Of a stretch of 36,447 bases of DNA, positions 1 to 36,447 are shown piece by piece. Origin of the DNA: Acidimicrobiales bacterium. GTDB taxonomy: Bacteria > Actinomycetota > Acidimicrobiia > Acidimicrobiales > RAAP-2. Numbering within the stretch: the stretch's first letter is position 1; every line of letters starts with the position of its first letter. Made by a program: the position numbers and the translations under genes. The notes beneath the pieces were generated by a model that was not told where the DNA came from, made no database searches, and was given only the letters and a program-made list of their open reading frames with translations. Location of the stretch: NCBI GenBank assembly GCA_025362585.1, contig JANYFR010000047.1:1-36447 (forward strand), written 5' to 3'.

Positions 1-105
1 GTCGTCTTCTTGGCCGTCGTCTTCTTGGCCGTCGTCTTCTTGGCCGACGTCTTCTTGGCCGCCGTCTTCTTGGCCGTCGTCTTCTTGGCCGTCGTCTTCT
101 TGGCC
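1..105. repeat. 15-bp tandem repeat (7 copies) coding the basic tail of Nfo
   Basis: Seven head-to-tail copies of the unit gtcgtcttcttggcc fill positions 1-105, with single-base changes in copies 4 and 5. Read on the minus strand each unit codes five residues of the TAKKT type. The window starts inside the array, so total copy number is unknown. Such an array is a likely site of slippage and a likely cause of a contig break. Confidence 0.95.
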
Positions 106-1082
106 GCCGTCGTGCTCGTTGAGGCCTTTCTACTCGGCACCTTTAATGGCGGGTGGGATTCGATGATGATGCGAGCGGGCCAAATGATCGGTGAGTCGGG
201 AGAATCGTGCATCTGAACACCGAGCGAGACTACGCGGCGCGCGGCGACAACGTCTTCCGACCGTGGCCCCTCCCCCGTGCCCGGCACTTCGAGCAGTAGC
301 GGTAGTTCGCGAATCTTGGGATGACCAACGAGAGGCGCGAGACCAGACGTGCCAATAGTGCCCTCGTCAATGTTGGCGTGGCGGTCTCGGTTACCACCGA
401 GTTCAATCTTGGAGTCATTCAGGTGGAAACAACGGAGTCGACTGAGACCAATTCGATCGTCAATTTCCTGCAGCAGTTGGTTTGAACCCTCGACGCTCGA
501 AAAGTCCACGCCGCTCGCCCAGAGATGCTGAGTGTCGATGCAGAGTCCGAGCCGTTCGTCCTTGCCACAGGCGTTGATCAACGCCTCGATCTCGTCGAGA
601 CTGCGCCCAACAGTGCCTCCAGTGCCCGCAGCGTTCTCGATCAGTATCGGACAGTCCGCGACGCCCTCTGGCGCGTGTTCGGCGGTGTCGAGGGCTCTTT
701 CGAAGGCCTCGGCAATCTGGGCGACGACGGTCTCGAAGCCGGCTCCTAAATGTGAACCCACGTGCAGAACTACTCCCGACGAAGCCATCCCTCGACCGGT
801 CGAGAGATTACTAATCAGACAAGCCACCGACCTTTCGTAGAGCTCGCGGTCAGGACTGGCCAAGTTGATGAGGTACGTCGCGTGACAGAACGTGTGGGTG
901 ATGGTTGGGTGGGCCGCCTGGGTGTCGCGATAGTTCGCGAGTACCTCCGGCGCGTACTGCGAGGCCTTCCACATTCGTGGGCTTTGCGTAAAGATCTGGA
1001 CCGAGGTCGCCCCGATCTCGACGCCGGCCTCGAGTGAGGGTACGAGCTTTCCACCACCCCGGACGTGTGCACCTATGTTCAT
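1..1082 (-). CDS. nfo: Endonuclease IV (AP endonuclease) with Lys/Ala/Thr-repeat C-terminal tail; 3' end outside window
   Basis: Zn-dependent AP endonuclease of base excision repair, cutting 5' of abasic sites. The frame is open from ATG at 1082 to the window edge (360 residues seen). Family motifs occur in order: IGAHVRGGG near the N-terminus, [49 protein letters not shown] and LLEVPGTG. These supply the His, Glu and Asp metal ligands of the family. The catalytic domain ends near residue 285. A spacer follows, and from about residue 317 the chain becomes repeats of the type TAKKT, still continuing at position 1. The usual family length is about 280 residues, so the basic tail is an addition. 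Such tails in actinobacterial DNA-binding proteins raise DNA affinity; that role here is inferred. An AGAGG lies 13 bases before the ATG. The gene is divergent from the PPOX gene. Confidence 0.93.
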
Positions 1083-1128
1083 TACAGTAAAACTACCTCT
1101 CTGCTCGACTAGTGACGTCAGGACGTTC

Positions 1129-1536
1129 ATGCCCGAAGTATTCACCCCAGCCTCCCGCGCGATCTTCGAAAAGAAGGTCCTCGCCCACGTGGCGAGCATC
1201 GGCGTCGACGGTGGACCCTACGTCAGTCCGGTTTGGGTCGAACTCGACGGCGACGACATTGTCATCAATACCGCGCTCGGTCGGGCGAAGGCTCGCAACC
1301 TCGCCTCGGACCCGCGCGTCGCCGTTTCACTGACCGATCCCGATGACGAATCGGTCTGCGTGATCGTGTTCGGGACCGTCACTGGCTTTACGACGATAGG
1401 GGCCGACGAGGTGATCGACCGCCTCTCGAAGAAGTACACCGGCTTGGACTCCTTCAGCGACCGCCGAGAGGGCGAGATCCGCGTGACGGTGAGGATTCGA
1501 CCAGACCGAATCGCGCGTCAACCCGATCAGTCTTGA
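1129..1536 (+). CDS. PPOX-fold flavin/F420-dependent protein (pyridoxamine 5'-phosphate oxidase-like)
   Basis: A small split beta-barrel protein of 135 residues. The N-terminus (PASRAIFEKKVLAHVASIG) followed by DGGPYVSPVWVELDGDDIVI, then GRAKARNLASDPRVAVSLTD, is the usual layout of PPOX-class F420- or flavin-binding proteins of actinobacteria, which run 125-150 residues. Substrate and cofactor (F420, FMN or haem) cannot be told from sequence. The start at 1129 is preferred because AGGAC precedes it; an in-frame ATG at 1075 would overlap the divergent nfo start. The 3' end overlaps the convergent unknown gene by 10 bp. Confidence 0.8.
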   Translation: MPEVFTPASRAIFEKKVLAHVASIGVDGGPYVSPVWVELDGDDIVINTALGRAKARNLASDPRVAVSLTDPDDESVCVIVFGTVTGFTTIGADEVIDRLSKKYTGLDSFSDRREGEIRVTVRIRPDRIARQPDQS

Positions 1537-2015
1537 TCGAAGGTCGATACCTGGCCGACGTCGGTCCGCTCTCTTGAGCGCAACGTCAATCTGTCGTCAC
1601 CCGAGCGCAGGGAGGTGCCGTCGAAACTCCACACCCGAATCGGGCTCGGCGGTGCCGGGCGGTTGTAGGCGCCACGGAGTGTCGCCACGTCGTTGACGAA
1701 GTTGACCTCGTCGTCGGTGAGTAACGCGCGTACGACCTCGGCGCGCTCGGCGCTTTGGTGCGCGGCACTCAGTACCACGTGATGGAGGTCGACCAGCCAG
1801 GCGAGGGTCGCGACGTCGCGCGCCGCCATCTGCGCGCCGTACCCCTTATTCAGTTCGAGCCAGAGGCCGACCGGGGTCGCCAGTTCGCCGCGCAGGCTAG
1901 CCACGCAGAGCACGGTATTGGCGTCGAGGCACGAGACCACGAGTGGTCCCTCTCGCGCAGTGCTCGCCACACCACGCAGCGTGGCGAAGGGAGCCGCGAG
2001 GTGCACCAACTCCAT
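1527..2015 (-). CDS. Conserved-position hypothetical protein downstream of DUF2469
   Basis: A 162-residue protein that I do not recognise. It has a hydrophobic, Ala/Leu-rich first half containing two cysteines and an acidic middle (LLTDDEVNFVND), with a basic, Ser/Asp/Arg-rich C-terminus. No signal peptide or clear membrane segment is visible. The ATG at 2015 follows the TAG stop of the DUF2469 gene by two bases, so translation is probably coupled. The frame is open upstream to 2120, but that stretch is antisense-like overlap with DUF2469. This is the last gene of the long minus-strand block, at the place where some actinobacteria carry a YraN-type protein; it does not look like YraN. Confidence 0.6.
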   Translation of the reverse strand: MELVHLAAPFATLRGVASTAREGPLVVSCLDANTVLCVASLRGELATPVGLWLELNKGYGAQMAARDVATLAWLVDLHHVVLSAAHQSAERAEVVRALLTDDEVNFVNDVATLRGAYNRPAPPSPIRVWSFDGTSLRSGDDRLTLRSRERTDVGQVSTFDQD

Positions 2016-2017
2016 GA

Positions 2018-2317
2018 CTAGGGCTGCAGGTCTTCCTTGGGCAGTCGCTCGATGTTGACATCGCGGAAGGTCAGGATCCGTACCGAGGGGACGAATCGCG
2101 CCGAACGGTACATGTCCCAAACCCAGGCGTCGTGGAGGATCACCTCGAGCAGAGTCGGTGATCCGCCGGAGCGTACTTCGACCGCGACGTCGTTGGCGAG
2201 ATAGAAGCGTCGGTCCGTTTCGACCGCGTAATCAAACATGCCCACGACGGCCTTGTACTCCTGGACGAGCGCCAGTTCGAGCGTCGATTCGTAGTCGTCG
2301 AGCTCCTCTTCGCCCAC
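2018..2317 (-). CDS. DUF2469 family protein (Rv2901c-like)
   Basis: A 99-residue soluble protein of the actinobacterial DUF2469 family. Diagnostic runs are EYKAVVGMFDYAVETDRRFY, LANDVAVEV, LHDAWVWDMYR, SARFVPSVRILTFRDVNIE. Function is unknown; in mycobacteria the gene lies in the rplS-lepB-rnhB neighbourhood. Here it starts at GTG three bases after the rplS stop, with lepB and rnhB absent between them, so it is almost certainly co-transcribed with rplS. It overlaps or nearly touches the unknown gene downstream. Confidence 0.9.
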   Translation of the reverse strand: MGEEELDDYESTLELALVQEYKAVVGMFDYAVETDRRFYLANDVAVEVRSGGSPTLLEVILHDAWVWDMYRSARFVPSVRILTFRDVNIERLPKEDLQP

Positions 2318-2320
2318 GCG

Positions 2321-2680
2321 CTACTGCGCGCGTTCGGTAACGCGGAGCTCCTTGATCTTGGCGGCTTTTCCACGCAGATCTCGGAGGTAGTACAGCTTGG
2401 CCCGACGCACGTCACCGTAGGAGTCGACTTCAATCTTGGCGATCGTCGGGGCGTGGACCGGGAACGTGCGCTCCACGCCCACGCCGAAGCTGATCTTTCG
2501 CACGGTGAAGGTTTCGTGCACGCCCGAACCTTGACGTCGAATCACCACGCCCTGGAATATCTGCACGCGCTCGCGAGTGCCCTCGACGACGCGGACGTGC
2601 ACCTTCAGGGTGTCGCCAGTGCGAAAGGAGGGAATATCGTCGCGAAGTGAGTCGCGGTCAATGAGGTCGGTCGGATTCAT
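2321..2680 (-). CDS. rplS: 50S ribosomal protein L19 (bL19)
   Basis: A 119-residue bL19, the usual length. It sits at the 30S-50S interface. Typical segments are [52 protein letters not shown] and [20 protein letters not shown]. The ATG is preceded by AAGGGA nine bases upstream. The gene follows trmD after 38 bp, giving the classic rpsP-rimM-trmD-rplS order. Confidence 0.98.
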
Positions 2681-2718
2681 GAGAGCGGTCCCTTTCGGAT
2701 CACTGAGGCTTTACGAGT

Positions 2719-3471
2719 TTAGCCGTTCTGGGGCTGATCATCCACTACGGGGAATTCTTCGAGTATTGCCCAGTCCGCGGCGCTCAGTCCCCCGCGACGT
2801 TCGATCAGGTCCGGACGGCGCGCGACGGTGCGCCGCAACGCCTCGGCGCGGCGCCATCGCGCAATCCTCGCGTGGTCCCCCGATCGCAGCACCTCGGGCA
2901 CGACCAGTCCGCGCACCTCGGCGGGCTTGGTGTAGTGGGGGTATTCGAGCAGGCCGTCAGCGAAGGATTCATCGACGCTGGACTCGTCGTTGCCGAGCCC
3001 ACCCGGACGCAGCCGCACGACCGCCTCGATCACGCAGAGGGCGGCGAGCTCGCCACCGGCGAGCACGAAGTCCCCGACCGACAGTTCATCGTCAATCGCC
3101 AGATCGAGGGCGCGCTGGTCGATGCCCTCGTAGCGCCCGCAGAGAAGGGTGAAGCCCTCGAGGACACTCAGTTGGTGCGCGATGAGTTGTGAGAACGGCC
3201 GACCCGACGGCGAGAGCGCGATGACCGGGCGCGGGATCGTGGCATCGGACTCGAGGGTGCGCAGTATTGGCTCGGCGGACATCACCATCCCCGCTCCCCC
3301 GCCGTACGGGGTGTCATCGACGCGTCGGTGCGGATCGTCCGAGGCGTCACGAATGTCGTGCAGGTGCAGTGCCCACACGCCAGACGTCGCGGCACGTCCG
3401 AGGATCGACGTCGTCGCGTAGCGGGCCAACGCTTCGGGGAACAGCGTCAGGACGTCGACGCGCAACGTCAT
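2719..3471 (-). CDS. trmD: tRNA (guanine-N1-)-methyltransferase TrmD
   Basis: Makes m1G37 in tRNAs using S-adenosylmethionine, guarding against +1 frameshifts. It has 250 residues with the SPOUT trefoil-knot markers: DDTPYGGGAGMVM, LLCGRYEGIDQR, SVGDFVLAGGE, and the C-terminal ESFADGLLEYPHYTKP with VVPEVLRSGDHARIARWR. The ATG overlaps the rimM stop as ATGA, so the two are translationally coupled. It is a little longer than E. coli TrmD would be over the same core but normal for actinobacteria. Confidence 0.98.
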   Translation of the reverse strand: MTLRVDVLTLFPEALARYATTSILGRAATSGVWALHLHDIRDASDDPHRRVDDTPYGGGAGMVMSAEPILRTLESDATIPRPVIALSPSGRPFSQLIAHQLSVLEGFTLLCGRYEGIDQRALDLAIDDELSVGDFVLAGGELAALCVIEAVVRLRPGGLGNDESSVDESFADGLLEYPHYTKPAEVRGLVVPEVLRSGDHARIARWRRAEALRRTVARRPDLIERRGGLSAADWAILEEFPVVDDQPQNG

Positions 3472-3944
3472 TCGAAGAGTCCGTCGGGGACATCGACGTC
3501 GATGCGAGTATTGGCAACGACCGCGGTGACGAAGGTGAGAGGGACGAGCGCACCCGAATCGAGGACCAGCAGGTCACTCGCCGGATTGGCCTCGACGCCC
3601 ACGACGACCCCGCGCAGCACGCCCGCGACGTCGTAGACCGCCGCGTCGTAGAGCTGATCGATCCAGATCACGCTCTCGTCGTCGAGGCGGTGCGCCGAGA
3701 GGACGACGCCGCGCCACCGTTCCGCCTCCTCGCGCGTCGTGATTCGGTCAAAGGTCACGATGAAACGGTGCTGATGGGCAGCGGCGGCGCGCACGGTGAG
3801 AGCGCCGCGTTCGCTGAGCAGTTCGGCGCCCACGCTGAGACGCTCGGCCCGGTCCGTCCAGAGATCGACCAGCACCTGTCCCTTGAGACCCTGCGCCTTG
3901 ATGATTCGCCCGACTTCGAGCGTGGGGCGCACGTCGGCGCTCAC
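3468..3944 (-). CDS. rimM: Ribosome maturation factor RimM
   Basis: Binds ribosomal protein S19 and helps mature the 30S head. The 158-residue protein starts with the RimM domain (VGRIIKAQGLKGQVLVDLWTD) and ends with a PRC-barrel (YDVAGVLRGVVVGVEAN, then LVPLTFVTAVVANTRIDVDV). The start is GTG at 3944, two bases after the khpA stop, and its stop overlaps the trmD start. Actinobacterial RimM proteins are 165-180 residues, so this one is slightly short but complete. Confidence 0.95.
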   Translation of the reverse strand: MSADVRPTLEVGRIIKAQGLKGQVLVDLWTDRAERLSVGAELLSERGALTVRAAAAHQHRFIVTFDRITTREEAERWRGVVLSAHRLDDESVIWIDQLYDAAVYDVAGVLRGVVVGVEANPASDLLVLDSGALVPLTFVTAVVANTRIDVDVPDGLFE

Positions 3945-3946
3945 GA

Positions 3947-4288
3947 CTAGTCGACGATGTCGACGGAGGTCACGACGCCATCGCGCGCGCCCGCGGCACC
4001 CACGAGGGCCCGGATGGCCTGCGCCGTGCGCCCTCGACGACCGATAACGCGGCCCATGTCGTTGGCACCAACGCTCAGCGAGAGGACGACCTTGCCCTGG
4101 CGCTCGCTCACCTCGACCGAGACCGCGTCCGGGTCCTCGGCGAGTGAGGTCGCAATGAACTCGAGCAGGGCCGTCGCGGTGGCGGCACCGTGGGCACCGC
4201 CGAACTCCTCGGCGACGTCGTCCCCGTCGTCACCGTCGTCGATGGTGTTGATGTCGCCGACCACGTAGTCGTCGTGGACGTCACTCAC
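3947..4288 (-). CDS. khpA: KH-domain RNA-binding protein KhpA, with acidic N-terminal extension
   Basis: A small RNA-binding protein found between rpsP and rimM in many Gram-positives. The KH domain occupies about residues 45-113 and contains the GXXG loop IGRRGRTAQAIR. Typical KhpA is 75-80 residues; here about 35 very acidic residues (DDGDDGDD) precede it. The start is taken as GTG at 4288, which overlaps the rpsP TGA stop as GTGA. The frame stays open further upstream into rpsP, but that part is not protein-like. If a later start were used the extension would shrink, though no good later start is visible before the acidic run. Confidence 0.9.
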   Translation of the reverse strand: MSDVHDDYVVGDINTIDDGDDGDDVAEEFGGAHGAATATALLEFIATSLAEDPDAVSVEVSERQGKVVLSLSVGANDMGRVIGRRGRTAQAIRALVGAAGARDGVVTSVDIVD

Positions 4289-4593
4289 TTGGAGGCCCTT
4301 TCCGCGGCCTTTTCTGCCCGAGCCGTTTCGAAAAGTTCGAGGGCGCCACTCGTCTTGAGGAGTTTGGCCACGCGCTCGGTCGGCTGGGCCCCCTGCAGGA
4401 GCCACCGCACGACCTTCTCGTTATCAATCTTGGTCACCGTCTCGGGCTCGGCCGCGGAGAGCCCGCGTGGCTGGTACGTGCCGACGATCTCCAGGAAGGC
4501 CCCGGAACGGGCTCGGCGGCTCTCGGCCGCGACCACGCGATAGGTGGGTTGCTTCTTCTTACCCATGCGCACCAAACGAAGTTTCACAGCCAC
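4285..4593 (-). CDS. rpsP: 30S ribosomal protein S16 (bS16)
   Basis: A 102-residue bS16 needed for 30S assembly. The N-terminus VAVKLRLVRMGKKKQPTYRV is diagnostic, followed by ESRRARSGAFLEIVGTYQP. The start is GTG at 4593, eight bases after AAGGGA; an upstream in-frame ATG at 4659 would add 22 residues not seen in the family. The C-terminus ends in an Ala/Glu/Lys-rich tail common in actinobacteria. It overlaps khpA by four bases and follows ffh by 68 bp. Confidence 0.97.
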   Translation of the reverse strand: MAVKLRLVRMGKKKQPTYRVVAAESRRARSGAFLEIVGTYQPRGLSAAEPETVTKIDNEKVVRWLLQGAQPTERVAKLLKTSGALELFETARAEKAAERASK

Positions 4594-4661
4594 GACGAGA
4601 ATCCCTTCAAACCTTTGGTCCCGGTCCACCGGAACCGGGCGATATACCCGAGCGACCAAGT

Positions 4662-6146
4662 TTAGCGTTGTTTGGGCGGTGTAACCCTTCCGCCCTTCTT
4701 CTTCTTGTTTTTCGCTCCGCCGCGCGGCGCCGGTGTCCCGGCACTCATCCCGGCGCCCAGTGCCTCGAAACCCGGGGGCAGTTGCTCACCGCGCAGGGTG
4801 CCCGCGCGCGCGGCCATGCTCGCCATCTTGCCCATGCCCCCCGGCAAGGAGGGACCGGCGCCACTACCCATCTGGCGCATCATCTTCTTCATTTCGCCGA
4901 ACTGCTTTAGGAGTTGGTTGACCGCGACGACGTTGGTGCCCGAACCCTTGGCGATGCGCGTGCGTCGCGAGCCATCGATGACGTTGGGCTCGCGACGTTC
5001 CCGTGCAGTCATTGATCGGATGATTGCTTCAACGCGGTTCAGCTCACCCTCATCGACGTTGTTGGCGGCGCTGCGCATCTCCTTGGTGACGCCGGGCACC
5101 AGTTTCATCAGCCCCCCGAGCGATCCCATCTTGCGGACCTGGTTGAGCTGGGCGAGGAAGTCGTCGAGCGTAAAGGTGCCGCTCAGCATGCGCCCCGCCG
5201 AGTCGGCCACCACGTTCGGGTCCATCGTGCGCTCGGCCTGCTCAATGAGCGACAGAACGTCGCCCATACCGAGGATGCGCGAGGCCATGCGGTCGGGGTG
5301 GAAGAGGTCGAAGTCGGCCATCTTCTCGCCGGTCGAGGCGAAGACCACCGGACGCCCGACGACGCCACGCGCCGAGAGGACCGCGCCCCCGCGCGCGTCG
5401 TAGTCGAGTTTGGTGACGATGATGCCGGTCAGCGCGAGCGCCTCGTGAAAGGCCCGCGCCGTCTGCACGGCGTCCTGGCCGGTGACGGCGTCGATAACGA
5501 GAAAGGTGTAGTGCGGGTTCGCGACCGCGCTGATCGCGCGCACCTCGTCCATCAGCGCCGCATCGATCGAGAGTCGGCCGGCGGTGTCGAGGATCACGAC
5601 GTCACGACCGAGACGGGTCGCTTCGGCGACGCCCCGGCGCACGACCTCGACGGGACTCGTCGCCTCGGAGAAAACGTCGACCCCGACCTGGCGACCGAGC
5701 ACGCGCAGCTGCTCGACGGCGGCCGGACGCTGGAGGTCGGCGGCGATCAAGTACGGTTGGCGGCCCTGCTGCTTGAACCACGCGGCCAACTTCGCCGCGG
5801 TCGTTGTTTTTCCCGCGCCCTGCAGTCCGGCGAGCAGGACGACGGTCGGTGGCCTCGAGGCGTAGGTGACCTTCATCGCCGAACCACCGAGAACCTCCAC
5901 CAACTGCTCGTGGACTGCCTTGATGACCTGCTGGCCGGGCGAGAGGCTCTGGCTGAGGGCCGCACCGCCGAGGCGCTCGCGCACCGCGTCGAGGAAGCCG
6001 CGCACGACGCCGAGTTCGACGTCGGCCTCGAGCAGCGCCGCACGAACTTCGCCGAGGGCGTCGTCGAGGTCGGCGTCGCTCAGGCGCCCGCGACTGCGCA
6101 GCGACGAGCCGAGTCGTTCGAATCGTTCACTCAGGGCGTCAAACAT
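4662..6146 (-). CDS. ffh: Signal recognition particle protein Ffh (SRP54)
   Basis: GTPase of the signal recognition particle; with 4.5S RNA it delivers nascent membrane proteins to FtsY. In 494 residues it has the N domain (1-90), the G domain with P-loop GLQGAGKTTTAAK (107-119), DTAGR (187-191) and TKLD (245-248), and a Met-rich M domain with GGMGKMASMAARAG near the end. The C-terminus is Lys-rich (AKNKKKKGGR). The gene begins 18 bases after ftsY ends, so both halves of the targeting GTPase pair are made from one transcript. The length is normal (440-530). Confidence 0.98.
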   Translation of the reverse strand: MFDALSERFERLGSSLRSRGRLSDADLDDALGEVRAALLEADVELGVVRGFLDAVRERLGGAALSQSLSPGQQVIKAVHEQLVEVLGGSAMKVTYASRPPTVVLLAGLQGAGKTTTAAKLAAWFKQQGRQPYLIAADLQRPAAVEQLRVLGRQVGVDVFSEATSPVEVVRRGVAEATRLGRDVVILDTAGRLSIDAALMDEVRAISAVANPHYTFLVIDAVTGQDAVQTARAFHEALALTGIIVTKLDYDARGGAVLSARGVVGRPVVFASTGEKMADFDLFHPDRMASRILGMGDVLSLIEQAERTMDPNVVADSAGRMLSGTFTLDDFLAQLNQVRKMGSLGGLMKLVPGVTKEMRSAANNVDEGELNRVEAIIRSMTARERREPNVIDGSRRTRIAKGSGTNVVAVNQLLKQFGEMKKMMRQMGSGAGPSLPGGMGKMASMAARAGTLRGEQLPPGFEALGAGMSAGTPAPRGGAKNKKKKGGRVTPPKQR

Positions 6147-6164
6147 CGTGCTCGAAGGCTACCG

Positions 6165-7211
6165 TCAGGCGTCGAGCAGTGAATCGACGAAGGCCACCGG
6201 GTCAAAGGCCAGGAGGTCGTCCACGCCTTCCCCGACACCAATGAACTTGACCGGAATCGCCAGCTCGCGCTCAATGGCGACAACGATTCCGCCACGGGCC
6301 GTGCCGTCGAGTTTCGTGAGCACGATTCCCGTGACCGTGGCGGCCGCGAGGAACTCGCGGGCCTGACTGAGGGCGTTCTGACCGGTCGTGGCGTCGAGTA
6401 CCAGAAAGGTCTCGACGACCTGGCCCGGCGCACGGTCCGCGACTCGACGGACCTTGCTCAGTTCGTCGAGCAGGTTGGTGTTGTTCGAGCGCCGTCCGGC
6501 GGTGTCGGCGAGCACGATATCGGCCCCGCGGGCGGCGGCCCGTCCGAGCGCGTCGTGCACGACCGAGCCGGGGTCGGCACCCTCCGCGGCGCGCACGATG
6601 TCCGCCCCGGTGCGCGTGGCCCACTCCTCGAGCTGGTCGGCAGCCGCGGCACGAAAGGTGTCACCGGCCGCCAAGACGACGGAGCGTCCCTCGTCAACCT
6701 GACGACGGGCCAACTTGCCGATCGTTGTCGTCTTACCCACTCCGTTGACTCCCACGAACAGCCACACCGGCACGAAGCCCACCGACGCCGCCGAGCGGAC
6801 GGAGCGGTCGCCCGCGAAGGAGGCCAACAGCAGGCGACGCACGGCGGGCGCCACGCCGTCGGGCGCACCCTCGACTCGCAGTTGGTCGAGCACCCGCGTC
6901 GTCGTGGACAGCCCGACGTCACTTCGCAAGAGCACCTCTTCGACGACGTCGAGCTGGCCGTCACTCAGTGCCCCTGAGCCGCCGAGCGATCGGACGCGCT
7001 CAAAGACGCCACGCGATGAACCGAGGCGCTGGTGGAGGGTCGGTGTGTCGTCGAGCAACGTCGGGCGTGGGGTGATCTCGTTCACGAGGAGGGTCGGCAT
7101 CGCGACGCGTGGCGCACTCGCGATCGCGAGGCTGCGTCGGCGTCGGCGACGCACGACCACGCCGGCGCCGAGCACCAGCAGCACTGCGACGACGATCAGC
7201 GCGATGTTCAC
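6165..7211 (-). CDS. ftsY: SRP receptor FtsY with N-terminal membrane anchor
   Basis: Membrane receptor GTPase for the signal recognition particle. Residues 3-20 form a single membrane segment followed by a run of six arginines, so the E. coli acidic A domain is replaced by a true anchor, as in other actinobacteria. The NG domain carries the P-loop GVNGVGKTTTIGK (154-166), GDTFRAAAADQL, DTAGR and TKLDGTARGG. It has 348 residues. The ATG overlaps the smc stop as ATGA, coupling translation. The neighbour downstream is its partner ffh. Confidence 0.97.
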   Translation of the reverse strand: MNIALIVVAVLLVLGAGVVVRRRRRRSLAIASAPRVAMPTLLVNEITPRPTLLDDTPTLHQRLGSSRGVFERVRSLGGSGALSDGQLDVVEEVLLRSDVGLSTTTRVLDQLRVEGAPDGVAPAVRRLLLASFAGDRSVRSAASVGFVPVWLFVGVNGVGKTTTIGKLARRQVDEGRSVVLAAGDTFRAAAADQLEEWATRTGADIVRAAEGADPGSVVHDALGRAAARGADIVLADTAGRRSNNTNLLDELSKVRRVADRAPGQVVETFLVLDATTGQNALSQAREFLAAATVTGIVLTKLDGTARGGIVVAIERELAIPVKFIGVGEGVDDLLAFDPVAFVDSLLDA

Positions 7212-10200
7212 GAGGTCTCCACTCTGGCTCGCGTGACGCGCTGACTGACGACCTTGGACGAGGCCCCCGGACCCATGGTCACGCCGTAGAGCGCGTCGGC
7301 TGCCTCCATCGTGCGCTTCTGGTGGGTCACGATCAACAACTGCGCCTCGTCACGGAACTCGTCGACCAGACTGAGGAATCGCTGCAGGTTCGCGTCGTCG
7401 AGGGCCGCTTCGACCTCGTCCATCATGTAAAAGGGCGAGGGCCGCGATCGAAAGACCGCGAAAAGGAACGCGAGCGCCGCCATCGAACGCTCGCCGCCCG
7501 ACAGTAGCGAGAGCCGACGGACGTTGCGACCCATGGGGCGAACCTCGATTTCGACACCGGTGTTTAAGGGGTCGTCGGGTTCGGTCAGGATCAGTCGACC
7601 CTGACCACCGGGGAAGAGCATCGCGATGAGCGTGGAAAAGTGCTCGTTGACGTCCGCCACGGCACTCGAAAACGTCTGCATGATCTCCTCGTCGAGGGCG
7701 CGCAGCACCTCTTGGAGTTCGCGGCGGGCGTGGCGCACGTCACTCACCTGGGCGTCGAGGTCCTTGTAGCGCTCCTCGAGGGCCGACAGCTCTTCGAGAG
7801 CCAGCGGGTTGATCGGACCGAGCGAGGTGATCCGTGCCTCGAGTTCGCCAACTCGCTGATCGAGCGTGACGTCCGCACCGAGCTCGATCGGGCGCGCCGG
7901 TCCCATCTCGTGAGGCTCGACGCCGAGATCGCGGCGCACGATGTCGTGCAGGTTCGCAATCTTGACGACCAGTTCGGCCTGCTCTATCTCGGCCCGCCGT
8001 TCCACGTTACCGAGCTCGACGAGTCGGTCGTCGGCGACCTGACGCGAGTGGCGAATAGCTTCGAGTCGATCGGCACTGGCCCGCGACGCCTCGAGCTGTT
8101 CACGATACGTTGAGTCGAGGGCCTCCTGGGAGACGCGAACCTCATCGGTCGCGTGTCGAACAAGCTCCGCGAGCCGTTCGAGGACCTGCATGTCGAACTC
8201 GATACCTTCGCGCCGGCTGGCGGCGACGGCCCGTTCACTCGATCGGCCCTCGAGACGCTGCTCAATCTCAGTGCGACGCAACTCAATGAGGCGACGGCGT
8301 TCGCCGAACTCGGCCTCGAGTCGAGAAAGGGCCGTCGCGCGGGTACTGACTTCGGTGCGGTGACGCTCGAGCGCCCGGCGCGCGTCGCCCCACTGGTCCC
8401 GGCGACTCTCCGTTTCGTCGACGGCCGCCTCGAGGAGGGGCAACTGGTCGCGCAGGACCAACAGCTCGTCGTCAATGGTCGCGAGCTGCTCCGCGAAGCT
8501 CGCGACCTCACTCGCCTGAGCCTGCGCGTCGCGGGTCAGTTCGTCGACGAGCGCTCCCAGGCGCACCACCTCGCCCTCGAGACGACGGGACTCGCCGTCG
8601 GCCTGGGCGACTCGGGTCGTGGCTCGGGTCACCCGCAGTCGGGCCGAAGCGGTTTGTTCGTCGGCGCGCAGGCAGCGCGCGCGCCTCGGCTCCACCGCGG
8701 CGGCCGCGTCGCGCGCGGCACGTTCGGCCTCCTCGACCGTGGCGCTCGTCACGATGGCCCGCCCGGAGGCCACGCGCCAACCCGACGAAGCGAAGCGGTC
8801 ACCCTCGCGGGTGACGATCACGAGCTGCGGATGGGCCAGCGCGACCTCGATGCCCAACTCCCAGTTCTCGGCGATGAACGCGCGCGAAAAGAGGGCGTCA
8901 AGGACCCGCGTCACGTGTTCGGGAGCGTGGGCCCTCGCGCGCACCAGCGTGCGCAGTGAGGCGCACCCCTCGGGTGTCGCGGGCGGATCGATGGGCTGAT
9001 CCGCGACGGCGAGGATGAGCCCGGTGCCGCCTTCGCGTCGCAACATCTCGAGCGCGGCCCTCGCCGACTTCTTGCCGTCGACGACCATGGCACTGACCGA
9101 CGCACCAGCGGCCGATTCGACGGCCCGCTCCCAACCTTGCTCGACCTCGATCAGATCGAGAAAGGAGCCGAGGACGCCCTCCACCTTGTGCAGCATCGCT
9201 CGACTTCCGGCGCCGGAAAACTCATCGAGGGCGGCGGCGAGGAGTACGGCCCGGGCCTGCGTGCGAGCGGCAAGGTCGGAGGTCTCGCGCAGGGCCTCGT
9301 CGCTCAGGTGTCGGTCGCGCTCGGCGGCGTCGCCGTCGCGCTCGGCGTCACTGAGCTCCGCCCGAGCGGCGTCGAGTTCGGCCCGGGCCAGGCCCAGTCC
9401 GTGCAACGCAGTCCCGAGATCGCTGGTGGCCTCACTGGCGCGCGCGCCCGTTTCGGCCAGGCGCGCGGCGCTCCGCCGTTCGCTTTCGCGCAACGAGCCA
9501 GACGACCGTTCGAGCAGGGCGACGCGCTGGCCGACCGCGACGAGAGCCGCCTCGTCGTTGGGCGCCGACATCGAGCCCCACGACTCGTCGAAGTCCATCT
9601 CGGCGCGCTCGAGCGCCGCTTGGTCGGCGGTGAGGTCGTCGCGCCGGGTGACCAGGGCGAGCTCCTCGCCGTCCAGCGACGTCAGGTCGATTGTGAGTTT
9701 CGCGGCGTCGGCCTCGAGCGTCGCGATGACGTTCTCGTCCGCCGACGCCGCCAGGGCCTGACGCAGCGACCGTTCGCGCTCGGCGATGATCGACGAGGTG
9801 CCCTTGGCGCGTTCGGCGAGGCCCGCGAGGGTGCCGAGCGCCACCGCGAGCAGCTCTTCGCGACGGCTCGCCATCTCGGCCGCCGTGGCGCTGGCCTGGG
9901 CGTCGAGGGCGACCAGTTCGAGACGCAAAACGCGCTCCTTGGTCGATGACGCGGCGAGATCCGTCTCGAGCTGGTGGCGACGGGCTTCGAAGGCCGCGAG
10001 TCGCGTCGAGAAGAGCAGGTGGCGCGCCGCACGCAGGTCGCTCGCGACGTCGGAGTAACTGCGCGCCGACGCCGCCTGGCGTTCGAGGGGCCGCATCTGT
10101 CGTCGAACTTCGCGCACCAGGTCGCCGAGGCGCTCCAGGTTCTCTTGGGTCGCACTGAGGCGCCGCTCGGCCCGCTCTTTTCGACGTCGGTGCTTCAGCA

Positions 10201-10699
10201 CCCCGGCCGCCTCTTCGATGACCGCCCGACGATTCTCCGAACTGGAGTTCAGGATCGAATCGAGTTGACCCTGGCCAATGATCATGTGCTGTTGGCGTCC
10301 GACGCCCGAGTCGCTCAAGAGCTCCTGCACGTCGAGCAGACGACAGGTCGTTGCGTTGATGGCGTACTCGGAGTCACCGTTTCGAAAGAGGGTGCGCGAG
10401 ATGGTGACCTCGGCGCCCTCGATGGCGAGGCGCCCGAGCGAGTTGTCGATGGTTAGGGAGACTTCAGCACGCCCGAGGGCGGTGCGGTTCGCGGTACCCA
10501 TGAAAATGACGTCGTCCATCTTCGAACTGCGCAGCGCGCGCGTGCTCTGAGCGCCGAGCACCCAAGTGACGGCGTCGACGACGTTGGACTTTCCCGAACC
10601 GTTCGGACCGACCACCGCCGTCACGCCTGGCTCGAATTCGAGCACGGTGTTGTCGGCGAAGGACTTAAAGCCCTTCATGGTCAATCGCTTAAGAAACAC
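7208..10699 (-). CDS. smc: Chromosome segregation protein SMC
   Basis: ATPase that organises and separates chromosomes together with ScpA and ScpB (not in this window). It has 1163 residues, the expected size. Walker A GPNGSGKS is at 31-38. Two long coiled-coil arms flank a hinge at about residues 505-655. The ABC signature LSGGERSMAALAF begins at 1066, and Walker B FYMMDE is at 1090-1095. The start is GTG at 10699; no strong ribosome site is seen. It lies 38 bp after mutM and overlaps ftsY. The antisense strand is open over long stretches, a GC-skew effect and not extra genes. Confidence 0.98.
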   Translation of the reverse strand: MFLKRLTMKGFKSFADNTVLEFEPGVTAVVGPNGSGKSNVVDAVTWVLGAQSTRALRSSKMDDVIFMGTANRTALGRAEVSLTIDNSLGRLAIEGAEVTISRTLFRNGDSEYAINATTCRLLDVQELLSDSGVGRQQHMIIGQGQLDSILNSSSENRRAVIEEAAGVLKHRRRKERAERRLSATQENLERLGDLVREVRRQMRPLERQAASARSYSDVASDLRAARHLLFSTRLAAFEARRHQLETDLAASSTKERVLRLELVALDAQASATAAEMASRREELLAVALGTLAGLAERAKGTSSIIAERERSLRQALAASADENVIATLEADAAKLTIDLTSLDGEELALVTRRDDLTADQAALERAEMDFDESWGSMSAPNDEAALVAVGQRVALLERSSGSLRESERRSAARLAETGARASEATSDLGTALHGLGLARAELDAARAELSDAERDGDAAERDRHLSDEALRETSDLAARTQARAVLLAAALDEFSGAGSRAMLHKVEGVLGSFLDLIEVEQGWERAVESAAGASVSAMVVDGKKSARAALEMLRREGGTGLILAVADQPIDPPATPEGCASLRTLVRARAHAPEHVTRVLDALFSRAFIAENWELGIEVALAHPQLVIVTREGDRFASSGWRVASGRAIVTSATVEEAERAARDAAAAVEPRRARCLRADEQTASARLRVTRATTRVAQADGESRRLEGEVVRLGALVDELTRDAQAQASEVASFAEQLATIDDELLVLRDQLPLLEAAVDETESRRDQWGDARRALERHRTEVSTRATALSRLEAEFGERRRLIELRRTEIEQRLEGRSSERAVAASRREGIEFDMQVLERLAELVRHATDEVRVSQEALDSTYREQLEASRASADRLEAIRHSRQVADDRLVELGNVERRAEIEQAELVVKIANLHDIVRRDLGVEPHEMGPARPIELGADVTLDQRVGELEARITSLGPINPLALEELSALEERYKDLDAQVSDVRHARRELQEVLRALDEEIMQTFSSAVADVNEHFSTLIAMLFPGGQGRLILTEPDDPLNTGVEIEVRPMGRNVRRLSLLSGGERSMAALAFLFAVFRSRPSPFYMMDEVEAALDDANLQRFLSLVDEFRDEAQLLIVTHQKRTMEAADALYGVTMGPGASSKVVSQRVTRARVETS

Positions 10700-10737
10700 G
10701 GGTAGACGCTAGCAACCTTCTCGAGGCGCGCCCGGTG

Positions 10738-11640
10738 TCAACTCTGGCACTTCGGGCAGTAGAACGTCGAGCGGCCGCGGACGGTTTCGCGCGCGATGGG
10801 CTGACGGCACTGCAGGCACGCCAGACCTTCACGGCCGTACACCTGGTGGAGTTGCTGGTACGAACCGAAGTTGCCATCGGGGTCGACGAACTGCTCGTCG
10901 TCGAGCGTCGAGCCGCCATGTTTGATGGCGTCGGTCAGGACCTCCGAGATCGACCGGTGGAGCCGTCGAATCTCGATTGTCGAGAGCGACTCCGATTCGC
11001 GGTCGAAGCGCAGGCCCGCCGCGAAGAGAATCTCGTCGGCGTAGATGTTACCGATGCCCGCGATGATGTCCTGGTCGGTTAACACGGCCTTCAATCCCGT
11101 CGAACGGCTGCGCAGGATCGCGGCAAATCGGTCCCAGCCGATCTGGTCCTCGAAGGGGTCGATACCGAGGTGGGCCAACTCGGGGATCGCCCGGCGTAGC
11201 GCCAGGCCGTCGCCGCCAATGGAGAGCCGGGCGAACTTCGAAATCTCGACGTCGGCGCCCTCGACCGGGCCCCGTGACACGTAGAGCTCGCCAAAGGTCC
11301 GCGGATCGACGTAGCGCAGCTCACCGCCCTGCACGAAGGTGACGACGGCGTGGGTGTGCTTGGGCTTGGGCTCCTTCGGGCCCTTCGCGCGCAAGAGCTG
11401 GCCCGACATCCCGAGGTGCACGACGAGATACGTGCTGTTCTCGAGTGCGACGATGAGGTTCTTGCCGAGTCGCTGCACCGACTTGATCGAATGACCCTCG
11501 ACGAGGGCGCGAAACTCCTTCGCGGTCTTGTGGCGCCGCACGAGCCGGCCGTTGGTGACCGCGACGGCCTTGATCTTCTTGCCGACCAGGTCGCGCGCCA
11601 GTGAGGCGCGCACCGTCTCGACCTCAGGCAGTTCAGGCAT
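10738..11640 (-). CDS. mutM: Formamidopyrimidine-DNA glycosylase (Fpg)
   Basis: Bifunctional glycosylase/AP lyase removing 8-oxoguanine and formamidopyrimidines. It has 300 residues. The start MPELPEVETVR leaves Pro2 as the Schiff-base nucleophile and Glu3 beside it; Lys60 in RLGKNL is the conserved beta-lyase lysine. The H2TH region includes VLTDQDIIAGIGNIYADEIL. A zinc finger with C275, C278, C295 and C298 ends the chain. The ATG at 11640 overlaps the end of rnc by 8 bp. The frame is open upstream to 11724, but that part only overlaps rnc. This is the classical copy; a divergent second member lies at 32028-32894. Confidence 0.97.
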   Translation of the reverse strand: MPELPEVETVRASLARDLVGKKIKAVAVTNGRLVRRHKTAKEFRALVEGHSIKSVQRLGKNLIVALENSTYLVVHLGMSGQLLRAKGPKEPKPKHTHAVVTFVQGGELRYVDPRTFGELYVSRGPVEGADVEISKFARLSIGGDGLALRRAIPELAHLGIDPFEDQIGWDRFAAILRSRSTGLKAVLTDQDIIAGIGNIYADEILFAAGLRFDRESESLSTIEIRRLHRSISEVLTDAIKHGGSTLDDEQFVDPDGNFGSYQQLHQVYGREGLACLQCRQPIARETVRGRSTFYCPKCQS

Positions 11641-12322
11641 CGCCGTGACCACCCCACGCGGCCTCGGCGGCCTCGAGCTCGGCCGCCTTCTTCGAGCGGC
11701 CCTCGCCGGCGCCGAGCCACTCACCCGCCGCGCTCACCGTCGCGCTGAAGGTGGCGTCGTGACTCGGTCCATCACTGACCACCTCGTAGACCGGCGTGCC
11801 GCGACCGGTCGCCTCGGTCCACTGACGCAGGCGGGTCTTGGGGTCGACCTCGCCGGGACGGAGGGCCGCTTCGGCCACGGCCCCGCGCAGGGCTCCCTGG
11901 ACGAACCGTTTGGCGACCTCGTAACCGGCCTCGAGGTACAGGGCCGCCACGACGGCCTCGAAGGCGTCGGCGAGCAGCGACGGGCGTTCGAGCCCGTGCT
12001 CCTTCTGCACACCCCGTCCAATGCGCAGACAGCTCGCGAGGTCAATGGCCAGGGCGCATCGCGCCAGCGAGGCCTCGTTGACGACGCGAGAACGTACGAG
12101 CGAGCCCGAACCCTCGTTGAGTGCGGGGTACGTGGTCACGATGAGGTCGGCCACGGCGAGATCAACGACGGCGTCGCCGAGGAACTCGAGGCGCTCGTTG
12201 GACTCGACGCCGTGCTCGGCCGCGTAACTGGAGTGGGTCACGGCGACCACGAGCAACCCGCTGTCACGGGCCAGTCCCAGTCGCTCGGCCAACGCGTCGA
12301 GGGGCGAGCGCAGCAGGCTCAC
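11633..12322 (-). CDS. rnc: Ribonuclease III
   Basis: Cleaves double-stranded RNA, including rRNA precursors. It has 229 residues. The signature NERLEFLGD is at 42-50 with catalytic Glu45 and Asp50; the second acidic pair is Asp119 and Glu122 in LLADAFEAVVAALYLEAG. A double-stranded RNA-binding domain covers about 163-226 (PKTRLRQWTEATG to KKAAELEAAEAAW). The start is GTG at 12322, eight bases after the acpP stop. The acpP-rnc-mutM-smc order is standard for the phylum. Confidence 0.97.
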   Translation of the reverse strand: MSLLRSPLDALAERLGLARDSGLLVVAVTHSSYAAEHGVESNERLEFLGDAVVDLAVADLIVTTYPALNEGSGSLVRSRVVNEASLARCALAIDLASCLRIGRGVQKEHGLERPSLLADAFEAVVAALYLEAGYEVAKRFVQGALRGAVAEAALRPGEVDPKTRLRQWTEATGRGTPVYEVVSDGPSHDATFSATVSAAGEWLGAGEGRSKKAAELEAAEAAWGGHGDA

Positions 12323-12330
12323 GGTCCTCG

Positions 12331-12621
12331 TCAGGCCACCTGCAGTTTGGCCGCGACGTAGTTCACGGCCTCCCGCACGGACGTCAGTCCCTCGAGATCC
12401 TCGTCGTCGATGTGGAAGCCGGCCGAGTAGGTGGCGAGCTGCTCTTCGAGTGCTTCCACCAGCTCGATCAGGGCCAACGAGTCGGCCCCGAGGTCGCTGA
12501 ACGGGACGTCCTCGACGATGTCGTCGGGGCTCTTCTCGAGGATCTCGGCGAGCTGGTCGCGCACGATACCCAAGATGGTGGCCCGATCAATCGACGAGGG
12601 AGTGGTGGCGTCAGGGCTCAT
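12331..12621 (-). CDS. acpP: Acyl carrier protein
   Basis: Carries growing acyl chains for fatty-acid synthesis on a 4'-phosphopantetheine arm. The 96-residue acidic helical protein has the attachment motif LGADSLALIEL with Ser48 as the modified residue. An N-terminal extension of about 10 residues is unusual but mild. The ATG has AAGGAG five bases upstream. It sits between plsX and rnc; plsX uses acyl-ACP, so the pair is functionally linked. Confidence 0.95.
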   Translation of the reverse strand: MSPDATTPSSIDRATILGIVRDQLAEILEKSPDDIVEDVPFSDLGADSLALIELVEALEEQLATYSAGFHIDDEDLEGLTSVREAVNYVAAKLQVA

Positions 12622-12681
12622 GGGTGCTCCTTAGAGTTGCTGCCCTAGGTTACCGAGCAACCGGTGGACCACCCCAGATTC

Positions 12682-13665
12682 TCAGGTTTGATCAGGACGG
12701 ATGGTTGAACGAAGTCCTTCGACCACGCCGCCCTCGTGCATCTCGGCGGCGACGCGCAGCGCGTTCATGATGGCGGTCGCGTTGCTCGAGCCGTGGCTGA
12801 TGACGCAGATCCCCTCGAGGCCGAGCAGCAGCGCCCCACCCTGATTCTCGGGCGTGAGTTCGGCCGCGGCCGGTAGCAGGTACTCGAGGAGGACGTCGCG
12901 CGCAGCCCTGGTGGCGTCGTTGGTGTCGAGCACGCCGAGCACGGTCGCCACCACGAACTTGAGCGCGCCCTCGAGGGTCTTGAGGGCCACGTTGCCGGTG
13001 AAGCCGTCGGTCACGACGACGTCGACGGGAGACGGGATCAGGTCGCGCCCCTCGACGTTGCCCACGAAGTTGAGACCGGCCGACCCGGCGAGCAACTGGT
13101 GCGCCTCCTTGACGAGGGGGGTGCCCTTGGTCGACTCTTCACCAATCGAGAGCAGTCCCACGCTCGGGTTCGCGACGCCGTAGTGCACGTGAGCGAAGGA
13201 GCTGGCCATCAGGGCGAACTGCAGCAGCATCTCGGGCGTGCATTCGGCGTTGGCTCCGGCGTCGACAAAGATCGTCGGGTGCGTCCCGGGATTGGGAATC
13301 AGCGTCGCGATACAGGGCCGCACGACGCCGGGCAGGCGTCCCATGCGCAGCAGCGCCGACGCCATCGTGGCGCCAGTGTTGCCGGCCGACACCATGGCGC
13401 TCGCCCGGTGATCGCGCACGAGCTCCGCGCAGCGCACGAGCGATGAGTCCTTCTTCTTGCGCACGCTCGACGCGGGGTCGTCGTCCATCGCGATCACTTC
13501 GGTGCAGGCGACCACCTCGAGGCCGAGCGGGTCACCCAACAGGTCGGGCACGCCCACGAGGATGACCGCCAGCCCGAGCTCATCGACGGCGCGGCGCGCG
13601 CCCGCGATGATCGCGCTCGGAGCGAAGTCACCTCCCATCGCGTCCAAGGCGATGGGCAGTGTCAA
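12682..13665 (-). CDS. plsX: Phosphate acyltransferase PlsX
   Basis: Converts acyl-ACP to acyl phosphate, the acyl donor for the first step of phospholipid synthesis. It has 327 residues. Markers are LPIALDAMGGDFAPSAII at the N-terminus, MVSAGNTGATMASALLRMGR, FVDAGANAEC and VVTDGFTGNVALKTLEG. The start is taken as TTG at 13665, one base after the rpmF stop, with GAGG nine bases upstream. The frame runs open for another 165 codons through rpmF and DUF177, but that is not plsX. The rpmF-plsX order is shared by most bacteria. Confidence 0.95.
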   Translation of the reverse strand: MTLPIALDAMGGDFAPSAIIAGARRAVDELGLAVILVGVPDLLGDPLGLEVVACTEVIAMDDDPASSVRKKKDSSLVRCAELVRDHRASAMVSAGNTGATMASALLRMGRLPGVVRPCIATLIPNPGTHPTIFVDAGANAECTPEMLLQFALMASSFAHVHYGVANPSVGLLSIGEESTKGTPLVKEAHQLLAGSAGLNFVGNVEGRDLIPSPVDVVVTDGFTGNVALKTLEGALKFVVATVLGVLDTNDATRAARDVLLEYLLPAAAELTPENQGGALLLGLEGICVISHGSSNATAIMNALRVAAEMHEGGVVEGLRSTIRPDQT

Positions 13666-13666
13666 G

Positions 13667-13846
13667 TTAGTTGACCTCGACGGCGACTCGACCCTTGTAC
13701 CAACCGCAGTTCGGGCAGACCACGTGGGGCAGTTTGGACGTCGCGCACTGGGGGCAGACGCTGCGCGCGGGCAGCCCCAGACGCCAGTTGGAGGCGCGGC
13801 GGCTGCGGGTCTTGGCTTTGCTGGTCTTGCGCTTGGGGACGGCCAT
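13667..13846 (-). CDS. rpmF: 50S ribosomal protein L32 (bL32), zinc-binding form
   Basis: A 59-residue bL32 starting MAVPKRKTSKAKTRSRRAS. It keeps two CXXC pairs (CPQC and CPNC, ten residues between them), so it is the zinc-binding form and not a Cys-less zinc-independent paralogue. It is short enough to be missed by length-limited gene calling. It lies between DUF177 (33 bp upstream) and plsX (1 bp downstream). The L32 C-plus form implies dependence on zinc supply. Confidence 0.96.
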   Translation of the reverse strand: MAVPKRKTSKAKTRSRRASNWRLGLPARSVCPQCATSKLPHVVCPNCGWYKGRVAVEVN

Positions 13847-13879
13847 CGTTCTTCTCTTTCACCAGAACGGGCGAACCCG

Positions 13880-14434
13880 TCACACTTCGTTGGATTCGCC
13901 GGGCTCTGCACCCGTGAATCGGAGTCCGTCCAGTGTAGCCCAGCGCGGATCCGCCGGCGCTTGGCACTCACAAGCAGCGTCGTTACGATCGATCCCGCAG
14001 TAGGGACAGAGGCCCCGACAGTCCGCGCGACAGAGCGGCGCGAGGGGCAGGTCCAGGAAAATCGCGTCGTGGACGAGTGGCGCGAGGTCCACGAAGTCGT
14101 GCTCGATGAGGTAGGTCTCCTCGTCGCCGGGCCCGCGCTCGTCAACGAACCGCTCGTCAACGGCGACGTCGCTCAACCCGAGTACCGGTGTCGAGCACCG
14201 TCGACAGGTGCCGTGCCAGGGGGCCTCGACGTGGCCCTTCGCGCGCAGTCCCCCGCTGAAGCTCTCGAGACGCAGGCGCACGCGCACGGTCGCTTCGGCG
14301 AACACGTCGGTCTCGGCGAGCCCGCGGGGGGTGAACTCACCGGGCTCGTCAAAGGGTGCGTCGAAGGCGACCTCGACGGTCGAGGGAACGTCGCGCAGCA
14401 ACTGGGCCACCGGCACGAGATACGGCGACGACAC
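13880..14434 (-). CDS. DUF177 (YceD) family protein
   Basis: A 184-residue protein of the DUF177/YceD family, regularly encoded just before rpmF and linked to 23S rRNA accumulation in plants and bacteria. It contains GHVEAPWHGTCRRCS, LIEHDFVDLAPLVHDAIFLD, LPLAPLCRADCRGLCPYCG and a further CEC pair; the CXXC sets suggest metal binding. It starts at GTG (14434), three bases after the sepIVA stop. Molecular function remains unproven. Confidence 0.92.
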   Translation of the reverse strand: MSSPYLVPVAQLLRDVPSTVEVAFDAPFDEPGEFTPRGLAETDVFAEATVRVRLRLESFSGGLRAKGHVEAPWHGTCRRCSTPVLGLSDVAVDERFVDERGPGDEETYLIEHDFVDLAPLVHDAIFLDLPLAPLCRADCRGLCPYCGIDRNDAACECQAPADPRWATLDGLRFTGAEPGESNEV

Positions 14435-14437
14435 GGC

Positions 14438-15079
14438 TCAGTACGCGTCCTGGTCGAAGAAGGACGTCTCCTCGTGCGTGGACGGCTCCTGGTAGCCGGG
14501 CGCCGCACCGGGCGCAATAAAGGACCGCTCGGTCGCGGCGGGCTCGTCGTCGATGAGCGACGTGGGCAGGCCCTGCGCACTCAGTCGCTCGCGACCCGAC
14601 CGGGCCGTCTTCAAGAGCCGTTCGAGCACGATTTCGAAACTGCCGAGCTTGCCGTCGATGAAGTCCTCGGACTGATTGATGATTTGGCGAGCCTGGGTGT
14701 GCGCGTCGGCGATGATCTGCTGGGCGACGAGGCGAGATTGGCGCGCGATCTCGGTCTTATCGACCATTCGCGCGGCCTCGGCGCGTACCTGGTCCATCAG
14801 CTGCTGGGCCTTTTGCAGTTCGGCCGCCATCAGTTCCTCGCGGTCGCGCAGCGCCCAGCGGGCCTCGCGGATCTCTTCGGGCAGACTGCGGACCGCCGAC
14901 TCGAGTAGGCCCAGGACGTCGTCGCGCACGATCAGCGCGGAGTTCGATAACGGCATCTGCTTGGCCGTCGCGACCAGGTCAATCAGGTCGCGCAGGTCGC
15001 TCTCGATGTCGCGCCGGGCGTGGCGGGCCTGGGGCTCGGTGAACTCCTCGGGGTCGTCGTAGCCGTCAAACGACGTCAT
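14438..15079 (-). CDS. sepIVA: SepIVA-like DivIVA-type septation factor
   Basis: A 213-residue coiled-coil protein. The middle (about residues 70-165) is a long charged helix (RDREELMAAELQKAQQLMDQ, then QIIADAHTQARQIINQSEDF) typical of DivIVA-like proteins, and the C-terminus is disordered. Position (between coaD and DUF177) and sequence match Rv2927c, named SepIVA in mycobacteria, where it is needed for division and polar growth. The start at ATG 15079 is fixed by AGGAGG five bases upstream; the GTG two codons earlier overlaps that site. It overlaps the end of coaD by 14 bp. Confidence 0.85.
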   Translation of the reverse strand: MTSFDGYDDPEEFTEPQARHARRDIESDLRDLIDLVATAKQMPLSNSALIVRDDVLGLLESAVRSLPEEIREARWALRDREELMAAELQKAQQLMDQVRAEAARMVDKTEIARQSRLVAQQIIADAHTQARQIINQSEDFIDGKLGSFEIVLERLLKTARSGRERLSAQGLPTSLIDDEPAATERSFIAPGAAPGYQEPSTHEETSFFDQDAY

Positions 15080-15563
15080 TGCCACCTCCTGGGAACCGCT
15101 CGTCTAACCGCGCGGCGACGGGCTTGGGAACGAACGCCGACACATTGCCACCGTAGCGGGCGACCTCTCGAATGAGGCGCGAGGCAATAAACGAGTGGGT
15201 CGAACTCGACGGAATGAAGAGGGTCTCGACGCCCGAGAGCGAGCGGTTCATCTGGGCCATCTGCAGCTCGCTCTCGAAGTCCGACACGGCCCGCAGGCCC
15301 TTCACGATCGCGGTGGCGTTAACGTCGCGCGCCACTTTGACTAACAGCGTCGAGATCGAGACGATGCGCACGTTCTTCAGGTGCGCCAGCGATTCGGCGA
15401 TCATCTCGCGGCGTTCGTCAAGATCGAAGAGGACCTCGGACTTCTGGGGGTTGCGAATCGCCGCCACGACGATCTCGTCAAAGATCAGTGCGGCCCGCTC
15501 CACGACCTCCAGGTGACCGTTGTGGAACGGGTCAAAGGAACCGGGGATCAGGCCAACGGTCAC
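15066..15563 (-). CDS. coaD: Phosphopantetheine adenylyltransferase
   Basis: Penultimate enzyme of coenzyme A synthesis, joining ATP and 4'-phosphopantetheine to dephospho-CoA. It has 165 residues. The nucleotidyltransferase motif GSFDPFHNGH is at 8-17, with RNPQKSEVLFDLDERREMI and the late SSSTHSFIASRLIREVARYGG. The start is GTG at 15563, overlapping the rsmD TGA as GTGA. rsmD-coaD pairing is near universal. Its product feeds acpP maturation encoded in the same block. Confidence 0.96.
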   Translation of the reverse strand: MTVGLIPGSFDPFHNGHLEVVERAALIFDEIVVAAIRNPQKSEVLFDLDERREMIAESLAHLKNVRIVSISTLLVKVARDVNATAIVKGLRAVSDFESELQMAQMNRSLSGVETLFIPSSSTHSFIASRLIREVARYGGNVSAFVPKPVAARLDERFPGGGNDVV

Positions 15564-16087
15564 GCGCCCTCCCCTTCGTCGGGTTCTAACATCGTTACGA
15601 GCGTAGTGCCGTACCGTTTCGTTTTGGTCACGATCCAACCCTCGGGGGCGTCCATATGACGATCGTTCTCGATAATCACGCGTTCGGCCCGCGCCCCCGC
15701 CAGCACGCTCGCGAGATCGAGTGGCCCGTAGGGCGGATCGGCGAGGATGAGATCGAGGTCGTCGGGCGGCGACCACTGGGGCAACGAGGCGCGTACGAAG
15801 AGCGCGTCGGCGCCCAGCTGCAGCGACTCGAGGTTGTGCTTGGCGGCGAGGAGGCACGCGGGGTCGCTGTCGACGAAGTAGACCTTGCGCGCGCCGCGCG
15901 ACATCGCTTCGATACCCATCGCACCCGAGCCGCAGTAGAGGTCCACGACGACGAGGTCGGTGAGGCCTCCGCGACTTTCGAGCATCGAGAAGATCGCCTC
16001 GCGGGCGTAGTCGGTCGTCGGGCGCACCGTGGGTGGCAACTTCGCCTTGAGCGGTCGTCCCCGGGCCGCCCCACCAATGACTCGCAC
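15560..16087 (-). CDS. rsmD: 16S rRNA (guanine966-N2)-methyltransferase RsmD
   Basis: Class I methyltransferase acting on G966 of 16S rRNA in the 30S subunit. About 175 residues: it begins VRVIGGAARGRPLKA, then RPTTDYAREAIFSML, the SAM-binding VVVDLYCGSGAMGIEAMSRGA, and the catalytic DPPYGPLDL. The start is taken as GTG at 16087, 25 bp after recG; an in-frame TTG at 16093 is an alternative, and neither has a clear ribosome site. The frame stays open upstream inside recG without family likeness. Confidence 0.93.
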   Translation of the reverse strand: MRVIGGAARGRPLKAKLPPTVRPTTDYAREAIFSMLESRGGLTDLVVVDLYCGSGAMGIEAMSRGARKVYFVDSDPACLLAAKHNLESLQLGADALFVRASLPQWSPPDDLDLILADPPYGPLDLASVLAGARAERVIIENDRHMDAPEGWIVTKTKRYGTTLVTMLEPDEGEGA

Positions 16088-16112
16088 CCCCAAAGGGTAC
16101 GTCGCATTGTTG

Positions 16113-18323
16113 TCACGACTTGAACAAGTAGTCGGCTTCTTCGTCGTCGACGAACAGGCGTAGTTCGTCCACCATTGCGGGCTCGGTGCTGAGTCCATCG
16201 CGTCGCACCAGGTCCGAGGCCACCCGTTGGGCGGCGAGCAGGAGGTCCTCGTCGCGGCGCAACGACGCCAGGCGTAGGTCGCTGCGACCGCGCTGGCGCG
16301 TGCCGAGCAGTGTTCCCTCGCCGCGCAGGTCGAGGTCGATCTCGGCAAGGGCGAAGCCGTCGGTCGAGTCCACGAGCGCCTGGAGGCGCAACGCCGACTC
16401 CTCGCTCGGCGCCGCACCGAGCACGTAGCAGTAGCTCTGTACGCTCGATCGACCCACTCGCCCGCGCAGTTGGTGCAGTTGGGCGAGCCCGAAGCGCCAG
16501 GCGTCCTCGATGACGATGACGCTGGCCTCGGGAACGTCGACGCCGACCTCAATCACGACGGTCGCGACGAGCACGTCGATCTCGCCGGCGCGGAACTGGG
16601 CCATTACTTCGTCCTTTTCGGTCCCCTTCATCTGGCCGTGCAGGAGGCCGAGCGCCAGCCCGCGCAGTTCGCCGAGCGCGAGGCGCGTGCGTTCCTCGAC
16701 CGCGCTCGCCGCTTCGACCCGCTCGGAGCCGTCCACGAGCGGGCAGATCACGTAGACCCGTCGTCCGGCGGCGACCTCGTCGCGCACCCGTCGCCAGCAG
16801 TCGGTGACCTCGTGGTCGTCCCTGGCCCACGTGGTCTCGATCGCCAATCGACCGCGGGGCATCTCGTCGAGCACCGACCGGTCGAGGTCCCCAAAGACGA
16901 CCATCGCCGCGGTGCGCGGTATCGGCGTCGCGGTCATGACGAGCAGGTCGGGGTCGGCCGCTTCGTACGATCGTTCGCGCCCCTTGTCGCGCAGGGCCGC
17001 GCGCTGCTCCACGCCGAAGCGGTGCTGCTCGTCAATGACAATGACCCCGAGTGCGCGAAAGCGAACGTCGTCGGTCAACAGGGCGTGGGTGCCAACGACA
17101 ATGTCGACCGCGCCCTCGGCGAGCGCCAGGAGTACGGCCTGACGGTCCTTCGCCCGCACGCGACCGGTCAGCAACTGAATCGACAGGGGTCGGGTCCCCC
17201 CGAGGACCGAGGGGTCCTCCAGCACCAGTCCTGCGAGGTCCCGGCGCAGCGACGCGAGGTGCTGCTCAGCGAGCACCTCGGTCGGCACCATGAGCGCACC
17301 CTGGCGTCCACCGTCGATGGACGCCAGCAGCGCGGTCAGCGCGACGACCGTCTTGCCCGAACCCACGTCGCCCTGGAGCAGCCGGTGCATCGGTAACGGC
17401 GACGAGAGGTCGCGCGCGATCTCGCCGAGCACCCGGCGCTGGGCGCTGGTGAGCGCGAAGTGGTGGTTCGCGAGGAAGCGGCGCACGAGGGACGAGGTGG
17501 GCGAACTCAGCGATCCCGGCGCGACGTCCAGGTCGGCCTCGTCAATGGGGTGGCGAACCCCGGCCGACGTCTCTTCGAGGCGGCGGCGGCGAAGCGCCAG
17601 TAGCAACTGGAGGCGGAGAAACTCGTCGAAGGCGAGACGGCGGCGCGCCGGGGCGACGTCGGCGAGGTCCTCGGGCAGGTGGATCCCCCAGAACGACGTG
17701 GTGCGGTCGACCAGATCAAGTTCGGTGCGCACGTGGGCGGGGACGGGATCGAGGAGTGGACCGGCGCGGCGCAACGACTCCTCGATGAATCCGCCGATCT
17801 CCCAGCTGGTCAGACCGGCCTTGCCCGAGGCGGGATAGATCGGCACGACGCGCCCGACCCGGCTCGCGTCGCGCTCGTCGCCCGTCGGCCCGACGATGAC
17901 GTCGACGACGGGATTGGTCATCTGGCGCTGGCCCTTGTAGTCGGTGACCTTCCCAAAGAAGAGGGCCTGCACCCCGACGGAAAGCTGGCGCGCGCGCCAC
18001 GACTGATTGAAGAACACGACCTTGAAGGAGCCGCCGTCGTCGCTCACGATCACTTCGACCATGACCTTGCCCTGTTTGGTCCGCCGATCGCTGCTTCTCG
18101 TCACCTCGCCATAGACCGCGGCCTCCTCGCCCACCGTGAGGTCCGTGAGGTCGACGCGTTTGGTCCGGTCGATATAGCGGCGGGGATAGACGGTGAGCAG
18201 ATCGAAGACGTCCACAATGCCGAGCGACGCCAGGGCGGCCACGCGCTTTTCGCCGACGTGGCGCAGCTGACTGACCGCCACGTCGGCCAGTTGGCGTAGT
18301 CGGCGGGGCGCCGCCTCGCTCAC
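16113..18323 (-). CDS. recG: ATP-dependent DNA helicase RecG
   Basis: Branch-migration helicase that remodels stalled forks and Holliday junctions. It has 736 residues. The N-terminal wedge (OB-fold) covers about 60-160 (YPRRYIDRTKRVDLTDL onwards). Helicase motifs follow: LLQGDVGSGKTVVAL (Walker A), VIDEQHRFGVEQ (DEQH box), TATPIPRT and, late, HQLRGRVGRSSVQSYCY. It starts at GTG 18323, which overlaps the stop of the DAK gene as GTGA. The length is slightly above the usual 680-700. Confidence 0.97.
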   Translation of the reverse strand: MSEAAPRRLRQLADVAVSQLRHVGEKRVAALASLGIVDVFDLLTVYPRRYIDRTKRVDLTDLTVGEEAAVYGEVTRSSDRRTKQGKVMVEVIVSDDGGSFKVVFFNQSWRARQLSVGVQALFFGKVTDYKGQRQMTNPVVDVIVGPTGDERDASRVGRVVPIYPASGKAGLTSWEIGGFIEESLRRAGPLLDPVPAHVRTELDLVDRTTSFWGIHLPEDLADVAPARRRLAFDEFLRLQLLLALRRRRLEETSAGVRHPIDEADLDVAPGSLSSPTSSLVRRFLANHHFALTSAQRRVLGEIARDLSSPLPMHRLLQGDVGSGKTVVALTALLASIDGGRQGALMVPTEVLAEQHLASLRRDLAGLVLEDPSVLGGTRPLSIQLLTGRVRAKDRQAVLLALAEGAVDIVVGTHALLTDDVRFRALGVIVIDEQHRFGVEQRAALRDKGRERSYEAADPDLLVMTATPIPRTAAMVVFGDLDRSVLDEMPRGRLAIETTWARDDHEVTDCWRRVRDEVAAGRRVYVICPLVDGSERVEAASAVEERTRLALGELRGLALGLLHGQMKGTEKDEVMAQFRAGEIDVLVATVVIEVGVDVPEASVIVIEDAWRFGLAQLHQLRGRVGRSSVQSYCYVLGAAPSEESALRLQALVDSTDGFALAEIDLDLRGEGTLLGTRQRGRSDLRLASLRRDEDLLLAAQRVASDLVRRDGLSTEPAMVDELRLFVDDEEADYLFKS

Positions 18324-19960
18324 TCGATGCCGAAGTAGTAGGGGTAGAGCGGCTGGCCGCCGTGGTGCACTTCGACCGCGAGCCCGGGATGCTCGTCGGC
18401 GAGAAAGTCGGTGATGCGACGGGTGTTGGCGGGCGACGAACCCTCACCCTCGATGATGGTGAGCAGTTCGTGCGCGGGACCGATGAGTCGGTCGAGCAGT
18501 CGATTGCTCGCGGCGGCGATCGAGTCGGCGATTGAGAGCACACCCTCAGCGCTCAGTCCAATCCAGTCACCGACCCGGACCGGGCCGGCGTCGGTGATGG
18601 TGTCGCGCACCGCTCGGGTCACCTCGCCGGCGACGACGTTACGGGCCGAGAGGCTCATGGCACTCTGGTTCTCGAGGGCCGACGCGTCGGGGTCGTACTC
18701 GAGCAGTGCGGCGAATCCTTCGACGATGGAGTTGGTGGGCACGACCATCACGGACTGTTCGACCAACGCGTCGACCTGATCGGCGACGGCCCGGATGTTC
18801 TTGTTGTTCGGCAGAATCACGACCTGGGAGGAGCCTGACGCCAGTACCGCCGCAACCAGGTCGGCCGTCGAAGGGTTCATTGACTGGCCGCCCTCGACCA
18901 GTCGGCGCACCCCGAGCGACTTGAAGATCCGTCCAATGCCGACACCGACTACCACCGCGACGACCGCGGTCGTCGGAGCCGGTTCGAGGTCCTCGTCGGC
19001 CGAGCCCCCGCCGGCCTCGCGAACCCACCGCTCCTCGATGACCTGTTCGGCGAGGTCGGTCACCCGAATGTCGCGCGGGCGTCCGGCGTCGAGGGCGGCC
19101 TCGAGCGCGCCGCCGATGTCGTCGGTGTGGATGTGGCAGTTGTAAAGTCCGTCGCCCCCCACGATCACGATGGAGTCCCCGAGGCCGGCCCAGACCTCGC
19201 GAAAGGCGTGCATCCGATTGTCGTCGGCGTCGAGTAGGTACATCACCTCGTAGCGCAGGTCGGCGATATTCCCGGCGCGGCGCTGATCGACCTCTTCGTG
19301 CACGTGCACGTCGATCGACTCAATCGGCGGCGCCACCGGCAGCGGGTCGTCGGCGACGACCGTACAGAGGGCGTCGTAGAGCAAGAGCAGGCCCGTGCCG
19401 CCCGAGTCGACGACGCCGGCCTGCTTCAGTACGGGCAACTGCTCGGGCGTGTAGTCGAGGGCGGCCTTCGCCCGGTCGCGCGCCGAGCGCACGAGGGCGG
19501 TCAGGGTCTCGCAGTGCGCGCGAGCCCCCTCGGCCGCGGCGCGCGCGATCGAGAGCATCGTGCCTTCGACAATGCGCACGACGGCCTGACGCGCGAGGAC
19601 GTCGGCGTGCTCGAGCGACTCGGCGAGCAGTTCGGGCGCCACCGTGCCGTCGGCCGGGAACTTGGCCACCAGACCACGCAGCATCTGGGAGAGGATGACG
19701 CCCGAATTCCCACGGGCGCCCATCAGGGACCCGTGGGCAATCGCTCGACAGACGTCGGCCATGGAGGCGTTGTCGTTCAACGGGTCCAGTTCGGCAGTGA
19801 CCGATTCAATGGTCAACGCCATGTTGGTGCCGGTGTCGCCGTCGGGAACCGGGTAGACGTTCAACCGGTTAATGACCTCTTTGTGCGAGCGCAGCAGGTC
19901 GGCGTAGGTGGCAATGGCGGTACGTAGTTGGCCTGCGGACAGCGCGGTCGGAAGGGTCAT
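18320..19960 (-). CDS. DAK2-domain kinase, FakA/YloV type (fatty acid kinase catalytic subunit-like)
   Basis: A 546-residue protein of the YloV/FakA family. In firmicutes FakA phosphorylates fatty acids held by FakB to acyl phosphates, which enter phospholipid synthesis together with PlsX products. The N-terminal DAK2 nucleotide-binding domain shows [16 protein letters not shown] and [18 protein letters not shown], then [15 protein letters not shown]. The C-terminal half (from about 330) is the DAK1-like domain with [20 protein letters not shown] and ILPNNKNI. The ATG at 19960 heads the whole minus-strand block. No FakB (DegV) gene is in the window, so fatty-acid kinase activity is by homology only. 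Confidence 0.88.
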
Positions 19961-19972
19961 CGCTAGCGATGC

Positions 19973-20031
19973 TACAATGGTCGTTCGGTTTAGACCGGCG
20001 CCCGCATCGCGCGGCGGCCGGGACAAAGGAG
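19973..20031 (+). promoter_or_regulatory. Candidate promoter and ribosome site of rpmB
   Basis: TACAAT at 19973-19978 is a good -10 hexamer; the -35 region 17 bp upstream (ggaagg at 19950-19955) is weak and overlaps the start of the divergent DAK gene. AAGGAG at 20026-20031 lies nine bases before the rpmB ATG. Confidence 0.5.
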
Positions 20032-20040
20032 AACGTTCAC

Positions 20041-20250
20041 ATGGCATCCGTCTGCGAAATCTGCGGCAAGAAGCCGTCGTTCGGCATGAACGTCTCGCAC
20101 TCCCACCGTCGCACCAAGCGCCGTTGGAATCCGAACATCCAGCGCGTGCGCGCCCTGGTCGGCGCGACGCCCACCCGTATGAACGTCTGCACGGGCTGTA
20201 TCCGTTCGGGCAAGGTCACCAAGCCCGTCCGCCACAACGCCAAGGCGTAG
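20041..20250 (+). CDS. rpmB: 50S ribosomal protein L28 (bL28), zinc-binding form
   Basis: A 69-residue bL28. It begins [20 protein letters not shown] and later has [10 protein letters not shown] and [12 protein letters not shown]. The two CXXC pairs mark the zinc-binding form. The start at 20041 is set by AAGGAG nine bases upstream. It is divergent from the DAK gene and convergent with thiL, whose stop lies two bases beyond its own. Confidence 0.97.
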
Positions 20251-20252
20251 CG

Positions 20253-21206
20253 CTACCACTGGTGCTGCCAGCCCCTTCGTTCAAACGCCGCGCCGTGCAA
20301 CGTCCGCTCTGTCGGGTTAGCGACGACGGTGCCAATCGTGCGCGGCGACCGTAGACCCCGATCGAGAAAGACCATCCGCAACCGCGAAGGGTCGTTCGTG
20401 GCGATGAGCAGTTCGTAGTCCTCGCCGCCCGACACCGCTTCGTCGAAGGTCGCGCCGAGGGCGACCGGCACGTCGACAAGCTCAAAGCCGACACCCGACG
20501 CGTCCGCCATACGGTGCAGGTCCAGTCCGAGTCCGTCGCTCAGGTCCATCATCGCGTGCGCGCCGGCGCCCCGAGCGGCCTGGCCCTCGCTCAGACGGGG
20601 CCACGGACGTCGGTGGGCCACCACCAGTTCGTCATCCAACGAGGCGCCCTCGCGCCGTCGTCGCAGACCGGCCGACGACCGGCCGAGGGGGCCGGTGACG
20701 AGCAGTTCGTCGCCGGGCATCGCGCCGCGACGCAGCACCGCGCCGCCCCCGGGACACTCGCCCACCACCGTCACCGCGACGGTCACGTCGCGGCCCGACG
20801 AGAGATCGCCCCCGACGATTGGACAGTTCGTGAGAATGGCGGCTTCGGCCATGCCCCGGTGCAGCTCTTCGAGGTCGGTGCCCGCCGGCGCCGAAACCGC
20901 GACGACGCAGCCCCGGGCGCGCGCGCCCATCGCCGCGAGGTCCGAGACGGCCGCCGCGACCGCGCGAAATCCCAGATCCTCGAGGGAGAAGAGGTCACCG
21001 TCGAGGTGGACACCCAGCACGGCCACGTCCGTACTGATGACCACCTCGCCCGCGAAGGGGGCCAGTACGGCAGCGTCGTCACCAATATGACGCTCTCGCG
21101 CAGGAATATTGCGTTGCCCGACGATGGCCGCGATACGCTCGATGACGTCATCTTCGCGCCGGGGGTGTTCCCTGTGGGGGATCGTTGGGTCAACCGGCGC
21201 GGGCAT
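20253..21206 (-). CDS. thiL: Thiamine-monophosphate kinase
   Basis: Phosphorylates thiamine monophosphate to thiamine diphosphate, the last step of cofactor synthesis. It has 317 residues of the PurM-like fold: RHIGDDAAVLAPFAG, the metal-binding STDVAVLGVHLD, SLEDLGFRAVAAAVSDLAAMG, IVGGDLSSG, MDLSDGLGLDLHRMA and SGGEDYELLIA. The ATG at 21206 has no clear ribosome site, and about 15 N-terminal residues before VIERIAAIVG are not typical. It is divergent from pckG over 62 bp. No TPP riboswitch was seen upstream. Confidence 0.95.
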   Translation of the reverse strand: MPAPVDPTIPHREHPRREDDVIERIAAIVGQRNIPARERHIGDDAAVLAPFAGEVVISTDVAVLGVHLDGDLFSLEDLGFRAVAAAVSDLAAMGARARGCVVAVSAPAGTDLEELHRGMAEAAILTNCPIVGGDLSSGRDVTVAVTVVGECPGGGAVLRRGAMPGDELLVTGPLGRSSAGLRRRREGASLDDELVVAHRRPWPRLSEGQAARGAGAHAMMDLSDGLGLDLHRMADASGVGFELVDVPVALGATFDEAVSGGEDYELLIATNDPSRLRMVFLDRGLRSPRTIGTVVANPTERTLHGAAFERRGWQHQW

Positions 21207-21268
21207 GACACTGGCTTGCCGGTAGAACGCCGCACCGAGGCGGCGAACTGAGAGTGGAGGAACCCAAC

Positions 21269-23062
21269 GTGACGTACCCGACGAAGAACAAGCAACTCAT
21301 TGCGTGGGTCGAGGAAGTAGCGCAGCTCACAACCCCCGATCGTATCCAGTGGTGTGACGGCTCTGCACAAGAGTACGACGACCTGTGCCAGTTGCTCGTC
21401 GAGCACGGCACCTTCACGAAGCTCTCCGACGCGAAGCGTCCCAACAGTTATCACGCCATGTCGGACCCCGGTGACGTCGCTCGAGTCGAGGATCGCACGT
21501 TCATCTGTTCGGCCAAAGAGATTGACGCCGGTCCGACGAACAACTGGCGCGACCCCGTAGAGATGCGCACCACCCTGAAGGGCCTCTTCGCCGAGTCGAT
21601 GAAGGGACGCACGATGTACGTCATTCCCTTCTCCATGGGACCGCTCGGTTCGAACATTTCCCATATCGGCGTCGAGATCTCCGACTCGGCCTACGTCGCG
21701 GTCTCCATGCGCATCATGACGCGCATGGGCCTTGGCGCCCTCGAGGTCCTGGGCGATGACGGAGTGTTCGTGCGGTGCCTGCACTCGGTCGGGATGCCGC
21801 TCGAGGACGGCCAGAGTGACGTCGCTTGGCCGTGCGACGCCGAGAACAAGTACATCGTCCAATTTCCCGAAACCGAGGAGATCATCTCCTACGGTTCGGG
21901 CTACGGTGGCAACGCGCTGCTCGGTAAGAAGTGTTTCGCGTTGCGCATCGCGTCGGTTCTCGCGCGCAACGGTGGTTGGCTCGCCGAACACATGTTGATC
22001 ATGAAGCTCACGAACCCCGCTGGCGAATCGCGATTCGTCGCTGGCGCCTTTCCGAGCGCGTGCGGCAAGACCAATCTCGCGATGCTGGTGCCCACGCTGC
22101 CCGGCTGGAAGGTTGAGACGGTCGGCGACGACATCTGCTGGATGAAGCCCGGTCCCGACGGACGGCTGTACGCGATCAACCCCGAGGCCGGTTTCTTCGG
22201 GGTGGCCCCCGGCACGAACATGCACACCAATCCCAACGCCATGCGGTCCATCGAGGCCAACACCATCTTCACCAATACCGCGCTGACCGCGGACGGCGAC
22301 GTCTGGTGGGAGGGAATGGGCGAGGCGCCCGAGGGCCTGATTGACTGGAAGGGTCAGCCCTGGACCAAGGAGCTCGGAACTCTCGCGGCGCACCCGAATT
22401 CGCGCTTCACCGCGCCCGCCAGCCAGGACCCCGCCATCGCCCCCGAATGGGAGGACCCCGCCGGCGTGCCGATCGACGCCATCCTGCTCGGCGGACGGCG
22501 CCAGAGCGTCATCCCGCTCGTCTTTCAGTCGCGCGACTGGAAGCACGGCGTCTTCCTCGGCTCGATCATGTCATCGGAAACCACGGCCGCCGCGACCGGT
22601 GCAGTTGGCCAGTTGCGTCGCGATCCCTTCGCCATGCTGCCCTTCTGCGGCTACAACATGGCGGACTACTTTGCGCACTGGCTCAAGTTCTCCGAGCGCG
22701 CCGACGAATCCACGTTGCCCAAGATCTTTTACGTCAACTGGTTTCGCAAGGGCGAGGACGGCCGTTGGCTGTGGCCCGGCTACGGCGAGAACAGTCGCGT
22801 TCTCGAGTGGGTCTTCGAGCGCACCGCCGGTCGGGGCGACGCCGTCGAGACGCCGATTGGCTGGGTGCCGACGACGAGCGCCATCGACGTCGATGGTCTC
22901 GACGTCTCGCTCGCGGACATGGACGAGCTCTTGACCGTGCACGTCGACGAGTGGCGCGCGGAGGTGCCGCTCATCCGCGAGCACTTCGCCCAGTTCGAGG
23001 ATCGCCTGCCGGCGACCCTGGCAGCCGAGCTCGACGACCTCGAGGCCCGCTTGAACTCGTAG
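21269..23062 (+). CDS. pckG: Phosphoenolpyruvate carboxykinase (GTP)
   Basis: Interconverts oxaloacetate and phosphoenolpyruvate with GTP; gateway of gluconeogenesis, and in some actinobacteria possibly anaplerotic. It has 597 residues, the family norm. The kinase P-loop [12 protein letters not shown] is at 261-272 with the reactive Cys265. [20 protein letters not shown] and [10 protein letters not shown] supply metal and substrate residues, and [11 protein letters not shown] follows the P-loop. The start is GTG at 21269, six bases after GGAGGAA; a GTG at 21254 lies before that site and is rejected. Antisense frames are long here but have no homology I can see. Confidence 0.98.
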
Positions 23063-23136
23063 CCCCGGGGGCGACAAACCGGCGCCGTGCTAAGGGGCGG
23101 CCAGGTATCCCCGTGCGCCCGTCCCAGGAGAGAACC

Positions 23137-23925
23137 GTGATTCTTGACCGATTCCGTATCGACGGCCAGGTGGCCATCATCACCGGCGCCGGACGCGGCA
23201 TCGGCGCGGGCAGCGCCCTCGCCCTCGCCCAGTGCGGCGCGGACCTCGTGATCGCGTCGCGCACGAAGGGCGACCTCGACGAGGTGGCGACCGCGGTCGC
23301 GGCGACCGGTCGTCGCGCCGTGAGCGTCGTCTGTGACCTGATGGACCTCGACGAGGTCGCGTCACTCGCCGCAGTCGCTGCGAAAGAGTTCGGTCGGATC
23401 GACGTGGTTGTCAACAACGTCGGCGGGACGATGCCCCTCCCCTTCCTCGACACGTCCACGCAGTTCCTCGAAGAGGCCTTTCACTTCAACGTCACAACGG
23501 CCCACGCGCTCAACCTCGCGGCCGTCCCGGTGATGCTCGAGACCGGCGGCGGCTCGATCATCAACATCACCTCGGTGATGGGCCACATCGCCGGACGGGG
23601 CTTCAGCGCCTACGGCACCGCCAAGGCCGCCCTCGCGCACTACACGCGACTCGTGGCGAAGGACCTCGCCCCACGCATCCGGGTGAACGCCATCGCCGCC
23701 GGTTCGACCGCGACGTCGGCCCTAGCGATCGTCATGACGTCGCCCGAACTGAAGGGGATGATCGAGGACATGACGCCCCTGCACATGATTGCCGAGGTCG
23801 AGGACATCACCGCGGGCGTGGTCTACCTCGCGTCGCCGGCCGGGCGCTTCCTCACCGGCAAGGTCCTCGAGATCGACGGCGGGACCGACGTGCCGGCGAT
23901 TGACTTTCAGATCCCCGACCTGTAA
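23137..23925 (+). CDS. Short-chain dehydrogenase/reductase
   Basis: A 262-residue classical SDR. The NAD(P)-binding glycine motif TGAGRGIG is at 16-23, NNVGG at 93-97, and the catalytic Ser146, Tyr159 and Lys163 lie in NITSVMG and AYGTAK. The tail [16 protein letters not shown] is standard. Substrate is unknown; 3-oxoacyl-ACP reductase-like and hydroxysteroid-dehydrogenase-like members look alike at this level. The start is GTG at 23137 with AGGAG six bases upstream. It follows pckG by 74 bp in the same direction, so co-transcription is possible. Confidence 0.92.
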
Positions 23926-23954
23926 TCGGCGCCGTCTCTCGCTGAACGATTGGC

Positions 23955-25262
23955 TCAGTCGGCGGTCTCGGCGTCCGCGACGATGAGGCGCGGTCCCGAC
24001 GGCCAGTCGAAGTAACGCCACGTCCAATTGATGAGGACCCGGATCCTGTTACGGAAACCAATCAGGTACCACAGGTGCAGCCCCAACCACGCGATCCAGC
24101 CGGCCACGCCCTTGATGACCAACCCGTGGGGCAACTCCGCCACCGCCGCGTGGCGCCCAATGGTTGCCATGATGCCCTTGTTGTGATATCTGAACGGCGT
24201 CGTCGGGCGGCCCTCGAGCACGGCCAGTATCTGGTCGGCGCAGTGGCGGCCCGACTGGATGGCGACGGGCGCCAGTTGGGGACAGAACTCACCGTTCGCG
24301 AGTGGTACCGCCGCCGCGTCACCCACCGCCCACACGTTCGTGCTCTCGACGAGGCGCAGGTCCGACGTCACGCGAGCACGTCCCCCCGGACCCGGCGACG
24401 CCTGCAGGTTCTGGGCCAATGTGCCACTCGAGGTCACGCCCGCCGCCCAGATCACCGCTGCCGTCTCGAGGCGCTCGCCGTCGTCAAATCGGATGGCGTG
24501 CTCTTCGACCTCGACGACTGAACGGCCGAATTCGATCTCCACGCCGAGCGATTCGAGCTCCCTTTTCGCGTACCGACTGGCCGACGCGGGAAAGGCCGTG
24601 AGGAGCCGCGGCGCCAGGTCGACCAGCAGGACGCGGATCTCGGCGGCGTCGAGGCGCAGACCATCGCGGCGAATCGCAATGCGGATTAGTTCCGCGAGGG
24701 CGCCGGAAGTCTCGACCCCGGTTGGACCACCACCGACGACGACGAAGGTGAGCGCCACCGCGACCTCCTCGGCGGCGACGTCGGCGCGCTCGAGCGAGAG
24801 CAGGAGGCGATTGCGCAGGCGTCGGGCGTCGGCGAGAGAGTAGAGCGGAATGGCGAAACGCGACGCGCCGGGAATGCCGAAGAAGGCGGCGGTCGCGCCC
24901 GTCGCCACGACGAGATGGTCGAAGGAGATCGTGGTCCCGTCGTCCAGTTCAACGAGCGAACGGGCGTGGTCGACCTGGCGCACCTGGCTGTGGCGAAAGT
25001 GAATGTTGTCGGCCTGGCCGAAGATGGTTCGAATGGGGTAGGCCACGTCCGCCGGTTCAAGGCCGGCCGTGGCCACCTGGTAGAGCAGCGGGAGGAACGT
25101 ATGAAAGTTGTGCTTGTCGATGATCGTGACGCGAACGTCTTTATTGGCGAGTCCCCTCGCCACCGCGACGCCGGCGAAGCCGCCACCGATGATGACGACG
25201 TGGGGAAGGCCCGAAATGTCGCGCGACGCCGTCGTCCGTTGCAGAGTCATCGCCATAGCCAC
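23955..25262 (-). CDS. ndh: Type II NADH dehydrogenase (NDH-2)
   Basis: Non-proton-pumping NADH:quinone oxidoreductase at the inner face of the membrane. It has 435 residues. The FAD motif VVIIGGGFAGVAVA is at about 22-35, followed by FLPLLYQVATAGLEPADVAYPIR; the NADH motif VVVGGGPTGVETSGALAEL lies near 175; the second FAD region is NVWAVGDAAAVPLANG. The C-terminus has a hydrophobic, Trp-rich stretch (IAWLGLHLWYLIGFRNR) used for membrane attachment. Starts at Met1, 3 or 5 are all possible. It lies 26 bp after the MFS gene and is probably co-transcribed with it. Confidence 0.93.
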   Translation of the reverse strand: MAMAMTLQRTTASRDISGLPHVVIIGGGFAGVAVARGLANKDVRVTIIDKHNFHTFLPLLYQVATAGLEPADVAYPIRTIFGQADNIHFRHSQVRQVDHARSLVELDDGTTISFDHLVVATGATAAFFGIPGASRFAIPLYSLADARRLRNRLLLSLERADVAAEEVAVALTFVVVGGGPTGVETSGALAELIRIAIRRDGLRLDAAEIRVLLVDLAPRLLTAFPASASRYAKRELESLGVEIEFGRSVVEVEEHAIRFDDGERLETAAVIWAAGVTSSGTLAQNLQASPGPGGRARVTSDLRLVESTNVWAVGDAAAVPLANGEFCPQLAPVAIQSGRHCADQILAVLEGRPTTPFRYHNKGIMATIGRHAAVAELPHGLVIKGVAGWIAWLGLHLWYLIGFRNRIRVLINWTWRYFDWPSGPRLIVADAETAD

Positions 25263-25288
25263 TACATCTTAAGGACGCGCGCCATCGC

Positions 25289-26587
25289 TCAGCGGTGCGC
25301 GAAGCGCCGCCCGATTCCGTAGCCGAGTCCCGCGAGGATCATCAGCACCGCCAACAACCGATCGCCCACCGCGAAGCGCAAGGTGATGGCGACCGGAATC
25401 ACCGCCCCGATCACCCAGAAAAGTTGTTGGCGTACGGCAAAGCGTGCGAACGTGCGACCTTGGGCGCCCGGTGCCACGTTGCGCTGGGTGATCGCGTCGA
25501 AACTCGGTTGCACGACCGCGGCGCAGAGCCCGAGCCACCCGGCGAGGACGACCTGGGCGATCAACGCCGGGTGGGCCGAAGCGACGCCGGCACCGACGCC
25601 CGTGGCAACGAGCGCCGCCGTCAGCAGGGTCGACTCCGGCACGGCATTTCTGACCCGGGTGACCAGCGCCAGTCCCGCGAGCGCGCCGAGCGCGCCGAGC
25701 CCGAGGGCGAACGCGAACCACCCGAGTCCGGCGTGCGCTCGACGCAGCCCGAACGCGAGGAGGAACGTGGCGAAGCCGACCGTGAAGCGCATGAGCGCCG
25801 CAGCGCCGAGCCCCCACGCGACCTCCACGTCACCGAGTGGATTGAGGGCGTTCAGATCACGTTCGGCCTGGGTGAGTCCGGAGACGAGATCGCGGATCTG
25901 CTTGGTTGGCTGTTGCAGGCGCACGCTCGCGACGGTGGCGGCGAGGAAGACGAAGGTCGCCACAACGAGGACGCTGGTCGCCCCGATCCCCTTCAATATC
26001 CCGGCCCCGACGGAACCGGCGATCAGACCCACGACGGTGCCGAGCAGCGTGAGCTGGGCGTTGAAGCCCGCGAACCCCTCCTCCTGATCGACCCCTTCGC
26101 TCGGCCACCCGGCGTGACCCACGCGCGCGGTGTGCTCGCGCAACTGGTCGGTGCGCGCCATCTCGGGCACCAACGTGCCGCGCGTCACCACGTAGAGCTT
26201 CGAAGCGACCAGGACGAAGAAGGCCATCGGGAAGAGCCAGAGTGAGTTGAGGTGCTGGCTCATCAACCAACAGAGCAGGCCGCGCACGCCGGCCGAGAGC
26301 GCGACGAGGACCCTACGTCCGTTCGCCGAACGGTCAATCAGCGGCCCGAGGACAGGCGAGACGACGGCGAAGGGCGCGATCGTCAACAACAGGTACAGCA
26401 GCACCCGGCCCTTGGCCGCGGTAGGTGTGACCGAGAAGAAGAGCGAGCCGGCGAGCGAGACCGTCACCAGGGTGTCCCCCGCCATCATCAGCACGTGCAC
26501 GAGGGCGAGGCGTCCAAAGGCCGTGCTCTGATCAAAGAGATCTTGCGCAGAGGCCCACGCTAGAGAGCCAAATCCTCGACGGCGCAC
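25289..26587 (-). CDS. MFS-type transporter, substrate unknown
   Basis: About 432 residues with 10-12 hydrophobic helices; the first is VHVLMMAGDTLVTVSLAGSL preceded by an amphipathic stretch (ASAQDLFDQSTAFGRLA). The motif VSPVLGPLIDRSANGRR matches the MFS loop 2-3 signature. It resembles unassigned actinobacterial MFS members; no substrate can be inferred. The start is taken as GTG at 26587; no good ribosome site is visible, and a frame open to 26998 upstream overlaps the secreted-protein gene and is not convincing. It lies just upstream of ndh on the same strand. Confidence 0.82.
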   Translation of the reverse strand: MRRRGFGSLAWASAQDLFDQSTAFGRLALVHVLMMAGDTLVTVSLAGSLFFSVTPTAAKGRVLLYLLLTIAPFAVVSPVLGPLIDRSANGRRVLVALSAGVRGLLCWLMSQHLNSLWLFPMAFFVLVASKLYVVTRGTLVPEMARTDQLREHTARVGHAGWPSEGVDQEEGFAGFNAQLTLLGTVVGLIAGSVGAGILKGIGATSVLVVATFVFLAATVASVRLQQPTKQIRDLVSGLTQAERDLNALNPLGDVEVAWGLGAAALMRFTVGFATFLLAFGLRRAHAGLGWFAFALGLGALGALAGLALVTRVRNAVPESTLLTAALVATGVGAGVASAHPALIAQVVLAGWLGLCAAVVQPSFDAITQRNVAPGAQGRTFARFAVRQQLFWVIGAVIPVAITLRFAVGDRLLAVLMILAGLGYGIGRRFAHR

Positions 26588-26678
26588 GAGTACCAATGGT
26601 AGGTGATGCGCACGACCACCTCGCCAAGGACGCGTCGTGTCGTCCGAGTGCTCGCTCGAGCTCGGGCGACGCGACGCG

Positions 26679-27035
26679 TCAGTTGGAGAAGCAGCCGAGT
26701 CGGTAGACGACCGAGGGTAGAAGTTGGGGCTTGCAGTACTGGGCTCGTGCGACGAGCACCCATCGACCGCTCGTGGCCTCAAAATGCAGAACATCGGTGA
26801 CGCCAATCTGTTGGAGGCCGGTCCCGACGGTTGCCCACGTGAAGGCCCAGTTACCCTGACAACCAAAGTTGTCGAGCGACCGCAGTGACGGGGCACCGGT
26901 GAACGCCCCGCCCAGCGCACCGGAGGTACAGGGCAGCGCCGACGGTGCGACCGCCTCGGTGGAGGTGGGGCGGACAGATCCCACAAACATGCCCGCAACC
27001 AACAGGAAGGAGCCGACCGCCCGCACCATGGCCAT
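26679..27035 (-). CDS. Small secreted protein with signal peptide and two Cys pairs
   Basis: About 118 residues. The start MAMVRAVGSFLLVAGMFVGS followed by RPTSTEAVA is a clear signal peptide, and the mature part has four cysteines spaced for two disulfides (C in LPCTSG, FGCQGNWAF, QYCKPQ, LGCFSN). The order cysteine, then FGC-G-WA, then a beta-rich middle ending in a Cys-containing tail resembles unnamed extracytoplasmic domains common in actinobacteria; no function is known. Starts at 27053, 27035 or 27029 are possible; none has a good ribosome site. It follows the TetR gene closely on the same strand, so regulator and secreted protein may form one unit. Confidence 0.65.
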   Translation of the reverse strand: MAMVRAVGSFLLVAGMFVGSVRPTSTEAVAPSALPCTSGALGGAFTGAPSLRSLDNFGCQGNWAFTWATVGTGLQQIGVTDVLHFEATSGRWVLVARAQYCKPQLLPSVVYRLGCFSN

Positions 27036-27062
27036 GTTCGAAGTACAGCACACTGAGCCGTG

Positions 27063-27683
27063 CTAACTCGGTGGCGCTTGCACCAACTCCGAAAGGAGGA
27101 TTCTCATCGCCGCCGACCACTCTTCGTCGTCAATTGGTTCAACCGAAATGTCGTCAACGGATCGTCCGACCAGCAGCGCCATGATGAACACCGCGATGGA
27201 TCGCGACGTGAGATCGTGGCGAATCCATCCACGTTCTTGGCCCAATTCAATCAGCTTGGAAAGTTCTGTGGTGATTCGCAACTGCGTGGTACCGATGCTC
27301 GCCTTCAACTCGGGCCGCGTCATCGACGCGGCCACGATGCGAATCCGCATCGCCCGGCGCGCCTGGCGCTGCGGACCGGACGCGAAGGCGCCGGCCAGTC
27401 CCTGGAGCGACGCGACGTACCCATCGTAGTGTTGGGCGTTCGCGATGATCGACTTCAACGATTCGACGTCCTGTTCAGCGGCCGAGGCAAAGACCATGTC
27501 GTAGGCCGCGTCGATGACGCCTTCTCGCGAACCGAAGTGGTGGTAGACCGACCCGTAGTTGACGCCAGTGGCGTCACAGATTTCCGGTATACGAATCAGA
27601 GTTTCGTCTCCCACCATGAGGCGCTCAGCGACCGCGTCGAGAACTGTTCGCATTACGGGCGCAGAGCGCGACTGTTTCGCCAT
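27063..27683 (-). CDS. TetR/AcrR family transcriptional regulator
   Basis: A 206-residue repressor-type regulator. The N-terminal DNA-binding domain has its helix-turn-helix at about 28-60 (IRIPEICDATGVNYGSVYHHFG). The C-terminal ligand domain shows no recognisable pocket signature. The ATG at 27683 is preceded by an AT-rich promoter with two inverted repeats, which suggests autoregulation. Downstream on the same strand are the secreted protein, MFS and NDH-2 genes, all possible targets. Confidence 0.92.
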   Translation of the reverse strand: MAKQSRSAPVMRTVLDAVAERLMVGDETLIRIPEICDATGVNYGSVYHHFGSREGVIDAAYDMVFASAAEQDVESLKSIIANAQHYDGYVASLQGLAGAFASGPQRQARRAMRIRIVAASMTRPELKASIGTTQLRITTELSKLIELGQERGWIRHDLTSRSIAVFIMALLVGRSVDDISVEPIDDEEWSAAMRILLSELVQAPPS

Positions 27684-28069
27684 TGGCTAATTTTAACAAT
27701 TGAATAAACAATTCCAGCAAAAATTTGACAATTAATTGAATACAGTTCGCGCCTGGTGACGTCCCCAGTCAGTGACCAACGCCACGTGCAGGTCCGCTTG
27801 GAATCGCCGCTCTCGAGGGCCCGCCATTCGAGCACCGTTGGCCCGACGACCGCCGCGGGGGTTGCGAACCGTCACTTTCGATCGAGTACGCAGTCCCCAC
27901 GTGACCCGAGGGGGACTTGCCGTGGGACCGTGTCGAATCAGAGATCGTGGGCGCCGCGAACTTGGCGATGAAGTTGGCGTTGCATCAAGACATCCTTCTG
28001 TCGTCGGCGAGCGAAAGTGGGCTTGGGCGCTGGGCGAATGCTTACGACGACGACGGTAGGCTCATCGCC
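27684..28069. other. Intergenic region between TetR and DUF1295 genes
   Basis: 386 bp without a credible gene. The left 60 bp are strongly AT-rich and hold the TetR promoter and palindromes. The remainder returns to normal GC; its open frames continue into the DUF1295 gene but lack protein-like composition and a ribosome site. Confidence 0.6.
27698..27738 (-). promoter_or_regulatory. Candidate promoter of the TetR gene overlapped by two palindromes
   Basis: On the minus strand TTGTCA (27726-27731) and TTTATT (27703-27708) form a -35/-10 pair with a 17-bp spacer. AATTG-N6-CAATT (27698-27713) covers the -10, and the perfect palindrome CAATTAATTG (27729-27738) overlaps the -35. Both contain the half-site CAATT. 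This is the layout expected of operators for the adjacent regulator; binding is inferred. Confidence 0.45.
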
Positions 28070-28903
28070 ATGTCAGCCCTCGGCGTCGTCGTCGTGCTCG
28101 CTGGAGTCGCGTCCATCTTCGCGTGGACGGCCTCTCTCGTGACTGGTGACACGTCCTGGGTCGACCGAAGCTGGTCCGTCGTTCCGGTTCTCTACGTCTG
28201 GGTCTTCGCGGGTTTCGCCCACGTGGTCAACGTCCGATTGGACGTGATGGCGATCCTCGTGACGCTGTGGGGGGTCCGCCTGACCTACAACTACGCGCGC
28301 AAGGGCGGTTATTCGGGAGTGGAGGACTATCGCTGGGCCGTGTTGCGCGACGCAATGTCCACTCGGCAGTTCCACCTCTTCAATATCTTCTTCATCGTGC
28401 TCTACCAGAACTTCTTGCTGGTGCTCATTACGCTGCCGGCGCAGACCGCGCTCAACCACCGCGCCACCTCGTTCGGGCCCTTGGACGCACTGCTCGCCGC
28501 GTTCTTCCTCGCCTGCACGGTCCTGGAAACCATTGCCGATCAGCAGCAGTGGAGCTTTCACTCTTGGAAGCGAGCCGAACTCGACGCGGGCCGCTCCCCG
28601 AATCCACGCTTCGCTCAGACCGGCCTCTTTCGTTACTCTCGCCACCCCAACTTCTTCTTCGAACAGGCCCAGTGGTGGCTCCTCTTCGCCATGGGGGCCG
28701 TCGCCGCTCATTCGCTGCTCCAGTGGACCGTCGCTGGCCCCCTCCTCTTGACGCTGCTCTTCGTCGGTTCGACATCATTCACCGAAAAGATCTCGATCTC
28801 GAAATACCCCGAGTACCACGAGTACCGGCGCGGCACCTCAGCGATTATCCCGTGGATCCCCAGTCGCCACATCGTCCACGTACCGACGCACCGCAGCGAA
28901 TAG
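28070..28903 (+). CDS. DUF1295 membrane protein (steroid 5-alpha-reductase-like fold)
   Basis: A 277-residue integral membrane protein of the DUF1295 family, related to steroid 5-alpha reductases and isoprenylcysteine methyltransferases. The N-terminus is a membrane helix; WVDRSWSVVPVLY and TLWGVRLTYNYARKGGY are characteristic. The C-terminal NADPH-site region GLFRYSRHPNFFFEQAQWW and the end YPEYHEYRRGTSAIIPWIP are conserved. Substrate is unknown. The ATG at 28070 is chosen because the first transmembrane helix follows directly; a frame from 27917 adds 51 residues of poor quality. No strong ribosome site is present. Confidence 0.88.
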   Translation: MSALGVVVVLAGVASIFAWTASLVTGDTSWVDRSWSVVPVLYVWVFAGFAHVVNVRLDVMAILVTLWGVRLTYNYARKGGYSGVEDYRWAVLRDAMSTRQFHLFNIFFIVLYQNFLLVLITLPAQTALNHRATSFGPLDALLAAFFLACTVLETIADQQQWSFHSWKRAELDAGRSPNPRFAQTGLFRYSRHPNFFFEQAQWWLLFAMGAVAAHSLLQWTVAGPLLLTLLFVGSTSFTEKISISKYPEYHEYRRGTSAIIPWIPSRHIVHVPTHRSE

Positions 28904-28974
28904 GCCGTTGCGTTGCTCATCCACAGCGCGATCGAGCAATGTCGAACTCGCCGAGCACCGTACGTCGAGGGAAC

Positions 28975-29445
28975 CTATTTATCGAGTTCCGCCAGCACTT
29001 CGCCGATGATCTTGGTCATTTTGTGGCTCGGCAGTGGATCGTCACCTTCGGACTTCGCGACCTCGTCGGAGAACGCTTCGACGGAGTGAACTCCTCCGAC
29101 GAGCACGTGGCGCAACGCCTCCCCACTCGCTTCGGGGTCGTGCACGTTTTCGAGCGCCGCCGCCACCTCGTGGTCTGGCGACACGGCCACCTCGTGAACG
29201 ACCTTCATGGCGTCTTGGCGTCCGGTCGCGGTGGAGACCGCGGGGGCGCGGTCGGGGTTCTGTTGGAGGTCCCACTCCGCCAGGGCCTCGTTAAAACCTC
29301 CCTCGCCCGGGTGCAGGAGTCGGGTCGTTGGCGCGGGGGCGGCGTCAGGGCTCGCACCGGCGTCCGCGACCACGTCGTCACCGTGTTGGCGCTCGGGAAC
29401 TATCGGAACCTCAAGGCTTCCGTCAGAATGTCGGACGATTGTCAT
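28975..29445 (-). CDS. Hypothetical acidic protein
   Basis: A 156-residue acidic protein that I do not recognise. The N-terminus MTIVRHSDGSLEVPIVPE is followed by an Ala/Pro-rich linker and a second half rich in Glu, Asp, His and Val (HEVAVSPDHEVAAALENVHD). No signal peptide or membrane segment. The ATG at 29445 is supported by AAGGAG nine bases upstream; a TTG three codons earlier lies too close to that site. It is convergent with the DUF1295 gene and divergent from the broken desaturase. Confidence 0.6.
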   Translation of the reverse strand: MTIVRHSDGSLEVPIVPERQHGDDVVADAGASPDAAPAPTTRLLHPGEGGFNEALAEWDLQQNPDRAPAVSTATGRQDAMKVVHEVAVSPDHEVAAALENVHDPEASGEALRHVLVGGVHSVEAFSDEVAKSEGDDPLPSHKMTKIIGEVLAELDK

Positions 29446-29586
29446 GATTCTCAACTCCTTGTTCGAGCCACTGGGCTCTCTCTCTTCGAGGGCCGGGATG
29501 GTCTTCGAGCACGTTCACAGAAACGTGATCCCCACCTCACGGTCTTCGGAGTTGAAATTCTACCAATTGGCTTCTCGGCAACGCTA

Positions 29587-30046
29587 GTTGCCATCGGGAA
29601 ACCGCGACCGGCCCGAACGATCCTCCCCGGCCGCAACGGGCGCGCCGTCGCAATGGCGTGGCTCTGGTCGGTCCTGCTCGCGTACCTCGGAACCCACTGG
29701 GGCGCCTGGGGCGCCGTCGGGGTCTTCATCCGTATGGGCCCGACGCAGGCGCGATTCGCGAGTCTGATGCACGAGGCGGCGCACAAGCACATGTTTTCCA
29801 ACAAGCGAGCCAACGACCTGATTGGCAGGTGGCTGATCGCCTACCCCGCCTTCGTGCCAATCGGCCTCTATCGAAGGCCACTTCGCCCACCACCGCGAAG
29901 AGCTCGGGCCCGACGAACCCGACCTCGCTTTCTATCAGGGCTACCCGTGCCAACCACGCGACCTCGGACGCCGTCTGTTGCGTGACGCGGTCGGTATCTC
30001 GGGATTATTTCGAACTGTGGCGCTCCTCAACCTCGTCGCCCGATGA
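29587..30046 (+). pseudogene. Fatty acid desaturase remnant, frameshifted and 3'-truncated
   Basis: Two frames together give the front part of a membrane fatty-acid desaturase. The first frame carries ARFASLMHEAAHKHMFSNKR with histidine box HEAAH (29770-29784) and RWLIAYPAFVPIGLYR. At about 29872-29876 it shifts; the second frame resumes with EGHFAHHREELGPDEPDLAF, holding box HFAHH (29879-29893), and stops at 30046. A two-base deletion would explain the shift. The third histidine box and the whole C-terminal half are missing, and no clean start is seen upstream. The enzyme cannot be active in this form unless the shift is a sequencing error, and even then it would lack the C-terminal box. Confidence 0.85.
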
Positions 30047-30099
30047 GGAGATTGACTGGTGATCTGACCCCACGGTTGTGAAGGCGACTCGTGGGACAC

Positions 30100-30471
30100 C
30101 TATCGGCGACGTCGCGCTAGTCCGTGGCGTAGGACTCGCCACCCCACGATGAAGAGGCCTAGGAACGCGAACGCCACGATGACAAACGCGATAGCCGTCC
30201 CCTGCCCGGCGATCACTCTCAGGACCATGCCCAGGGCCACCGTGAAGAGCCACACGATGACCCCGGCGCGGACCGACGACACGGTCCACCGTCGTTGCAC
30301 GACGACGAACCATCCGATGATCAGTCCAACGAGGAACGGCCACGAGGTCGAGGCGAGGCCGGACGGTTGGACGCCGTGGTCGTGCGCGGACCGACCGATC
30401 GCGACAAAGATCCCTACGGCGACGACGTCGAACACCGGGGCCAGTCGGTCGTAGTGGACGAAACGCACCAC
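30100..30471 (-). CDS. DUF3054 family membrane protein
   Basis: A 123-residue protein with four hydrophobic helices, matching the actinobacterial/haloarchaeal DUF3054 family. Markers are DVVAVGIFVAIGRSAHDHG near the first helix and WPFLVGLIIGWFVV for the second, ending in an Arg-rich tail (GLARRRR). Function is unknown. The start is GTG at 30471 or the adjacent GTG at 30468; a GATAAT hexamer lies immediately upstream on the minus strand. A longer frame in another register (30005-30577) is only its shadow. Confidence 0.82.
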   Translation of the reverse strand: MVRFVHYDRLAPVFDVVAVGIFVAIGRSAHDHGVQPSGLASTSWPFLVGLIIGWFVVVQRRWTVSSVRAGVIVWLFTVALGMVLRVIAGQGTAIAFVIVAFAFLGLFIVGWRVLRHGLARRRR

Positions 30472-30704
30472 CCATTATCGCCAGGCGCGGCGTGATGACA
30501 CAACTCGGTCGACACGGTGCCAGTGGACGCCGCTGACCCGGTAGTCGACCGCTCGTCGGTTGCGGACGCGACATCAATGCTGGCGGCAGCGTCGTCGGGG
30601 TCCGAGCAGATCAGAGGAGGCCCGAAACTCTATAGTCGGGTGATGGATTGCCCCGAGTAGCGGGTGATGATATTCGGTATCACCCGGCCACCCGGAAGGT
30701 TCTC

Positions 30705-31310
30705 ATGAAGCGTGCGGCGTTGCTACTCTCGATCGTCGCCGCGTTGGTCATGATGCCAGTCGCCGCACCTTCGTCGGGAGCCTCGACGGGTTCGCTCGTC
30801 AACGTCTTGAGGGGACCTTCCTACCGCTTCGCTGGCCCCCTGGGCGTGTCCTCTGACGGCGTTCACGTGTGGGTGACCAATGCCAACAACAACTCGGTGG
30901 CCGAACTGAACGCGACTACCGGTGCGCTAATCAAGGTGATCAGGGGTGCACGCTACGGCTTTAATATCCCGGGCGCGATTGCGTCGGATCGGCGCCACGT
31001 CTGGGTGATCAATCAAGATTCGGTGACCGAACTGCGCGCGACGAATGGCAACCTAGTGCAGGTGATTCGTGGCCGCACCTTTGGCCTCAATGCACCAGAC
31101 AAAATCGCCACCGACAGTGCCCACGTCTGGATCGTGAACGCGGACAACAATTCGTTGACCGAACTGCGCGCGACGAATGGCGCCCTCGTCAAAGTGATCA
31201 AGGGACCCGGTGGCACCGGGCGCGTCAAATCCCTCCGAGGAGGTTGGAAACTACGACGAACGACCTTGGCACTGTCGCCATTAGGGAGCCCCGTGAAGTG
31301 GGATCGATGA
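30705..31310 (+). CDS. Secreted beta-propeller-like repeat protein, apparently 3'-truncated
   Basis: 201 residues. A signal peptide (MKRAALLLSIVAALVMMPVA) is followed by three repeats of 42-44 residues beginning at residues 31, 75 and 117, each of the form LVxVIRG, then SDxxHVWVxN, then SVTELxATNG. This is the layout of NHL/YncE-type propellers. A fourth repeat starts at residue 161 (LVKVIKG) but breaks after seven residues into a basic, unrelated tail. A complete propeller needs more blades, so the gene looks cut near 31206. The ATG has GGAAGG five bases upstream. Its stop overlaps the next gene as ATGA. Confidence 0.75.
   Translation: MKRAALLLSIVAALVMMPVAAPSSGASTGSLVNVLRGPSYRFAGPLGVSSDGVHVWVTNANNNSVAELNATTGALIKVIRGARYGFNIPGAIASDRRHVWVINQDSVTELRATNGNLVQVIRGRTFGLNAPDKIATDSAHVWIVNADNNSLTELRATNGALVKVIKGPGGTGRVKSLRGGWKLRRTTLALSPLGSPVKWDR
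30795..31205 (+). repeat. In-gene repeats of the beta-propeller protein
   Basis: Repeat units begin at 30795, 30927 and 31053 (132, 126 and 132 bp), with the start of a fourth unit at 31185. Similarity is clear at protein level (VWVxN, ELxATNG) and also visible in the DNA, as in the shared stretch coding TELRATNG. Confidence 0.8.
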
Positions 31311-32014
31311 CGAATGCGCCAGGTCGCCGTGCGTCACGACGCCCCGAGGCCGTGGTTTTCGACGTCAACGAGACGCTGACCGACCTCGCACCACTGGAGC
31401 AGGTGTTCGCCGCACTCGGACTTGGGTCCACCGCCCTGCGTTGGTGGTTCGCCGTGTTGCTGCGCGACGGGTTTGCGCTAACGGCAACGGGTGACCGCGC
31501 CGCCTTCGGCGATCTCGCCCTGGCCGCCCTCGACGAGGTCGCCGCCGCCTCGGATCGAGTCCTACCTGGCGGTGCCGGCACTCAAGTAATGGAGGCCTTT
31601 GGGCGAGTACCCGTCCATCACGACGTGGAAGCAGCACTCGACCGGCTCAAGTCGGCCGGCGTCGCGACGTTCGCGCTGACGAACGGCAGCGCCCCTCTCG
31701 CGCGACGGATCCTGGGTGCGGCCGGAGTGGTTGATCGATTGACCGACGTGCTGTCGGTCGACGTGGTCGGCCACTGGAAGCCTCGGCCCGAGCCGTATTG
31801 GTACGCGGCCGAGGTTGCTGGCGCGGCGTTCGATCACGTGGCGCTGGTCGCCGTGCACCCGTGGGACATCCACGGAGCGGCCTCGGCCGGCTTAATGACC
31901 GGTTGGGTCAACCGTGACCGACGCCAGTACCCCACCTTCTACCGTCCGCCAACGGTACAGTCCATTGACCTCCATGGCGTTGTCGAGAGGCTCCTCGCCC
32001 TCGGCGATCACTGA
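31307..32014 (+). CDS. HAD-superfamily hydrolase, haloacid dehalogenase type II-like
   Basis: A 235-residue HAD enzyme. Motif I is AVVFDVNETLTDL with the nucleophilic Asp; motif II is FALTNGSAPLARR; motif III is KPRPEPYWYAAE; the fourth region VAVHPWDIHGAASAGLMTGW matches haloacid dehalogenase type II proteins, which remove halogen from 2-haloacids. Here the first motif has Asn-Glu instead of the Tyr-Gly of proven enzymes, so the substrate is uncertain. The ATG at 31307 overlaps the propeller stop; GTG at 31298, nine bases after GGGAG, is an alternative start. Confidence 0.85.
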   Translation: MTNAPGRRASRRPEAVVFDVNETLTDLAPLEQVFAALGLGSTALRWWFAVLLRDGFALTATGDRAAFGDLALAALDEVAAASDRVLPGGAGTQVMEAFGRVPVHHDVEAALDRLKSAGVATFALTNGSAPLARRILGAAGVVDRLTDVLSVDVVGHWKPRPEPYWYAAEVAGAAFDHVALVAVHPWDIHGAASAGLMTGWVNRDRRQYPTFYRPPTVQSIDLHGVVERLLALGDH

Positions 32015-32027
32015 ACGCCGAGGGCGG

Positions 32028-32894
32028 CTACTTCAGCAGGCGCGACAGACGGCGGTCGGCGAGGACCTTGCCGCCCGTTTGGCACGTCGGGCAGTACGTC
32101 ATCTCGTAGGACTCGAAGGCGACGCGGCGCAGCGTGTTGCCACACGCCCTCGGACATGGCTCGCCGGCACGACCGTGCACCTTGAAGCGGTCACCCAGCT
32201 TGGCCTCTGACAGGCCGCCTTTCCGGGCGCGCTCCAGATCGAGCGCGTCCGCCAACACGTCGGTGGTGGCAATCAACAGGAACTCACGTTGTTCCGGTCG
32301 CAGCGAGTGCAGCGAGGCGAAGGGTGACAACCTGGCCCGGTGCAGGATGTCATCGCCCCAGCCACGACCAATGCCGGACACCACGTGCTGGTCACGCAGG
32401 TCGGTCGTGAGACGGCGCCTGGAGTCGCTCGTGCGGACAAGTGCAGCAAACTCCTCGCTCACCGGCTCGGGACCGAGGCCGGACAGTGGACCCTCAACTC
32501 CCGGCGCCACCACCCACCACGATGCCTTTCGGTGAGTACCGTACTCGCGAACGAGGATACCGACGCCGTCCGCATCGCGGCCGAGAGTATGGCTGGCGAA
32601 CAGAAAGCGCACCGCAGAGCCGCGCGACCTGGTGTTCTTAGGCGGCTGCTCGACGTCCAGTCGCCCCGCCCGCGAAAGGTGCAAAATAATGCGAGCCCCG
32701 CCGTCAAACTCCCAGACGAGGTACTTAGCGCGCCGTCCGACCGAGATGAGCCGACGACCGTAGAGCGTGTCAGGTGTTGGCGCGTAGGTCCGGAGCGAGG
32801 AGAATCCGAGAAGGTCAGCCCGGCGCAGTGTCGTGCCCGCTAAGAGCGCGTCGAGCCGCTCCGACAACGCCTGCATCTCGGGCAGTTCGGGCAC
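32028..32894 (-). CDS. Fpg/Nei-family DNA glycosylase, divergent second copy
   Basis: 288 residues. The start VPELPEMQALSERLDALLAG gives the family's Pro2 and Glu3, and Lys57 (GRRAKYLVWEF) is kept. The H2TH region includes LRDQHVVSGIGRGWGDDIL. The zinc finger is C-X3-C-X16-C-X2-C (CPRAC then CPTC), one residue longer in the first knuckle than in the mutM product at 10738-11640. It resembles the actinobacterial endonuclease VIII-like group, so oxidised pyrimidines may be its substrate. The start is GTG at 32894. There is no ribosome site, and TACAAT lies five bases before the GTG, so the message is probably leaderless. Confidence 0.9.
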   Translation of the reverse strand: MPELPEMQALSERLDALLAGTTLRRADLLGFSSLRTYAPTPDTLYGRRLISVGRRAKYLVWEFDGGARIILHLSRAGRLDVEQPPKNTRSRGSAVRFLFASHTLGRDADGVGILVREYGTHRKASWWVVAPGVEGPLSGLGPEPVSEEFAALVRTSDSRRRLTTDLRDQHVVSGIGRGWGDDILHRARLSPFASLHSLRPEQREFLLIATTDVLADALDLERARKGGLSEAKLGDRFKVHGRAGEPCPRACGNTLRRVAFESYEMTYCPTCQTGGKVLADRRLSRLLK

Positions 32895-32899
32895 GAAAC

Positions 32900-32905
32900 A
32901 TTGTA
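32900..32905 (-). promoter_or_regulatory. -10 box implying a leaderless glycosylase mRNA
   Basis: TACAAT on the minus strand ends five bases before the GTG start at 32894, so transcription would begin at or within a base or two of the start codon. The -35 region is poor. Leaderless messages are common in actinobacteria. Confidence 0.45.
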
Positions 32906-33051
32906 AATGACCTCGTCCGTGCGGAGTCGCAGTCGATCGATCAGGCAGGTCCGCAGACCGCGAAGAGGCTTTCCAAGATTCGAACACGATCGGTCAATTC
33001 TCCGCCCAAACTTCCTCGTTTTGTATGGGATGTCTGAATATCAGACGAGTT

Positions 33052-33070
33052 TTAGTAGGGCCGGTAGGGA
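33052..33070 (+). repeat. Direct repeat copy 1 of a tRNA 3'-end sequence (candidate att scar)
   Basis: ttagtagggccggtaggga matches 35808-35826 at 18 of 19 bases. In the second copy these bases are the last 15 of a tRNA gene (minus strand) plus four bases beyond it. Only this short piece is present here; the T-arm is not. Confidence 0.55.
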
Positions 33071-33079
33071 CTGCACTGA

Positions 33080-33182
33080 CTTCCCTGGCTCCACCTTGAT
33101 CAGCGGTGTTGGCCACTGGGTTCAGCAAGAGGCGCCCAGCGCGGTCAATGATGCCCTCGATACTTTTCTCGATTCGATCTGA
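33080..33182 (+). pseudogene. C-terminal stump of an alpha/beta hydrolase
   Basis: The last 34 codons of this frame read FPGSTLISGVGHWVQQEAPS and then AVNDALDTFLDSI before the stop. The GHWVQQEAP motif followed by VN-ALxxFL is the usual ending of epoxide-hydrolase-like alpha/beta hydrolases and carries the catalytic histidine. Everything upstream (nucleophile elbow, lid) is missing, and the likeness begins about 10 bases after the 19-bp tRNA-end repeat. Confidence 0.7.
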
Positions 33183-33224
33183 ACTCTTGGAGGCGTTCAT
33201 TCTTGCGTCAAGTTCATCGCTACG

Positions 33225-33461
33225 TCAGGCGGTGGAGGACCTCGGTGATGGTGTTGCTGCGCACTGCGTCGCGGGGTTTATACCTAAGTCCACAGGGCCT
33301 ACCTGACTTGACGATTCAGCGACGACCGTGCCGAGTTTCAACTGAATGTCGCCGATTTCCCAACTCCAATTTTCATTGAAATAATTTGGTTGTAGCACCG
33401 TTTCTCCCTGGTAGCAACCCTCAGGTCCCAGAGCCAGAAGACCGTAAACCTTTCTCACCAC
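33225..33461 (-). CDS. Possible small protein downstream of the SecD-like gene
   Basis: A 78-codon frame starting at GTG 33461 (or 33458), 30 bp after the SecD-like gene on the same strand. The middle, GCYQGETVLQPNYFNENWSW followed by EIGDIQLKLGTVV, has protein-like composition, whereas the C-terminus is Ser/Pro/Thr-rich. No ribosome site and no recognised domain. It may be a gene remnant or chance. Confidence 0.3.
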   Translation of the reverse strand: MVRKVYGLLALGPEGCYQGETVLQPNYFNENWSWEIGDIQLKLGTVVAESSSQVGPVDLGINPATQCAATPSPRSSTA

Positions 33462-33491
33462 CAGAGGGTGGAACTAACAGTGTTTCGTGGC

Positions 33492-35096
33492 TTATGAGTT
33501 GATGCCTACCCACACGACGCCGAGGTCAGTGGTAATGGCCCCGGGGCCTGCGTAGAAACAGACGTTGGCTAGTTTCCGAGCAAAATAATGCGCAGTTGCA
33601 ATTGAATGGGCGTAGTCCTCAACGACGAAGCCCTCCGCAGAATGAGATGAGCATTTCTTAACTTGCAACGTGGCACGGGGTAGGCCCCTCACCTCGACCA
33701 GGGTATGTTCGCGCGCACCGCCACTTAACGTCACCACTTTGTTCGTCGTAGGAACAGTTGGCAGTGATAACTGACCGACCTTCGTGGCTTTGCCCGCGTA
33801 GATGCCACGTACGGCCCGAACCGTCGGTCCACCCATTTGCAGATGACACCTTGGTCCGCGGTTTGTGAAGGTCACCGGTGTAAGCAGGGTTCCCGATGGG
33901 TAGCCTCCACCTCCCTTGTAAGTTGCCCCAACCTGCAACGTGATGTTGGACGCCTGGCACACTGGTGAAGACACTGCCGCGGCCTTTGATTCCGGTGCCT
34001 TAGAGCCCGACGATCGGGCGACGAGAGGCACAGCGAGCGGCCCCGAAGTGAGCGCGGCCGCCAGATCGTAGGCATCGGTCTTCGACACGGAGACCAGCTG
34101 CATTTGACCGTCGAAGGAACTGAAGGTGGTGTTGGCCGGTTGGATGATTGGAGCTTCAGCAATGGCCCCGTTTAGATCCACGGCGAGCTGTCGGTGGAAA
34201 TACTTCTTAGCCACGCGATCCCACTGTTGGGACTCGGCCGCGTTGAGACGGACGTTCACGAGCCATGCACCGGAGTCCGGCACACGAGTCACGGTGGCTG
34301 AGGCAACCTTCGACGAGAGCGTAACGAGCGTCGGACCGACGAGGTATCGCTGTGCGGTGCCTGCACCGCTGTTCATTAATGGCAAGAGGGCCCAGGTGTT
34401 CGGCGCCTTGGCGTCTTCTGCCGGGGTCGTGGTCGCGTAGACCGCGAGTGCTGGGTCGGGCTCAGTCGTGGGTACGGCGAACCCCGAAACAGTAGGGGCG
34501 TCATACTGCGGACTCGAACAAGTCGCTGGTAACGGGCTGGTCGAGTCCGGGCCACTCTGACGCTTGGCGTAGCAGGTCACGGATCTGACGAGCAGTTCGG
34601 GCGACGAGGTGAGAAACGACGTTGGGGTCGCCAGTCCCGCTGGCCCGTTGGTGACGACCAAGGCCCCGTGCGAGACCATCACCGTGGCGTTCTTGGCACC
34701 CACCGCATGAAGCCGAGCGGTCATCACGCTCTTGTCGGCCACTAGTTGCGCCGCGCTCGTCGGCCCATTGGTCTTCGGGTAAAGCGTCACTGCATTGGCG
34801 ATATTTGAGGAAAGGCCTATGAAGAGCGCAGTGGCGCTCACCGCGACTGCGAGGAGACCGATTCCTATGGTCGAAAGACGAAAATGAATGCTTTGCATGT
34901 TGCGCTGCCGGTACAGCGATGCCCTACGCCGCGTAGAGATGCGGGCATGAATGGCTCTGGTCGCGGGTTGCTCAATACCAACCAGCACCCGCGCCATCAA
35001 GTGGTCGTAAGGCACGAGTTCGTCGAGCGCGCTGTCACTCAAGTCCCGAACAGGGTCAATGTCCGTCATTAATGCGATGAGTAGCTCTTCGTTCAT
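33492..35096 (-). CDS. One-pass membrane protein with SecD-P1-like and DUF4232-like exterior; probable partner of the ECF sigma factor
   Basis: 534 residues. About 70 cytoplasmic residues precede one membrane helix (about 75-95). Outside, residues 115-155 (ADKSVMTARLHAVGAKNATV) resemble the P1 base of SecD, and residues 275-360 (VRLNAAESQQWDRVAKKYF, LAVDLNGAIAEAPII, DAYDLAAALTSGPLAVPLVA) the SecD P1 head. From about 380 follows a DUF4232-like beta domain (VCQASNITLQVGATYKGGGG and FTNRGPRCHLQMGG). The multi-pass channel part of SecD is absent, so this is not a translocase. The ATG overlaps the sigma-factor stop as TGATG, so the pair is coupled; an anti-sigma or sensor role is inferred, as no classical zinc anti-sigma motif is seen in the short N-terminus. 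Confidence 0.85.
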   Translation of the reverse strand: MNEELLIALMTDIDPVRDLSDSALDELVPYDHLMARVLVGIEQPATRAIHARISTRRRASLYRQRNMQSIHFRLSTIGIGLLAVAVSATALFIGLSSNIANAVTLYPKTNGPTSAAQLVADKSVMTARLHAVGAKNATVMVSHGALVVTNGPAGLATPTSFLTSSPELLVRSVTCYAKRQSGPDSTSPLPATCSSPQYDAPTVSGFAVPTTEPDPALAVYATTTPAEDAKAPNTWALLPLMNSGAGTAQRYLVGPTLVTLSSKVASATVTRVPDSGAWLVNVRLNAAESQQWDRVAKKYFHRQLAVDLNGAIAEAPIIQPANTTFSSFDGQMQLVSVSKTDAYDLAAALTSGPLAVPLVARSSGSKAPESKAAAVSSPVCQASNITLQVGATYKGGGGYPSGTLLTPVTFTNRGPRCHLQMGGPTVRAVRGIYAGKATKVGQLSLPTVPTTNKVVTLSGGAREHTLVEVRGLPRATLQVKKCSSHSAEGFVVEDYAHSIATAHYFARKLANVCFYAGPGAITTDLGVVWVGINS

Positions 35097-35656
35097 CAGT
35101 GTGTCTCCTGGATCGGTAGGGGCGAGATACTGGCGGTGCCGTTGGTTTCGTTGAGTAGTTGTCGCAGGTGCTGGCGAGCCCGGGAGATGCGAATGCCCGC
35201 CGCCTTCTCGCTACAGCTGAGAACGAGGCCTATTTCGCGGTACGTCAGGTCTTCCCAGTAGGTGAGTTGGAGAAGTTCTCGCTCTTCAGATCGCAGCTCG
35301 AGCAAGGCCTCCATCAACTGCCTGATGTCCTCTTCGCTGTATCGCGGCGCGTCCTGGGTGTGCTCACGCTCAAAGGCCAGGCGCATCTCCAAACGCAGCG
35401 AGCGCCGGTGGCCACGCAAGGAGTTGGAGAGAACACGACCCGCGATGCCGTAGAGCCAGAACAGTTCTTGCTCTCGTGGAGGGATCTCATCGAAGCGCCG
35501 CCAGGCAACCACAAAGGTCTCGGCGACGAGGTCTTCGGCCGCGCTGCGATCTTCGAGGCGACGTAGCGCGTAACGCAGCAGTGCTTGGCGATACGTCGCG
35601 ACTACTCGCGCCAACTCCGTATTCTTGTCGCTTCCCTGTCTTTCAGGTTCTCTCAT
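35096..35656 (-). CDS. ECF-type sigma-70 family RNA polymerase sigma factor
   Basis: 186 residues. Region 2 is RYALRRLEDRSAAEDLVAET followed by FVVAWRRFDEIP; region 4 is EERELLQLTYWEDLTYREIG followed by LVLSCSEKAAGIRISRARQHL with its helix-turn-helix. Regions 1 and 3 are absent, as in extracytoplasmic-function sigma factors. ATG at 35656 is chosen; GTG at 35659 directly precedes it. No clear ribosome site. The stop overlaps the start of the membrane protein, the usual sigma/anti-sigma layout. The 150 bp upstream contain no promoter I can assign with confidence. Confidence 0.93.
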   Translation of the reverse strand: MREPERQGSDKNTELARVVATYRQALLRYALRRLEDRSAAEDLVAETFVVAWRRFDEIPPREQELFWLYGIAGRVLSNSLRGHRRSLRLEMRLAFEREHTQDAPRYSEEDIRQLMEALLELRSEERELLQLTYWEDLTYREIGLVLSCSEKAAGIRISRARQHLRQLLNETNGTASISPLPIQETH

Positions 35657-35807
35657 CACTGTCTTAATGTCCGGATAGCAAGAATCCCTTCACACGAACA
35701 CCACCCTTCTTCTCGCCCAGACCGATGAAACTGGGTAGTGCATACACGAAAGAGCCTCGTCCTTGCCGAGAAAACTGACCCTATGCGACTACTTCGGTAT
35801 AAACCTC

Positions 35808-35826
35808 TTAGTAGGGCCGGTGGGGA
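35808..35826 (+). repeat. Direct repeat copy 2 of the tRNA 3'-end sequence
   Basis: ttagtagggccggtgggga, matching 33052-33070 with one mismatch. It consists of the acceptor end and part of the T-arm of the tRNA fragment at 35812-35853 plus four bases downstream of it. Confidence 0.6.
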
Positions 35827-35853
35827 TCGAACCCACGACCGAGGGATTATGAG
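35812..35853 (-). other. 3' half of a tRNA with CAU anticodon (Met or Ile2), 5' half missing
   Basis: Read on the minus strand: the anticodon loop CTCATAA (anticodon CAT at 35849-35851), the 3' anticodon strand TCCCT, variable bases CGGTC, a perfect T-arm GTGGG-TTCGATC-CCCAC, then the acceptor strand CGGCCCT and A73. CCA is not encoded. The bases before the loop (GCTTTCAC) cannot pair with TCCCT, and no D-arm or AGGGCCG acceptor strand is found upstream, so this is not a functional tRNA. Identity starting at the anticodon loop is typical of integrase attachment cores. Confidence 0.8.
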
Positions 35854-35866
35854 GTGAAAGCATTCG

Positions 35867-35954
35867 GTCGGACTGGTCCGGTGGCGTCGGTTTCAACCGA
35901 GTTCCACGGCAACTTTTGTCCGTAGGCGTCGGATTGGTCCGGTGGCGTCGGTTT
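35867..35954 (+). repeat. Two 27-bp direct repeats next to the tRNA fragment
   Basis: Positions 35867-35893 and 35928-35954 are identical except at one base (c or t at the seventh position), with 34 bp between them. They could be integrase arm sites or remains of a short tandem unit; nothing else in the window matches them that I can see. Confidence 0.7.
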
Positions 35955-36023
35955 GGTTTGTGGGATGAAACGTGGGATTTTTGGTCGCAAATATTCGTCA
36001 AATCGACATCTAAGATCGTGAAG

Positions 36024-36365
36024 ATGCCTTCAGCTCTGATTGCCACGGGCGGAACAATATGTTGGTCTGACCGACAACACCGAATGCTGACCGGACATGA
36101 ACTGGCCAATTCTGCTGGGGTTGATTTCGATTCGATCATCGAAGTTGGGACGAAACCTTCGTGGGACCTGACAATTTTAGACATGGTCGACATCGCAGGG
36201 GCCGTTTGTTCCGCCATTGACGATGGCCATACGTCAGTGACCGTAACCCATGGAACCGACACGATGGAAGAGACCGCGTGGCTCACGGATTTACTGCTCG
36301 GAGTCGAACGAAGAATCAGCAGTCGAGTGATATTCACAGGTGCAATGAGATTTGCGGATTCCGAT
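36024..36365 (+). CDS. L-asparaginase/glutaminase, N-terminal part only (cut at the terminal inverted repeat)
   Basis: Hydrolyses L-asparagine to aspartate and ammonia. About 114 genuine residues are visible. ALIATGGTI holds the first catalytic threonine, and VTHGTDTMEETAW holds the second Thr-Asp pair; VIFTGAMRFADSD follows as in family members. Full proteins have about 320 residues. At about 36365 the sequence turns into the reverse complement of its own upstream part, giving a false stop at 36380. The ATG at 36024 is preceded only by a weak purine stretch (GTGAAG). The gene lies to the right of the tRNA scar, so it would belong to a different insertion than the sigma operon. Confidence 0.85.
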
Positions 36366-36447
36366 GACTCCGAGCAGTAAATCCGTGAGCCACGCGGTCT
36401 CTTCCATCGTGTCGGTTCCATGGGTTACGGTCACTGACGTATGGCCA
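36224..36447. repeat. Perfect 82-bp inverted repeat at the window end (likely chimera)
   Basis: Positions 36224-36305 and 36366-36447 are exact reverse complements over 82 bp, with a 60-bp spacer, and the right arm ends exactly at the last base of the window. The left arm is genuine asparaginase coding sequence; the right arm has no coding sense. This is the form of a fold-back chimera from strand-switching amplification or of an assembly hairpin. Confidence 0.9.

Follow-up and report, generated by a model that had tools for sequence, protein, structure and literature searches.

We report an ECF sigma factor operon from an Acidimicrobiales bacterium whose second gene encodes a putative membrane anti-sigma factor with an exterior derived from the P1 region of the export protein SecD, and which appears, from sequence comparisons, to be a natural chimera in which the operon of one ECF system (group A) acquired the membrane helix and exterior of another (group B). 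The window, i.e., the whole stretch analysed here, is a contig of 36,447 nt. The sequences most likely describe an anti-sigma sensor whose SecD-derived exterior can be exchanged between sigma factors, and we put the probability of a sigma/anti-sigma pair with a SecD P1 exterior together with a genuine chimera at about 0.78, an estimate that leaves the ligand aside.

The operon lies on the minus strand. Its first gene (35096..35659; GTG start, with an alternative ATG at 35656) encodes a 187-aa ECF sigma factor of group A carrying sigma-70 regions 2 and 4, with matches above cut-off to Pfam Sigma70_r2 (8e-10), Sigma70_r4_2 (2.2e-13), and Sigma70_r4, and to NCBIfam sigma70-ECF (3.4e-21). The second gene (33492..35096, minus strand) encodes the 534-aa partner, which reads as a cytoplasmic tail, a transmembrane helix, a SecD P1 region, and a DUF4232-like domain. 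The sigma stop and the partner start overlap by one base in TGATG, and the coordinates and overlap of the two genes given in an earlier note on this DNA were correct. Beside the operon, at about 35815-35840 on the minus strand, a stretch resembles the 3' part of a tRNA by eye (GGTTCGATCCCCACC); ARAGORN detects no tRNA in the window, and the stretch is perhaps a remnant. Separately, the contig ends in a perfect 82-nt inverted repeat (36224-36305 and 36366-36447, with 60 nt between the copies) that falls in an asparaginase N-terminal fragment (35916-36377) and is likely a fold-back assembly fault.

A hydropathy scan predicts a single transmembrane helix in the partner at about residues 70-88 (34833..34889, minus strand), which gives the layout of an anti-sigma factor (tail, one helix, exterior domain) as predicted topology. 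Outside the helix, residues 105-365 (34002..34784, minus strand) form a SecD P1-like region that keeps many SecD P1 residues. Its head, residues 247-356 (34029-34358, minus strand), matches SecDF_P1_head (PF22599) at 3.2e-11 (43.5 bits, cut-off 27), and the SecD profile TIGR01129 covers residues 105-365 with 40.2 bits, which is under the full-length cut-off of 244.4. The P1 domain of SecD is hence present by both profiles, and the SecD-P1-like ectodomain that the earlier note had read by eye, with an HMM search against the SecDF P1 head as the suggested check, is borne out by that search. Structure databases point the same way when relatives are included: a PDB search with the single partner sequence gave weak matches, SecDF (0.072) coming after ribosomal protein S20, which matched the tail (0.0069), and a profile of ten relatives including the window placed SecDF on top (3aqo, E 1.4e-6). 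AlphaFold models were poor (mean pLDDT 45 for the relative L053 and 36 for the window P1 region); searched against the PDB, the low-confidence model of L053, not of the window, returned SecDF chains at ranks 1-8 with TM-scores of at most 0.20 by query length.

The partner is clearly not a SecD. The membrane part of SecD is a multi-helix RND-type part with six helices; by the same hydropathy scan, the partner has one helix against five in the genome's own SecD, and the 40.2 bits stand against the 244.4 bits that TIGR01129 asks of a full-length SecD. The genome's own SecD is on another contig, preceded by frames that we take to be ruvB- and yajC-like, and is 32% identical to the partner over residues 64-364. 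The partner resembles SecD and SecDF in its P1 head, in the profile match over residues 105-365, and in the first-ranking SecDF chains (for the profile search and the L053 model), and differs from SecD in having one helix, in standing outside the SecD locus of its genome, and in being fused to a sigma-linked tail.

Searching 99 genomes of the genus, we found partners with this P1 exterior in 10 (E <= 7.6e-172); after a wide gap come SecD-like matches, which start at 1.7e-51. An ECF gene lies directly upstream in all ten, nine of them belonging to group B and the window alone to group A, so that adjacency to a sigma gene is conserved in relatives as well as in the window. Eight of the ten P1 loci were also seen in named genome contigs, all of group B and all from metagenome-assembled genomes (which are among the sequences compared throughout), four of them labelled bog, fen or palsa. 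Beyond the genus, an order search (397 genomes) and a class search (395), with at most three candidates scored per genome and most matches taken as SecD from frame length, yielded two further pairs: a group-B-like ECF gene with a P1 partner in G159, which is from another family, and, in G741 from another genus of the same family (L124 2999-4356), a P1-head partner beside an ECF gene of a third type. The survey of related genomes that the earlier note had called for therefore finds the pairing with sigma genes conserved, in the ten genus genomes and also in G159 and G741.

P1 heads themselves are widespread (271 of 296 genomes in a phylum sample). A second search covered G159, G741, and 14 genomes of the phylum sample that had two or more P1 matches each, and gave 30 loci, five matches giving none; among these loci an ECF gene was found only at G159 and G741, both outside the phylum sample, by a phmmer test that sees about 1.5 kb on each side and that ECF genes of other types could escape. 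Some P1 heads occur in stand-alone proteins that look secreted or one-helix by eye (L121 3342-4034, L151, L156, L159, and L161), with no ECF gene found near them on the stretch examined. In G411, a stand-alone P1 protein (L064 4302-5441) has an ECF-like frame (7490-8941) about 2 kb off on the same strand, with a zinc-finger-like frame (by eye) divergent beside it; given this distance and the other frames between, it was not counted as a pair. The genus P1 is joined to its nearest relative, that of G159, by a long branch (2.74) in the P1 tree, and the P1 of G741 stands beside the SecD of its own genome (98/92). This hints at a separate origin of the G741 exterior, which we do not claim, as one clade for all 12 was not rejected (p-AU 0.153).

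The sigma factors and tails fall into two systems. Group A comprises 14 operons in the genus at E 2.1e-72 or better, a count that excludes eleven remoter matches and a fragment at a contig end in G035. Group B, with a sigma start like MDFDxYY, a tail like MSPTDQIQDLFDRA, and its own upstream motif (TAAACGA-N15-CGTCTTA), comprises 12 operons that were reached through the P1 partner or its tail and are not a complete count. The window sigma is 82% identical to the sigma of G456 versus 22-29% to the 12 group-B sigmas, and falls in the group-A clade of the sigma tree with support 99/97. Among the 14 group-A exteriors, eight belong to one family, three to a related family (phmmer 3e-12 to 2e-16 between full-length members), two are short, and the window has P1 plus the DUF4232-like domain; among the 12 group-B exteriors, nine have P1 and three (L118, L119, and L120) have repeats with BNR/sortilin matches under the Pfam cut-offs. 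Outside both counts, five ECF genes (L238-L242) are neighbours of group A in the tree; the tails that go with them look similar, and their exteriors are of a different kind, mutually alike by eye. In G146, one of the two genomes with a short group-A exterior, the next frame downstream matches the commonest group-A exterior.

The putative sigma-binding part of the partner is its cytoplasmic tail, codons 1-60 (34917..35096, minus strand), which is of group-A type: codons 1-58 are 33-67% identical to the tails of the 13 other group-A partners. Neither Pfam nor NCBIfam recognises a known anti-sigma domain (class I or zinc type) in it, nor in the 13 tails scanned singly, in line with the earlier remark that no such domain was obvious in the cytoplasmic part; for this reason we describe the partner as a putative anti-sigma factor outside the known classes. 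The best PDB matches of the tail are weak, to ribosomal protein S20 (E 0.017), and a tail match in G439:C41, which could not be classed, is weak as well (E 4.5e-4). Profile comparison shows no relation between tail A and tail B, and we therefore discount as a method effect (free end gaps) the 31-47% identity over 36 residues that a forced global alignment of the two returns.

Tail A is common to the 14 group-A operons, which bear four kinds of exterior, and tail B to the 12 group-B operons, which bear P1 (9) or repeats (3). Tail type thus seems to travel with sigma type as exteriors change, which is the behaviour expected of a sigma-binding part and leaves the anti-sigma role better supported than before. 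Gene overlap differs between the systems too: all 12 group-B pairs checked overlap by 14 nt, and in group A each of the 8 pairs checked apart from the window overlaps by either 1 nt or 4 nt. It could still be argued that the partner is non-inhibitory and instead activates or localises the sigma, or acts as a receptor that is co-expressed but feeds a different output, as the tail contains no recognised anti-sigma domain and its sigma binding is putative. Overlapping genes, a tail tied to sigma type, one transmembrane helix, and an exterior fit, however, the usual layout of membrane anti-sigma factors (PMC8999054), and we regard a non-inhibitory partner as unlikely. One tail-A partner (L038 3583-4713, in G029) lacks a sigma gene and has transposase-like frames (by eye) just upstream; an insertion may have removed the sigma.

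Each group also has its own promoter-like motif. In the window, GAAGGGA-N10-CCGGACA (35668..35691, minus strand) ends 8 nt before the GTG start and is a putative autoregulatory ECF promoter, possibly of a leaderless transcript. The group-A motif precedes the sigma gene exactly in 7 of 14 operons and with one mismatch in six more, making a conserved putative upstream promoter in 13 of 14; it is absent from the G146 operon (L237) and also from G029, where the tail-A partner has no sigma. The group-B motif is exact in 11 of 12 operons, with one mismatch in the twelfth, and lies about 45 nt before the start, versus just before the start for group A. In its own genome the group-A motif has a single exact match, against 0 for the control pattern. 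With the group-A pattern relaxed, seven sites appeared across five genomes: five at known operons, one in G017, and one in G035 just upstream of the contig-end group-A sigma fragment. A looser expression added one match in L236 that lies outside the operon. For group B, relaxing the pattern yielded 19 sites, of which 11 lie at operons and 8 elsewhere, with one match of a reversed control pattern; the reversed controls of the exact searches and of the relaxed group-A search had no match. None of the relaxed searches revealed a site away from sigma operons that was common to the genomes searched.

The apparent chimeric origin shows at the DNA level and was out of reach of the earlier note, whose SecD P1 match and sigma pairing survived our tests. 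By blastn, the match to group A (L229) ends and the match to group B (L112) begins with an overlap of 5 nt at the apparent recombination junction (34915..34919, minus strand); these five bases, TCGCT, occur in L229, L112, and the window alike. Identity to G456 DNA (L229) is 81.4% from the promoter motif to codon 60-61, and identity to G442 DNA (L112) is 82.9% from codon 60 through the stop and 14 nt further. In the tree, the window P1 is nested among the group-B P1 domains, and a clade of the nine group-B domains without the window was rejected (p-AU 0.016, for a grouping chosen after seeing the tree); these nine relatives are 64-80% identical to the window over the transmembrane helix and P1. 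As helix and exterior match group B from codon 60 on, the window operon joins a group-B input to a group-A sigma, tail, and motif.

An assembly artefact, in which the group-A operon of one population was joined to the P1 gene of another, would produce the same pattern, and two features of the data invite it: the genome is a draft of 64 contigs in which this very contig ends in the likely faulty inverted repeat, and the joint is seen in no other genome of the genus. Against this, the joint is in frame at matching, colinear positions, and representative parental operons (L035 and L112) have no 12-mer in common, so that the 5 nt shared at the joint offer little for an assembly overlap; the genome also contains no other match to a group-B tail and no exact group-B promoter motif. 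We therefore consider an artefact very unlikely and a natural recombinant the better reading.

The part of the exterior after P1 is less constant. The C-terminal domain of the window partner, residues 376-534 (33495..33971, minus strand), has no direct match to PF14016 (Pfam), and a direct assignment to DUF4232 was dropped; what stands is an indirect link through two relatives, L045 and L047, which it matches by phmmer at 2.3e-11 and 1.2e-4 and which match PF14016 at 7.9e-9 and 2.2e-14. Most other relatives scanned gave no PF14016 match, L045 and L047 being the only ones that did. A DUF4232-like end follows P1 in 6 of 10 genus partners including the window, with L115 weakly alike (7.2e-16); L033 and L034 have nothing recognised after P1, L033 having a separate DUF4232-like gene upstream of the sigma, and L116 and L117 have a long repeat region there, with no Pfam match apart from P1 in the L116 protein (scanned as L059).

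This variation bears on which part of the exterior would sense. The pair may be a true sigma/anti-sigma pair in which P1 serves as a scaffold or spacer and the variable C-terminal part senses, e.g., a wall or small-molecule ligand, export being unrelated. Such a role would suit the changing modules after P1 (DUF4232-like, absent, or long repeats), the far diverged sequence of P1 itself, and two group-A partners (L232 and L237) with a short exterior free of P1 that is DUF4232-like by eye only, with no Pfam match and no phmmer match to the window DUF4232-like domain. It sits less well with the distribution of the two parts among the ten genus partners, where P1 is constant and, at 64-80% identity over helix and P1, well kept in the nine relatives, and the C-terminal part varies or, in L033 and L034, is lacking. 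We hold a scaffold role for P1 to be a sizeable possibility, short of probable, in which case sensing would fall to the C-terminal domain.

For the sensor reading in which P1 itself takes part, we propose that the tail of about 60 residues would bind the sigma encoded just before the partner and hold it at the membrane, and that the SecD P1 base and head, followed by the DUF4232-like domain, would bind a ligand outside. Ligand binding would free the sigma through conformational change or cleavage of the partner, and the freed sigma would transcribe at least its own operon from GAAGGGA-N10/11-CCGGACA, a motif that is observed and whose use is presumed. The SecD P1 domain is thought to bind polypeptide (PMC9987972), so an exported or unfolded protein is our first guess for the ligand, perhaps near the translocon exit, and this guess is a tentative one. 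Secretion stress, which the earlier note had put forward, may accordingly be the signal. By comparison with SecD, binding of this kind may have been lost by the diverged genus P1. The full scenario, that a P1 domain was turned into a switch exterior reading export state and was then re-wired between sigmas through one in-frame crossover immediately ahead of the helix, we offer as a possibility that is rather more doubtful than otherwise.

The same supposed polypeptide binding, along with the many residues shared with SecD P1, could also suit an actuator, i.e., a decoy exterior that attaches to the translocon or to the genuine SecD and thereby tunes export, the sigma being no more than co-expressed. 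The partner, however, has none of the four further helices found in its genome's own SecD, and next to the same sigma types this position is also filled by other exteriors, which better suits a sensor slot; an actuator seems to us highly improbable, and a sensor remains our preferred reading.

For most ECF systems we know of no identified signal. Membrane anti-sigma factors are usually membrane-anchored and co-transcribed with their sigma, and have diverse exteriors (PMC8999054); in RsiV-SigV, for example, lysozyme binds the anti-sigma factor (PMC4183432). The window pair resembles such canonical pairs in having a sigma gene and, after it, a one-helix partner with tail and exterior, and in its putative autoregulated promoter, but differs in its SecD P1 exterior, in a tail outside the known anti-sigma domains, and in an exterior that occurs on two unrelated sigma/tail pairs. 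The Sigma-I/RsgI systems of Clostridium thermocellum have modular, polysaccharide-recognising exteriors. At least six of these sigma/anti-sigma systems serve distinct cellulolytic regulons (PMC10766802). They likewise place several pairs of common plan and different exteriors in one group, whereas the exterior in the window derives from the export machine and the swap is visible in the DNA of one gene. ECF52 and ECF53, with predicted glycosyl hydrolase or carbohydrate-binding domains (PMC10766802), are also actinobacterial ECF systems with exteriors from other protein families, but they carry the anti-sigma part fused C-terminally to the sigma, unlike the separate gene of the window.

The titles and abstract openings returned by our literature search contained no description of a SecD P1 exterior on an anti-sigma factor, nor of a DNA-level swap between ECF systems. 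Membrane anti-sigma factors with diverse exteriors are already well known; as far as these titles and openings reach, the SecD P1 exterior and its swap appear new.

Together, one exterior on two unrelated sigma/tail pairs, each of which also occurs with other exteriors, amounts to a natural separation of input and output. It suggests that splicing is tolerated at the border immediately ahead of the membrane helix, and an exterior moved in this way may couple an unchanged input to a different output. If P1 still binds polypeptide, the partner would be a Sec-derived export sensor. If true, these bacteria would read the state of export with a copy of the polypeptide-handling part of the export machine, and the window operon would be a natural counterpart of an engineered sensor swap.
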